The notes under the pieces: model-generated
The model's database searches: none
Told to the model about the DNA's origin: nothing
The model's input: only the letters and a program-made list of their open reading frames with translations
Assembly: GCA_900637705.1 (NCBI GenBank)
Contig: LR134390.1
Coordinates: forward strand, 310,001 to 374,000
DNA: 64,000 nt
Source: Fusobacterium varium
GTDB lineage: Bacteria; Fusobacteriota; Fusobacteriia; Fusobacteriales; Fusobacteriaceae
Direction: 5' to 3'
Shown here: piece by piece, positions 1 to 64,000 of the stretch
How positions within the stretch are numbered: position 1 is the stretch's first letter
Layout of the letters: every line of letters starts with the position of its first letter
Made by a program: the position numbers and the translations under genes

Positions 1-1
1 T

Positions 2-757
2 CCAGGAAGAGAAATACTTAAAGCATATTTAGAAAGAAAAAGAAAAGACTATGATCTTGTTATAGTGAATGGAGAAAATTCGGCAGCAGGATTTGGAATA
101 ACAGGAAAGCTGGCAGATCAGTTATTTGATTGGGGTTGTGATGTTATAACTGGAGGTAATCATATTTGGGATAAAAAAGAATTTTATGATTATTTAGATA
201 AGACAGATAAGGTACTAAGACCAGCGAATTATCCTGAAGGGGTACCAGGAAGAGGATATACTATAGTCAAGGATAAAAATGGAAATAAAATTGGTGTAAT
301 TTCTCTTCAAGGAAGAGTTTTTATGCCACCTATTGATTGTCCATTTAAAAAAGCAAAAGAATTAATAGAAGAGATAAGAAAAGAAACAAAAATAATTATA
401 ATAGATTTTCATGCTGAAGCGACATCAGAAAAAATAGCTATGGGTTGGCATTTAGATGGATATATTTCAGTAATTTATGGAACACATACTCATATTCAAA
501 CAGCAGATAATAAAATACTTCCAGAAGGTACAGGATATATTACTGATGTTGGAATGACTGGTTCAGATAATGGAGTTATAGGAATGTCAGTTGAATCAAT
601 ACTTCCAAAATTTTTAAATGCATTACCACAGAGATTTGAAATAGCTGAAGGAAATGAAAGATTAAATGGAATAGAAGTAGAGATAGATATAGAAACTGGA
701 GAATGTAAAAGTATAGAGAGAATAAATAAATCACTTACTGAAATAAGTTTTAGTTAA
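2..757 (+). CDS. ymdB: YmdB-family metallophosphoesterase (5' end cut by window)
   Basis: This reading frame is open from the first bases, so the true start lies upstream; 251 residues are visible of a family usually near 260-265. Family-typical metal-binding and catalytic segments are present: NGENSAAG, GGNHIWDKKE, DFHAEATSEK and GTHTHIQTAD. YmdB-type enzymes are dinuclear-metal phosphodiesterases; the Bacillus protein hydrolyses 2',3'-cyclic nucleotides and influences biofilm formation. No signal peptide is expected in this cytoplasmic family, but the N-terminus is not visible. It leads a run of closely spaced + strand genes: its stop codon touches the first possible ATG of prmA. The family assignment is firm; the physiological substrate here is unknown. 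Confidence 0.9.
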   Translation, partial: PGREILKAYLERKRKDYDLVIVNGENSAAGFGITGKLADQLFDWGCDVITGGNHIWDKKEFYDYLDKTDKVLRPANYPEGVPGRGYTIVKDKNGNKIGVISLQGRVFMPPIDCPFKKAKELIEEIRKETKIIIIDFHAEATSEKIAMGWHLDGYISVIYGTHTHIQTADNKILPEGTGYITDVGMTGSDNGVIGMSVESILPKFLNALPQRFEIAEGNERLNGIEVEIDIETGECKSIERINKSLTEISFS

Positions 758-768
758 TGGAGATGAGA

Positions 769-1701
769 ATGAAAGTAGTAGAAATAAAAGTAATTTATGA
801 AAGTGATGATATAGAAAAAGCTACAAAAGAAATATCAGATATATTTTATGATTTTGGAGTTACAGGATTGAAGATAGAGGAACCTCTTTCTCATAAAAAT
901 CCATTGGACTTTTATAAAAATGAAAAAGATTTTTTAATGGTGGATCATGCTATATCAGCTTATTTTCCATTGAATCCGTATTCTGAAAAAAGAAAAAATG
1001 CCATATTAGAAAGATTTCAAGAGCAATTTTCAGAAAGAGATGATATAATATATACTGTTGATTTTTATGAGTATGATGAAGAGGATTATCAAAATAGTTG
1101 GAAAAAATATCTTTTTCCTGAAAAAGTTAGTGAAAAATTTGTAGTTAAGCCCACTTGGAGAGAATATGAACCAGAAGATGATGAACTTATAATAGAACTT
1201 GATCCAGGAAGAGCTTTTGGAACGGGTTCACACCCTACAACATCTCTTTGCCTTAAATTAATGGAAGAAAACATTAAAGAGGGCGACAGTGTTATAGATG
1301 TAGGAACAGGGTCAGGAATATTGATGATAGCAGCTGATAGACTTGGGGCTTCTGAAATATATGGTACAGATATTGATGAACTAGCTGTAGAATCAGCAAA
1401 AGAAAATCTTGAACTTAATAAAATAGATGAAAATAAAGCTAAAGTGTTTAAAGGTGATCTTATATCTGTAGTTGAGAATAAAAAATTTGATGTAGTAGTA
1501 GCTAATATCTTAGCTGATGTACTTTTAATTCTATTAAATGATATATCTAAAGTAGTGAAAAAAGATGGTTTAATAATTTTTTCTGGAATTATTGAAGATA
1601 AATGTGAACTTTTGAAAAAGGAAGTAGAAGCATTAGGATTTAATATATTAGAAGTAAAAGCTGATAGAGAATGGAGAGCAATGCTCATAAAAGCTAACTA
1701 A
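769..1701 (+). CDS. prmA: Ribosomal protein L11 methyltransferase PrmA
   Basis: A 310-residue SAM-dependent methyltransferase that trimethylates ribosomal protein L11. The SAM-binding motif I (DVGTGSGILMIAA) and the PrmA signature ANILADVL are both visible, preceded by the substrate-recognition N-terminal domain. An in-frame ATG at 757 overlaps the upstream stop, but the ATG at 769 follows a GGAG at the correct spacing and begins MKVVEIK, which aligns with known PrmA starts, so I chose 769. It is the second gene of the ymdB-prmA-cmk-waaA-trmB-purA cluster and is probably translationally coupled to ymdB. Confidence 0.93.
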   Translation: MKVVEIKVIYESDDIEKATKEISDIFYDFGVTGLKIEEPLSHKNPLDFYKNEKDFLMVDHAISAYFPLNPYSEKRKNAILERFQEQFSERDDIIYTVDFYEYDEEDYQNSWKKYLFPEKVSEKFVVKPTWREYEPEDDELIIELDPGRAFGTGSHPTTSLCLKLMEENIKEGDSVIDVGTGSGILMIAADRLGASEIYGTDIDELAVESAKENLELNKIDENKAKVFKGDLISVVENKKFDVVVANILADVLLILLNDISKVVKKDGLIIFSGIIEDKCELLKKEVEALGFNILEVKADREWRAMLIKAN

Positions 1702-1716
1702 CAATCAGGGGGAAAA

Positions 1717-2376
1717 ATGAAAGAATTCATAGTAACAGTAGATGGACCAGCAGGAAGTGGAAAAAGTACAATAGCTAAGATAGTTGCAGCTAAGTATGGA
1801 CTTACATATTTAGATACGGGAGCAATGTATAGAATGATTGCTCTCTATGCTTTGGAAAATGATATAAATCTTGAAGATGAAAAAAGTGTAGAAATAATGC
1901 TGGAAAATGCAAAACTGGATATTGTAGGAAATAGATTTTTTCTTAATGGAAAAGATGTATCTGAAAAAATAAGAACTCCTGAAGTAAGTAGAATAGTTTC
2001 ACCTGTTGCAGCCATCAAAGCTGTAAGGGTAAAATTAGTGGAATTACAAAGAGAAATAAGTAAGGGGAAGAGAACTATTTTAGATGGGAGAGATATTGGA
2101 ACAGTAGTTTTTCCAAATGCTCAAGTAAAAATATTTTTGGTTGCTTCTCCAGAGGAAAGAGCTAGAAGAAGACTCAATGAATATAAAGAGAAAGGAATAG
2201 AAGCTGATTTCGAATCTGTAATAGCTTCTATAAAAGAAAGAGATTATATAGACTCAACGAGAAAAGAGAGTCCTCTTATGAAAGCAGATGATGCCGTTGA
2301 AATAGACAGCAGTATTATGACAATTGAAGAAGTAGTTAAAGCTATATCTGAGTGTATAGACAGGAAGGTAAATTAA
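1717..2376 (+). CDS. cmk: Cytidylate kinase
   Basis: A 219-residue (d)CMP kinase that makes (d)CDP from (d)CMP and ATP. The P-loop DGPAGSGKSTIAK lies near the N-terminus; DTGAMYR (nucleoside monophosphate site) and RDIGTVVFP are typical of Cmk. Length matches the family. The start follows a GGGGGA ribosome binding site. The stop codon directly abuts the waaA start, implying co-translation. It is a housekeeping nucleotide-metabolism gene, and the assignment is firm. Confidence 0.95.
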   Translation: MKEFIVTVDGPAGSGKSTIAKIVAAKYGLTYLDTGAMYRMIALYALENDINLEDEKSVEIMLENAKLDIVGNRFFLNGKDVSEKIRTPEVSRIVSPVAAIKAVRVKLVELQREISKGKRTILDGRDIGTVVFPNAQVKIFLVASPEERARRRLNEYKEKGIEADFESVIASIKERDYIDSTRKESPLMKADDAVEIDSSIMTIEEVVKAISECIDRKVN

Positions 2377-3618
2377 ATGTTGTACAACATTATAAGAATA
2401 CTTATTATGCCATTTTTATATATGTATATGCTTATAAATAAAGAAAAAAAAGAATTTTTTCTCAAAAGAATAAATCAAAATCTTGATGTATTAAAAAAAG
2501 AAGAATATATTTGGGTGCATTGTTCTTCAGTAGGAGAAGTGAATCTTTCAGAAGCTTTAGTAAAAAAGATACTTATTGAAAGAGAAGAGAGAATATTACT
2601 CACAGTGATGACAGATACTGGAATGGCTACAGCAAAAGATAAATATAAAAATAATAATAGAGTGGATATATTGTATTTTCCTTTAGATGAAAAAAAAGTC
2701 ATAAAAGATATATTGGAAAGAATAAAGTTAAAAATTCTTATTCTTATTGAAACAGAGATATGGCCTAATCTTATCATTGAATGTCATAAAAAAGGAAAAG
2801 TGATAATAGTCAATGGAAGAATATCAGATAGAAGTTTTGGAAGATATGAAAAATTAAGCTTTTATCTTAAAAAACTTTTTAAAGATATAGATGGATTTTA
2901 TATGCAGTCAAAACTTGATAGTGAAAGAATAATTAAAATAGGAGCAGAAGATGATAAAGTAGAAACTTCTGGGAATTTAAAATTTGATATAGATTTAGAG
3001 GTATTTGATGAAAAAACTAAAGAGGAGCTGAAAAAATCTTTAGGAGTATGTGGGAGAAAAATTTTTATTGCTGGAAGTACAAGAACTGGAGAGAATGAAA
3101 TCATACTTGAAGTGTTCAAAAAACTAACAGATACCTTGCTAATATTGGTGCCAAGACATATAGAAAGAGTCCCTGTAATAGAGGAACTGATAAAAAAAGA
3201 GAAACTAAGTTATAGAAAATATAGTAAAATAGATAGTGACAATTTTGAAAAAACTGATATAATACTTGTGGATAAAATTGGTGTATTAAGAAAGTTATAT
3301 TCAGTTGCTGATATAGTATTTGTAGGTGGAACTCTTGTAAATATAGGAGGACATAGTCTTTTGGAGCCACTGTTTTATGGAAAGACACCAATATTTGGAC
3401 CATATTTACAAAATGTAAAGGACATTTCAAAAGAAATACTGAGAAAAAATATAGGGTACAAGGTAGAAAATATAGAGGAATTTGTAGAAACTATAAATAA
3501 AATAGAAGAAAATAGTGATATATATAAGAAAAATATAGATGCTTTTTTTGAAGAAAATAATAGAACAGCTGATAAAATTTTGAAAAAAATAGATAAGCTT
3601 TTAGAAGTGGAGGATTAA
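2377..3618 (+). CDS. waaA: Kdo transferase (3-deoxy-D-manno-octulosonic acid transferase)
   Basis: A 413-residue GT30 glycosyltransferase that attaches Kdo to lipid A precursors at the inner face of the inner membrane. A short hydrophobic N-terminal anchor (residues about 5-20) precedes HCSSVGEVN, which carries the catalytic Glu. It is followed by TVMTDTGMATAKD, ETEIWPN, GSTRTGENE and the donor-site stretch VGGTLVNIGGHSLLEP. Its presence shows that the organism makes Kdo-containing lipopolysaccharide. The start abuts the cmk stop and its own stop overlaps the trmB start. It could be mono- or bifunctional; sequence alone does not say which. Confidence 0.94.
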   Translation: MLYNIIRILIMPFLYMYMLINKEKKEFFLKRINQNLDVLKKEEYIWVHCSSVGEVNLSEALVKKILIEREERILLTVMTDTGMATAKDKYKNNNRVDILYFPLDEKKVIKDILERIKLKILILIETEIWPNLIIECHKKGKVIIVNGRISDRSFGRYEKLSFYLKKLFKDIDGFYMQSKLDSERIIKIGAEDDKVETSGNLKFDIDLEVFDEKTKEELKKSLGVCGRKIFIAGSTRTGENEIILEVFKKLTDTLLILVPRHIERVPVIEELIKKEKLSYRKYSKIDSDNFEKTDIILVDKIGVLRKLYSVADIVFVGGTLVNIGGHSLLEPLFYGKTPIFGPYLQNVKDISKEILRKNIGYKVENIEEFVETINKIEENSDIYKKNIDAFFEENNRTADKILKKIDKLLEVED

Positions 3619-4318
3619 TGGTAAACGATAGCATAAAAGATGATTTATGGAGGCATTTTTTTAAAAATCCAAGGAAAAATTATAATCCATACATATTAAG
3701 ACTTCTTGACTATCCAGAATATATTATTTTTGATAAGGAAATTATGGATTCACATAAGGGAAAATGGAAAGAGTTTTTTAAAACGATAATCCTGTTTATC
3801 TTGAAATAGGATCTGGAAGTGGAAATTTTGCTCAAGGTATGGCAGTGAGATATCCAGACAGAAACCATATAGGACTTGAACTTAGATTTAAAAGATTAGT
3901 ACTTTCTGCAACTAAAGTAAAAAGGGATAATTCTAAAAATGTTTTATTTTTAAGGCGAAGAGGAGAGGAGATACTTTCTTTTATTGCTGAAAATGAAATA
4001 GAAGGAGTATATGTAAATTTTCCTGATCCATGGGAAGAAAATGAAAAAAATAGAGTAGTGCAGGAAAGTTTTTTTAAAACACTTGATATAGTATTAAAAA
4101 AAGGTGGTAAATTTTTCTTTAAAACTGATCATGATAAATATTACCAAGATATCATTGAACTTGTAAATTCAATAGAAGGATATGAAGTAGTGTATCATAC
4201 ATCAGATCTTCATAATAGTGAAAAAGTGGTAGATAATATAAAAACTGAATTTGAGCAGCTGTTTTTGTGTAAACATAATAAAAATATCAATTATATTGAG
4301 ATAGAAAAAACAAAATAA
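3618..4318 (+). CDS. trmB: tRNA (guanine-N7)-methyltransferase TrmB, frame broken by one missing base
   Basis: TrmB makes m7G46 in tRNA. The first part (from MVNDSIKDD) runs in one frame to about 3780. The SAM motif LEIGSGSGNFA, the following GLELRFKR and the hallmark NFPDPW are in the next frame. Adding one A to the A run at 3780-3783 joins them into one protein of about 233 residues, the normal size with a Fusobacteria-style N-terminal extension. All catalytic segments are otherwise intact. The start overlaps the waaA stop. I annotate one gene and treat the break as a likely sequencing indel; true inactivation is the alternative. Confidence 0.85.
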
Positions 4319-4327
4319 CCGTAATAG

Positions 4328-5616
<1,289 letters not shown>

Positions 5617-5630
5617 TAATTTAATAATGG

Positions 5631-5746
5631 AAGAGGTTGATTGAAGAACTGGAATAAATTTTAGAAGTTTAGAAATTAGAAAGGCTTGTATATTCTTTCT
5701 ATTGGAAAAATTCTAAAATTAAAATTCTCTCATGAATCAACCTCTT
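5631..5746 (+). other. Long nested hairpin downstream of purA
   Basis: Three nested inverted repeats fold this segment on itself: AAGAGGTTGATT at 5631-5642 with its exact complement at 5735-5746, AATTTTAGAA near 5657 with TTCTAAAATT at 5711-5720, and TTAGAAAG near 5678 with CTTTCTA around 5695. A T run follows the outer stem. It may act as the purA terminator or as a structured RNA or small repeat element. Its length, about 116 bases, is far more than a simple terminator needs. No coding capacity is evident. Confidence 0.55.
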
Positions 5747-5786
5747 TTATATAGCTTACAAAAAATAATATTGTAAAGAAAAACAC

Positions 5787-5815
5787 TTGACATAAATTAT
5801 AAAATTTTATATAAT
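5787..5815 (+). promoter_or_regulatory. Consensus sigma-70-type promoter for ylxM-ffh
   Basis: A perfect TTGACA at 5787-5792 and a perfect TATAAT at 5810-5815 are separated by 17 bases. This is the strongest promoter-like sequence in the first half of the window, and it ends 11 bases before the ylxM ATG. It marks the start of the signal-recognition-particle transcription unit. Confidence 0.85.
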
Positions 5816-5826
5816 ACATTGGTGAT

Positions 5827-6140
5827 ATGATGGAGTTAGATGAGTTTTTAGAAGTTTCAACTCTTTTAGATTATTATAAAAATCTTCTTAGTGATAAACA
5901 GAGAGAATATCTTATAAATCACTTCGAGGAAGATCTCTCACTATCTGAAATTGCTAAAAATAATAATGTGAGTAGACAAGCTGTTTATGATAATATAAAA
6001 GAGGGATCAAATTATTGAAAGATTATGAAGAAAGATTAGGCTTTCATGAAAGAGAAAAACAGATTTATCAAGAACTTTTGGAACTTAAAAAAGATTTCAA
6101 AATAGAAAAATTAGATACTATAATTGAAAAGCTATTTTAA
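5827..6140 (+). CDS. ylxM: YlxM-like helix-turn-helix protein (UPF0122), frame broken by one missing base
   Basis: A small protein of about 104 residues of the YlxM/p13 family, which is found next to ffh in Firmicutes and relatives and is linked to the signal recognition particle. The N-terminal frame shows LSDKQREYLINHF and the sigma-factor-like helix-turn-helix SLSEIAKNNNVSRQAVYDNIK. The C-terminal half (LKDYEERLGFHEREKQ) is in the next frame. One added A at 5997-6000 joins them. Two consecutive ATG codons (5827, 5830) are possible starts. Position directly before ffh supports the call. Confidence 0.82.
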
Positions 6141-6152
6141 ATAGAGGTGGAT

Positions 6153-7493
6153 ATGTTAGATAATTTAGGTTCTAGATTTCAGGAAATTTTTAAAAAAGTA
6201 AGAGGTCATGGAAAACTAAGTGAAAGTAATATAAAAGAAGCTTTGAAAGAAGTAAGAATGTCATTATTAGAAGCAGATGTCAATTACAAAGTAGTAAAGG
6301 ATTTTACAAATAAGATACTTGAAAAATCTGTTGGAACAGATGTATTGAAAGGAATAAATCCAGGACAGCAATTTATCAAGGTTGTTAATGACGAACTTGT
6401 TGAACTTCTCGGTGGAACAAATTCAAGGCTTACTAAGGGAGTGAGAAACCCTACTGTATTGATGCTTTCAGGGTTACAAGGGGCAGGAAAAACTACTTTT
6501 GCAGTAAAATTGGCTAATTATTTGAAAAAACAGGGAGAATCTGTTTTGATGGTAGGAGCTGATGTATATAGACCAGCAGCTATAAAACAACTTCAGGTGC
6601 TGGGGGAACAAATAAATGTTCCTGTATATGCAGAAGAGGATAATAAAGATACAGTAGCTATCTGTGAACATGGATTGGCTAAAGCAAAGGAATTGAACTC
6701 AACTTACATGATAATAGATACAGCTGGAAGACTTCATATAGATGAAAAACTTATGGAAGAGCTTAGAAGCATAAAAAAAGCTGTAAGACCTCAAGAAATA
6801 TTGTTAGTAGTAGATGCTATGATAGGGCAAGATGCTGTTAATCTAGCAGAAGCTTTTAACAATGTACTTAGTATAGATGGAATAGTACTTACAAAATTAG
6901 ATGGAGATACAAGAGGGGGAGCAGCTCTTTCCATTAAATCAGTTGTAGGAAAACCTATTAAATTTGTAGGTGTTGGAGAAAGAATAGATGATATAGAACT
7001 TTTTCACCCAGAAAGACTTGTATCAAGAATTTTAGGAATGGGAGATGTAGTATCACTAGTTGAAAAGGCACAAAGTGCTATAGATGAAGATGATGCAAAG
7101 TCCTTGGAAGAGAAGATAAGAACACAGAAATTTGACTTAAATGACTTCTTAAAACAACTTCAAAATATAAAAAAATTAGGCTCTCTTGGAAGTATTCTAA
7201 AAATGATTCCAGGAATGGGACAAATAGGAGATATAGCTCCTGCTGAAAAAGAAATGAAAAAAGTAGAAGCTATAATTCAATCAATGACTAAAGAGGAAAG
7301 AAAAAAGCCTGATATACTTAAAGCAAGTAGAAAGAAAAGAATAGCTTTAGGAAGTGGAACAGAGGTTGCTGATGTTAATAGACTTTTGAAGCAATTTGAA
7401 CAGATGAAAGGTATGATGAAAATGTTCAGTGGTGGAAAGATGCCACAATTTCCAGGAATGAAAGGTGGAAAGGGAGGAAGATTCCCTTTTTAA
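6153..7493 (+). CDS. ffh: Signal recognition particle GTPase Ffh
   Basis: A 446-residue SRP54-type GTPase that delivers ribosome-nascent chains to the membrane. The N domain is followed by the G domain with GLQGAGKTTFAVKLA (P-loop), DTAGRLH and TKLDGDTRGGAA, then a C-terminal M domain ending in a Met/Gly/Lys-rich tail (KGMMKMFSGGKMPQFPGMKGG without its breaks). A GTG at 6147 is in frame, but the ATG at 6153 preceded by AGAGGTGG is the natural start. It is downstream of ylxM and upstream of rpsP, a conserved order. Confidence 0.96.
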   Translation: MLDNLGSRFQEIFKKVRGHGKLSESNIKEALKEVRMSLLEADVNYKVVKDFTNKILEKSVGTDVLKGINPGQQFIKVVNDELVELLGGTNSRLTKGVRNPTVLMLSGLQGAGKTTFAVKLANYLKKQGESVLMVGADVYRPAAIKQLQVLGEQINVPVYAEEDNKDTVAICEHGLAKAKELNSTYMIIDTAGRLHIDEKLMEELRSIKKAVRPQEILLVVDAMIGQDAVNLAEAFNNVLSIDGIVLTKLDGDTRGGAALSIKSVVGKPIKFVGVGERIDDIELFHPERLVSRILGMGDVVSLVEKAQSAIDEDDAKSLEEKIRTQKFDLNDFLKQLQNIKKLGSLGSILKMIPGMGQIGDIAPAEKEMKKVEAIIQSMTKEERKKPDILKASRKKRIALGSGTEVADVNRLLKQFEQMKGMMKMFSGGKMPQFPGMKGGKGGRFPF

Positions 7494-7535
7494 AAAATAA
7501 ATAAAATTTAAAGAAATAAAAGGAGATGTGAAACA

Positions 7536-7799
7536 ATGTTAAAATTAAGACTTACAAGATTAGGAGACAAAAAAAGACCTTCTTATAGAATTGTAGCTAT
7601 GGAAGCTTTATCAAAAAGAGATGGGCAAGCTATCGCTTACTTAGGAAACTATTTCCCATTAGAAGATTCTAGAGTAGTATTAAAAGAAGAAGAAATCATT
7701 AAATTCCTAAGCAATGGAGCACAACCTACTAGAACTGTAAAATCAATTTTAGTTAAGGCTGGAGTATGGGCAAAATTCGAAGAAGCTAAAAGAAAATAG
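7536..7799 (+). CDS. rpsP: 30S ribosomal protein S16
   Basis: An 87-residue S16 protein with the typical start MLKLRLTRLGDKKRPSYRIV and the segment YLGNYFPLE. A clear AAGGAG lies upstream. It follows ffh as in many bacteria and is closed by a hairpin terminator just downstream. Codon use here is slightly richer in C-ending codons than in neighbours, as expected for a highly expressed gene. Confidence 0.97.
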   Translation: MLKLRLTRLGDKKRPSYRIVAMEALSKRDGQAIAYLGNYFPLEDSRVVLKEEEIIKFLSNGAQPTRTVKSILVKAGVWAKFEEAKRK

Positions 7800-7818
7800 T
7801 CTAGAAATATTATAAAGG

Positions 7819-7852
7819 GAGGCTTTATACCAAGGTGTAGAGCCTCTTTTTC
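7819..7852 (+). terminator. Rho-independent terminator after rpsP
   Basis: GAGGCT at 7819-7824 pairs with AGCCTC at 7841-7846, the stem extends inward with A-U and G-U pairs, and a T-rich run follows at once. It ends the ylxM-ffh-rpsP unit. Confidence 0.8.
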
Positions 7853-7862
7853 TAATCTTTAG

Positions 7863-7892
7863 TTAGACAACAATTAAAAGATTTGGTATAAT
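7863..7892 (+). promoter_or_regulatory. Probable promoter for tex and downstream genes
   Basis: A perfect TATAAT at 7887-7892 has a TTAGAC at 7863-7868 upstream with 18-base spacing. It lies between the rpsP terminator and the tex start codon at 7940. Confidence 0.5.
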
Positions 7893-7939
7893 ATAGAGAA
7901 ATTCATGTAAAATTTATAATAATTTTAAGAAGGGGAAAT

Positions 7940-10104
7940 ATGGAAAAAATATATAATGTAGTAGCCAAAAACTTAGGATTAAAAATTTCACAAGTTACTA
8001 ATACAATGCAACTTTTAGATGAAGGAGCAACTGTCCCTTTCATTTCAAGGTATAGAAAAGAAGTAACTGAAAATTTAGATGAAATAGAAATAGGGAAAAT
8101 ACTTGAAACTGTAACTTATCTTAGAAACTTGGAAAAAAGAAAAGAAGAAGTAATAAGATTAATTGAAGAACAGGGAAAATTAACTGAAGAAATACAAAAA
8201 AGTATTGAAATAGCTGAAAAGCTTCAAGAAGTGGAAGATATATATTTTCCATATAGAAAGAAAAGAAAAACCAAAGCTGATGTGGCTAAAGAAAGAGGAC
8301 TGGAACCTCTTGCTGATGAAATGATGAAACTTTCATCAATGGAAAAAGTAATGGAAAAAGCTGGTGAATTCATAACAGAAGAAGTTCCTACTGTGGAAGA
8401 AGCTGTAGAAGGTGCTATGCTTATAATTGCTCAAAATATATCTGAAACTCCTATATATAGAGAACAGATTAGAGAAATAATGCTTAAATCTGGAATTTTA
8501 GTTACAAAGGAAACTAAAAAGGCCAAAGAACTAGACATCAAAAAAGTATATGGAGATTATTATGAATATAAAGAACCTGTATCTAAAATACCTCCACATA
8601 GAATACTTGCAGTAAATAGAGGAGAAAAAGAGGATATTTTATCAGTTTCCGTAACTCTTGATGAAATGAGCAGAAATAGAGTAGAAAATTTGATACTCAA
8701 GGATTTTCTTAACAAAAATCTAAAAGAAACTTATCTCAAAATAATAGGAGATTCTTTAGACAGACTTATTCTTCCTTCAATAGAGAGAGAAGTAAGGAAT
8801 ATTCTTACTGATAAGGCTGAGCTTGAAGCAATAGCTGTATTTAAAGAAAATCTTAAAATCTTTTAATGCAGGCTCCTTTGAAAGAAAAGAATATATTAGC
8901 ACTTGATCCTGGATATAGAACAGGGTGTAAGGTAGCAGTTATAGACAAAAATGGATTTTATAGAGAAAAAGATGTATTTTTTCTTGTTGAAGAGATGCAC
9001 TCTCCAAAACAATTAGCTGAAGCTGAAAAAAGAATAGTAGAGTATGCAAAAAAATATGAAATAGATATAATTGTTATAGGAAATGGAACTGCTTCAAGAG
9101 AAACTGAAAGTTTTGTTGCAAATGTTATAAAGAAAAATCATCTTTCTGTAAAATATCTTATAGCAAATGAAGCTGGAGCATCTATATATTCTGCATCTAA
9201 AATAGCAGCAGAAGAGTTTCCTGATTTAGATGTAACTGTAAGAGGTGCTATTTCTATTGGTAGAAGAGTACAAGATCCACTTGCTGAACTTGTAAAGATA
9301 GATCCTAAATCAATAGGTGTAGGAATGTATCAGCATGATGTTAATCAGGGACGTCTTGATGAATCTCTTGATTCTGTAATAACTTATGTAGTAAATAATG
9401 TAGGAGCTAACCTTAATACAGCTTCTTGGGCATTGTTATCTCATATATCAGGAATAAAAAAGAACATAGCTAAAAATATTGTTGAATATAGAAAAGAAAA
9501 TGGAAATTTTAAAAATAGAAAAGAACTTCTTAAAGTAAAAGGTGTAGGAGCAAAAGCTTATGAACAAATGGCAGGATTCCTTGTTATACCTGATGGAGAA
9601 AATGTACTTGATAATACAATAATTCACCCAGAATCTTATCATATAGCTAAAGAAATATTGGAAAAAGTAGGATTTACATTAGAAAATTATAGAGAAGATT
9701 TAAATGGTGCAAGAGAAAAATTAAAATCTTTTGATTATACTTCATTTGCCAAAGAAAAAGAATATGGTGTAGAAACTGTAAAAGATATATACCAATCTCT
9801 TATCAGAGATAGAAGAGATCCAAGAGATAGCTTTGAAAAACCTTTATTGAAGTCAGATATACTTAAAATAGAAAATTTACAAGTTGGAATGGAAATAGAA
9901 GGAACAGTGAGAAATGTTGTTAAATTTGGGGCTTTTGTGGATATTGGACTAAAAAATGATGCTTTACTTCATATTTCTGAAATATCTAATAAATTCATAG
10001 ATGATCCAAGCAAAGTCCTTTCAGTAGGACAAATTATAAAAGTAAGGATTAAAGATGTAGATAAAGAAAGAGAGAGAGTGGCGTTAACTAAAAAGGAGAT
10101 TTAA
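7940..10104 (+). CDS. tex: Tex-family RNA-binding transcription factor, frame broken by one missing base
   Basis: Tex proteins bind nucleic acid and act in transcription. The N-terminal helical region runs from MEKIYNVVAKNLGL to FKENLK in one frame. The YqgF-like nuclease fold beginning ILALDPGYRTGCK, the helix-hairpin-helix region (RKELLKVKGVGAKAYEQMAGF without gaps in family form) and the C-terminal S1 domain (VGMEIEGTVRNVVKFGAFVDIG) are in the next frame. One A added to the run at 8855-8858 gives about 721 residues, the normal Tex length. Its stop lies next to the kinase-like gene, so the two are probably co-transcribed. Confidence 0.9.
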
Positions 10105-10107
10105 TTG

Positions 10108-12513
10108 ATGAGAATAAAAAAGAATTCTCTTCTTATTAAAATAATATTTTATAATGATATAGCAATAATGATAACTTCTGTTACTATTGCTCTTTTTCTG
10201 ATTTTTATTTCTTTTGAAAGTCTTGAAAATAAAGTAATAGATTCTGGAAGAGATAAGATAATTCTCTTGAATAGAGGATATAATGCTGCTATTATAAATG
10301 CAAAAGATGATCTTTTTCAGGTGTCTAGGAATATAAATGTACTTGCAGGAAAAAATTTAAATAATACAATTACTTATAATACTATAGCAAAACTCATAAG
10401 AAATCAACTTACTAAAAAAAATCTTAAAATGTATTCTGAAACTTTAATTACAATAGTTTCTGCTAATGGAACTACATTAGGAGAGTCAGGTAATGGAAAA
10501 GATTATTTTAGAATAGATGAAAGAAGTAGGCATATACTTGAGAGAAATCTTTCAAGAAGTGAAAGTGAAATGAGTAATTATTATTTTTCAAAAGTAGGTA
10601 AGGATATATATGCAAGAATACTTTTACCTTATACTTCTGAAGGAAATAACAGCAAAAAAAAATTTATTGTAATGACTATGCCAATAAATGATAATGTTTT
10701 GAATGAATTAAGAAATTTTGTAGGTTTGACTGAAGAAGATAAGATATTTCTTGTAGTTGATAATACGTATCAATTAGGGGATATGGAACTAAAAAAAGGT
10801 GAAAGATTTTTTAAAAAGAAATTAAATTGGGAATATGATTATTTTTATGGAAAGAAAACAGTGAATAATAAAACTTACTATCTTTCAATGTATAATATTC
10901 ACAATTACAATAAGCAATACATAGGAAATATAGGAATAGCACTTTCAGGAGATAGTATACTAAAAACAAAAGTTAAAGTTTCATTTTCAATACTTCTGAT
11001 AGTGGTAGGTCTTATAGTAACAAGTACAACTATATGTGCACGTATATTTTATGAACTTTTATCACCTCTTAGCAAACTTATAGATGCTGCTGAAGGAATA
11101 AGTAAAGGAAACTATGACTTCACTCTTAAAAATGAAGATGTAGAAGAAATAAGGACACTTTCTAAATCTTTTGAACAAATGGCTGAAAGTATTAGAAATA
11201 ATGAAAAGATGATGAAAGAAAAAAATATAAAATTACAAGAAAATCTAAATAGAATTGATGCCATTGAAAAAATTCTTATGGGATTGCAAATAGAAGATGA
11301 TATAACTTTAACTGTAAGAAGTCTTCAATCAGCATTTACTTCAGAGATGGGATTGGGATATAGTAGAGCTATGTATTTTAGATACAGTAGAGAGATAGAT
11401 ACCCTTGTAGGAGAATGTTCTCATGTAAATAGTGTAGTAAAAAATGATATGATGAAAACTGAAAAAGAAGAAAGTGAAGGATTTGAATTTCAAATAAGTA
11501 CTCTTACTAAATTAGTAACTCTTATTAAAATTCCATTTAAAGACGATAATCTTTTAGGGAAAGCATTGAAGGAAAAGAGAATTATATATCATAATGATAA
11601 GGGGTATAGATATAACCTTGGAAATGATCTTTTTAAAAGCTTAGGAATTAATAATTTTTTAATATTTCCTGTATATAGTGAAACTAGAAATTATGGTTGT
11701 ATACTTGTTGATTACTTTGGAAAAAATAATGTAATTTCTCAAGAAGAAGCTGAACTTATGACATTGTTATGTATAAATACTTCTATTAGAATTGGAAATA
11801 AAATGTTGGAAGAGGAAAAAATTGATTATGAAAGAACTGCTACTATTGGTAAACTTGCAGATAGATTCTTTGGTAGAAGAGAGGATTCTCTAAAAAAAAT
11901 AATTTCTATTGTTGAAAGAATGGCAGAATGCGATTATAATAATAGTTGTCTTAAAGATGGAATGAAATCTATTAGAGATGAAGTAGTTAAAATAAAACAT
12001 GAAAATTCTATATTGAAAGAGTATTCTAAAAGCTATGAGAATAATATGGAAATAATAGAATTTGAAAAGTTTTTATATGATGTTATAGAAAAAATGCAAC
12101 CTGATTTAGAAGTAAATAATATAACTCTTTCAATGTTTATTAATTATAATGGGAAGATAATGGGAGATAAAAAGCAACTTGAGAGGGTATTTAATGAATT
12201 AATAAAAAATGCAAAACAAGCTGTTATGAATAAAAATGTAAGCAGTAAAAAAATTAATCTAATTGTAACAAAAGATAAAAATATAGATAAAATAAGGATA
12301 AATATTATAGATAATGGAATTGGTATGACAGAGGAGCAGCTTTCTAATGTATTTGATCCATTTATAAGTTTTAATGAAAATACTCCTGGATTAGGACTTG
12401 CAATAGTACACAGAATAATAAAAGACCACCATGGGGTAATCAAATTCTCATCTAAAGTAGATGAAGGAACAGATGTAAAAATAACTTTAAATGTATATAA
12501 GGAGGAGATTTAA
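10108..12513 (+). CDS. Membrane sensor histidine-kinase-like protein lacking a recognisable phosphoacceptor histidine
   Basis: An 801-residue membrane protein. Two hydrophobic helices (about residues 12-38 and 293-320) flank an extracytoplasmic sensor region. A HAMP linker ([19 protein letters not shown]) and a GAF-like region follow, then a C-terminal HATPase domain with N box [11 protein letters not shown] (near 695), G1 DNGIGM (near 735), DPFISF and GLGLAI. Where an NtrB-like H box should follow ATIGKLA (near 577), the sequence reads [11 protein letters not shown], with no histidine. No response regulator is adjacent. An ATG at 10108 follows AAAAGGAG and a TTG at 10105; I chose the ATG. 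It is placed between tex and ileS, with the ileS start only a few bases after its stop. Confidence 0.82.
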
Positions 12514-12515
12514 CA

Positions 12516-15317
12516 ATGAGCGAAAAAGATTATGGTGCTACATTGAACCTTCCGAAGACGAGTTTTCAAATGAAAGCTAATCTTCCGAATAAGGAACCTA
12601 AATTTATAAAAATGTGGCAGGAAAAGGATATTTATTCAAAGGGCTTGAAGAAAGGAACTAAGACTTTCATTCTGCATGATGGACCACCTTATGCAAATGG
12701 GGAAATTCATATAGGACATGCTTTGAATAAGATTCTTAAAGATATAATCTTAAAATATAAAAGATTAAGAGGATATAAAGTACCGTATGTACCTGGTTGG
12801 GATACACATGGACTTCCTATAGAACTAAAAGTTACTGAAAAATTAGGATCAAAAGCTAAAGAAATGTCAGCTGCAGAAATTAGAGAACTATGTGCTGAAT
12901 ATGCTAAAAAATGGGTTGGAATCCAAAAAGAAGGATTTGTAAGATTAGGAATATTAGGAGATTGGGAAAATCCATATCTTACATTAAATCCTGAATATGA
13001 AGCAAAACAATTAGAAGTATTTGGAGAACTTTATGAAAATGGTTATATTTTTAAAGGATTAAAACCTATATATTGGTCACCAGTTACAGAAACAGCTCTT
13101 GCAGAAGCAGAGATAGAATATAAAAATGTATCATCACCTTCAATATATGTAAGAATGAAGGCTAACGCTGATCTTTTAGAAAGATTAGGACTTACTGAAG
13201 AAGCATGGGTAGTAATATGGACAACTACTCCTTGGACTTTGCCTGCAAATGTTGCTATAAGTTTAAATCCAGATTTTGAGTATGGTGTATATAAAACTGA
13301 AAAAGGAAATCTGATATTAGGAAAAGATCTTGCAGAAAAAGCATTTACTGAAATGGATCTTGAGCAGTTTGAATTAATAAAAGAATTTCAAGGTAAAGAT
13401 TTAGAAAGAGCTACATATCAACACCCATTTCTTGAGAGAACAGGAATGATAATATTGGGAACTCATGTAACTGCAGATGCAGGAACAGGGTGTGTACATA
13501 CAGCTCCTGGACATGGGCAAGATGACTATGTAGTAGGAGTTAGATATGGACTTCCAGTTATTTCTCCAATAAATAATAAAGGAGTATTAACAGAGGAAGC
13601 AGGAGAATTTGCAGGATTGTTTTATGTACAAGCAAATAAAGCAATATGTGCTCACTTGGAAAAAACAGGGCATTTAATGAAGTTAAAAATGATAGAGCAC
13701 TCTTATCCACATGACTGGAGATCAAAAACTCCTGTTATATTCAGAGCTACTGAACAATGGTTTGTAAATGTTGAAGGTTCAGATATAAGAGAAAAAGCCT
13801 TGAAAGCTTTAGACAATGTAGAGTTTATACCTGCATGGGGAAGAAATAGAATTGGATCAATGCTTGAAACAAGACCTGACTGGTGTATCTCAAGACAAAG
13901 AGTATGGGGAGTGCCAATTCCAGTATTCTTTAATGAAGCAAATGGAAAAGAGATATTCAATAAAGAAATACTTGCAAGAATAGTTGAAATAGTTAAAAAA
14001 GAAGGAACAGCAGCATGGCTTAAATACTCAGCTGAAGAACTTATTGGTGATGAGCTGATGGAAAAATATGGACTTAAAGGATTAGAACTTAGAAAAGAAA
14101 CAAATATCATGGACGTTTGGTTTGATTCAGGAGTATCTCACAGAGCAGTACTTGAAACAAGAGGAGATCTTTTACACAGACCAGCAGATATGTATTTAGA
14201 AGGATCAGATCAACATAGAGGTTGGTTCCAGACATCACTTTTAACTTCGATAGGTTCTACACATGATGCTCCATTTAAAAAAATACTGACTCATGGATTT
14301 GTAAATGATGGAGAAGGGAAAAAAATGTCGAAATCAGTAGGGAATACAGTGGTTCCAGCTGATGTAATAAAACTTTATGGAGCAGATATACTTAGATTAT
14401 GGTGTGCTTCTGTAGATTATAGAGAAGATGTTAAAATATCTGATAACATTTTAAAACAAATGGCTGAAGCCTATAGAAGAGTAAGAAATACAGCAAGATA
14501 TATATTAGGAAACAGTAATGACTTTGATCCTAATACAGATAAGGTTCCATATGATAAATTAATGGAAATAGACAAATGGGCATTAAATAAACTGGAGATA
14601 TTAAAAAGAAAAGTTACAGAAAACTATGATAGATATGAATTTTATAATCTTTTTCAAGATATTCACTATTTTGCTGGAATAGATATGTCTGCATTCTATC
14701 TTGACATAATAAAAGATAGATTATACACTGAAGGGACTAATTCAATAGAGAGAAGAGCAGCTCAAACTGTTATGACTGAAATTTTAGTTACTCTCACTAA
14801 AATGATAGCTCCAATACTTTCATTTACTTCAGAAGAAATATGGGAAACTTTACCAGAAGTGTTAAAAGATAGTGAATCAGTTCTATTGACTGACTGGTAT
14901 GAAGAAAATGATCAATATCTAAATCCAGAGATAGAAAATAAATGGGTTGAAATAATTAAAGTAAGAAAAGAAGTTAATAAAATACTTGAAAAAGCAAGAC
15001 AAGGAGAAAATAGAATAATTGGTAATTCTCTAGATGCTAAAGTAATACTTCATTCAACAAATGCAGAAGTACAAAAATTCTTAATTGAAAATAGAGAAAA
15101 ACTTGAATTAGCCCTTATTGTTTCTGAAGTAGAAGTTGCAGAAAACAAAGATGATACTTTTGTAAATGGAGAAGAGGCTCAAGATATTTATATTAAAGTG
15201 CTTCATGCAGATGGAGAAAAATGTGAAAGATGTTGGAAATATTCTACTGAGATTGGAAAAGATTCTGAATATCCAACTCTTTGCCCAAGATGTGCAAGTG
15301 TACTAAAGAATAACTAG
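12516..15317 (+). CDS. ileS: Isoleucyl-tRNA synthetase
   Basis: A 933-residue class I synthetase charging tRNA-Ile. The HIGH motif ([10 protein letters not shown]), an editing domain with the [13 protein letters not shown] segment, KMSKS ([10 protein letters not shown]) and a C-terminal zinc finger (CERCWKY followed by CPRCASVL) are all present. Length fits the bacterial short-type enzyme with zinc tail. The start follows AAGGAGGAG located in the end of the upstream gene. I see no T-box leader, so regulation probably comes from the upstream promoter. Confidence 0.97.
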
Positions 15318-15325
15318 GAGAAAAT

Positions 15326-15781
15326 ATGAGCTATATAATTTTAGTCTTTATACTGGTTTTATTGGATCAAATATCTAAATACATTGTGGATAAAAACTTT
15401 TTTGAGGGAGATACTATTGGTGTACTGACTGATTTTTTTCACCTTACATATGTAAAAAATAGAGGAATAGCCTTTGGAATGTTTCAAGGGAAGCTCGATA
15501 TAATAAGTATAGCTACAGTTATAGCAATTGTAGCAATTGTATATTATTTGTATAAGGGTAGAAATAAAATGCCTTTGTTGGAAAAAATCGGATTTACTTT
15601 TGTTTTGGCTGGAGCAATAGGAAATATGATAGACAGGATATGGAGAGGATTTGTCATAGATATGATAGACTTTAGAGGTATTTGGTCTTTTGTTTTCAAT
15701 CTGGCTGATGTATGGATAAATATAGGAGTTGTATTGATACTTCTAGATTATTTTTTTGCAGAAAGAAAGAAGAAAAAATAG
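15326..15781 (+). CDS. lspA: Lipoprotein signal peptidase (SPase II)
   Basis: A 151-residue inner-membrane aspartyl protease that cleaves prolipoprotein signal peptides. It has four hydrophobic segments, and the two catalytic aspartates lie in [10 protein letters not shown] and [11 protein letters not shown]. It is tightly spaced after ileS, the classic ileS-lspA pairing. Substrates in this window would include the lipobox-bearing proteins at 31067 and on the - strand at 39921-40484. Confidence 0.95.
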
Positions 15782-15794
15782 AGGAGGATTAAAA

Positions 15795-16664
15795 ATGACA
15801 TTTCAAGAGATAATTTTTGCTCTTCAAAAATACTGGAGTTCTAAAGGCTGTGTGTTGGGAAATCCTTATGACATAGAAAAAGGTGCAGGAACATTTAACC
15901 CTAACACATTTTTAATGTCTTTGGGACCTGAACCATGGAATGTTGCTTATGTAGAGCCATCAAGAAGACCAAAAGACGGAAGATATGGAGAAAATCCTAA
16001 TAGAGTTTATCAACATCATCAATTTCAGGTTATTATGAAACCATCTCCTTTGAATATTCAAGAACTTTATCTTGAAAGTTTAAAAGTATTGGGAATAGAT
16101 CCTGAGAAACATGATATTCGTTTTGTAGAAGATGACTGGGAATCGCCAACTTTAGGTGCTTGGGGACTTGGTTGGGAAGTATGGTTAGATGGTATGGAAG
16201 TTACTCAATTTACATATTTTCAACAGGTAGGGGGATTGGAATTAGATCCTATTCCTGTGGAAATAACTTATGGACTAGAAAGACTTGCTCTTTATATTCA
16301 AAATAAGGAAAATGTCTATGATTTAGAGTGGGCTCCTGGTGTAAAATATGGAGATATGAGATTTCAGTTTGAATATGAAAACTCAAAATATTCATTTGAA
16401 TTAGCAGATTTAGAAAGTCATTTCAAATGGTTTGATGAATATGAGAAAGAAGCAGCTAAGATTTTAGATGCAGGATTAGTTCTGCCTGCTTATGATTATG
16501 TATTAAAATGTTCTCATACATTTAACGTTTTAGATTCAAGAGGGGCCATATCGACAACTGAGAGAATGGCTTATATCTTAAGAGTGAGAAACTTGGCAAG
16601 AAGATGTGCTGAAGTTTATGTGCAAAACAGAAAGGATCTAGGTTACCCTCTTTTAAAAAAATAG
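15795..16664 (+). CDS. glyQ: Glycyl-tRNA synthetase alpha subunit
   Basis: A 289-residue catalytic subunit of the alpha2-beta2 glycyl-tRNA synthetase. It starts [14 protein letters not shown] and carries [17 protein letters not shown] and YFQQVGG, all family hallmarks. An open frame extends upstream into lspA, but the ATG at 15795 with a GAGGAGG site is the right start. It pairs with glyS, whose start lies about 55 bases downstream. Confidence 0.96.
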
Positions 16665-16719
16665 TTGATTAAAAAATTATTTTATTAGAGTGGATTGAAA
16701 TGAAAGAGGAGGAAGGACA

Positions 16720-18792
16720 TTGAGATTACTATTTGAAATTGGAATGGAAGAACTGCCTGCAAGATTTCTGAATCAGGCATTAAAAGATTTAAAAAATAAT
16801 TTAGAAACAAAATTAAAAGATGAAAGAATTAGTTTTAAGGGAATAAAAACTTATGGAACTCCAAGAAGATTAGTTTTGGAGGTTTGTGAATTAGGAGAGC
16901 AACAGGAAGATCTTAATATAGTAAATATGGGACCAGCTAAGAATATAGCTTATGGAAGTAATGGAGAAATATCAAGAGCAGGACTTGGATTTGCTAAATC
17001 ACAAGGAATAGAAGCAGAGGATCTTGAAATAATAAGTACTCCAAAAGGAGAATATATAGCTGCAAGAAAATTTATGAAAGGAAAGGAAACTAAGGAACTT
17101 CTTCCTGAAATATTAAAAAGTCTTGTGCTAGAATTAAATTTCCAAAAGTCTATGACTTGGTCAGATAAAAAATTGAGATTTGCAAGACCTATACAATGGT
17201 TTTTAGCACTTTGTGATAATGAAGTTGTAAAATTTGAAATTGAAGGAATGGAAAGTGGAAATAAATCTAGAGGACACAGATTTTTTGGTAAAGAATTTGA
17301 AGTTAACACTATAGATGAGTATTTTGAAAAAATAAGAGAAAATAATGTAATAATAGATATTGAAGAGAGAAAAGCTCTTATCAAAAAACTTATTAATGAA
17401 AACTGCACAAATTCAGGAGAACAAGTACTTGTAGAAGATGAACTTCTAGCTGAAGTAACTAATCTTATAGAATATCCTTGTCCTATAGTGGGAAGTTTTA
17501 ATTCAGATTTCCTTGAAGTACCACAAGAAGTTCTAATAATATCAATGGAAGTACATCAAAGATATTTCCCTATACTTGACTCAAATGGAAAACTTCTTCC
17601 TAAATTTGTAGTTGTTAGAAATGGAGTGGAAACTTCTGAGCAAGTAAGAAAGGGAAATGAAAAAGTATTGTCTGCAAGACTTGCTGATGCTAGATTCTTC
17701 TATCAGGAAGATTTAAAATCACCTCTTGCTGATAATGTAGAAAAATTAAAAACAGTAGTATTCCAAAAAGATCTTGGAACTATTTATTCAAAAATAGAAA
17801 GAGCAACAGAAATAGCTAAATACTTAATAGATACTCTTGGATACAATGATAGAAAAGACAGCATATTGAGAACTGTATTTCTTGCTAAAGCTGATCTTGT
17901 TTCTAATATGATAGGAGAAAAGGAATTTACTAAACTTCAAGGATTTATGGGAGCAGATTATGCACTTAAATCTGGAGAAGGAGAAAAAGTTTCACTTGGA
18001 ATAAAAGAGCATTATTATCCAAGATTCCAAGGAGATAATCTTCCTACAGAGTTAGAAGGAATAGTTGCTGGAATATCTGACAGAATAGATACATTAGTTG
18101 GATGTTTTGGAGTTGGAGTTATTCCAAGTGGATCAAAAGACCCATTTGCTTTAAGAAGAGCAGCTCTTGGAATAGTAAATGTAATACTTAATTCACAGTT
18201 AAATATTTCTTTAAAAGCTCTAACTGAAAAAGCATTAGATGCTCTTCAAGGATGTGGGGTATTAAAAAGAGATAGAGAAACTGTACTTGCAGAAGTATTA
18301 GAATTCTTTAAACAGAGAGAGATGAATATTTTTACTGAAATGAAATTTGGTAAGGATATTGTTACAGCTGTTCTTAATACTGATAGTGACAATGCTGTAG
18401 AAGCTTTAGAAAAAATAAAAACTTTAGAAACTTTTGCTAAAGAAGAAGAATTTGAAACACTTCTTCCAGTATTAAAAAGAGTGGGAAATATTTCTAAAGA
18501 TCATGAGAAGGGAATTATAAATCAAGATTTATTTAAAGAACCAGTAGAAACTGAATTATATAATTTTTCATTAGAATTAAATTCAAAAGTAATAGATGCT
18601 TTAAATAATAAAAATTATGATAAATATCTTCAAGCCATAGTTTCAGGTAAAGATATTATCAATAAATATTTTGATGAAGTAATGGTAATGGATAAAGATG
18701 AAGATGTTAAGAATAATAGACTTTCTCAATTAAAATTCCTAGCTGATTTGTTTATAAAAATGGCAGATCTTAACCAGATAGAAGAAAGATAA
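16720..18792 (+). CDS. glyS: Glycyl-tRNA synthetase beta subunit
   Basis: A 690-residue subunit needed for tRNA recognition. The N-terminus [15 protein letters not shown] is diagnostic, [16 protein letters not shown] lies in the HD-like core and a DALR-type anticodon-binding helical domain forms the C-terminus. It initiates at a TTG codon (16720) behind GAGGAGG; there is no ATG near this position. It is co-transcribed with glyQ and followed by a hairpin. Confidence 0.95.
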
Positions 18793-18802
18793 TAAAATAC
18801 TT

Positions 18803-18830
18803 GAAGAGCCTGAGAAATCAGGCTCTTCTC
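18803..18830 (+). terminator. Hairpin after glyS
   Basis: A perfect 11-bp stem (GAAGAGCCTGA at 18803-18813 with its complement at 18818-18828) carries a GAAA tetraloop. The downstream T run is weak, so termination may be partial. Confidence 0.65.
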
Positions 18831-18856
18831 ATAAAAAATATAAAAGGGGAGAGAAA

Positions 18857-19888
18857 GTGGAACCACTAAAGAATTTTTTTAAAAGGAAAAACATCGAGAT
18901 AACAGTAAAAAGATACTGTATAGATGCTTTCAGCCACATGGCTTTGGGACTTTTTTCAACACTTCTTATAGGAACGATACTTAATACTATTGGTGGAAAA
19001 TTAGGAATAACTTTTCTTACAGATGTTATTTGGAAAATAGCAAGGGATATGACAGGGCCAGCTATAGGGGTAGCAGTTGCCTATGGACTTCAGGCACCTC
19101 ATCTTGTATTGTTCTCATCTACAATAACTGGAGCAGCAGGAGCTATTTATGGAGGACCAGTGGGATCTTTCATAGGAGCAGTAGTAGGGGCAGAATTTGG
19201 AAAAATGGTATCTAAGGAAACAAAAATAGATATAATAGTGACTCCAGCAGTAACTATCCTTACAGGAGCATTAGTTGTATATTATGTAGGTCCTGGGGTA
19301 GCAAAATTTATGGAGGCATTTGGTGCTTTTATAATGTATGCAACAGAACTTCAGCCATTTTATATGGGAATAATAGTATCAGTGGTAGTAGGGATAGCTT
19401 TGACACTTCCTATCAGCAGTGCAGCACTATGTATGATGATTGGATTGAGTGGACTGGCAGCAGGAGCTTCTACAGTAGGCTGTTCAGCACAAATGGTTGG
19501 ATTTGCAGTAATGAGCTTTAAGGAAAATGGCTGGGGTGGTCTTGTAGCACAAGGCTTAGGTACTTCAATGCTGCAAATAGGAAATATTGTTAAAAATTGG
19601 AGAATATGGATACCTCCTACGTTAGCTTCAGCTATATTAGGACCAGTATCAACAGTAATATTGAAATATCAAAATATACCAATAGCAGCAGGAATGGGAA
19701 CAAGTGGATTAGTTGGACAATTTGGAACTCTTTCTACTATGGAAGGACTGGGAAGGGGAGGAGTATCCCTTTATGTAGGAATTTTTATGCTTCACTTTAT
19801 TCTTCCAGCTATTCTTACCCTTGTAATAGCCAGTTTTATGAGAAAGAAAAATTGGATAAAAGACGGAGACTTGAAATTAGATTTGTAA
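18857..19888 (+). CDS. PTS-IIC-like membrane transporter
   Basis: A 343-residue polytopic membrane protein with about nine hydrophobic segments and glycine-rich loops such as GGPVGSFIGAVVGAEFG and GLAAGASTVGCSAQM. It resembles the family of stand-alone PTS EIIC-type proteins (PTS_EIIC_2), which lack fused IIA/IIB domains. No IIA or IIB gene is nearby, so it may not act in phosphotransfer. The start is a GTG at 18857 behind GGGGAGAG. It sits directly upstream of folE with a 15-base gap. Substrate is unknown. Confidence 0.75.
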   Translation: MEPLKNFFKRKNIEITVKRYCIDAFSHMALGLFSTLLIGTILNTIGGKLGITFLTDVIWKIARDMTGPAIGVAVAYGLQAPHLVLFSSTITGAAGAIYGGPVGSFIGAVVGAEFGKMVSKETKIDIIVTPAVTILTGALVVYYVGPGVAKFMEAFGAFIMYATELQPFYMGIIVSVVVGIALTLPISSAALCMMIGLSGLAAGASTVGCSAQMVGFAVMSFKENGWGGLVAQGLGTSMLQIGNIVKNWRIWIPPTLASAILGPVSTVILKYQNIPIAAGMGTSGLVGQFGTLSTMEGLGRGGVSLYVGIFMLHFILPAILTLVIASFMRKKNWIKDGDLKLDL

Positions 19889-19903
19889 TTTCAAAGGAGA
19901 AAA

Positions 19904-20462
19904 ATGAAAAAGATAGATGAAAATAAAATAGAAAATGCTTTTAGAGATATAATAGATGCTTTAGGAGAAAATATTAACAGAGAGGGATTGAAAGATACTC
20001 CAAAGAGAATGGCACAGAGCTATGGAGAGCTTTTTTCTGGATTATTACAAAATCCTGAAGATGTTCTTAAAAGAACATTTGAAGTAGAAAAAATGATCTC
20101 ATAGTAGAGAAGGATATAGATTTTCATTCTATGTGTGAGCATCATTTTCTTCCTATATTTGGTAAAATAGATATAGCATATATTCCAAATGGTAAAATAG
20201 TAGGTTTTGGTGATATAATAAAAGTAATAGATATCCTTTCTAAAAGACCACAGATACAAGAAAGATTAGGAGCTCAAATAGCTGATGCAATATATGAAAC
20301 TCTTAATTGTCAAGGAGTCATGATAATTATAAAAGCTAAACATATGTGTATGACTATGAGAGGAGAAAAAGAGTAAACAGTGAAATAATAACAACTTCTT
20401 ATAGAGGAATATTTGAAAATGATGCTGTAAGAAGAATGGAAATTTTTTCATTGCTAAAATAA
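19904..20462 (+). CDS. folE: GTP cyclohydrolase I, frame broken twice by missing bases
   Basis: FolE converts GTP to dihydroneopterin triphosphate, the first step of folate synthesis. The three pieces lie in three frames: residues from [17 protein letters not shown] to RTFEVE; the zinc/active-site part with [14 protein letters not shown] and HMCMTMRG; and the tail ITTSYRGIF to the stop at 20460-20462. Adding one A at 20088-20093 and one at 20366-20370 gives about 186 residues, the family length. All zinc ligands (Cys in MCEHH, His, Cys in HMCM) are intact. It is followed immediately by folBK, forming a folate cluster. Confidence 0.87.
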
Positions 20463-20480
20463 ATTTTTATGGAGAATGTC

Positions 20481-21329
20481 ATGGATAAAATATATATCAA
20501 CAATCTTGAATTTATAGCATATCATGGAGTCTTTCCAGAAGAAAAAAAATTAGGGCAGAAGTTTTTGGTTTCAGCAGAAATGACAACATCAACAAGAGAA
20601 GCTGGAAAAACTGGTAATTTGAAAAAGTCTACTCATTATGGACTTGTGGCTAATGATATAGGAGAAATATTTACTGGGAAAAGCATAGATTTAATAGAAA
20701 CTTGTGCTGAAGAGATAGCAGAAATGATATTGACTAAATATCCTTTGATTTCAGAAGTAAAAGTGACAGTAAAGAAACCTTGGGCGCCTTTGCAGATGCA
20801 TTTTGAAAATGTGGCTGTGGAGATAACAAGGAAAAGACATACAGTTTACCTTTCAATTGGATCAAATATGGGGGATAAGAAACAAAATCTTCTTACAGCT
20901 ATAGAAAAAATAGGTTTAATAAAACATACAACTGTCACTAAAACAAGTACTATTGTTGAAACAGAACCTTTTGGAGTAAAAGAGCAAGATGATTTTCTTA
21001 ATGCATGTTTAGAAATAAAAACTCTTTTATATCCTCATGAACTTTTAGAAGAACTTTTGAAAATAGAAGAAGAAATGGGAAGAAAAAGAATAAAAAAATG
21101 GGGTCCTAGAATTATTGATATAGATATACTTCTTTTTGATAAAGAAGTGATAGAAGATGATGATTTAGCTGTACCTCATCCATGGATGTGTGATAGGAGT
21201 TTCGTTCTTGATCCATTATGTGAAATAGCTCCAAATGTAGTCCACCCTTTAGAGAAAAAAACTATCTTTAATTTAAAAAGAGTTTTAGATGAGATTCTAG
21301 ATGAAAAAGAAAATGAAATATTGAGTTAA
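20481..21329 (+). CDS. folBK: Bifunctional dihydroneopterin aldolase / HPPK (FolB-FolK fusion)
   Basis: About 282 residues carrying two folate enzymes in one chain. Residues 1-115 are FolB-like (IYINNLEFIAYHGVFPEE; KKPWAP). From about residue 123 the chain is HPPK: VYLSIGSNMGDKKQNL, GRKRIKKWGPRIIDIDILLF and PHPWMCDRSFVLDPL. It converts dihydroneopterin to 6-hydroxymethyl-dihydropterin and then pyrophosphorylates it. An ATG at 20469 is also in frame, but the ATG at 20481 sits six bases after GGAG and begins like other FolB proteins. The partner folP lies 17 kb away at 38.1 kb. Confidence 0.92.
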   Translation: MDKIYINNLEFIAYHGVFPEEKKLGQKFLVSAEMTTSTREAGKTGNLKKSTHYGLVANDIGEIFTGKSIDLIETCAEEIAEMILTKYPLISEVKVTVKKPWAPLQMHFENVAVEITRKRHTVYLSIGSNMGDKKQNLLTAIEKIGLIKHTTVTKTSTIVETEPFGVKEQDDFLNACLEIKTLLYPHELLEELLKIEEEMGRKRIKKWGPRIIDIDILLFDKEVIEDDDLAVPHPWMCDRSFVLDPLCEIAPNVVHPLEKKTIFNLKRVLDEILDEKENEILS

Positions 21330-21439
21330 AATTTAAAGGAGAATGTAGAAATATATTCTTCTTTTTTATTTTTTGAAAAATCAAATAAGAATAAAAATTA
21401 ATTTAACTATTAAAGTTTTATTTTTAGTATGAATTAAAG

Positions 21440-22306
21440 TTATTCTTTTTTTAAATATAGTTTTGAGTATTCTCTTGGAGTCATTCCTGAATTATATTTT
21501 TTAAAAACTTTTGTAAAATAACTTGTATCATTAAATCCACAATCATAAGCTACATCAGTTATAGAGCTGTCAAAAAATTTTATTTTTTCACAAGCACATT
21601 CTATTCTATAGTGATTTAAATATTCCATAGGAGTTTTTTTAGTAATCTCCTTAAAAAATTTACAAAAATATTTTTCATTCATCTTTATTGTTTTTGCCAT
21701 ATCTTCCAATGAAATATTTTCCATATATTTTGTTTCAATAAAAAATAGAACTTTTTTTATTCGAGAAAGAGATTTTTTATTGATAGCAGAAAATTCCTTT
21801 TCTTTTATGTAAAGATTTTTTTCTTCAACTAGTCCTAAAAAATAATAAAGATTTCCATATATACGGAGTTGATATCCATTTTTTTTATCTTTCATTATTT
21901 CAAACATTTGATTAAGTATATCGTAAACTGCTCCTAATTTTTTATCAAATAATAGTTGAATCTTTTTTTTATAATGAATCAAAGCATTTAATTCAGTATT
22001 TACAAGAGAATTTTGTTGTAAAAGAGAAGAAATATCAAATACAAGGCATTCATAAGTACAATCAACAGGAATTCCAGAATGTATAGCTCCACTATTTAAG
22101 AATAGAATATCTCCAGTTTTTACTGTATATGAAACAGCATCAATTTTAATATTAAATGTTCCTGACAAGATTCTAATTATTTCATATTCTTTATGCCAAT
22201 GAGTAATCATATGATATCTAGGATGATAACTATTTACATAATAATATGCAAAAGGAAATTTTGTAGAACCATGAACCATATCTTCTTTAAACTCAATATA
22301 TTTCAT
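21440..22306 (-). CDS. AraC-family transcriptional regulator (probable fucose regulator)
   Basis: A 288-residue regulator: an N-terminal cupin-type sensor (HWHKEYEIIRILSGTF) and a C-terminal double helix-turn-helix (SLEDMAKTIKMNEKYFCKFF, then DVAYDCGFNDTSYFTKVFKK and TPREYSK). The open frame extends upstream to 22387, but the ATG at 22306 preceded by AAGGAG is the natural start. It is divergent from the fucose operon, with the two genes sharing a 270-base control region, so activation of fucU-fucA by L-fucose or L-fuculose is the likely role (inference). Confidence 0.85.
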   Translation of the reverse strand: MKYIEFKEDMVHGSTKFPFAYYYVNSYHPRYHMITHWHKEYEIIRILSGTFNIKIDAVSYTVKTGDILFLNSGAIHSGIPVDCTYECLVFDISSLLQQNSLVNTELNALIHYKKKIQLLFDKKLGAVYDILNQMFEIMKDKKNGYQLRIYGNLYYFLGLVEEKNLYIKEKEFSAINKKSLSRIKKVLFFIETKYMENISLEDMAKTIKMNEKYFCKFFKEITKKTPMEYLNHYRIECACEKIKFFDSSITDVAYDCGFNDTSYFTKVFKKYNSGMTPREYSKLYLKKE

Positions 22307-22477
22307 TTTAGATTTCTCCTTTATTTTAATAGATTTTAATATAACAATAAATTCAACTTTGATACTTAATGTTTTTAAAAATTCCAATATTTTTTAAAAG
22401 TGAAAAAATTACCACTTTTTCTTATTATATTACAAGATTAAATACAATTTCAAGTATAAAATAATAATATATTAAAA

Positions 22478-22493
22478 CATTTTCGAAAATGTA
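22478..22493. promoter_or_regulatory. Perfect 16-bp palindrome in the fucose control region
   Basis: ACATTTTCGAAAATGT reads the same on both strands and lies between the divergent AraC-type gene and fucU. Its central CG and symmetry suggest a dimer-binding operator. AraC proteins usually prefer direct repeats, so a different repressor or a catabolite regulator could be the ligand. Confidence 0.5.
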
Positions 22494-22576
22494 TAAAAAA
22501 ATATTATGATTAATTTTTTTAAAAGATATTAAAAATAAGAAAAATTGTTGTTTTTACTAAAAAGAAGGAGGTAAAA

Positions 22577-23011
22577 ATGTTAAAAAATATACCAAATATA
22601 ATTTCACCAGAATTATTAAAAATATTATCTGAAATGGGTCATAGTGATTATTTAGTTATTGCTGATGGAAATTTTCCAGCTGAATCTATAGGAAAGGAAT
22701 GTAAGGTAATAAGAATGGATGGTCATAATATTCCAGAAGTATTAGATGCAATATTAAGATTATTTCCACTTGATTCTTATGTGGCACATCCAGTTAGTTT
22801 GATGGAAGTTATGAAAGGGGATAATGTAAAGACTCCTATTTGGGATGAATATAGACTTATTGTAAAAGAATATGATACGAGAGGAGAAAATGCTTTTGAA
22901 AATATAGAAAGATTTTCATTTTATGAAAAATCTAAAAAAGCATATGCAATTATAGCAACTGGAGAAAAGGCTCTATATGCAAATATAATATTACAAAAAG
23001 GTGTTATATAA
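22577..23011 (+). CDS. fucU: L-fucose mutarotase (FucU/RbsD family)
   Basis: A 144-residue enzyme interconverting the anomers of L-fucose. Typical segments: LKILSEMGHSDYLVIADGNFP near the N-terminus and a C-terminal EKALYANIIL. The length equals that of FucU. It is the first gene of the fucose operon, with an AAGGAGG site. The context with fucP, fucI and fucA supports FucU over RbsD. Confidence 0.93.
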   Translation: MLKNIPNIISPELLKILSEMGHSDYLVIADGNFPAESIGKECKVIRMDGHNIPEVLDAILRLFPLDSYVAHPVSLMEVMKGDNVKTPIWDEYRLIVKEYDTRGENAFENIERFSFYEKSKKAYAIIATGEKALYANIILQKGVI

Positions 23012-23036
23012 CATTATTATCCAAAGGAGGAAACAT

Positions 23037-24416
23037 ATGATTGCTGAAAAGAAGGAAATAACAATAAATGGAGTTGAATGTCAAGAGCAATGTAAAGCAG
23101 ATTCAAAAGGAAGCTTAAAAGTAGTAGATAAAGAATATAGAATTGTATTTTTAATGCTGGTATCATGTTTTATTTTATGGGGACTTCTTAATAATATGAC
23201 TGATAACTTGGTTCCAGCTTTTGGTAAAATTTTCATGATGAAGGCTGTAGATTCTTCTCTTGTACAATTTGCTTTTTATGGAGCTTATGCAGTATTAGCT
23301 ATTCCAGCAGCACTTATTATAAAAAAATATTCATTCAGACATGGAGTATTGATAGGATTGGGATTGTATGTAATAGGGGCTTTAGGGTATATACCAGCTA
23401 CTTTATTTCAAAATTATAATATATTTTTAGTATCAATTTTTATACTTGCAGGAGGACTTTCTATATTAGAAACAACTTGTAATCCATATGTTATATCATT
23501 AGGAAGCGAAGAAACAAGTATAAGGAGAATAAATTATGCTCAGGCTTTTAACCCTTTAGGGTCTTTAATGGGATTGTTTATAGCAAAATATATGATTCTT
23601 GGACATTTAAATTCAGCTACATATGAAGACAGAATAAAAATGGATCCTATGAAACTGGAAACTATCAGACAGGGAGAATTGATTTGGGTATGTATACCTT
23701 ATGTTGCTTTGATAGCAGTGGCAATGGTAATATGGATATTTTTTCTAAGAAGTAAATCTACAATAAAAGATGATGGAGAAGAACTTAATTTTATAGAATC
23801 GATGAAAAAATTATTAAAAAACAAAATATATGTCTTTGGAGTTATAAGCCAGTTTTTCTATGTGGGAATGCAGATAGCTGTTTGGACATGGATGACAAAA
23901 TATGTAATGACTCTAAAAAGTGTAAATGAAGCAGAAGCAGTAGAAATATATATTATAGCTATGGTAGTTTTCATAGGTATGCGTTGGATATGTACTTATT
24001 TCATGAAAATGTTTATGCCAGCTAGATTAATGTCATTGATAGCAATAATTGGTATTATAGTAACTTTAGGAACAATATATCTGCCAGCTGACTATGCAAT
24101 AATTTGTTTAATATTGATTTCAGGATGTATGTCACTTATGTTTCCGACTATATACGGAATAGCTCTTAAAGGATTAGGAGAAGAGGTAAAACTTGGAGCA
24201 GCTGGTCTTATAATGGCAATATTAGGAGGAGCATTAATAACACCATATATGGGAAGAACTATTGATAATGGAACATTTGCTTCTTTGGCTCCTATGTATA
24301 AAGGTGTAGAAGCAGCAGTAAGAACGAGTTATTATGTGCCATTGATTTGTTTTGTAGTAATTCTTTTATACGGAATAGCAAATAGTAAAAAAAATAAAAT
24401 AAAAATAGTAATATGA
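23037..24416 (+). CDS. fucP: L-fucose:H+ symporter (MFS, FHS family)
   Basis: A 459-residue, twelve-helix major-facilitator permease. The segment LWGLLNNMTDNLVPAFGKIF in helix 1 and the ETTCNPYVISLG and NYAQAFNPLG regions are signatures of the fucose/glucose/galactose symporter group. The ATG at 23037 follows CCAAAGGAGG; an upstream in-frame extension overlaps fucU and is not needed. A roughly 35-residue cytoplasmic N-terminal extension is longer than in E. coli FucP. Confidence 0.92.
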   Translation: MIAEKKEITINGVECQEQCKADSKGSLKVVDKEYRIVFLMLVSCFILWGLLNNMTDNLVPAFGKIFMMKAVDSSLVQFAFYGAYAVLAIPAALIIKKYSFRHGVLIGLGLYVIGALGYIPATLFQNYNIFLVSIFILAGGLSILETTCNPYVISLGSEETSIRRINYAQAFNPLGSLMGLFIAKYMILGHLNSATYEDRIKMDPMKLETIRQGELIWVCIPYVALIAVAMVIWIFFLRSKSTIKDDGEELNFIESMKKLLKNKIYVFGVISQFFYVGMQIAVWTWMTKYVMTLKSVNEAEAVEIYIIAMVVFIGMRWICTYFMKMFMPARLMSLIAIIGIIVTLGTIYLPADYAIICLILISGCMSLMFPTIYGIALKGLGEEVKLGAAGLIMAILGGALITPYMGRTIDNGTFASLAPMYKGVEAAVRTSYYVPLICFVVILLYGIANSKKNKIKIVI

Positions 24417-24429
24417 AAAGGAGTTAAAA

Positions 24430-25577
24430 ATGGTAAATAGAATTGTATTAAATAATATATCTTATCATGGAGCAGGAGCTATAAAAGTTATACCAGATGA
24501 AGTGAAAGGAAGAGGATTAAAAAAAGCATTTGTATGTTCAGATCCAGATTTAGTTAAACTTGGAATAACTGGAAAAGTAACTTCTATATTAGAAGCAGAA
24601 GGATTATCTTATGAATTATATTCAAATATAAAGCCAAATCCAACTATAGAGAATGTAAAAGATGGAGTAGTGGCTTTTAAAAACTCAGGAGCAGATTATA
24701 TTATTTCTATAGGTGGAGGTTCATCCATGGATACAGCCAAAGCTATTGGAATAATAATTACAAACCCAGAATTTGAAGATGTAAGAAGCTTAGAAGGGTG
24801 TGCAGCAACTAAAAATCCAGCAGTACCAACAATTGCTATAGCAACTACAGCTGGAACAGCAGCAGAGGTTACAATTAACTATGTTATAACTGATGTAGAA
24901 AAAGAAAGAAAATTTGTATGTGTAGATCCTCATGACATGGCTATTATAGCAATATTAGATCCTGAAATGATGTCTTCTATGCCAAAAGGATTGACAGCTG
25001 CAACTGGAATGGATGCTTTGACACATGCAATAGAGGGATATATAACAAAAGCAGCATGGGAAATGACAGATATGTTTCATATAAAAGCTATTGAATTAAT
25101 AGCAAAGCATCTTAAAGGAGCAGTAGAAAATACACCAGAGGGAAGAGAAGGAATGGCACTAGCACAATACATAGCAGGAATGGGATTCTCAAATGTAGGA
25201 TTAGGAATAGTTCACTCTATGGCACACCCTTTAGGAGCTTTATACGATACTCCTCATGGAATAGCAAATGCAATAATACTTCCAACAGTAATGGAATATA
25301 ATGCTTCTTATACTGGAGAAAAATATAGAGAAATAGCAAGAGCATTTGGAGTGGAAGAATTAGAAAAATGTCTCAGGAAGAATATAGAACAGCAGCAATT
25401 CAAGCAGTTAAAAAACTATCTAAAGAGATTGGAATACCAACAGATTTAAAAGAAATAGTAAAAGAAGAGGATTTAGAGTTCTTATCTGAATCAGCATTTA
25501 ATGATGTATGTACTGGTGGAAATCCAAGAGAAACTTCTTCTGAAGAAATAAAGAGATTATACGAATCGTTAATATAG
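24430..25577 (+). CDS. fucO: Lactaldehyde reductase (iron-dependent alcohol dehydrogenase), frame broken by one missing base
   Basis: FucO reduces L-lactaldehyde, a fucose breakdown product, to L-1,2-propanediol. The first frame contains GGGSSMDTAKAIG (NAD-binding), TTAGTAAEVT and the metal-binding GMDALTHAIEGY and HSMAHPLGALYDTPHG. The C-terminus, from MSQEEYRTAA to RLYESLI, lies in the next frame. One A added at 25364-25368 restores about 382 residues, the same length as E. coli FucO. Metal ligands are complete. It is in the fucose operon between fucP and the kinase gene. Confidence 0.9.
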
Positions 25578-25589
25578 TGGAGGGATAGT

Positions 25590-27000
25590 ATGAAATGTTC
25601 GTTAGCATTTGATATGGGAGCAACTTCTATCCGAGGTATATTAGGGTATGTTGAAAATGGAAAACTTGTAACGGAGGAGATTTTAAGATTTTCACATGAT
25701 AGGGTGAAAATAGATGAACGTAGCCGTTGGGATTGGGAAAAAATAATTAATAATATTTCTGAAACAATATTTAAATATAAAGACAAAATAGAAAGTGTAG
25801 GAATAGATACTTGGGGTGTAGACTTTGGAATACTAGATATACATGGAAATTTAATAGAAAATCCTATTTCATACAGAGATCCTAAAAATGTAATTGGATA
25901 TGAAACAGCACAGAAAAAAATGTCTTTAGAAAATATTTTCATGGCTACAGGAAATCAGATTATGTCTATAAATACTCTTTTTCAGATTTTAGCATTAAAA
26001 TCTCAGAACGAAAAATCTTATGAAAAAATAGATAAGATATTAATGATACCAGATTTAGTAAATTTTATTCTTTGTGGGAAAAAATATTCAGAAGCTACAA
26101 TATCTTCTACAAGCCAGTTGTTCAATTTGGAAAAGAATGAATTTAGTAATGAAATATTAGAAAAATTTAATATACCAAGTAATTTCTTTGCTCCAGTAAT
26201 AGAGCAAGGAGATATTCTTGGAACATTAAAGGAATCAAAAATAGAAAAATTAAGAGAATTAAATATACCAGTTATATCAGTTGCTTCTCATGATACTGCA
26301 AGTGCAGCTCTATTAACAAAGGCATTTACTGATTCAGAATCACTATTTTTGTCATGTGGAACATGGTCATTAATAGGATGTGTAACAGAAAAACCAATAA
26401 TAACAAAGGAAGCTTTCAAAAATTCTTTAACAAATGAAACTGGGTATGGAAATTCAAATATGTTTTTTACTAATATAACTGGATTATATTTGTTAGAAAA
26501 ATTAAAATTACAGTTAGAAAAAAAAGAACAAAGAGAAATTAGTTTTGAAGAAATAAATAATTATATAAAGAGCAACGAGAAAAAAATTCCATATATAGAT
26601 GTGGGATTACCAGTATTTCAAGGGGATGAATTTGATGTAATGTATGAAATCAATAAAATTATTGATAAAAATTTAGAAAATCCTTTTGACTATTTTACTC
26701 TTATATATAAAAGTTTAGCAAAAAAATATAATGAAGTAATAAAAGATATAAAAAATATAACCAAAAGAAGTTTTAAAAGAATTCATGTAATAGGGGGAGG
26801 AGCTAAATCTGAACTACTGTGTCAAATGATAGCTGATTATAGAGCTGGAAATAATAGCAGGGCCATTTGAAGCTACTGCCTATGGAAATATTTTGATACA
26901 GCAAAGAGCATTAGGAAAAATAAAATCTATTGAAGAAGGATTTGAACTGATAAGTAAGTCTGCAAAAGTATATAATTATAAACCAAAAAATAAATTTTAG
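25590..27000 (+). CDS. rhaB: FGGY carbohydrate kinase, rhamnulokinase-like (probable L-fuculokinase role), frame broken near C-terminus
   Basis: An FGGY-family sugar kinase of about 470 residues. MGATSIRGILG is the N-terminal phosphate-binding loop; GIDTWGVDFGILD, YRDPKN, SVASHDTASAA and HVIGGGAKSELLCQMIAD are family motifs. It resembles rhamnulokinase (RhaB) more than E. coli FucK, but its place between fucO and fucI argues that it phosphorylates L-fuculose. The frame breaks after DYRAG at about 26850; the tail IAGPFEATAYGNI is in another frame. Adding two A to the run at 26849-26851, or removing one nearby base, repairs it. Confidence 0.8.
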
Positions 27001-27012
27001 GAGGAGTAAAAT

Positions 27013-28788
27013 ATGAATCATCCAAAAATAGGAATAAGACCAACAATAGATGGAAGAAGAGGACCGTTAAAAGTTAGAGAATCATTAGAAGAGCAAACAA
27101 TGAATATGGCTAGAGCAGCAGCAAAATTGTTTACAGATAATTTAAGATATTCTGACGGAACTCCAGTGGAAGTAGTAATAGCAGATACAACAATTGGACG
27201 TGTACCAGAGGCAGCAGCTTGTGCAGAGAAATTTAAACGTAAAAATGTTGCAGTGACTTTAACTGTAACACCATGTTGGTGCTATGGTTCTGAAACAATG
27301 GATATGGACAGAATGACTATTAAAGGAGTATGGGGATTCAATGGAACTGAAAGACCAGGAGCAGTATATTTAGCAGCTGTTTTAGCAGGTCATGCACAAA
27401 AAGGACTTCCAGCATTTGGAATATATGGACATGAAGTGCAAGATGCAGATGACACTTCTATTCCGAATGATGTAGAAGAAAAATTATTGAGATTTGGGCG
27501 TGCTGCTTTAGCTGCTGCTCAAATGAGAGGACAAAGCTATTTACAGATAGGTTCTATATGTATGGGGATTGCAGGTTCTATAATTGATCCAAATTTTATT
27601 GAGGAATACTTAGGAATGAGAGTAGAATCAGTGGATGAAGTAGAAATAATAAGAAGAATGACAGAGGGTGTATACGACCACGAAGAGTTTGAAAGAGCAT
27701 TAGCATGGACTAAAAAACATTGTATAGAAGGATTTGATAAAAACCCTGAAAATATGCAGAACCCTCGTGAAATAAAAGATGAACAATGGGAATTTGTTGT
27801 AAAAATGATGATAATAGTTAGAGATTTAATGAAAGGAAATGATAATCTTCCAGAGGGATGTGAAGAAGAAAGATGTGGTCATAATGCTATTGCAGCAGGA
27901 TTTCAAGGTCAAAGACAATGGACAGATTTCTATCCAAATGGAGATTATGCAGAGGCACTTCTTAACTCAAGTTTTGACTGGAATGGAGTTCGTGAACCGA
28001 TTATATTAGCAACAGAAAATGATACTCTAAATGGTTTGGGAATGTTGTTTCAAAAATTACTGACTAATAGAGCTGTACTTTTCTCAGATGTTAGAACTTA
28101 CTGGAGTGGAGAGGCTGTTAAACGTGTAACTGGCTATGATTTGGAAGGGGTTGCAAAAGAGGCTGACGGATTTCTACATTTAATAAATTCAGGAGCATCA
28201 GCAATTGATTATACAGCACAGGCAGTAGATAAAGATGGAAATAGATGTATCAAAACATTTTATGAAATGACTCAGGAAGATGCAGATAATTGTTTGAAAG
28301 CTACAACATGGAATCCAGCAGATCTAGGGTATTTTAGAGGTGGAGGATATTCTTCAAGATTCCTTACAGATGCAGAAATGCCAATGACAATGGTTAGATT
28401 AAATCTTGTAAAAGGGTTGGGACCAGTACTACAGATAGCTGAAGGATACAGTGTAAATCTTCCACATGAAGTAACTGAAAAATTATGGAAAAGAACAGAT
28501 TATACATGGCCTTGTACTTGGTTTGCACCTATTTGTAATGGAGAAAACGGAATGTTTAAAACTGCATATGATGTTATGAATAACTGGGGAGCAAATCATG
28601 GAGCAATAGTTTATGGTCATATTGGAGCAGATATGATAACTCTAGCTTCAATACTTAGAATACCAGTAGCAGCCCACAATGTACCAGAAGATAAAATCTT
28701 TAGACCTGCTTGCTGGAATGCATTTGGAATGGATAAAGAAGGACAGGACTTTAGAGCTTGTAAAACTTATGGACCACTTTTTAAATAA
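27013..28788 (+). CDS. fucI: L-fucose isomerase
   Basis: A 591-residue manganese-dependent ketol isomerase converting L-fucose to L-fuculose. The whole chain matches FucI size and pattern, from the N-terminal [20 protein letters not shown] to the C-terminal [19 protein letters not shown]. Conserved active-site neighbourhoods [11 protein letters not shown] and the glycine-rich [10 protein letters not shown] are visible. A GGAGGAG site precedes it. It is in the middle of the operon, directly before fucA. Confidence 0.97.
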
Positions 28789-28806
28789 AACAAAGGAGAT
28801 ATAAAA

Positions 28807-29457
28807 ATGTTAATGATAAAAGCACGTGAAGAAATAGTAAAATATGGAAAAAAATTAGTAACAAGTAATTTAACAAAAGGAACTGGTGGAAATTTAAGTG
28901 TATTTGACAGAGAAAATGGTTATATGGCTATTACTCCATCAGGAATAGATTTTTTTGAGATTACACCAGAAGATATTGTTATATTGGACTTAGATGGGAA
29001 AATAGTTGAAGGAACAAGAAATCCATCAAGTGAGTGGGAGATGCACCTTCTTCAATATAAAACAAGAACAGATATTGATGCTGTAATACATGCTCATACT
29101 ACATATGCAACTGTTTTGGCTTGTTTACATCTTGATCTTCCAGCAACTCATTATATGATAGCAGTAGCAGGAAAAGATGTAAAATGTGCTAAATATGCAA
29201 CTTATGGAAGTCATGAATTAGCAGTTAATGCAACTGAATCTATGAAAGATCGTAAAGCAGTTATTCTTGCGAATCATGGAATATTAGCAGGAGCAAATGA
29301 TTTGTTGAATGCTTTTAATATTATAGAGGAAATAGAATATTGTTCACAAATTTATTATATGGCAAAAAGTATAGGAGAACCAATTATTTTACCAAATGAA
29401 GAAATGGAACTAATGGCAGAGAAGTTTAAGGAATATGGTCAAAGAAGAGAAAAATAA
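28807..29457 (+). CDS. fucA: L-fuculose-1-phosphate aldolase
   Basis: A 216-residue class II aldolase splitting L-fuculose-1-phosphate into DHAP and L-lactaldehyde. Substrate-binding TKGTGGNLS, the catalytic glutamate in SSEWEMHL and zinc histidines in HAHTTYATVLA and NHGILAGA are visible. It is the last gene of the fucose operon and is followed by a hairpin terminator. Product lactaldehyde is the substrate of FucO encoded upstream. Confidence 0.95.
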   Translation: MLMIKAREEIVKYGKKLVTSNLTKGTGGNLSVFDRENGYMAITPSGIDFFEITPEDIVILDLDGKIVEGTRNPSSEWEMHLLQYKTRTDIDAVIHAHTTYATVLACLHLDLPATHYMIAVAGKDVKCAKYATYGSHELAVNATESMKDRKAVILANHGILAGANDLLNAFNIIEEIEYCSQIYYMAKSIGEPIILPNEEMELMAEKFKEYGQRREK

Positions 29458-29476
29458 ATGCTATAAGAAAGGAAGG

Positions 29477-29503
29477 AGTAGTCTTTTTAGACTGCTCTTT
29501 TTA
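29477..29503 (+). terminator. Terminator after fucA
   Basis: AGTAGTCT at 29477-29484 pairs with AGACTGCT at 29489-29496 (one G-U pair) across a TTTT loop, followed by TCTTTTT. It closes the fucose operon. Confidence 0.8.
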
Positions 29504-29544
29504 GCTGTATAGAAAAACTATTTGCTAAGTGAATAGTATCAAAA

Positions 29545-29958
29545 AGCCAGAAGGCTATGCTTCAAAAATAAAAGCTCCTTTGATATAATTAATTAGGTTT
29601 GTCAACCAATTAAATATCAAAGGAGAACATAAAATGTATGACAATAACATTCTATCACATACTAATGATATTTGATAAATATGCAAATTTAAAATATAAA
29701 TATGATAATAGACATTTTTGGCATAGAGGATATTATACGGAAAAATAAAGAAAAGATTGCACAATATATAAGGGAATAGTTACAAGAAGATATAGCAGTA
29801 TATAAATCCTTTTGGAGAAAAAACTAACTAAAGGACACTAGCTATTTAAGTAGTTGAATGAAGAATTACGTGGTTGGCAAAAATTCAGTAAGGCTTAATC
29901 TAAGCTAGTACCATGTCTTTATAAGATGGAGCAAACCACCACTTGAAGAGGTGGTTTG
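29545..29958 (+). mobile_element. Decayed IS200/IS605-type insertion sequence
   Basis: The remnant keeps the landmarks of an IS200 element around a deleted transposase gene. A small left-end hairpin (AGCC-AGAA-GGCT, 29545-29556) is followed by a large stem-loop with arms CTCCTTTGATAT at 29575-29586 and its complement at 29614-29625. The right arm contains the AAGGAG ribosome binding site of the transposase. At the far end, CAAACCACC at 29932-29940 pairs with 29950-29958, a right-end hairpin. IS200-type ends are hairpins rather than inverted repeats, so exact boundaries are uncertain by tens of bases. Confidence 0.72.
29634..29830 (+). pseudogene. tnpA: Remnant of IS200-type TnpA transposase
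   Basis: The ATG at 29634 opens with MYDNNILSHT, the usual start of this transposase group. Most of the N-terminal half is missing. After an in-frame gap the sequence resumes as KYANLKYKYDNRHFWHRGYY, which matches the region around the conserved W-RGYY of IS200 TnpA. It is then interrupted by further stops and frame changes through IAQYI and a final FWRKN. The protein cannot be functional. Confidence 0.72.
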
Positions 29959-30032
29959 TGATTAGTATAGAAAAATAAAGAGGCTTGTAGAAATTAGTAA
30001 AATAAATTAATAATTTGCAGCAGTCTTTTTTA

Positions 30033-30806
30033 TTAAATAATACTTTTTATATTTAAATTTTCTAATTCTTTTGAAATTGATAATGAATGTTCTTTTAAAA
30101 GATTTTTTATTTTTAAAATTTCTTCTTGATTAGCTCTAAAAATTGGCAGACTGACACCAATAGCAGCATTTATTTTATTATTTATTATTATAGGAACAGC
30201 TATGCAGCATGCGTCAGAAGTAACCTCACCAAATTCTTCAGCAAATTTATTAATTTTAGCTTTCTTTACAATTTCAAGTAGTTCTTCTATATCTGTGACA
30301 GTATTTTCTGTAAATTGATTCATTCCATTGGAATATAAATTTCTTATTTCTTCTTCTGAATATTCGCAGAGAAGTACTCTTCCAAGTCCTGTACAATATA
30401 AAGGAAGATTTCTTCCAATAGAGGACATTAACTTTATAGGGAGAGAGCATTCAACTTTTGTTAAATAAAGAACTTCATTATTGTGATTTATTCCTATTTG
30501 ACAAGTTTCATTACATTGAGCAACTATTGATCTCATATGGGACTTTATAATTTCAAGACCATTTACATTTTCTAAATAAGCTTGCCCTACCTGAAAAGTA
30601 GCTAAACCAATAGAATAAGTTTGGGAAATAGGATCTAAAACTAGAAATTCAAGTTCAACTAAAGTTTTTAAAATTGGGGATAAAGTACTTTTAGGCATAT
30701 TAGTTAATTTTGAAATACTTGAAAAATTTAATTTATCAGAATTTTTAGCTATAATTTTTAAAATATTAGTGACCCTCTCTGTAGGATTATGTAATAAAGT
30801 TTCCAT
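30033..30806 (-). CDS. IclR-family transcriptional regulator (probable uronate repressor)
   Basis: A 257-residue regulator with an N-terminal winged helix (FSSISKLTNMPKSTLSPILKTL) and a C-terminal GAF-like effector domain (VAQCNETCQIGI, GLGRVLLCEYSEEEI, and SDACCIAVPI with conserved Cys/Ala pattern). IclR members such as KdgR control pectin and uronate catabolism. It diverges from the TRAP-kdu operon and a perfect palindrome lies over the operon's predicted start, so it is the likely repressor (inference). The start is the first ATG, with a weak GA-rich site. Confidence 0.88.
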   Translation of the reverse strand: METLLHNPTERVTNILKIIAKNSDKLNFSSISKLTNMPKSTLSPILKTLVELEFLVLDPISQTYSIGLATFQVGQAYLENVNGLEIIKSHMRSIVAQCNETCQIGINHNNEVLYLTKVECSLPIKLMSSIGRNLPLYCTGLGRVLLCEYSEEEIRNLYSNGMNQFTENTVTDIEELLEIVKKAKINKFAEEFGEVTSDACCIAVPIIINNKINAAIGVSLPIFRANQEEILKIKNLLKEHSLSISKELENLNIKSII

Positions 30807-30962
30807 CTTTTCCTTCTTTCTTAAAAATAATTCTATTTAATATCTTAACAAAAAAAATAAGAAAAAGCTATTAAAATTTAAAGTCTGAAAATATATGTAG
30901 AATTTTTGTATTTTTATAGAACTTAAAATTCGCAATATGGTAATAAAAAATAAAAATAATAC

Positions 30963-30991
30963 TTGACTTATTAAAAAACTTAGAGTATATT
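30963..30991 (+). promoter_or_regulatory. Promoter of the TRAP-kdu operon
   Basis: TTGACT at 30963-30968 and TATATT at 30986-30991 with exactly 17 bases between them form a good sigma-70-type promoter. The transcription start would fall at about 30998, at the left edge of the palindrome at 31001. Confidence 0.75.
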
Positions 30992-31000
30992 TTATTTATA

Positions 31001-31028
31001 CTTATTTACGAACTAGTTCGTAAATAAG
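31001..31028. promoter_or_regulatory. Perfect 28-bp palindromic operator, probable IclR site
   Basis: Each half reads CTTATTTACGAACT, and the second half is its exact reverse complement, centred between 31014 and 31015. It covers the predicted transcription start region of dctP and would block initiation or early elongation when occupied. The divergent IclR gene encodes the most likely protein. Confidence 0.8.
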
Positions 31029-31066
31029 AACAAAATTAAAAAAATAAATTTAGAGGGGGCTCACAA

Positions 31067-32071
31067 ATGAAAAAAATATTATTTGCAGGAAGTTTGTTGC
31101 TTATAGGAATGTTTATTGGATGTTCAAAGGAAAAAGAAACTGCAGCTAAAGAAAAAGTTAAAACTCAAGTTTTAAAAGTTGCTTTTAATCAATCAGAAAA
31201 TCATCCTCAATATAAAGCATTAACAAAATTTAGCAATCAATTGGAAGAACAAACAAAAGGAGCATATAAATTAGAAATATCTCCAAATGCTTTGTTGGGA
31301 GATCAAAGGGCAACAGCTGAACTGGTGCAAAATGGAGTTATTCAAATGTCAGTTGTAGGGAATCCAGTTGTTGAAAGTTTTAATAAAGATTTTAGTGTTA
31401 TAGGGTTGCCATATTTATATGATGATTTAGAACATCAGAAAAAAGTTTTTTTATCAGATGTATTAGAACCATTATTTAAATCTGTTTCTTCAAGTGGATT
31501 TGAGGTAATAGGAGCATTTACAGCAGGAGCTAGATGTCTTTATACAAATAAACCAATGATGAAACCAGAGGATTTAAAAGGATATAAATTTAGAGTGATG
31601 CAGTCAGATACAATGAAGAAAATGGTAGATTATATGGGTGGAATAGGAACTCCTATGGGACAGGGAGAAGTTTATACAGCAGTTCAGCAAGGAGTTATTG
31701 AAGGTGGAGAAAATAATGAAGTAACTTATGTAGATTTAAAACATTATGAAATAGCTCCTTATTTCTCTTATACAAACCATTTAATGGTTCCAGACTTAAT
31801 TATTATCAATGAAAAATTATATACTGGAATGACTTCAGAGAATAGAAAAATATTTGATAGTTTAATGAAACAAACTATTGAAAATGAATTTGAGGTATGG
31901 AATGAAAATGTAGAAGCAGCTAAAAAAATTGCAATAGAAAATGGAGCAAAATTTATTGCGGTGGATATTAAACCATTTCAAGAAAGAGTAAAACCTTTAC
32001 AGGAGGAAGTAGCTAATTCTTCTGAACTGACTAAAGATATATATGCTAAAGTAAGAGAATTAGCAAAATAA
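31067..32071 (+). CDS. dctP: TRAP transporter substrate-binding lipoprotein (DctP family)
   Basis: A 334-residue extracytoplasmic solute receptor. The N-terminus is a lipoprotein signal peptide ending at the lipobox around residue 19 (LLLIGMFIGC), so the protein is tethered to a membrane. The mature domain has VAFNQSENHP, ELVQNGVIQMSVV, the signature arginine segment YKFRVMQSD and GGIGTPMGQGEVYTAVQQGV. It delivers the ligand to the DctQM permease encoded next. With kduID downstream, the ligand is probably an unsaturated or keto-deoxy uronate or a hexuronate (inference). Confidence 0.93.
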   Translation: MKKILFAGSLLLIGMFIGCSKEKETAAKEKVKTQVLKVAFNQSENHPQYKALTKFSNQLEEQTKGAYKLEISPNALLGDQRATAELVQNGVIQMSVVGNPVVESFNKDFSVIGLPYLYDDLEHQKKVFLSDVLEPLFKSVSSSGFEVIGAFTAGARCLYTNKPMMKPEDLKGYKFRVMQSDTMKKMVDYMGGIGTPMGQGEVYTAVQQGVIEGGENNEVTYVDLKHYEIAPYFSYTNHLMVPDLIIINEKLYTGMTSENRKIFDSLMKQTIENEFEVWNENVEAAKKIAIENGAKFIAVDIKPFQERVKPLQEEVANSSELTKDIYAKVRELAK

Positions 32072-32094
32072 TCTTATTTAAGTAAGGAGATAAA

Positions 32095-32577
32095 ATGATG
32101 AAAAGAATAAAAAATGTTCTTGATAAAATTATAGAAATTTTTTGTATTGCTATAATGGGAATAATGACACTATTGGTAACATGGCAGGTTATAACTAGAT
32201 ATGTTTTTAATAAACCTAGTGTTTTTACAGAACAGGTATCTCAGTATTTATTCGTTTGGCTAGTAATGTATGGTTCAGCCTACGTTTTTGGAAAAAGAGA
32301 GCATATGCAGATTTCTTTTATAAGAGATATGGCACCTGAAAATATAAAAAGAATAATTGATGTTATTCAAGAAATAATAATATCAATATTTGTTTTGGGA
32401 GTAATGATATATGGAGGTTATTTTTCTTCTTTGAAGCAAATGACACAGGTAGATGCAGTATTACAAATGCCAATAGGGATTATTTATTCTGCAATTCCAA
32501 TTAGTGGAGTCTTTATAGTCTTCTATGTAATATATAATATTAAGAAAATAATTTTTAATAAAAAAGAAGAAGAATAA
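32095..32577 (+). CDS. dctQ: TRAP transporter small permease (DctQ)
   Basis: A 160-residue protein with four membrane helices. The pattern TWQVITRYVFNKPSVFTEQVSQYLFVW at the first cytoplasmic loop is typical of DctQ subunits (shown here only as recognised by TWQVITRYVF). It is located between the substrate-binding and large permease genes. Two adjacent ATG codons are possible starts. Confidence 0.9.
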   Translation: MMKRIKNVLDKIIEIFCIAIMGIMTLLVTWQVITRYVFNKPSVFTEQVSQYLFVWLVMYGSAYVFGKREHMQISFIRDMAPENIKRIIDVIQEIIISIFVLGVMIYGGYFSSLKQMTQVDAVLQMPIGIIYSAIPISGVFIVFYVIYNIKKIIFNKKEEE

Positions 32578-32590
32578 AAAAGGAGAAATT

Positions 32591-33898
32591 ATGGATTTAG
32601 CTTTGCAAATAGGAATATTTATATTTGTTTCACTAGTTATCTTTTTAGCAATAGGAGTTCCAATAAGTATAAGTATAGGGCTTTCTTCAACAATAGCTAT
32701 GTTGGTTATACTGCCATTTGATGGGGCAATGGGGACATCTGCTCAAAGAGTATTTATAGGAACTAACTCTTTTTCATTATTAGCAATTCCATTTTTTATT
32801 CTAGCTGGGAATATAATGAATACTGGTGGAATTGCAATAAGACTTATTAATTGTGCAAAACTTTTTGGAAGAAGATTTTATGGTCCACTAGCTCAGGCTA
32901 ATGTTGTCGCAAATATGCTTTTTGGTGCTATAAGTGGTTCAGGCGTAGCTGCAGCTGCAGCAGTAGGAGGAACAATTTCTCCTATAGAAGAAAGGGAAGG
33001 ATATGATAAAAGGTTTAGTTCAGCAGTAAATATATCTTCAGCTCCAACAGGGATGCTTATTCCTCCAAGCAATACATTGATTGTATATTCAACAGTAGCA
33101 GGGAGTGTTTCAATTTCAGCTCTATTTATAGCAGGTTATCTTCCTGGAATTCTATGGGGATTGGGAGTAATGACAGTTGCTGGAATTATGGCTAAAAAGT
33201 TAAAATATAAATCAGAAGGAAATATAAATGTAAAACAAATAGTAAAAATAGTATTAGATGCTATTCCAAGCTTATTATTAATAATAATTGTAATAGGAGG
33301 GATTTTAAAAGGAGTATTTACAGCAACAGAGGGTTCAGCCATAGCTGTTGTATATTCATTGATTCTTTCTTTGATATACGGAGAAATGAAACTTAGTGAT
33401 TTACCTAAAATATTTTTAAGCTCTGCTCAAATGACAGCAATAGTAATATTTATGATAGGGGTATCATCTATAATGTCATGGGTAATGGCTTTTGCGAATA
33501 TACCTCAAAAAATAGCTGAATTGCTTTTAGGAGTAACTGACAGTAAAATAATAATATTAATTATTATGAATATAATACTTTTATTGATAGGAACATTTAT
33601 GGATCCAACACCTGCAGTTTTAATATTTACTCCAATTTTTTTACCAATAGTAGAAAGATTTGGTATGACACCTGTTCATTTTGGAATAATGCTTGTATTT
33701 AACTTATGTATAGGGACAATAACCCCACCAGTTGGACCAATTTTATTTACAGGATGTAAGGTTGGGCAGGTTAGTATAGAAGATGTATTTAAATGGTTAC
33801 TACCATTTTATACAGTAACAATTCTTATACTATTTTTAGTTACTTTTATACCAAGTTTTTCATTGATATTACCACAGGCATTTGGATTGATAAAATAA
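32591..33898 (+). CDS. dctM: TRAP transporter large permease (DctM)
   Basis: A 435-residue sodium-coupled permease with about 12 hydrophobic segments. Family signatures include SGSGVAAAAAVGG, TGMLIPPSNTLIVYS, ATEGSAIAVVYSL and the C-terminal GTITPPVGPILFTG. Together with DctP and DctQ it forms a complete tripartite TRAP transporter. It is closely spaced after dctQ and precedes kduI in the same direction. Confidence 0.94.
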   Translation: MDLALQIGIFIFVSLVIFLAIGVPISISIGLSSTIAMLVILPFDGAMGTSAQRVFIGTNSFSLLAIPFFILAGNIMNTGGIAIRLINCAKLFGRRFYGPLAQANVVANMLFGAISGSGVAAAAAVGGTISPIEEREGYDKRFSSAVNISSAPTGMLIPPSNTLIVYSTVAGSVSISALFIAGYLPGILWGLGVMTVAGIMAKKLKYKSEGNINVKQIVKIVLDAIPSLLLIIIVIGGILKGVFTATEGSAIAVVYSLILSLIYGEMKLSDLPKIFLSSAQMTAIVIFMIGVSSIMSWVMAFANIPQKIAELLLGVTDSKIIILIIMNIILLLIGTFMDPTPAVLIFTPIFLPIVERFGMTPVHFGIMLVFNLCIGTITPPVGPILFTGCKVGQVSIEDVFKWLLPFYTVTILILFLVTFIPSFSLILPQAFGLIK

Positions 33899-33942
33899 TA
33901 AAGGTAAATTAAAATATAAATTTATATATTGAAGGAGGAAAA

Positions 33943-34773
33943 ATGGAGATTCGTTATGCTTCAAGCAATAAAGATGCGAAGAATTATGATACAAGTAGAT
34001 TGAGGGAAGAATACCTTATAGAAAATTTATTTACACCTAATGATTTAAAGTTAGTTTATTCACATATAGATAGAATTATAGTAGGAGGAGTTTGTCCTTG
34101 TAAAGATATATTAAAACTGGAGGGGAGCAAAGAACTAGGTTCTAACTTTTTTCTTGAGAGAAGAGAATTGGGGATTATAAACATAGGAGGAGCAGGAGTA
34201 GTTGTTTTAGATGGAGAAGAGTTTTCCCTAAACACTAAAGATGCATTATATGTTGGAATAGGAACTAAAGATGTACTTTTTAAATCTATTGACAGTAAAA
34301 ATCCAGCAAAATTTTATTTAAATTCTGCTCCAGCTCATCATAAATATCCAACAGTTAAGATAAGTCTTGAAGATGCTAGAAAAGTAAAGTTAGGAAGTAC
34401 AGAAACTTCAAATAAAAGAACAATAAATCAATATATTCATCCAGATGTATGTCAGTCTTGTCAATTGGTTATGGGAATGACAATGCTGGAAGATGGCTCA
34501 GTATGGAATAGTATGCCGACTCATACACATGATAGAAGAATGGAAGTATATTTTTATTTTGATATGGAAGAAGATACAAGAATATTTCATTTGATGGGTG
34601 AACCAAAAGAAACAAGACATATTGTGATGAAAAATGAAGAAGCAGTAATTTCACCATCTTGGTCAATTCACAGTGGTGTAGGTACAGCAAGTTATACATT
34701 TATTTGGGGAATGGTAGGAGAAAATCAAACTTTTACAGATATGGACCATATAATGATGAAAGATATAAAATAA
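33943..34773 (+). CDS. kduI: 5-keto-4-deoxyuronate isomerase
   Basis: A 276-residue cupin-type zinc isomerase acting on 4-deoxy-L-threo-5-hexosulose uronate. Motifs: YSHIDRIIVGG, HPDVCQSCQLVMGMT with the metal-binding region, and MPTHTHDRRMEVYFYFD. The length equals the family norm. It is followed by kduD; together they take the product of unsaturated uronyl hydrolysis to 2-keto-3-deoxygluconate. The polysaccharide lyase or hydrolase feeding them is not in this window. Confidence 0.95.
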   Translation: MEIRYASSNKDAKNYDTSRLREEYLIENLFTPNDLKLVYSHIDRIIVGGVCPCKDILKLEGSKELGSNFFLERRELGIINIGGAGVVVLDGEEFSLNTKDALYVGIGTKDVLFKSIDSKNPAKFYLNSAPAHHKYPTVKISLEDARKVKLGSTETSNKRTINQYIHPDVCQSCQLVMGMTMLEDGSVWNSMPTHTHDRRMEVYFYFDMEEDTRIFHLMGEPKETRHIVMKNEEAVISPSWSIHSGVGTASYTFIWGMVGENQTFTDMDHIMMKDIK

Positions 34774-34806
34774 GGGAAGAATATATATTTTATTAGGAGG
34801 CAGAAA

Positions 34807-35580
34807 ATGTTAAGTGAATTTTCAATGGACTTTTTTTCTTTGAAAGGAAAAACAGCAATTGTGACAGGAGGAAATACAGGATTAGGACAGGGATATGTTG
34901 TAGCATTTGCTAAAGCAGGAGCAGATCTTTTTGTTACTACTTATGATAGAGAATGGGAAGAAACAAGAAAACTTGTAGAGGCTGAAGGAAGAAAAATTCA
35001 TTTTTTTCAAGCAGATTTAACAGAGAGAGCTCAAGTTAGTGCAGCAGTACAGGAATGTATGAAAGTCTATGGGAAAATAGATATATTAGTAAATAATGCA
35101 GGAACTATAAGAAGAGCACCTTTATTGGAATATAAAGATTCTGATTGGGAAGCAGTAATGAATATCAATTTGAATGCAGTTTATTATATGAGCCAAGATG
35201 TAGCTAAAATAATGGTAACTCAAGGAAGTGGGAAAATAATAAATGTAGCTTCAATGCTTTCATTTCAAGGAGGAAAATTTGTACCTCCATATACAGCAAG
35301 CAAGCATGGAGTTGCAGGATTGACTAAGGCTTTTGCAAATGAACTAGCATGTAAGAATATTCAAGTTAATGCAATAGCTCCAGGATATATAAAAACAGCA
35401 AATACAGCACCTATAAGAGCAGATGAAAAGAGAAATGCTGAAATTTTAAGCAGAATACCAGCAGATAAATGGGCAGAACCATCTGAATTGATGGGAGCAA
35501 TAGTATTTTTAGCGAGTAGAGCTTCAGACTATGTAAATGGTCATATATTAGCTGTAGATGGTGGCTGGCTGGTTAGATAA
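34807..35580 (+). CDS. kduD: 2-deoxy-D-gluconate 3-dehydrogenase (SDR)
   Basis: A 257-residue short-chain dehydrogenase. TGGNTGLGQG is the nucleotide-binding motif, NNAG and the catalytic Ser and Tyr-x-x-x-Lys (YTASKHG) are present, and the C-terminus ends with a family-typical GGWLVR. It reduces 2,5-diketo-3-deoxygluconate to 2-keto-3-deoxygluconate. The start at 34807 follows AGGAGG; a later ATG at 34825 is a weaker alternative. It is the last gene of the uronate operon. Confidence 0.92.
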   Translation: MLSEFSMDFFSLKGKTAIVTGGNTGLGQGYVVAFAKAGADLFVTTYDREWEETRKLVEAEGRKIHFFQADLTERAQVSAAVQECMKVYGKIDILVNNAGTIRRAPLLEYKDSDWEAVMNINLNAVYYMSQDVAKIMVTQGSGKIINVASMLSFQGGKFVPPYTASKHGVAGLTKAFANELACKNIQVNAIAPGYIKTANTAPIRADEKRNAEILSRIPADKWAEPSELMGAIVFLASRASDYVNGHILAVDGGWLVR

Positions 35581-35584
35581 AATT

Positions 35585-35620
35585 AAAAAAGAGTAGTCTT
35601 AGTTAAGATTACTCTTTTTT
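35585..35620. terminator. Bidirectional terminator between kduD and the AhpF-like gene
   Basis: A 16-bp stem (35585-35600 with 35605-35620, one G-U pair) has an A run on one side and a T run on the other, so it can terminate the + strand uronate operon and the - strand peroxidase operon. Confidence 0.85.
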
Positions 35621-35626
35621 AATTAT

Positions 35627-37258
35627 TTACTTCAATATTTCTATAACTTCGTCTATATTCTTTTGTCCAAAGAAAATATCTTTATCATTAATTATCATAG
35701 CTGGGACACTCATGATGTCATACTTTTCTTTAAAATCTGGGAATGTAAATACATCAATAATCTCTACATTTACATTTTTGTTTTCTACAGCTATCTTTTG
35801 GGCTGCCTGAACAGTTTCTGGGCATTTAGTACAGCTGAGTGATATACCTATTTTTATATTTACAGGTGAAGAAATATTTTTGATATTTTTCATAGTATCC
35901 TCAGAAATTTTTTGACCTGGACCTGCAATATTGTACATAGCAAGAATAAAGGAATTCAATTCATGTCCACTAGGAAGAGATGAGAATTTTATTCCAGAAA
36001 AATCTCCATTTTTGTCTAAAATAGCTATTGTAGGGAACCTGTCTGCTTTAATTTTCTTTTCAAGTTCAGAATTTTCTCCTTTTTCAAAAGAAATGAATTT
36101 TAGCTTATTTGAAACAGAAGATATTTCTTTTACCATATTTTCAATCATTGAAGATTTCTCCACAGAAGAATCTTTGATAACAACAAGCTCAATATTATTT
36201 TCAAATTTTGAAACAATATCTTTAAGTTGCTCTTTAAGATTACTATCCAATAATTCAACTTCTTTGATTTGAGCTTGCGAAGATTTTTCAGGTTCTTTTT
36301 CTTCTTTTGATATACCAAGTTTTTCTCTTAAGTCATGAACATATTTTTCAATATTTACAGCAGCAACAGCACCATCTGAAACTGCAGTGACAAGCTGTCT
36401 AAGCTTTTTAGGTCTGATATCTCCAGCAGCATAAACTCCTTTGATATTAGTTAATAAATCTTCATCAGTAGGGATAAAACCATATTGATCTAATTTTATA
36501 TGTTCTTTGAAAAGTTTACTTTGAGGCTCATAACCAACGAAGATAAATATTCCAAAAGATTTTCCATCTTGAGCTTTATATTCAGATATTTCTCCAGTTA
36601 TATTATTTTTAAATACAGCACTTCTTAATTGAATATCTCCTTTAGCTTCAAGTAATTCAGTATTAAATTTGACTTCTATTTTTGGGTGACTTAAAACTTT
36701 TTCAGCTATTGATTTAGCACATGTAAATTCAGGTTCTCTTGCTATTATTGTTACTTTAGTAGCATATTTTGTAAGAAAAATAGCTTCTTCAGCAGCAGCA
36801 AAACCTGCTCCTATTACAAATACTTCCATTCCTGTAAAAAATTCCCCATCACAAGTAGCACAGTATGCTACACCTCTTCCAGTATATTCTTCTTCTCCAG
36901 GGAAATTAAGTTTTCTAGGAGAAGCTCCAGTAGCTATTACAACTGAAAGTGCTTTATATTCTCCAGAAGTTGTTTTTAATACTTTTATATCTTGAGATAA
37001 ATCCATATCTTTTACTTCAGCAGTTGTAAATTCTACACCAAAACTTTCAGCTTGTTTTTTTAACTGAGCTCCAAACTCACTTCCAGATATTTCAGATATT
37101 CCGGGGTAATTAACTATTTCATTAGTAAGACAGATTTGTCCACCAGCTTTATCTTTTTCTATAATGAGAACATCCAGCATAGCTCTTCCAGCATATATTC
37201 CAGCTGATAATCCAGAAGGACCTCCTCCAATTACTATTAAATCATAAATTTTTTCCAT
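35627..37258 (-). CDS. AhpF-like flavin disulfide reductase, thioredoxin-reductase domain first, thioredoxin-fold domain last
   Basis: A 543-residue fusion. Residues 1-305 form a thioredoxin reductase: FAD loop IGGGPSGLSAGIYAGRA, redox CATCDG, NAD-binding VIGAGFAAAEEA and GVYAAGDIRPKKLRQLVTA. Residues from about 340 form a tandem thioredoxin/glutaredoxin-like unit with the active site CTKCPETV near 460. In classical AhpF the order is reversed (thioredoxin-fold domain first). The neighbouring ahpC, upstream in the same operon, makes it the likely reductase of that peroxiredoxin. Confidence 0.88.
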   Translation of the reverse strand: MEKIYDLIVIGGGPSGLSAGIYAGRAMLDVLIIEKDKAGGQICLTNEIVNYPGISEISGSEFGAQLKKQAESFGVEFTTAEVKDMDLSQDIKVLKTTSGEYKALSVVIATGASPRKLNFPGEEEYTGRGVAYCATCDGEFFTGMEVFVIGAGFAAAEEAIFLTKYATKVTIIAREPEFTCAKSIAEKVLSHPKIEVKFNTELLEAKGDIQLRSAVFKNNITGEISEYKAQDGKSFGIFIFVGYEPQSKLFKEHIKLDQYGFIPTDEDLLTNIKGVYAAGDIRPKKLRQLVTAVSDGAVAAVNIEKYVHDLREKLGISKEEKEPEKSSQAQIKEVELLDSNLKEQLKDIVSKFENNIELVVIKDSSVEKSSMIENMVKEISSVSNKLKFISFEKGENSELEKKIKADRFPTIAILDKNGDFSGIKFSSLPSGHELNSFILAMYNIAGPGQKISEDTMKNIKNISSPVNIKIGISLSCTKCPETVQAAQKIAVENKNVNVEIIDVFTFPDFKEKYDIMSVPAMIINDKDIFFGQKNIDEVIEILK

Positions 37259-37292
37259 ATTTTTTCCTTTCTATATATTAAAAATTGTATCT

Positions 37293-37340
37293 AAAAAAAG
37301 AGGAGACATCTGAATGATTCTCTTTCAGTCTTCCTCTTTT
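37293..37340 (-). terminator. Intercistronic hairpin between ahpC and the reductase gene
   Basis: AAAAGAGGAGAC at 37296-37307 pairs, with one bulge, with the sequence at 37328-37340, and CTGAA/TTCAG extends the stem. On the - strand a T run follows. It probably attenuates transcription so that ahpC is made in excess over the reductase (inference). Confidence 0.65.
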
Positions 37341-37346
37341 GTATTT

Positions 37347-37907
37347 TTAAAGTTTTCCAACAAGGTCAATAGTTGGTTTTATAGTATCACTACCTGGTTT
37401 CCATTTAGCAGGACAAACTTCTCCATGTTCAGCTACAAATTTAGCAGCTTGAAGTTTTCTAAGCAATTCTCCAGCTTCTCTTCCAATACCATTATCATGC
37501 ACTTCATAAGCAACAATAACACCTTCTGGATTGATGATAAAACTTCCTCTTAGAGCCAATCCCTCTTCTTCTATCATAACTTCAAAATCTCTAGCAAGTT
37601 TTCCAGTAGGGTCTGCAAGCATAGGATATTGAACTTTTTTTATTCTATCAGATGTATCATGCCAAGCTTTATGTACAAAGTGAGTATCTGTAGAAACTGA
37701 ATATACTTCACAACCTTCAGCTTTGAATTGCTCATAATGTTCTGCTAAATCTTCAAGTTCAGTAGGACATACAAATGTAAAATCAGCTGGATAAAATACT
37801 ACTGCTGCCCATTTCCCTTTCATAGATTCATTAGTTATTTCTTTAAAGTCTCCCATATGGTAGGCCATTGTTTTAAATTCTGATACTTTTTTACCAATTA
37901 ACGACAT
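37347..37907 (-). CDS. ahpC: Peroxiredoxin AhpC
   Basis: A 186-residue typical 2-Cys peroxiredoxin that reduces hydrogen peroxide and alkyl hydroperoxides. The peroxidatic cysteine is in FTFVCPTEL near residue 47, and the resolving cysteine in GEVCPAKW near residue 167. It has a strong AGGAGG site and a consensus promoter. It is transcribed with the AhpF-like gene downstream. In an anaerobe this pair provides oxygen-stress defence. Confidence 0.95.
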   Translation of the reverse strand: MSLIGKKVSEFKTMAYHMGDFKEITNESMKGKWAAVVFYPADFTFVCPTELEDLAEHYEQFKAEGCEVYSVSTDTHFVHKAWHDTSDRIKKVQYPMLADPTGKLARDFEVMIEEEGLALRGSFIINPEGVIVAYEVHDNGIGREAGELLRKLQAAKFVAEHGEVCPAKWKPGSDTIKPTIDLVGKL

Positions 37908-37979
37908 AATTTTTCCTCCTTAATTAATTTGAATTACATTATTTTGTAATTACTTTTAATTTGTAATTATTATATTTTG

Positions 37980-38008
37980 ATTATATAATTAATTACTTGC
38001 TATGTCAA
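37980..38008 (-). promoter_or_regulatory. Consensus promoter of ahpC
   Basis: On the - strand TTGACA (38003-38008) and TATAAT (37980-37985) are both perfect, with 17 bases between. Downstream, between the promoter and the ahpC start, the motif TTTGTAATTA occurs twice at regular distance. These may be operator half-sites for a peroxide or metal regulator such as PerR/Fur, which is not proven. Confidence 0.8.
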
Positions 38009-38109
38009 GAATTTTTTTTAGTATTTTCTTGTTTTTATTTTTTTATATATTAAAATCTATGTATAATATCATTTTTAGTTGAAAACTTATAGTGGAAGAA
38101 AGGAGAAAA

Positions 38110-38928
38110 ATGTTACTTAAGTGTAGAGATAAAAGTATTGAACTTGGAAAAAGAACGTTAATAATGGGGATTCTTAATGTGACACCAGATTCTTTTTCAG
38201 ATGGTGGGAAATATACAAATATAGAAACAGCTGTAAAACAGGCTCAAAAATTGATAAAAGATGGAGCTGATATAATAGATATAGGTGGTGAATCAACAAG
38301 ACCAGGGCATGAACAGATATCAGTGGAAGAAGAGATTGTAAGGATAATTCCTGTGATAGAAAGAATAAATTCAGAATTAGATACAATAATTTCGGTAGAT
38401 ACATATAAATATAAGGTAGCAGAAGCAGCTTTAAAAGCTGGTGCACATATAGTAAATGATATATGGGGCTTGCAATATGATAATGGAGAGATGGCAGCTC
38501 TTGTGAAAAAATATGATGTTCCATTGATAGCTATGCATAATCAAAATGATAAAATATATAAAGAGGATATAATTTTAAGTATGAGAAAATTTTTTCAGAA
38601 GACTTATGAGATAGCAGATAAATATGATATAAGCAGAGAAAAAATAATACTTGATCCAGGGATAGGTTTTGGAAAAGATATAGACTTAAATTTAGAAGTT
38701 TTAAGTAGAATGGAAGAATTAAGAGATATGGGAAGGATACTTTTAGGTACTTCCAGAAAAAGATTTATTGGAACGATTTTAAATGATGCTCCTGTAGATC
38801 AAAGAGTAGAAGGAACTATTGCTACAACTGTAATAGGAATAGAAAAAGGAGTAGATATAGTTAGAGTGCATGATGTACTGGAAAATAAAAAAGCTGCTAT
38901 GGTAGCAGATAGAATAATAAGAAGATAA
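38110..38928 (+). CDS. folP: Dihydropteroate synthase
   Basis: A 272-residue TIM-barrel enzyme that joins 6-hydroxymethyl-dihydropterin pyrophosphate to p-aminobenzoate; it is the sulfonamide target. MGILNVTPDSFSDGGKY, DIGGESTRPGHE, DTYKYKVAEAALKAGAHIVNDI, DPGIGFGKD and GTSRKRFIG are all present. A GTG at 38092 is in frame but the ATG at 38110 follows AAAGGAG. It stands alone, 17 kb from folE-folBK, and is followed by a terminator. Confidence 0.96.
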   Translation: MLLKCRDKSIELGKRTLIMGILNVTPDSFSDGGKYTNIETAVKQAQKLIKDGADIIDIGGESTRPGHEQISVEEEIVRIIPVIERINSELDTIISVDTYKYKVAEAALKAGAHIVNDIWGLQYDNGEMAALVKKYDVPLIAMHNQNDKIYKEDIILSMRKFFQKTYEIADKYDISREKIILDPGIGFGKDIDLNLEVLSRMEELRDMGRILLGTSRKRFIGTILNDAPVDQRVEGTIATTVIGIEKGVDIVRVHDVLENKKAAMVADRIIRR

Positions 38929-38931
38929 AAT

Positions 38932-38972
38932 AAAAGTGGATAATCCAAGGAATTAAGGTTATCCACTTTTTA
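38932..38972 (+). terminator. Terminator after folP
   Basis: AAAAGTGGATA at 38932-38942 pairs with its exact complement at 38960-38970, followed by a short T run. Confidence 0.8.
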
Positions 38973-39255
38973 TCACTTTATTTTTTTACTATATTAAAAA
39001 ACAGACTAATATTATGGAGATTTTAAAATCTTGAGTTGTTGAAATAGGAATAGAAGTTTCACTTTTTTAAGACATTCCTGTACTTTTACTTTTCAGATTA
39101 AAGTTTACAGTTCTGTTTAATATAAGCTTCTCTATTTTCATAGACATTTCTCAGATATCCAATTGATATAGGAAATTATTAACTTCTCCACAGGCAGAAT
39201 ATTTTACAACAATCAATAATAAGAGCAATATTTCCTTAACATTAAAAAACATGAT
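38973..39255. other. Gap with a possible gene remnant
   Basis: No intact gene. On the - strand two short open stretches in different frames (one encoding YSACGEVNNF, the next GYLRNVYENREAYIK) look protein-like and overlap without a shared frame. They suggest a decayed gene, but I cannot assign a family. Confidence 0.3.
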
Positions 39256-39593
39256 TTATTCTATATTTAAACTATCTTTTTCATCTTCAATTTCTAATAA
39301 TATTTTGATATTATCTAAAAGACAGTTTCTTTTTTCTTCAAGAGTATTGTAACGTGTATATTCTTGAGAAAAGTAGATTTTTCTAGATTTGACTTTAGAC
39401 AATAGCTCAATTACATCTCCTGTATAATATTCATCTTTAATTTCTTCCAACTCTAAAAAATTTAAATTAAAAAATTTTTCAAGTTCATAAAATATATTTT
39501 CTAATTCATATTCCTGAAGATTTTTTCTGACTTTAAAACTTCTTTTTGAAGAAGTAAATTTTCTCTAAATCCATATTTAAAACTATATGCCAT
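39256..39593 (-). CDS. Small hypothetical protein, frame broken by one missing base
   Basis: A protein of about 112 residues, not recognised. The start MAYSFKYGFRENLL at 39593 has an AGGAGG site. The C-terminal part (LEEIKDEYYTGDVIELLSK) lies in another frame; adding one A (coding sense) at 39543-39547 joins them through the charged helical stretch NLQEYELENIFYELEKF. It is acidic and probably helical, with no signal peptide or membrane segment. It stands alone between folP and the lipoprotein gene. Confidence 0.6.
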
Positions 39594-39855
39594 ATTATTC
39601 CTCCAATCAGTACTATAGTAAGATTATACTTTGTTTTATAAGGCTCAGTCAATCATATTATTTTCTTCAAAGTGATTTCTTTCTAAAATTGTAAGATACT
39701 TTTAATTTTTTTTTTGAAATTTAGTATTATTTTTTATTATGTAGAATTAATAAAAAATAAAATATGGTGTTAAAAAATAATAGTATTGAAATGAAAGAAA
39801 GTGTGAAAAGAAAAATTATTAAGGAAAATTAAAAATAATACTATAATTAGAAAAT
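39594..39855. other. AT-rich spacer
   Basis: Nothing coding is visible. The left edge holds the ribosome binding site and presumably the promoter of the - strand gene ending at 39256. Only AT-rich tracts follow up to the lipoprotein terminator. Confidence 0.5.
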
Positions 39856-39889
39856 AAATAAGCAGCTATAAAATTACAGCTGCTTATTT
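39856..39889 (-). terminator. Terminator of the coiled-coil lipoprotein gene
   Basis: A 12-bp perfect stem (AAATAAGCAGCT at 39856-39867 with 39878-39889) lies directly after the - strand lipoprotein gene and is followed, on the - strand, by a T-rich stretch. Confidence 0.8.
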
Positions 39890-39920
39890 ATGGAAATATT
39901 AAATATAAATCCATTAGTTG

Positions 39921-40484
39921 TTAAGATTGACTTGCTGTTTCAGCATCAACTGTTTTATCAAGTGTTTCTTTAGTTTTTTGAAGAGTTTTTTCTTTAAGCT
40001 CGTCTAATTTTTTAGAAGCAGCATCTTTAGTTTCATCGATTTTTTGGTCAGCTTTTTCAGCGTTTTCTTTAACAGATGTTTTGGCATCTTCTACTTTTTG
40101 AGTAGCTTTATTTTTTAACTCTTCAGTTTTTTCAGAAGCAGCATTTTTAGTTTCATCTACTTTCTTGTCAGCTTCATTTTTAATTTCCTTAGCTTTTTCA
40201 GTAACATGAGTTTTTAATTCTTCAGCTTTTTCAACTGTTTCAGTTTTGACTTCATCTAATTTTTTAGAAGCAGCATCTTTAGTTTCATCAATTTTTTGGT
40301 CAATTTCATCAGCTTTTTTATTAGCTTCTTCTTTAACTTCATCTACTTTTTTATCAGCTACAGTTTTAACCTCTTCTACCTTTTGAGTAGTTTCAGTTTT
40401 TGCACTTTCTATAGTTTTTTCACCACAACCAGTTAATAGAACTGTAGTTAAAAGTGCCAGTGTAAAAATGGATATTTTTTTCAT
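39921..40484 (-). CDS. Coiled-coil repeat lipoprotein (LEA-like)
   Basis: A 187-residue lipoprotein. The signal peptide ends in the lipobox LLTGC, with the lipidated Cys near residue 20. The rest is an amphipathic Lys/Glu/Ala/Asp-rich helix built from imperfect 11-residue repeats, for example DQKIDETKDAASKKLDE, which appears almost identically twice. Such repeats occur in late-embryogenesis-abundant-like and apolipoprotein-like proteins. The underlying DNA is internally repetitive, so copy number may vary between strains. Role unknown; envelope stress protection or a spacer function is speculation. Confidence 0.75.
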   Translation of the reverse strand: MKKISIFTLALLTTVLLTGCGEKTIESAKTETTQKVEEVKTVADKKVDEVKEEANKKADEIDQKIDETKDAASKKLDEVKTETVEKAEELKTHVTEKAKEIKNEADKKVDETKNAASEKTEELKNKATQKVEDAKTSVKENAEKADQKIDETKDAASKKLDELKEKTLQKTKETLDKTVDAETASQS

Positions 40485-41048
40485 AATTACTTCCTCCTTG
40501 TTTTTGTTTATATTACTTATTACAAATGGAGTATTATATTTCCTTTAAAAAACAAATCTTTTTATTAAAGAAAATGTTTTTTTATTTTGTAGTCATATTC
40601 ATTTGGAATAAATTTTTTAATATTTAAGATATAAAAAGCAAATATATAGAGTTAGAAAAAATTAATCAAAAAAATAAAATTATGAATAGAGAGTATTAGA
40701 AAATAGAGAAGAAAACTAAAAAGTAGAAGTTTTTTTTTAGAAAATATGATATAATGATAAGTGATAACTGATTTATAATTATGTATATAAAATAAAAAAA
40801 TTTTTAAATTTAATAAAAATTTTAAAATCAATAAAGTCCTAATTTTCAATAAAAAATCAAAAAATATTTTATGAAAAAGAATATTTAAAATATATTATTG
40901 AAAGATGAATTTTTTAAGAGAAAATATCATATTGGAAAAAATTATCAAATAAAAGAATAATAATAAAAATTAATATTGACTGTAAGATAAAATAATAAAT
41001 TAGCAGGATATAAGAATTAATATAGAGAGGTTCTTGAAAAGGAGGATC
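40485..41048. other. Long AT-rich intergenic region
   Basis: Extremely AT-rich and without a convincing gene; a - strand open frame inside (40652-40849) is low-complexity Phe/Leu/Ile and lacks a ribosome binding site. It holds the promoter of the lipoprotein gene on its left. A TTGACT at 40976-40981 on the right may belong to a promoter for the gene at 41049, although no good -10 box is paired with it. Confidence 0.5.
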
Positions 41049-41272
41049 ATGGAAACTAAGAAAAATGCTAAAGTAGAAACAGCAGAAAAAAAGAAGGTAA
41101 AGGTAAAAAAATATCGTTTTCTTGATAGTAAATATAAAAAGAGGATTATGATTTTCTTGAAAAGTATTTTAAAATTTTAAAAAAGAAATATAAGACAAAT
41201 GGAAAAGTTGTAGTAAAATTATTTGAATTTTATGAGAAGCATGTAGCTGTTCAAAATAAAGATGAAAAATAA
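41049..41272 (+). CDS. Small lysine-rich hypothetical protein, frame broken by one missing base
   Basis: A protein of about 74 residues, not recognised. It starts METKKNAKVE behind AAAAGGAGGA. A basic N-terminal tail (KKKVKVKKYRF) is followed, after adding one A at 41136-41140, by a helical stretch YDFLEKYFKILKKKYKTNGK and FEFYEKHVAV. No signal peptide. It precedes the gene at 41317 by 44 bases, and both have lysine-rich tails, so they may form one transcription unit. Confidence 0.55.
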
Positions 41273-41316
41273 GAACAGAAAAATTTTATTTAAAATTATA
41301 GAAGGAATGGGAATGT

Positions 41317-42041
41317 ATGAAAGATAAAGCCAGAGAAACAGTAAAAGCAGAAACTAAAACAAGAAAAAGAGCTGCAACAAAAGTAAATACTGATTCTAAA
41401 ACTAAGACTAAACTTACTAAAGAAACTACAACTCCAGTAAAAATGGGTAGAAAAAAACAGGAGAAGAAGTAAGAACATATAGGGTTCTTGGAAGTCGTTT
41501 TACGTCAGAAGAGCTGAAATATGTGGAAAGAATGATAGAAGAATTACTTCCTATATATAAAAATAAAAGTAAAATACTATTGGCAATTACAAAAGAATTT
41601 GTAAGTAGTCCTTTAAATGATGAAGTGTTGAATAGAACCAATAAAATATCTCTTGGAAGATGGGCAACTGTATTTGGAAGCTCAGATATAAGAAAAGTCT
41701 TGATAGTATACTTTCAACTAACAAGAGGTTTCTTTATCGCACCTACCAGAAAACTTAAAACATATCCCTTTATAGATCTTGAAATGTTAGATAAAGATGG
41801 AAAGAGATATGGAATTATTGTTAAGAGTGATAATGATTATATAGATTTAGAAGTTATAGATAAAATGAAGAAGAAGATGAAACTATATTTGCTCACAACA
41901 ACTGAAAAGAAACAAGAACTTGGAGATAGGGATATAGAATGGATATCTTTAAAAGATATTTTTAAATTTATGGAAAAATATCAATTTCTTCTGCCTTCTC
42001 ATATAGTTAGAAAATTTAAAAATGTAGAAGAATTAAAATAA
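41317..42041 (+). CDS. Hypothetical protein with a basic disordered N-terminal tail, frame broken by one missing base
   Basis: About 241 residues, family not recognised. Residues 1-45 are Lys/Thr/Ala-rich low complexity (ETKTRKRAATKVNTDSKTK), like a nucleic-acid-binding tail. After a one-base break in the A7 run at 41451-41457 the chain continues as a globular domain: YRVLGSRFTSEELKYVERMI, RWATVFGSSDIRKVLIVYFQ and FIDLEMLDKDGKRYGIIVKS. No signal peptide or membrane helix. Its start has only a weak purine-rich site; it probably shares a transcript with the small gene at 41049. Confidence 0.6.
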
Positions 42042-42079
42042 GAATAATTAACTATAATATAAAATTGGATTTAAAATAT

Positions 42080-42137
42080 AAAAAGAAGCTACTGCAAATT
42101 AATGATTAAAAATCATTAGTTTGGGTAGCTTCTTTTT
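42080..42137. terminator. Bidirectional terminator between convergent genes
   Basis: AAAAAGAAGCTAC at 42080-42092 pairs exactly with 42125-42137, enclosing a smaller hairpin (AATGATT/AATCATT). A and T runs on the two sides allow termination of the + strand gene at 41317 and of the - strand ROK gene. Confidence 0.85.
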
Positions 42138-42251
42138 CATAATGCTCATTTATTTTTGGTATTTTTATTTTTCTACTTTATTGTTTTTAATTTTTTATGA
42201 AAACAAATAAGTACTATTTTAGAGATATGAGTATAATGTTACTTTTTTATT

Positions 42252-43387
42252 TTAAAATAATGAATCTACTATTGGAAATATAGCAGCACCTATAAGGCTT
42301 GAATTTTCATCAAAAGAAGAAAAGATTATAGTTTCTTTTCCACGATAGAAAATATGTTCGTTATATATTTCTTCTAGCAGTTTTTCTTTAATATATTTCT
42401 GTTGATGACATATTTTACCTGAAATTATAAGTTTTTCTGGGTTAGAAAAGAATAATAGATTTTTTATACCAATGGCAAGATATTTTATATATTCATCTAA
42501 TATTTTTTTCCCTTCTTTAGTTTCTAAATATTCATTTTGGAAAATATTTTCATATTTCTTTATTTTTTTAAATACTTTATGAAATTCTTCAACTAAGGCT
42601 GGATTTGAAACATATGCTCCCCAACAACCTCTAGAGCCACAGTTGCAAATTCTTCCTTCAGGATTTACTATCATATGGTGCATTCTTCCAGCTTTAAAAT
42701 GAAAATTATTTTGATTTTTTTCTCTAGTAAAAGAGCTTATTCCTACATAATCATTAATAGTAAGAGCTGTAAAATTTGATAAAAGTGAATTTTCGCTTAA
42801 AAAAGCTTCAGCAATTGCAGAAAGATTTGATTCATTTTCTACAAGAACAGGAATATTAAATTTTTTTTTGATTTTTCCAATTATAGAAATATCAGTTTTA
42901 TTTTTAGAATTAAATTCTATAAATTTCCCTTCTTCATTTACTATACCCGGAACTGATATTCCTATTCCAATAATACTTTTAAAAATAGATTTAGATAATC
43001 TGCTTAAAAAGAATTCTAATTCTTCCATTAGCGAATCTGTAATGGAAGGCCCACCTTTTTGAAGTGTTTTAGAATGTTTTTTTATGACAATACCTTTAGC
43101 ATTTGTAAGTATCATTTTAATTTTTTCTTCTGAAATCTGTACCCCTACAGAATGGCAGAAAAAATCATTAAAGGAGTATTCTCTAGCTTTTCTTCCTACT
43201 CCATTACCTACTTTGTCTTGCTCAATTATGATGTTTTTTTCCAGAAAAAAGTTATTATCCTTTTTACTGTAGGAAAACTCATATCCATTTTTTCAGCAAC
43301 TTCATTGATAACAAAATTGTGATTAGAGTTGAAAACATATTCAAAGATTTTGTTTTCATTGTTTTCTTTAATGTTTTTTTGATACAT
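42252..43387 (-). CDS. ROK-family transcriptional repressor, frame broken by one missing base
   Basis: About 378 residues (NagC/XylR-type). The N-terminal helix-turn-helix (NFVINEVAEKMDMSFPTVKK) is in one frame, starting at the ATG at 43387 behind GGGGGA. The ROK sugar-kinase-like domain follows in another frame: GIGISVPGIVN, NESNLSAIAEA, the zinc-binding CNCGSRGCWGAY and GAAIFPIV. One T (+ strand) added at 43261-43265 joins them. It is divergent from the AbgT transporter gene and is a candidate regulator of it. ROK repressors usually sense sugars or sugar phosphates. Confidence 0.83.
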
Positions 43388-43417
43388 AACGACTCCCCCT
43401 TTATGTTCCCCCGATAA

Positions 43418-43434
43418 AATAACTATAAGTTATT
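43418..43434. promoter_or_regulatory. Inverted repeat upstream of the ROK repressor
   Basis: AATAACT at 43418-43424 and AGTTATT at 43428-43434 are exact complements around ATA. It lies 31 bases upstream of the ROK start, close to a TATAAT on the - strand, so it is a plausible autoregulatory operator. Confidence 0.5.
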
Positions 43435-43669
43435 ATATAATATTTGTCTGCAAAATCAAAACAATAGTTTTAAATTTATCATTTTATTTTAAAAAGGGAT
43501 TTTTTTATGGAAAATTAAGGTTATATATTTAATATATTTGAGTTTTTTTTATTAGGATAGTATATTTAAAAATATAATAAAAATATTTCAAAAAATAATT
43601 TTTTAAAAATAAAATTGTATATTTTTGAAAAGAAATATTGAAAAATTTAAAAATTAAGGGGGAAAACAA

Positions 43670-45202
43670 GTGGGAAAGATTGAACAAAAAGAAAAGAATT
43701 TAAATACTAAAAATATAAATACACTGGATAGAATTTTAAATTGTTTTGAAGTAATTGGAAATAAACTTCCAGATCCAGTATCTATATTTTTGATATTATG
43801 TATATCAATATTAATAATATCTTTTATTTGTAGTAAAATTGGAGTTGCAGTAGAGCATCCACTTACTCATAACATCATAACTGCTGAGAATCTTTTGAAT
43901 AAAGGAAATTTAAAACAAATACTTATGAGTATGGTAACAGTTTTTCAAACATATCCACCTTTAGGAGTGGTTTTAGTAGCAATGATAGGAATAGGGCTTG
44001 CAGATAAAAGTGGTTTTTTAGAATGTCTTCTAACTGTTGTAGTAAAAAAAGTACCTAGTAATTTGATATATTTTACAGTTGTAATAATGGGGCTTATTTT
44101 TACAGGAATTGGAGATGCAGGATTTATAGTACTACCACCTTTAGCAGCATTAATATTTCTTAATCTTGGAAAAAATCCAATTGTAGGAATGTTACTTTCA
44201 TTTGCAGGGGCAGCAATAGGTTTCTGTTCAGGGTTATTTGTAAGTTTAAATGATATACTTCTTACATCTTTTACTATACCAGCAGCTCAGCTTTTATCAC
44301 CAACTTTTACCAAGAGCCCAGCTATGACTCTTTATTTTAATATAACAAATTCAATACTTCAGATATTTGTTATTGCATGGGTAACAGTTAAATTTATAGA
44401 GCCAAGATTTCCTGCTCCTGAGAAAAAAGTTGGAGAAAATGAAGGAAAAGAAATGCTTGAAGTTGAAAGAAAAGGGCTCAGATATGCTGGGATTTCTTTT
44501 CTAATATATATGATATTAATTGTTTTTTTAGCAATTGGAAAAGGCGCATTTTTGAAAGATGATGCTGGCTCTCTTGTATCAACTAAATCTCCATTAATGG
44601 CAGGACTTATTCCTATAATGGCGCTTGCATTTTTTATACCAGGTCTTGTTTTTGGAAAAATTACTGGAAAAATAAAAAATGATAAAGATGTTGTAAAAAT
44701 GATATCACAGACTTTAGGAGAAATGGGAGGGTATATATTTATAGTTTTTGTTTCAGCTCAATTTTTAAGCCTTTTTTCTAAAAGTAATCTGGGAATAATT
44801 ATGGCAATAAAAGGAGCAGATGGAATAAGAAACTTAGGGCTTGAAGGAATGCCATTGTTAGTAGCATACATTTTTTTAGTTGCTTTTATAAATATATTCA
44901 TAGGAAGTGCATCAGCTAAATGGGCTATTTTATCACCAGTTTTTGTTCCAATGTTTATGTTATTGGGATATGATCCGTCACTTACACAAATGGCATATAG
45001 AATAGGAGATGCTTCAACAAATATGCTCTCACCTCTATTTCCATATCTTCCATTAGTATTGGCAGTGGCAAGAAAGTATGATAAAAACTTTGGTATAGGA
45101 ACTTTAATAGCTAATATGATTCCTTATTCAATAATAACACTTATAGCAAGTATTATTCTTCTTACAGTATTTTTTACTTGTGGACTTCCATTTGGATTAT
45201 AA
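43670..45202 (+). CDS. AbgT-family transporter
   Basis: A 510-residue membrane protein with about 11-13 helices. It has the AbgT pattern: NKLPDPVSIFLIL near the N-terminus, GIGDAGFIVLPPLAALIF, and the C-terminal IGSASAKWAILSPVFVPM with GDASTNMLSPLFPYLP. Family members import p-aminobenzoyl-glutamate or export sulfonamides. The downstream M20 hydrolase argues for import of an amide-linked substrate that is then cleaved. It starts at a GTG (43670) behind AAGGGGGAAAA. The window also encodes folate genes, but no direct link can be shown. Confidence 0.88.
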   Translation: MGKIEQKEKNLNTKNINTLDRILNCFEVIGNKLPDPVSIFLILCISILIISFICSKIGVAVEHPLTHNIITAENLLNKGNLKQILMSMVTVFQTYPPLGVVLVAMIGIGLADKSGFLECLLTVVVKKVPSNLIYFTVVIMGLIFTGIGDAGFIVLPPLAALIFLNLGKNPIVGMLLSFAGAAIGFCSGLFVSLNDILLTSFTIPAAQLLSPTFTKSPAMTLYFNITNSILQIFVIAWVTVKFIEPRFPAPEKKVGENEGKEMLEVERKGLRYAGISFLIYMILIVFLAIGKGAFLKDDAGSLVSTKSPLMAGLIPIMALAFFIPGLVFGKITGKIKNDKDVVKMISQTLGEMGGYIFIVFVSAQFLSLFSKSNLGIIMAIKGADGIRNLGLEGMPLLVAYIFLVAFINIFIGSASAKWAILSPVFVPMFMLLGYDPSLTQMAYRIGDASTNMLSPLFPYLPLVLAVARKYDKNFGIGTLIANMIPYSIITLIASIILLTVFFTCGLPFGL

Positions 45203-45226
45203 TATAAAGTATTAGGAGGAAATGTA

Positions 45227-46408
45227 ATGAAAGAGAAGATTGAACAATTAGCAGAAAAGCATTTAGAAAGAATAATGGAAATAAGAAGAGAACTTCATAG
45301 ATTTCCAGAATTGGGATTTAAAGAATTTAAAACAGCAGAAATAATAAAAAAAGAATTGGATAGAATAGGAATTCCATATGAAAGTGAAATAGCTGTAACA
45401 GGCATAGTGGGACTTATAAAAGGGAAAAAAGAGGGTAAAACAGTCCTATTGAGAGCAGATATAGATGCACTACCTATTGATGAGGAGAGTAGATGTGAAT
45501 TTAAATCTGAAATAGCAGGGAATATGCATGCTTGTGGACACGATGGACATGCAGCAGGACTTTTGGGAGCAGCAATGATTCTGAATGAATTGAAAGATGA
45601 AATAGCAGGAAATGTAAAGCTTGTATTTCAACCAGCAGAAGAAGGACCAGGGGGAGCTGAACCTATGATTAAAGCTGGAATACTTGAAAATCCAAAAGTA
45701 GATGCAGCATTTGGGTGTCATATATGGCCAGCATATAAAGCAGGTCAGATATTAATAAAAGATGGAGATATGATGTCCCATACAACTTCTTTTGACATAA
45801 TGATACAAGGTGTAGGAGGACATGGATCACAACCAGAAAAAACTGTAGATCCAATTATAATAGGAAGCCAAATAGTAACGAATTTTCAAAACATAATAAG
45901 TAGGAATATATCTACACTTAAACCAGCAGTTTTGTCTTGTTGCAGTATAAAGGCAGGAGAAACATATAATGTAATTCCTGATAAACTTACAATAAAAGGG
46001 ACTATAAGAACATTTGATGAGGAATTAACAAATGAAATTGTAGATAGAATGGAATGTATTATAAAAGGAATTACAAATTCTTATGGAGCTTCTTATATAT
46101 TTGATGTAAATAGAATGTATCCAGCAGTAAAAAATAATCATGAGATGTTTGAATTTTCAAAAGAAACATTAGGAAAAATAGTAGGAGAAGAAAATGTAAT
46201 AGTGATGGAAGAGCCTCTTATGGGATCAGAAGATTTTTCATACTTTGGGAAAAAAGTACCTTCTAATTTCTTCTTAGTAGGAGTAAGAGATACTCAAGAG
46301 GATATTGAATCTATGCTTCATCACCCTAAATTATTATGGAATGAAAAACATTTAAAAATAAGTGCAAAGGCTCTTGCACAATTAGCAGTGGATTTTTTAA
46401 ATAAATAA
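45227..46408 (+). CDS. M20-family amidohydrolase (AbgA/AbgB or N-acyl-amino-acid hydrolase type)
   Basis: A 393-residue dinuclear metal hydrolase. Metal and catalytic segments: ADIDALPIDEES, NMHACGHDGHAAGLLGAA, QPAEEGPGGAEPMI and the C-terminal MGSEDFSYFGKKVP. It is the same size as hippurate and N-acetyl-amino-acid amidohydrolases. It is 24 bases downstream of the AbgT gene in one operon, so it probably cleaves the amide substrate imported by that transporter. A two-subunit AbgAB is not seen; this is a single protein. Confidence 0.9.
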   Translation: MKEKIEQLAEKHLERIMEIRRELHRFPELGFKEFKTAEIIKKELDRIGIPYESEIAVTGIVGLIKGKKEGKTVLLRADIDALPIDEESRCEFKSEIAGNMHACGHDGHAAGLLGAAMILNELKDEIAGNVKLVFQPAEEGPGGAEPMIKAGILENPKVDAAFGCHIWPAYKAGQILIKDGDMMSHTTSFDIMIQGVGGHGSQPEKTVDPIIIGSQIVTNFQNIISRNISTLKPAVLSCCSIKAGETYNVIPDKLTIKGTIRTFDEELTNEIVDRMECIIKGITNSYGASYIFDVNRMYPAVKNNHEMFEFSKETLGKIVGEENVIVMEEPLMGSEDFSYFGKKVPSNFFLVGVRDTQEDIESMLHHPKLLWNEKHLKISAKALAQLAVDFLNK

Positions 46409-46426
46409 AATAAAGTTATAAATAAT

Positions 46427-46462
46427 AGAGAATCTAAAGATAGGAATAAGATTCTCTTTTTT
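46427..46462 (+). terminator. Terminator after the amidohydrolase gene
   Basis: AGAGAATCT at 46427-46435 pairs exactly with 46449-46457, followed by TTTTTT. Confidence 0.85.
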
Positions 46463-46544
46463 ATATTTAAGGAATGAATATAAAAAAGGAAAGATGAATT
46501 TATAATAGAATATATTAATAATCAAAAACATGGAGGTGGAAATC

Positions 46545-46816
46545 ATGAAAAAGGTAAAAGAAGATTTGAAAGAAGTAAAAAAAGCTGTAAAAAAACTAAA
46601 GATGATTTAAAAGAGGCTGCAAAAGAAAAAGCTTCTGAAAAGAAAAAAGATATAAAAGATAAAGCAGATTATTTAAAAGAAGATTTAAAAAATACTACTA
46701 AAGAAATCAAAGAAGATTTGAAAGAAAAAACAGAAAAAGTAAAAAATACTGTAAAAGAGAAAGTAGAAAAGGATAAAGAAAAATTAAAAGAGATAAAAGA
46801 AATTATAAAAAAATAA
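46545..46816 (+). CDS. Small lysine-rich coiled-coil protein, frame broken by one missing base
   Basis: About 90 residues of almost uninterrupted charged helix (KEDLKEVKKAVKK, then KDDLKEAAKEKASEKKKD). The start has a TGGAGGTGG site. Adding one A to the run at 46589-46595 joins the two parts. It resembles the repeat region of the lipoprotein at 39921-40484 but has no signal peptide, so it should be cytoplasmic. LEA-like or YtxH-like stress proteins are the nearest idea; function unknown. Confidence 0.62.
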
Positions 46817-46829
46817 GACAAGATTCAAT

Positions 46830-46884
46830 GGGTTGTTGTAAAATGATGATTTTAATCACTAATTTATAACAACCCAACTTTTTT
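46830..46884. terminator. Terminator between the lysine-rich gene and the hydrolase gene
   Basis: GGGTTGTT at 46830-46837 pairs with AACAACCC at 46868-46875, with further A-U pairing inside, followed by a T run on the + strand. It lies between two convergent genes. Confidence 0.75.
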
Positions 46885-46897
46885 ATGGTTTTTAAAA

Positions 46898-48001
46898 CTA
46901 TTTTATATTTATTTCTAAAATATTTTCTTCGAAGTTTTTATCTAAAGGGAGTACTTGATATTTTATGTTTGTAAAATCTATTTTTTTTAAGTCTATTTTT
47001 CTTATTTGGCTGTTATACATAGTTTTGTAATAAAATTCTTTGTCAGTTATATTACATACTGATGTCCATTGAGTTGCACTTAATAAATTTTTAGGAATAT
47101 TTTCTTTATGTTCAGAAGGATATTCAGTACCAATAGGAATATCAAAATTATTTAGTATATGGAAAGCTCCTTGTATTCCTTCTTGAGCAGTATCTGAAGA
47201 TTTCATTGTATTTAAATAATAAAAAGCTCTAATAAATCTTGAAGGTGGAGTTATATCTCCAGGTAGCCCTAAAGCTCCAGTTCCTGCACCAAATGAAAAT
47301 ATTTTATGATTATTCATTGTATAGTTTTTTGCATTTCCTGAATAAAGGTTAATATAATTATTTAAATTTTTTAAATGCCACTCATAATCAGGTGAATTTG
47401 TTAAAACACCTATCTCATTATCATATATTTTAATTTCTCCATTATTAATTATTTCAAGAACTATATTTTCTCCAGAGGCATCTGCAATTCTCCAATGAGC
47501 TGTAGGAAGGGGAAGACCATTCTCATCATTACCTATATTTATTACTTTGATTTTTTTTAAGCCTTCTTTTACTTCTTTAACAGTTGAGAAATTTGAAAGC
47601 ATCCAAGTTACTAACTGCATATCTGTTACAGATTCTTTTGAAATTTTTTCATTATACTTTGTAAGACTTCCATAATGAGGAAAATAGAAAAGTCCAGCAT
47701 TAAGACCAGCTTCATTAATTCCCTCTCCTATAAATAAATCTGAAATAATAGCAATTCCAACAAAGCCATATTTAGCTTTCCATTTATGTCCTTTTATTTT
47801 TCCATCAGGTGTTAGAGATTGAAAATCTTTTTCTCTAGGAGAGATTACAATTTTACTATTTAAATCACCTTCTCCATATTCAATAGTTCTAGCTTGAATC
47901 ATTTTATTATCACTAGTTTTTATAGTTATTCCTGTACAAGCATAGGAAAATGTAGAAATCAGCATAAAAATTATTCCAAGTATCATAATACTTATTTTCA
48001 T
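46898..48001 (-). CDS. Secreted choloylglycine hydrolase / penicillin V acylase family protein
   Basis: A 367-residue N-terminal-nucleophile hydrolase. The chain from the ATG at 48001 (AAGGAGG site) begins with a signal peptide ending FSYA, directly followed by CTGITIKT, so cleavage would expose the catalytic Cys as residue 1. ARTIEY carries the conserved Arg with Glu at the position where many bile salt hydrolases have Asp. LTNSPDYEWHLKNL carries the conserved Asn, and GLPGDITPPSRF the second Arg. It would act in the periplasm or outside. Substrate could be conjugated bile salts, penicillin V or acyl-homoserine-type amides; sequence alone cannot decide. Confidence 0.87.
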   Translation of the reverse strand: MKISIMILGIIFMLISTFSYACTGITIKTSDNKMIQARTIEYGEGDLNSKIVISPREKDFQSLTPDGKIKGHKWKAKYGFVGIAIISDLFIGEGINEAGLNAGLFYFPHYGSLTKYNEKISKESVTDMQLVTWMLSNFSTVKEVKEGLKKIKVINIGNDENGLPLPTAHWRIADASGENIVLEIINNGEIKIYDNEIGVLTNSPDYEWHLKNLNNYINLYSGNAKNYTMNNHKIFSFGAGTGALGLPGDITPPSRFIRAFYYLNTMKSSDTAQEGIQGAFHILNNFDIPIGTEYPSEHKENIPKNLLSATQWTSVCNITDKEFYYKTMYNSQIRKIDLKKIDFTNIKYQVLPLDKNFEENILEINIK

Positions 48002-48084
48002 AGTTTCCTCCTTGGTATAATTATAAACTATTTTTATAGTCAAAATTTATAAGAGATTATATTAATTATATCATTTTATTATTA

Positions 48085-48134
48085 TAAAAAAAAGACATAC
48101 TTTCAATTAATGTCATCATTAAAGAGTATGTCTT
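48085..48134 (-). terminator. Terminator of the recombinase gene
   Basis: AAGACATACT at 48092-48101 pairs exactly with 48125-48134; on the - strand a long T run follows. Confidence 0.8.
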
Positions 48135-48176
48135 AAAGCGAAAATTAATGAATTTTTGCTTTAATATTTATATTAT

Positions 48177-48773
48177 TCATATTTTAAAATTTTCATAAAT
48201 TTCATTTATTCTATCTTCTTCTATTCCAATATATTTTAATGTTTGTTCTGCTGAAGAATGATTAAGAATAGACATCACTATTGCTATATCAAGTGTGCTT
48301 TTGTAAACTCTATGTCCCCATGTTTTTCTAAGAGAATGAGTTCCAATAGGGTAACTGATATTTAAATCTTTTTTTGCTTTATTAAAATATTTGGAAATAC
48401 CAACATTAGAAATAGGTTTGTCATATAATTCCTTTACATATTTTCTATTTAATGACTTAAATAAAAATCCTTTTTCTGAAGAATATCCAAGTTCTTCATA
48501 ATATTTTTTTAAATCTTCAATTGCTTTTTGGCAGATTAGATTAAATTTAATTTTTCGTATTTTTTTCGTTTTTTTCTCTCTTAGTTTTATTGTATAGTCA
48601 GGATTTATATTTTCAAATTTTATTTTTGAAAGATCAGAAATCCTTAATCCAACATTTACTCCTATATTAATTAATGAAAGCATTACTATTTTTTTATTGG
48701 TTTTGAAATATTTTCTCAATTGTGCTAAATCATTAGGATTTATATATCTAACTTCTTGTCCTCTTTTATCCAT
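48177..48773 (-). CDS. Small tyrosine recombinase (FimB/FimE-sized, catalytic domain only)
   Basis: A 198-residue site-specific recombinase. The catalytic set is complete: Arg in VNVGLRISDLSKI, a basic beta-hairpin Lys region, HSLRKTWGHR (His-x-x-Arg), His in LNHSS and the nucleophile Tyr in TLKYIGI. It lacks the N-terminal core-binding domain of phage integrases, as in the FimB/FimE invertases of about 200 residues. It is not next to phage genes. It faces away from a surface-protein operon across a 740-base gap, which suggests phase-variation control (inference). The start has a GGAG site within CTGAGGAG. Confidence 0.85.
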   Translation of the reverse strand: MDKRGQEVRYINPNDLAQLRKYFKTNKKIVMLSLINIGVNVGLRISDLSKIKFENINPDYTIKLREKKTKKIRKIKFNLICQKAIEDLKKYYEELGYSSEKGFLFKSLNRKYVKELYDKPISNVGISKYFNKAKKDLNISYPIGTHSLRKTWGHRVYKSTLDIAIVMSILNHSSAEQTLKYIGIEEDRINEIYENFKI

Positions 48774-49514
48774 CTAAACTCTCCTCAGTAAATTTAGTAT
48801 TCAGTATCAAAATCTTTCAAAAGCTTTTGGAAAAGTTACTTAAATATTTAAAGAAAATTTTTAAATTCCATGGATAATTTTTTTTATATAAAACAACTTA
48901 AGTTAAATATTACTATATTCAGTTTAAAAATTCAAGTTTATTTTTATTAGAAATATTTTTGGGAAATTTAATTTTATTTGAAGTCAAAACTATCTAAAAA
49001 ACTAAAATTAAGTTGTATGTTTTTTTAGGAATATTGAATTTAATTAATATAATCTTATTTGCTGAGAATTAAAAAATAAATACAAATTTATTGTGTTGAA
49101 AAAGTGTTTCAATTATGATAATATTTACTGTAAATTTACAAAATATATAAAATAAAATATAAAAATATACTATTTATATTTATAAAATTTTATAGAGTTA
49201 TAGGTAATTATATGTTTTATTATATGCTTATATAATAAAAATAAAATGAAAAAATAAGAACTATTTTTATAAAATTTATTCTAAAAAAAAGTATATATTC
49301 TTTATTATAATATCCTTTAAAATTGACAATAGTTTTTTACAATAAGCTGTTTTTTACAGCTAAAAATATAAAAAAAATATCCATAAAATAGAACTTAAAA
49401 ATTAGAATTTACCTGTATTATTAAAAAGAACAAAATAAAGTATAATAATACTATTAAAACTTAAAAAGTTTTATTCTGAATATAAGTTTTAATTTATGAT
49501 CTGGGAGGAAAATT
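48774..49514. other. 740-base regulatory gap between recombinase and autotransporter operon
   Basis: No gene is visible. Recognised elements: a 12-bp palindrome CAAAAGCTTTTG (48818-48829) 45 bases upstream of the recombinase gene, a promoter with palindromes (49096-49140), a small hairpin AGCTGT/ACAGCT (49345-49361) and a pair of overlapping hairpins just before the first gene (49453-49493). A 9-bp inverted pair ACAACTTAA (48893-48901 and 49008-49016) is too weak to claim as recombination sites. Confidence 0.5.
49096..49140 (+). promoter_or_regulatory. Probable promoter with palindromes for the autotransporter operon
   Basis: TTGAAA at 49096-49101 and TAATAT at 49119-49124 are 17 bases apart. 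The -35 region is part of a TTGAAA/TTTCAA inverted repeat, and a perfect palindrome TGTAAATTTACA (49129-49140) lies over the predicted start. The leader to the first start codon would be about 380 bases. Confidence 0.5.
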
Positions 49515-50015
49515 TTGAAAGAAAAAATTAAAGTTGCAGTTCCTGAGTTCGTATTAAAGACTTTAAAGGAAGACCAAAAACATTTTGATATGACAAAAGA
49601 AAAACTTTGTAATGAAATTTTGTTGAAATTCTCAAGAGAAAATCTAAATTGTTATTGTGATATTCAATTTAATAAGAACGAATATCTTCAATTTAATCTA
49701 AATAAGACAAATAAGATTTATTATGAAGAATTAAGTAAAAAAATAGATGGGAAAAATGACTCAGAAAAAATAAGAAAAATTTTTTCTGAATATGCTGTTC
49801 TTCAGCCATTTGTTAGAGAATCTATTCTATTTTGGGAAAAGATTATATGTATAAACTCTTTTGAAAAAAATAAGAAAAATTTAAAGATTTGTACCAATGG
49901 AAGTATATATGAAGGAAAGGTGGAAAAGTTATTTATAGATGAAGAAAAAGGCTATTTAATGGCAAAAATAAATAAATGTAATCACTATGTGAGCGAAATA
50001 AAAATTTTGAATTAA
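49515..50015 (+). CDS. Hypothetical protein leading the autotransporter operon
   Basis: A 166-residue soluble protein beginning at TTG (49515) behind CTGGGAGGAAAA. Residues 1-35 (KVAVPEFVLKTLKEDQKHF, then MTKEKLCNEILLKF) resemble a ribbon-helix-helix or similar small helical module. The C-terminus (SIYEGKVEKLFIDEEKGYLM) looks like a small beta-rich domain. No signal peptide. Its position before secreted proteins suggests a regulatory role, but no family is recognised. It lies 33 bases from the next gene. Confidence 0.65.
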   Translation: MKEKIKVAVPEFVLKTLKEDQKHFDMTKEKLCNEILLKFSRENLNCYCDIQFNKNEYLQFNLNKTNKIYYEELSKKIDGKNDSEKIRKIFSEYAVLQPFVRESILFWEKIICINSFEKNKKNLKICTNGSIYEGKVEKLFIDEEKGYLMAKINKCNHYVSEIKILN

Positions 50016-50048
50016 AAGCATTTTTAATATTTATAAAAGGGAGGATTT

Positions 50049-50630
50049 ATGAAAAGGATAGTTATAACTATTTTTCTTTTAGCTAATTTAGCAACGGTTA
50101 TTTATTCACAGGAAATAACTGAAAAAGAAGGAATGAGAGTTCTTAAACAAATAAGAAAAGAAGTTCAATTGGAAGAAAAAGAAAAAGCCAGAGCTGCTAG
50201 AGAAGCAGAAAAAATCAAAGCAGCAGAGGAGAAAGCAAAAATAAGTGCTGAGAAGGCAGAAGAAAAAAAGGGGAAGAAAATACTTGAAGAGATTAGAAGA
50301 GATATGAATGAATCTCTAGAGGAAAAAGTTTTTAGAAGTGAAAATAACCCTGAAGCAAGAATGGTAGCTGCAGAAAAGGCCTTTGAAGTAGGAAGGGAAA
50401 GAATGGCATTTTTAAAGGCAGAAGAAAAGGAAATTATGGAACTTGAAAAATCTTTAGGAATAGAAGATGTAAATAGAGATGTATTTTTAGGACAGAAATT
50501 TGATAAAGTTTATGATGAATTTAAAGCTAATAACAATGAACTTGAAATACTTTTATTAGAAAATGAAAAACTTAAAGAATACTTGAGTAGACTAGATAGA
50601 ATGGAAGAAAAAGTAAAAGCAGGAAATTAA
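50049..50630 (+). CDS. Secreted coiled-coil protein of the autotransporter operon
   Basis: A 193-residue protein with a signal peptide (cleavage likely after VIYS, before QEITEK). The mature chain is rich in Glu, Lys and Ala and predicted mostly coiled coil (EKEKARAAREAEKIKAAEE; LLLENEKLKEYLSRLDRMEE). Small secreted helical proteins precede large autotransporters in Fusobacterium, as in the radABCD arrangement, so a periplasmic or surface accessory role is plausible. It is not clearly FadA, which is shorter. Confidence 0.75.
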   Translation: MKRIVITIFLLANLATVIYSQEITEKEGMRVLKQIRKEVQLEEKEKARAAREAEKIKAAEEKAKISAEKAEEKKGKKILEEIRRDMNESLEEKVFRSENNPEARMVAAEKAFEVGRERMAFLKAEEKEIMELEKSLGIEDVNRDVFLGQKFDKVYDEFKANNNELEILLLENEKLKEYLSRLDRMEEKVKAGN

Positions 50631-50647
50631 AGAATGGGAGAAGATAG

Positions 50648-53600
50648 ATGAAAAAAAATGACATTGAAAAATCTTTAAAGAGATTTTTGAAGAGAAAAGT
50701 AAGTTACTCTTTATCACTTTTAATAGCCTTTATGATAACAGGAGGGGTATCTTTAAGTGCAGGAATAACAGCAGAGGAGATACAAGAAACTAAAGGGGAA
50801 CTTTTAACTAAAATACAGACAGAACGTGAAGAAATAAAAAGAAAGATAGCAGAAAATGAAAGATTAATAAGAGAATATAATTCAGATTTTGTGGAACTTG
50901 TAAGAAAAGGAGATTTTTACTCAAAACCCTTAACTCCAAGCACACAAGTTTTTTTAGTTATCAATATTTAGATAATGGGAAGATGAAAGATGTAACAGAT
51001 AAGGAATTTGCAAAAACCATTGATGCTGTTAATAAACATTATGGAACAACAAATGGCAGAAGTTTACTTAAATCTACGGGAAATATAGGAAAAGATAAAA
51101 TAATAGCTGGAAATGGGATAGTAGTTGATAATGAAGTTTTTAGAGAAACAATAGAAGTAGGAGCAAATATAAAGCCTGTAGAACCGACATTACCAACAAT
51201 TAATCCAAATGTATCAGTAAATGTATCAGCACCAGTAGTAAATCTTGGTGTATTGCCAGGAACAGTTAGCCCTGTAACGCCATCAATAACTCCAGTATCA
51301 GCACCAATAATAACGCTTCCAACAGCACCAGGAAATTTGAGTGTAAATGTATCAACACCATCGGCAGTTGATAAAATCACAGTGAGTGCTCCAATAGTAA
51401 GTACACCAATAACACCAACTGAAAAAAATATAGAAATAAAAACTCCTACTTTGCCTCAGGGGTATGAGCCAACTATGATAACTTTGCCTACAGCTCCAAC
51501 ATTACCAGTTGTAGTTCCTGTAAATGTCTCATCTCCTTCAGTAGCTGGAAGTGGGGCAAATCCAAGTGTACAATATTATTGGTGGAATGGAAATAATGGA
51601 GTAATATCTCAAATAAGTTTAAAATCTGGAGAATATATTATAAATGGAAACTCAGGAAATTATAGTGTGGGAGTAACAGGATATGATGCAGAAGCATTTC
51701 CAGGAACAACTCCTAGTGGAACTAAACCAACAGAAAATAAAGTCTATAATGTTCCTCAACAATTTTTCATACTTTATTAAATGTACCATATTCATATTAT
51801 GGAGAAAATACAAAAATAGTTTTTAATTCAAATAATGCTAAACTTATTGATCTTGAAACTGAAGGAATAGTAAATGGAAATTTAGATAACAGAGTAACAG
51901 AAGGGCTTATAACTTCAGCAACACGTGATAGATTAAGGGAGTATCAGTCGTATACTGGAATTATAGGAGAAGATGGGACAGAACTTTTATTCGTTAATAA
52001 AGGTGAGATAGAAATAAATGGAACAGGATCAGCATATTTTTTTACAACATCACATACTAATGGGAATTATAGAACCAATTATTTAGATAATGAAGGAACA
52101 ATTACTGTCACTGGAGACAAATCTATTGTATATATGCATTCTCCTGATACAAGTCAGTCTAAAGCATATATTTATTCAAATGGACCAACTGGAAAAATAT
52201 ATGTAGATGGAGTAGGAGCTTCATTGATGCAGTGGGCTTATTCAAATTTATCTCATAACAGAGCCGCATTTGTAAATGAAGGAACTGCTGAAATAAGAGG
52301 AGCAGAGGCAATTGCTCTATATATGTCAAATAATAGTATATTTGACAATAGACATGCAGCTTATATTAAAAAAGCTATTGACCTGTTAGGGGATAAGAGT
52401 ATTGGAATGGTTGCTCAAAATACCAATATAACAAATGAAAAAAATATCGTAAAATTTAATATTGGAAATAAAGAACAAACTATAGTAAAAGGGAATTCAT
52501 TAACTAGTATTTTTACTAATGCTGATGGGACTCCAAGAGCAAATGATCCAACTTTAGTAGAGCAGGGTATTGGAATATTGATGGATAATAATTCTATAAC
52601 TAAAACAGCAGCTCAAATAGAAATTGGAAAATATTCATATGGTGGAATAGGTATCTTTGGAAAGCAAGGTACAATAGAAATCTTAGCTCCATCTGGAACT
52701 TCCGGAGAGAAAAGCAATATAATAATCTCAGATGGAGAAAAAAATACTGGAATTATTGCTAAAGGTGGAGATGTAAAGTTTAATGGAGACATCTTAATAA
52801 AGGGTGGAAAAGATAATAGGGTAGCAGTTGCAGAAAGTGGAAAAAAAATAACTATAACTGGAAATGTAACAGCTGGAAGTAATGATAAAAAAATTGAAGA
52901 CAGTGTTATTTTATATGCAAAAGATAATGGAACAGTAATAACTGTAGAAAATGACAAATTAAATTTAAAATTGTCAGGGGATAGTACTGGAATTTTTGCA
53001 ACAAGTCAGGGAAAAGTAGTTGCAAATAGAACTTCTTTAACTCTTTCTCAACCTGATGCCAATGGAAATATTCCAGAACCTACTGCGGAAGTCAACATTT
53101 ATGTAGAGGGGAAAAAAGATACTGATGGAAAGATTAAAGGTTTAGGATTGTATACAAGTTCCGGAGGAAATATCAGTGCTAAAAATACTTATGTTAAAGT
53201 CAAAAATGGTGCTGTTGGAATAGCTTCAGTAGGTAATGGATCAAAAGTTGACTTGACAGGAGGTATAATAGATTATGAAGGAAATGGATATGCTGTTTAT
53301 AGTTCTGATGATGGAGAAATTGATTTAACAAATGGAGAAATAATTTTAAGAGGTAAGGCTACTGCATTGGAATTAGATTTTGCAGGAGGAACTAATCCAA
53401 TAAAGCTTCAAGGTACAAGAATTACTGTTATGTCTAATGATGCAATAATAGCTAACTTAAAAAATGCGGGTGTCCTAAATATTGCAAACTTAGAAAGTAA
53501 TATTGCTGCGAACTTAGGAGGAGTAACTTTTAAGAATGGAACAAATGGCAGTGAAGTATTTGATAAATATAAAGTTGCAGCAATAGATGGAGGAACTCTT

Positions 53601-56600
53601 AATATTGATACAAATATAGATAAGGGAGATACTTCAACAAACAGTCCAGGATTTTATTATTATAGAAGATTCTTAGGACAAAGACTTAAAATAAATGTTT
53701 TAGATAATATAACAGTTAATGCTTCACTAAATAGTGCTTACGCTTCAGAATATTTTAAAGGACAAGTTGTAGGACTTGAAATAAACTCTAGCTCTTCTGC
53801 TACAGGAGTAAGCGATACTCAAATAAATCTTGGACATGGAGCTAAAATTGTGGCTTCGAGACTGGATAGTGGAAGTGGAGCAATTGGAGCATATATAAAT
53901 TATGGGGAAATTACTCTTGATACAGGAAGTTCTATAGAAGTGGAAAAAACTTTAAAAAATGAAAATGGAGTAGGAATATATGCTGTAAATGGAAGTAAAA
54001 TAACTAATAAAGGAAATATTACTGTTGATGGAAACTATGGAATAGGTATCTTTGGTACAGCATATAGAACAGATTCATCTAATATCCCTGTTGTTAATGA
54101 ATTTGGTGGAAAAGCTGGCGAAGGTGAATTAGAAATAAATAATGCTCAGAACATCACTTTATTAGGTATGGGTACTGTTGGTATTTATGCAAAAAATAAT
54201 AATATCTCTGTTTCTAGTGAAAAAACTAAAGTAAACAATACAGGAAATATAACTGTAGGAGATTCAAATACATCTACTTCAGTAGGGATTTATGGTGAAA
54301 AAGCTACAATTTCAAACACAGGAACAATTTCAGTGGGAGCTGGAGGGGTAGCTATATATGCAACAGAAGGAAGTAGAATAACTGACCTTGGGACTCTTGA
54401 TTTAGGAGCAGATGGAGTAGGAGTTATGGTTGATGGTGCTTCAACTATATCAGCGAATTCAGTTACTCTTACATCAAATAATACAGGAACTCTTGGAAAA
54501 ACTGGAATCTTCTATAAAGGAACTCTTGGAACAGAGGATCAGAATGTAGGTGTAAATATAAATGCTTCAGCTCTTGATAAAGGAACAGCTATATATGTAG
54601 AAAATATGAATGTAACTTCTTCTGGAACTTTAAATGTAGGTAAAGAGGGAGTCGGTATTTTTGTAAAGGGTAACTCAACTCAAATAGGAACAAATACAGG
54701 AACTATTGATCTTACATCTGGAAAAACAGGTGCAGTAGGTATGTATACTAAAACTGCTAATATTGTTAATAATACAGCTGGAATTATTGAAGTAAGAGAT
54801 TCTTCGCAAATAGGGATGTATGCAGAGGGGACTAATAATAAAGCTACTAATACAGGAACAATTAATCTGAATGTAGATAGTTCTACTGGTATCTATGTAA
54901 AATCTGGTGCAACAGCTGAACTTAATGGAAATATAGGATTTACTGGGAAATCAAGTGTAGGAGTTTTTGCAGAAAATGCAACAGTAAACTTTAAAGATAA
55001 TTTGAACTTTACAAATAATAATGAAAATAAAAATATTTATGTTTATGGTAAAGATGCTGCTGTAGGAATAGATTCTGGAAAAATTGTAACAGTAGATGGA
55101 ATGGGAACTCCAGCAACAACAGGAAATAAGACTGTAGGAATATATCTTGAAAATACTGGTAATGGAAGTACATTTAATGGAACTACAGGGCAACTTGTTG
55201 TTACAAATGAAGCAGTAGGTATCTATTCTAAAGGGAATAATACTTTGAATGTAAACATAACAGCTAATGGAGCAAAGACAACAGGAGTATTTATAGATGG
55301 AAATTCTACTATAGCAGGAACAGTAACTGTAAAAGGAACTGCATCTGCAGGAGCGATTGGAGTATATGGAAGTGATGGTGCTGTAACTATAGGCGTTGGA
55401 GGACTTACTCTTAAGACAGATGCAGATAAAGGAACTGGAATGTATCTTGTTGATGGAGCCTATGCAGCAGGAGAAAAAATTACTGTGAACAATACAGCTA
55501 CTGTGGATAACATAGGAGTATACTACAGTAAGGGAACTGCTTCAGGGATTGTAACAAATGGGGCTGAAATTGAACTTACAGGAAGTAAGAGCATAGGAAT
55601 ATATGCAGCTGATGGAATAAGCCTTGTTAATAGTAAAGATGTAATATCAACAGGAGTGGGAACAAACAATAATATAGCTTCGTATGTAGGAGGAAATTCA
55701 ACACTTACTTCAAATGGAAATATAACTATGGCAGGGGCAGATAATATAGGAATATATACTGGCAAAGGAACTGGAGTAAACAGTGGAATTATTGATATAA
55801 GTGGGGGAACAGGAACATCATCAGCAGGAATGGTGGCTAAAACTGATACTGCAGTAGATACAGCTACTGTGGAAAATAAAAATAAAATTACTGTAGGTTC
55901 TAATCTTGGAATGTATATAGCAGGAGCTGGAACAAGCTCAGGAAAAAATACAGGAACAATAACTGCAACAACAGGAACTGGGGTATATGTTGATGGTTCA
56001 GGGAATAGTTTTAATGGAACTGGAGGAACTATTGCATCAAATACAGTTGGAATTTACCTGAAAAATACAGATGCTAATAAAATCACAACTGGAACTTTAA
56101 ATATAGGTTCAGGAGGAGTTGGAGTATTTGGTGAAGATGCTAAAATAGATTTTGCAGTAAATGTTACAGGAAGAGGAGCAGTAGGAGTTGCAGCTAAAGG
56201 AAATTCAATAATTTCAGGAAATATTAAAACAGGACAAGGTTCTGTTGGAGCATTTCTTCTTAATGATACAGTAACATTTAATGGAGCAGTTATAGAAACA
56301 GGAGCAAGCATTCCAGAGTCAGGTCCGGGAGCGAATGATGCCAAAACATCAGTAGGAATACTGTTTGATGCAGGAATAACTAGTACATATACTATGAATA
56401 ATGTAACTGTAAATGCAAAAGACGGAGTAGGAATATATCTTGGTGGAACTGGAATGACTCTTAATCATAATGGAAATATAACTACTGAAGGTGGAATAGG
56501 AATATATGTAAAAAATGGAACTACATTGGCAACAGGAACATCAACACTTAACATAAGCAATGGAGGAACTGGAGTATATATAGAGCAGGGAACAGCAAAC

Positions 56601-59600
56601 TTAGGATTAAGTGGAAATTTGACATTTAATTTTGGAACTGGTGGAGGAATAGGAGTATTCAATAATGGAGGAACACTTAACCTTGGAAATAATATAACTA
56701 TAACAGGTTCAGGTTCTCTTGCTGCAACTTCAAATGGAAACTTAATTTCTTCTGGAAATTTAAGTATAGGAGAGGGAGGAACAGGACTTCTTGGAACATA
56801 TGACAGTGGAACTGTAACAGCAAAAAGTATAACAAATAACGGAGGAACAATAAATGTTCATACAGGAGGGATAGGTCTTGCAGCTATAAAGGGAACAAGT
56901 ATTCCAACAGGAACGATTACCATAAATAATAGTGGAATAATTAATGCAGAAGGAATATCAACTGGAGCTACTCCATCTCATTCTATTGGAATTTATACAG
57001 ATGTAGCTGAAATTGTAAATACAGGAAGTATCAATGTAGGAACAGATGGAATAGGAATTTATAGTGCCAATAGTGGAAAATCAGTGCAAAATGATACTAT
57101 GATTATGACTGGAACAGGTGGAATAGGAGTATATCTTAAAGATGCTACAACTGGACTTGCTTCAAATAATATAATTTCAACAAGTTCAAGAAATACAGGA
57201 GTAGTTCTTGAAGGAGTAACCTCAAATATAAATGCAGGAACTGTTACCTTAGGAGATGAAAGTGTAGGAGTAATGGCTGTATCAGGAACAACTTCTGCAA
57301 TAGATGGAACTATTAAAGTAGGAGCTTCAAGTTCTGATAAAAGTGCAATAGGAGCAGTAGTAAAAGGTGGTTCTAATGCAGTATTAACGGGAACGGCATC
57401 AATCACAGCTGGAACAGGTGGGATAGGAGTATATGCTGAAGGGGCAGGAACAACAGTTGTTGTTTCAAATGCAGGAAATATATCAGTAGGAACAGATGGA
57501 ATATATATGTATTCTAAGGGAGCTGCTTTGTCTTTTACAGGAGATATTACAGCTGATGCTCAAATAGGAATAGTTGCAGATGGAGGAAGCATAACTGCAA
57601 GTGGAAGCTCATCTATAACAGCTAAAAATGGTGGAATAGGAGCATATATAAAAAATGCAGCACCAATATTTGGAGGAACAGTAATTACAGTTCAAAGTGG
57701 AATTGCAGAAACAAATTCTAGTCCAGCAAAATATTCTGTAGGAATTTATTATGATGGGGTAGCATCAATAGGAGCAATGCCAGTAGTTACACAAACAGGA
57801 AATTATACAATAGGCAGAGTATTAAATAATTCAGCTGGAAGTGCAACTGGTGGAATTTCTATAGGAAGTTCGGGAAGCAATCAGGTAGGAGTAATGGTAA
57901 AAGGAAACTCTAATTTAGCTGTGACAGGTGGAGTAGCTGTAACAGGAAATAGTAATATTGGTGTATATGGAGAAAGCAGTGCAATAACAGTGACTGGAGA
58001 TATATCAGCTGCTTCAGTATCTTCATTGACAAATTCATCAATAGGTGTATTTTTAGATAAAGGTTCATCGTACACAGGAACTGTAGGAAATATTTCAGCA
58101 GGAAGTAACAGCATTGGAATCTATGGAAAAAATATGGTTGGAGGAACAATTACACAAAGTGGAACAACTATGAATGTAGGAACTAATGGAGTAGGTATTT
58201 ATGGAGAAGGAAATGGAAATATCAACTTATCGATGGGAACAATAACTCTAAGTGATAAAAATTCTATTGGTGTATATGCTAAAGGACTAAATTCAGTAGT
58301 AACAGGAAATATGACTATTGGAACAAATACAAGTATAGGAATAGTAAGTGAAGGGAATGGAAATGTAACATATACAGGGGATATAACAATAGCTGATAAA
58401 ATAAAAACAGGGTCTGTAGGAATATACAAACTTGGAGGAACAGCACCATCAATTATCACTTCATCAGGGAACTGGTCAGTAGGAAACAGTGGTTATGGAA
58501 TTTATTTAAAGGGTCAGGGAACAACAGTTAATAATAGTGCAGATATGACACTAGGAATGTCAGCAGTAGGAATATTCTCAAGTGGAGTAAATGTAATTAA
58601 TAATACAGGAAATATAGTTGTAGGAGAAACAGATGTAAAAGGTGATCATAATAAGATAGAAAATCATCTTAACTCAATAGGAATATATACAACTGCAGGA
58701 ACTACTGTAAATAACTCTGGAAATATAACTGTAAACTACGATCATTCAGTAGGAATCTATGGAGATGGCTCAGGAACAAAAATTCAAAATACAGGAACTA
58801 TCAATGTTGATAGAGGAGGAGTAGGAATTCTTGTAAGAGATGGAGCAGTAGCTATAAATGCTGCTGGAGGAAATATCATCTTAGGAAGTACATCAGCTCC
58901 AATGCCATGTACAGCAACAACAGTGGGAATGGCAGCATATTCAGGGGCAAAAATAGAGAATGCTGGAACAATAACTGTTAATGAAGGTGTTGGAATGCTT
59001 ATAGGAGTAGGAGCAACATTTGACAACAGTGGAACTATTTATTTAAAAAATGGAATAGGAATTGAAGGACCAGGAGCTTTAAACAACTATGGGCATATAG
59101 TTGTTCTTCCAGGAGGAAATGGAACTCCAGGAGCAAATGTGGGAGTATCTAATGCTGAAATAGGAAGTGTAAAAATAGAATCAGATGGAACAATAACAAT
59201 TAATGATAAATATGTATCTATTGGAGGAACACTTTCAACAGTAGGAAATATAGTAGTAAATGGGGCATATGTAGATGTAACAACTGGAACACCATTATTT
59301 AATGCAAATAGTGTAAGTGGAGAAGTAAGATTACTTCCAAACTTTGCAGCTACAGGAAATGGAATTTCATATGAGATAGAAGGCTTTATAAATACAGCAA
59401 TGGGAACAATAACAGGAACTAAACTTACTCCTGTAACATCACCTCTATTTATTGCTAAAGTTACAGATAAAGGAAATCTTGTTATTGCAAAAAGACCATA
59501 TGCAGATTTAGTAATAGGAGAACAATTTGATGCTCTATATAATGGACTAGATAATATCCTTAAGAATAGTGGAGGAAATGGAAAAGATGCTGAAATCCTA

Positions 59601-60638
59601 AAAGGATTAAATCAGTATTTAGAAGGACTTCCTAAAGATCAGTTTGAAAGAGAAACAGCATTAAAATTAGCTGAAACTAGAGGAGATATCTATGCAACTA
59701 TTCAAGGAAGAATGCAGGATATTAATCAAGCATTTGCTAATTCTTTCTATGAACTTGAATCATCATATAATTTGACTAAAGACAGCAGTAAATACAGTGT
59801 TATTTATACTGATGGAAACTACAAGGACTCTACTTTAGGAATAGATGACTATGACTACAAGGTAATGGGACTTCTATATATGAAAGAAAAAGAGGGAACA
59901 GAGTATGGAAGTAAGTATGGATATACAATAGGATTTGCTGGATCTAAATTTGACTTTGATGATGGTGGTTCAAAAGAAGATGTATATTCATTGAGAGTAG
60001 GAGCACACAGAGTTAAAAATCTAAGTGATGAGCATAAAGTATCATGGTTATCAAGAATAGAACTAGGATACAACAGACATATTGCTAAGAGAAAACTTAA
60101 TCTTCAAGAAACATTTGAAAATAAGGGAGAGTATAATACTTACTCTGTAGCATTTGACAACAAACTTACAAAAGTTATCTATACAGATTTATCTAGACAA
60201 TTAGATGTATATGCTGATTTAGATTTAGAATATGGAAAAGTAGATGATTTTAAAGAACATGCTGGAAGCAAAGGTGGACTTGAAGTACAAATTAAAGATA
60301 ATGATTACTTAAGCGCACAGGCAGCAGCAGGAGTAAAAGCTCAGCAGAGAATCTATGTAGTAAATGATGTATCTGTAAAAGTAACAGCAGATGTAAAGTA
60401 TGCATATGAACTTGGAGATAATTATGATGGAAACAAAGCAAGACTAAAAAATGGAGGAGAAGGATATTACAGCCTGATTACTCCAGATGAGAAAGAAGGA
60501 AAATTATCAGGAAAAGTAGGGCTGACAGTGGAAAAAGCCAACCACATGGGAGTAACATTTGAAGTAGAGGCAGCAGATGAAAGCAATAGAAAAGACTCAT
60601 CAGTTAAATATGGTGTAAGATTCAATTATAAATTTTAA
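50648..60638 (+). CDS. Giant type Va autotransporter adhesin, frame broken twice by missing bases
   Basis: About 3,330 residues once two T runs (50949-50955 and 51763-51767) are each lengthened by one base. The N-terminus, MKKNDIEKSLKRFLKRKVSY then LSLLIAFMITGGVSLSAG, is the conserved extended signal region of Fusobacterium autotransporters, followed by a short coiled coil. A Pro/Val/Ser/Thr-rich linker lies around residues 165-300. A very long passenger of beta-helix repeats follows, with recurring patterns such as GVGIYxxG, NTGNITVG and SVGIYG. The C-terminal 280 residues form the beta-barrel, ending in the aromatic NYKF. The last 8.5 kb is one unbroken frame. It should be anchored in the outer membrane with the passenger exposed. 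Adhesion is inferred from relatives (RadD, Fap2); no direct ligand evidence. Confidence 0.9.
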
Positions 60639-60722
60639 TTGATGATAAGAAGATTAGAAAAAGGTGTGAAATAGAAAGGTCTATATAATAGCAAAAATAT
60701 AAAAAGAGGAAGGATAATTATT

Positions 60723-61007
60723 ATGAAAGAAATAGAATTTATAAGAGAGTATAGGAAAAAAAGAGAATTAAAAAATTTACAGGTAGCAAAAGAGAAGGTA
60801 GAAATTTTTTGGGAAAATTTAGCAGATATTTTAAAAGAAGAGGAAAAACTCATTTTTAAAGGATGGGGAAGTTTTGAAGTAAAAGAGGTAAAAGAAAGAA
60901 TATTTAATAATCCAAGAACAAAAAAATCAGAAAAAATACCTGCAACAAATAAAATAGTATTTAAACAGGGAAAAATTCTAAAAAGAAAATTTAACGAAAA
61001 AGTATAA
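60723..61007 (+). CDS. HU-family DNA-binding protein
   Basis: A 94-residue HU/IHF-like protein. FKGWGSFEVKEVKER carries the conserved G-x-G-x-F core and FNNPRTKK the DNA-intercalating N-P-R-T arm; the N-terminal helices are more charged and diverged than in standard HU. It follows the autotransporter by 84 bases with no terminator between, so it may be co-transcribed or have its own promoter. A terminator-like hairpin downstream is split by an insertion sequence. Confidence 0.82.
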   Translation: MKEIEFIREYRKKRELKNLQVAKEKVEIFWENLADILKEEEKLIFKGWGSFEVKEVKERIFNNPRTKKSEKIPATNKIVFKQGKILKRKFNEKV

Positions 61008-61029
61008 AAAATAATTAAAGACAGGACAG

Positions 61030-62330
61030 TGGTCTATACCCTGTCAAGTAGACAATTAAAAAAAAGAATGACTAAATGGTTTGAATTCGGTATTCTACTG
61101 GACTCAAACCATTTAATTTTTTTTGGATCCTTTCATTGTTGTAAAAATCTATATAATTTTTCACTATTTCAATTGTTGTTTCCATATTTGATACCTTATT
61201 TAAATACAATGCTTCACTTTTAAGGTGACTAAAGAATGATTCAATAAGTGCATTATCCCAGCAGTTACCTCTTCTAGACATTGAAACTCTTGTCCCATGG
61301 CTTTCTAATCTTTGAATATATTTTTCTCTAGTATATGTACTTCCTTGATCGGTATGGATTAAACAATTCTTAGCTAGTGGAAGTTTAAAAAGTTTTTCTA
61401 AAGTCTTATCTACAAGTTCAGCATTATTGCTTAAACTTAATTCATAAGCTACAATTTCTTTATTTGAAATATCTTTTACTGCATTTAAATACAAAAAATT
61501 TCTTGTTCCAAGTATTTCGATATATGTTGTATCCATAGTTAAAACCTTTAATGGTTGAGTTTCATTAAACTCACGATTTAAAATATTTTGAGCTACTCTA
61601 GCTGGTTGATAATGTCTATATCTATATTTCTTTCTAATGACGGATTTTATTCCATTTTCTTTCATAATTCTGTATATTCTTTTATGATTTACTTGATAAT
61701 TTGTATTTTTATTTACATAAATTTGAAGTCTTCCAACGCCATAAATACCTTTTATCTTTTTATGACATTCAAGTATTAGCGCTGTTATTTCTATATTTTG
61801 TTCAGCTCTTTTAGAGAGAGTCCTAGTTCTATTTTTCCATTTGTAATATCCACTTCTTGAACACTCAGCAAAACGACATAATGAGCTTAAAGAATATTTT
61901 TTCCTCATCTCATCAATGATTTGAAATGTATTAATTTTTTTACTTTTTTGCTGAGCCCGTAACTTTTTTAAATACTCATTCTCCATTCTCAAATACTCAA
62001 TCTCTTCTTCAAGAGAATTAAATTTAGTTCTTGGTCTTCCTTTGATGGGACCTTTAACTTTACCACGAGTTTCAAAATCAAAGGCAGTTTCTCCAAGTAA
62101 TTTAAACTTTTTTACCCAAGCAGCAACTTGGGAATCATTCTTAACATTCATTTCTTTAGCTACAGTCAGATATCCACCGTTTCCTTCAAGATATCGCTTA
62201 ACTACAGCTAATTTAAATTCTTTAGAATATCTGTTATTAATTTTAGACATAAAAATCCCCCTTAGTTAGACCTTACAACACTATTATATATGTGTTTTTT
62301 TCAAATGTCTACCTAAAGGGGATTATACCA
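61030..62330 (-). mobile_element. IS3-family insertion sequence
   Basis: A 1,301-bp element bounded by imperfect inverted repeats: the left end begins TGGTCTATACCC and the right end, read inward, TGGTATAATCCCC. Both then share a GTAGACA about 18 bases inside. The single transposase gene is on the - strand. I do not see an exact target duplication (CAG left, AAG right), so the last base at each end is uncertain. Confidence 0.75.
61072..62250 (-). CDS. IS3-family transposase (fused OrfAB)
   Basis: A 392-residue transposase in one frame. Residues 1-60 form a helix-turn-helix (EFKLAVVKRYLEGNGGYLTVA), then a leucine-rich helix (LEEEIEYLRMENEYLKKLR), an HTH_21 region, and the integrase core with DDE catalytic motif: D in TMDTTYIEI, D in HTDQGSTYT and E in NALIESFFSHLK. 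In most IS3 elements OrfA and OrfB are separate and joined by -1 frameshifting; here they are continuous. It appears intact and potentially active. Confidence 0.93.
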   Translation of the reverse strand: MSKINNRYSKEFKLAVVKRYLEGNGGYLTVAKEMNVKNDSQVAAWVKKFKLLGETAFDFETRGKVKGPIKGRPRTKFNSLEEEIEYLRMENEYLKKLRAQQKSKKINTFQIIDEMRKKYSLSSLCRFAECSRSGYYKWKNRTRTLSKRAEQNIEITALILECHKKIKGIYGVGRLQIYVNKNTNYQVNHKRIYRIMKENGIKSVIRKKYRYRHYQPARVAQNILNREFNETQPLKVLTMDTTYIEILGTRNFLYLNAVKDISNKEIVAYELSLSNNAELVDKTLEKLFKLPLAKNCLIHTDQGSTYTREKYIQRLESHGTRVSMSRRGNCWDNALIESFFSHLKSEALYLNKVSNMETTIEIVKNYIDFYNNERIQKKLNGLSPVEYRIQTI

Positions 62331-62552
62331 AAGAAAAAATTATCTGTCCTGTTTATTTTATTGAGATATTATGAGATTTAAAAAAATAATAAAAATATAT
62401 TTGGAATATAATTGATTTTAAATAAAATAAAATGTCTAAATAAAGAAATAATAATAAAAAAATAAAACATATCATATAAAAAGTATATAATTGTATATAT
62501 TTCTTATATTAGACATTAAATAAATTATGATGTAATCTATTAATAGATAATT

Positions 62553-62634
62553 TATTATTAAAATGTTTTTAATAATTAAGAATAAAGATTTTAAAAGTTT
62601 TATTTTTAGCTATTATTAAAATGTTTTTAATAAT
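62553..62634. repeat. Two identical near-palindromic 24-base sites
   Basis: Each copy starts TATTATTAAAATG and continues TTTTTAATAAT; the two are identical and 58 bases apart. The arms ATTATTAAAA and TTTTTAATAAT make each nearly self-complementary, as expected for tandem operators. They lie about 140-220 bases upstream of the transporter start. Confidence 0.6.
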
Positions 62635-62682
62635 ATGAAAGTTAGAAATGCTTAACAAATACCTAGGTCTAAGTTTTATTTT

Positions 62683-62706
62683 ATATCGCGATATCATAAT
62701 TATAAT
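62683..62706 (+). promoter_or_regulatory. Palindrome ATATCGCGATAT next to a -10 box
   Basis: A perfect 12-bp palindrome with a CGCG core at 62683-62694 stands out in very AT-rich DNA. It ends six bases before TATAAT at 62701-62706, so it overlaps the spacer of the predicted promoter. No good -35 box is seen, which would fit an activator-dependent or strongly repressed promoter. Confidence 0.5.
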
Positions 62707-62775
62707 GAAAAGATTGATGCCTTATTGAGATTATTTTAATATGTAAAATAAAATTTTATAACTTAGGAGGTTTTT

Positions 62776-64000
62776 ATGTTGTTCAATCCAGTAATACTAT
62801 CAGTTTTGACTATGATAATTCTTTGTTTACTCAAATTAAATGTAATTTTTTCTATGCTCATAGCTGCTTTAATAGCAGGAATAACTTCTGGAATGGGAAT
62901 GTCGGAAACTATGAAGATATTGATAGGAGGTATGGGAGGAAATTCAGAAACAGCATTGAGTTATCTCTTGCTTGGAACATTAGCAGTAGCTATAAATAGT
63001 ACAGGAGTAGCCAGTATAATATCTAAAAAAATAGCTGGAATAGTAAGTGGAAGAAAACAGTTGCTTCTTTTATTAATAGCAGGATTGGCTTGTTTTTCAC
63101 AAAACCTTATACCAGTTCATATAGCATTTATTCCTATATTGATTCCACCTCTATTAAAACTAATGAATAAGTTAAAGTTGGATAGAAGAGCAATGGCATG
63201 TTCTTTAACATTTGGATTAAAAACTCCATATGTAGTATTGCCAGTAGGATTTGGACTGATATTTCATACAATAGTAAAAGATCAGATATCGGCTAATGGA
63301 TATAGTATAGAACTTGGAGAAGTTTGGAGGTCTACTTGGATATTAGGAGTAGCTATGGTTATTGGATTGCTTGTAGCAATATTTGTTACTTATAGAAAAG
63401 ATAGAGAATATCAAGATCTACCTCTAAAAGGTATGGAAGAAGTAGATAGTGATAAAATGGAAAAAACACACTGGATAACATTAATTGCAGCATTAACAGC
63501 TTTTGGAATACAGTTATATACAGGTTCTCTTCCGTTGGGGGCATTGACAGCTCTTGGAATAATGATGGCTTTTAAGGTAGTAAAATGGAGTGAACTAGAT
63601 GGTGTATTGAATGATGGACTGCTTATAATGGGATTAATAGCATTTATTATGCTGGTCGCAGCAGGATATGGAAGAGTAATTAGAGAAACTGGAGCTATAG
63701 AAACTCTTGTAACAGGAGTAGTTGGAATTTGTGATGGAAATAAGGCAATAGCTTCTTTGGCTATGCTTACAGTAGGACTTTTCATAACAATGGGTATAGG
63801 GACATCTTTTGGTACAGTGCCAATACTGGCAACTATTTATGTACCTCTTGCTATTGAAATGGGATATTCTCCAGCTGCGATGATAGTTCTTATCACAGCT
63901 GCATCTATAATAGGAGATGCAGGATCCCCTGCTTCAGATTCAACATTGGGACCAACCTCGGGATTGAATGCAGATGGTCAGCATGAGCATATAAGAAATA
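62776..64000 (+). CDS. Na+/H+ antiporter-family or related permease (3' end cut by window)
   Basis: The first 408 residues of a polytopic membrane protein, open to the window edge. It starts MLFNPVILSVLTMIIL after CTTAGGAGG. Landmarks: LLLGTLAVAINSTGVASIIS, FSQNLIPVHIAFIPILIPPLL, MGIGTSFGTVPILATIYVPL and the near-C-terminal ASIIGDAGSPASDSTLGPTSG. This pattern matches the NhaC/YuiF-type antiporter family, some members of which transport amino acids such as histidine. About 20-40 residues are missing. Substrate unknown. Confidence 0.85.
   Translation, partial: MLFNPVILSVLTMIILCLLKLNVIFSMLIAALIAGITSGMGMSETMKILIGGMGGNSETALSYLLLGTLAVAINSTGVASIISKKIAGIVSGRKQLLLLLIAGLACFSQNLIPVHIAFIPILIPPLLKLMNKLKLDRRAMACSLTFGLKTPYVVLPVGFGLIFHTIVKDQISANGYSIELGEVWRSTWILGVAMVIGLLVAIFVTYRKDREYQDLPLKGMEEVDSDKMEKTHWITLIAALTAFGIQLYTGSLPLGALTALGIMMAFKVVKWSELDGVLNDGLLIMGLIAFIMLVAAGYGRVIRETGAIETLVTGVVGICDGNKAIASLAMLTVGLFITMGIGTSFGTVPILATIYVPLAIEMGYSPAAMIVLITAASIIGDAGSPASDSTLGPTSGLNADGQHEHIRN

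Follow-up and report, generated by a model that had tools for sequence, protein, structure and literature searches.

Introduction

In Escherichia coli the IclR-family regulator YiaJ is encoded beside yiaMNO, a TRAP operon for sugar acids. KdgR of the gamma-proteobacteria, a repressor of the same family, controls the kdu pathway; its regulon is that of pectin and oligogalacturonides, and it is released by its known inducer, 2-keto-3-deoxygluconate (PMC8688573). The operators of the family were surveyed by Suvorova and Gelfand (2021; PMC8222616), who give GKTYCRYW3-4RYGRAMC as the consensus of group 1. Their survey reports tandem operators with spacings of 18-22 nt in many IclR-family groups, consistent with tetramers, and cites TtgV as one of the proteins of the family that bind DNA in tetrameric form. 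It covers fusobacteria, so the motif described below (30998-31031) may already be in its supplement. No dedicated regulatory study of a fusobacterial hexuronate operon was found in the literature that we searched.

The locus described here lies in a 64-kb stretch of Fusobacterium varium DNA (the window, 64,000 nucleotides) and consists of an IclR-family gene divergent from a TRAP-kdu operon, dctPQM-kduI-kduD, with what looks like a well-conserved, ordinary IclR operator of known kind between them (Table 1). It resembles the group-1 operators of PMC8222616 in box sequence, W4 spacer and the 18-nt spacing of centres, as well as in its position upstream of the regulated gene and its association with sugar-acid genes including DctPQM; however, the survey describes tandem pairs and three-box sites, whereas four boxes are read here. 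Like KdgR, the regulator belongs to the IclR family, is predicted to act as a repressor and stands beside genes of the kdu pathway, and the effector is plausibly the same, but the KdgR operator consensus RWWGAAACGNCGTTTCAKKA differs from the array found here, and KdgR runs a large regulon whereas this IclR appears to run one operon. The ligand domain of YiaJ (1ysq) is a distant match to the regulator, and the relatives of DctQ and DctM include YiaM and YiaN, but only distant sequence similarity links the two systems, and the catabolic genes differ, those of the YiaJ system belonging to the diketogulonate pathway. TtgV (DNA-bound structure 2xro) is of the same family but matches weakly in sequence and differs in role and effectors. 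The locus provides fusobacteria with a well-supported example of a predicted operator and promoter that serve genes for taking up and degrading hexuronates.

Results

The regulator and the divergent operon

The gene facing the operon had been described as an IclR gene, and its product scored 34.0 bits against HTH_IclR (Pfam cut-off 22) and 123.4 bits against IclR_C (cut-off 24), which places it in the family. Against the NCBIfam KdgR and BhcR models it scored about 133 bits each, well under the cut-offs; for the KdgR equivalog PRK15090 the values were 133.1 bits against a cut-off of 275, so that it falls outside this equivalog. The best solved relative of DctP, 4N91, is the D-glucuronate-binding Apre_1383 (PMC7660916), and the ligand-contact arginine and asparagine motifs named in that study appear by eye to be kept in the alignment, mapped by motif order and not by structure; together these observations make a hexuronate-like cargo plausible. 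Neither a GH88 unsaturated glucuronyl hydrolase nor UxaC was found in the window's genome.

A tie to the upstream fucose operon was considered and rejected, as no matching site for it was found in the window and the fuc genes are not beside iclR in two relatives (G009 and G010). The fucO-like lactaldehyde reductase frame (window 24430-25449) encodes 339 aa, compared with 379-382 positions in the NCBIfam model, and its end departs from the profile, as if the frame had shifted in the 3' part of the gene.

Table 1. Features of the iclR-dctP intergenic region and its flanking genes (window coordinates; 30033-35580).
Feature	Position	Strand	Basis
iclR-family regulator, 257 aa, divergent from operon	30033-30806	-	Pfam IclR_C, HTH_IclR
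-35 element TTGACT	30963-30968	+	sequence; kept in orthologues
-10 element TATATT, 17-nt spacer	30986-30991	+	sequence; kept in orthologues
predicted operator sub-site 1, ATACTTATTTACGAAC (group-1 IclR type)	30998-31013	+	boxes 30998-31003, 31008-31013; kept at orthologous loci
perfect 28-bp palindrome, CTTATTTACGAACT then AGTTCGTAAATAAG	31001-31028	.	read from sequence
predicted operator sub-site 2, GTTCGTAAATAAGAAC	31016-31031	+	boxes 31016-31021, 31026-31031; kept at orthologous loci
ribosome-binding site of dctP, purine-rich, AGAGGGGG	31052-31059	+	read directly from sequence
dctP, TRAP solute-binding protein	31067-32071	+	family profiles; best solved relative 4N91
dctQ, TRAP small permease	32095-32577	+	family profiles
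dctM, TRAP large permease	32591-33898	+	family profiles
kduI, 5-dehydro-4-deoxy-D-glucuronate isomerase	33943-34773	+	NCBIfam 471.8 bits, cut-off 250
kduD, 2-dehydro-3-deoxy-D-gluconate 5-dehydrogenase	34807-35580	+	NCBIfam 472.1 bits, cut-off 369

A palindrome behind a conserved promoter

The preliminary description of this DNA had pointed to a perfect 28-bp palindrome following a TTGACT-17-TATATT promoter, and both are present. Positions 31001-31028 read exactly CTTATTTACGAACTAGTTCGTAAATAAG, and no other perfect inverted repeat without a gap is as long anywhere in the window. Its arms are of 14 bp, whereas 60 windows simulated with a first-order Markov model gave none longer than 11, and the palindrome is beyond chance. 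It is also unique, as no other copy with three or fewer mismatches was found in the 3.30-Mb genome, and its 16-bp core recurred at two further places in the genome with three mismatches, fewer than a reversed control pattern.

The palindrome starts 9 bp past the end of the promoter. The bare TTGACT-17-TATATT-type pattern was not commoner here than in shuffles and, because promoter-like patterns of such quality are common in AT-rich DNA, the case for the promoter rests on conservation and not on the match: in alignments it was kept in all eight orthologous intergenic regions. Transcription is predicted to start at about 30998.

The conserved unit is an array of four boxes

A search of 61 genomes of the family gave eight orthologues of the regulator (59-98% identity). 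At seven of these loci iclR is divergent from a TRAP-kdu operon, the contig of one of them (G032) ending within kduI. At the eighth, in G006, only kduI-kduD stands divergent from iclR, and dctPQM is on a different contig with its own array directly upstream. In G030 the dctM gene is split over two open frames (L057 4351-5654, G030:C5) and may be a pseudogene, unless the split is a fault of the assembly.

In the orthologous intergenic regions the promoter is followed at a near-constant distance by ATACTTAAATACGAAC-TA-GTTCTTAAATACGAAC or close variants of it, so that the observation named at the outset as refuting the original idea, absence of the motif near orthologous operons, was not made: an array stands at all eight loci. 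What is conserved, however, is not the 28-bp palindrome or its 14-bp half-site, which had been correctly described as a string of letters, but a 34-bp array of four shorter, alternating boxes that make up two sites in tandem, RTACTT-W4-ACGAAC-NN-GTTCKT-W4-AMGAAC, at 30998-31031. When the window is compared with the orthologues at greater distance, this operator region is 0.65-0.85 identical; the same comparison gave 0.32-0.55 for the leader just downstream and 0.37-0.61 for the flank on the iclR side.

The two sub-sites, each of 16 bp, lie 18 bp apart from start to start. Their boxes conform to the group-1 pattern KTYCRY-W4-RYGRAM, the orthologue consensus being GTTCKTAAATACGAAC; in the window one sub-site is close to the group-1 consensus, whereas box 1 of the other is degenerate. 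The distance between centres, 18 nt in the window and 18 or 19 nt in relatives, lies within the 18-22 nt of tandem operators.

The main non-circular test of the array used a matrix built only from sites of a second IclR clade, about 40% identical, whose genes in other genomes lie beside a kdgT-type permease and UxaA-like genes (named from recognisable sequence and not by a family search). The operators of this paralogous clade have the same box arrangement with 19-bp spacing. Of all positions in the window this paralogue-only matrix ranked 31016 first and 30998 second, and the tandem pair scored 29.8, whereas none of 40 simulated windows exceeded 14.0. The two IclR clades, which seem to handle related sugar acids, have one box grammar in common. 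On these comparisons the array is very probably the operator of the adjacent IclR protein.

In the intergenic region of the window no second, autoregulatory site near iclR passed even a low score threshold. Visual inspection suggested a similar GAAC...TTCG element at about 30917-30940, but this was discarded, as it is not kept in G010 or in more distant genomes.

One long dyad or two tandem sites

As the original idea implied, the palindrome could be read as a single long dyad, with one dimer bound at the centre, on ACGAAC-TA-GTTCGT, and its contact lengthened by the CTTATTT arms on either side. In the window this dyad has no mismatch, and its central pairs are well kept in orthologues; in a count of symmetric pairs over nine TRAP-type arrays the central dyad came out slightly ahead of the sub-sites, at 76% of cells compared with 64%. 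However, the perfection is already gone in G009 and G010, in which the IclR protein is about 98% identical, as well as in every other orthologue, and in the genus-g5 genomes the array is an almost exact 18-nt direct repeat. In the paralogue operators, moreover, each 16-mer is palindromic by itself. In G008, G009 and G010 there are also 16-mers that stand singly, close to where the paralogous iclR begins, and these too suggest that the 16-mer is a unit. We therefore regard a single dyad as unlikely. The perfect palindrome looks like a local, lineage-specific coincidence of the four-box arrangement and hence incidental, and since it is confined to one lineage within a conserved multi-box array, most true sites would be overlooked if its exact letters were used as the query. 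The array is probably better read as two tandem sites, each for one dimer.

A variant in which IclR takes up two registers on the array, either as two flanking group-1 dimers or as one central group-2-like dimer, with the ligand shifting the balance to give a graded and not an on/off response, seems to us improbable. We give slightly less credence still to another transcription factor binding in place of the neighbouring IclR: palindromes are bound by other regulators too, but the same array accompanies two separate IclR clades beside their own divergent operons, and it matches the published IclR-family consensus. Least probable is a role of the palindrome as a hairpin in the 5' leader of the transcript, acting on stability or translation, as the fold of the window leader (-14.6 kcal/mol, z = -5.1) is what any perfect DNA dyad must give as RNA, none is found in the leaders of G029, G030 and G006 (z 0.2 to 1.1), and compensatory changes are not in excess.

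A model for control of the operon

We propose that the array is the operator of the divergent IclR protein, with two tandem sites, that it serves to block the dctPQM-kduI-kduD promoter, and that it is freed by a hexuronate catabolite; the probability of this reading is, in our estimate, roughly 0.8. The four alternating 6-bp boxes would form two 16-bp sites with centres 18 bp apart, on which a pair of IclR dimers, as a tetramer, could sit on one face of the DNA. Relative to the predicted start the array spans +1 to about +34, where a bound protein blocks initiation, and this favours repression over activation: IclR bound across the start would block the promoter. A hexuronate catabolite, for example 2-keto-3-deoxygluconate or its 2,5-diketo precursor, would then release it. 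The conserved boxes, the promoter and the gene order come from comparison, and from these we infer binding, tetramer, repression and ligand.

The effector is likely to be an intermediate of the kdu pathway, judging from gene context, as KduD yields 2-keto-3-deoxygluconate, the inducer of KdgR (PMC8688573), and as in G030 iclR is followed by kdgA-kdgK, an order that ties the regulator to this compound. On the same grounds 2-keto-3-deoxygluconate itself is a serious candidate, at somewhat less than even odds. Thus the simple switch that had been suggested is retained in so far as the predicted operator of the adjacent IclR is placed where a repressor would block transcription, but the operator is not the literal palindrome.

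Extent of the regulon

The motif had also been expected to define a uronate regulon across the genome. A sequence model of the array (R1) was run on the 61 genomes; its strong matches at sites on which it was trained are partly circular. In the window's own genome it found one strong place, the next match having E = 0.27; kdgA-kdgK, kdgT and the remaining TRAP loci gave no array. The kdgA-kdgK pair carries a different group-1-like site, TTCCATATATGGAA. The motif thus defines no uronate regulon in this genome, and the expectation has to be given up here. A global regulon of the KdgR type, with sites at kdgK, kdgA and kdgT, was likewise not seen, and the circuit here appears to be local, with one regulator and one operon.

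In other genomes the informative matches of R1 are those at sites outside its training set. They were obtained for the array upstream of the displaced dctPQM genes in G006, for an array ahead of an iron alcohol dehydrogenase gene in G008, G009 and G010 and for one in G042 ahead of a gene cluster that includes the kdgT-type permease. Weaker matches lie ahead of kdgA-kdgK in G038 and G044, where further IclR genes are close by or elsewhere in the genome. The iron alcohol dehydrogenase gene, intact in G008, G009 and G010, changes frame and is thereby interrupted in the genome of the window (L123 3261-4393), where it retains a paralogue-type operator upstream (L123 4413-4447; G000:C1:2786412-2786446).

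Two exact TTCCATATATGGAA palindromes occur near kdgA and a broken IclR gene (L071 7839 and 8917; G000:C1 1945838 and 1946916). The pair, which is present too in G009 and G010, is likely to be a separate group-1 IclR operator. The broken gene next to kdgA-kdgK encodes an IclR paralogue and carries a frameshift in this genome (L071 8070-8824; G000:C1 about 1946069-1946823). It was recovered by tblastn as two pieces in different frames, 96-99% identical to the intact 252-aa protein of G009, so that this strain may have lost its kdgA-kdgK repressor. A second TRAP dctP, beside another IclR gene, is also split, over two open frames (L074 5785-6761; G000:C1 about 189784-190760).
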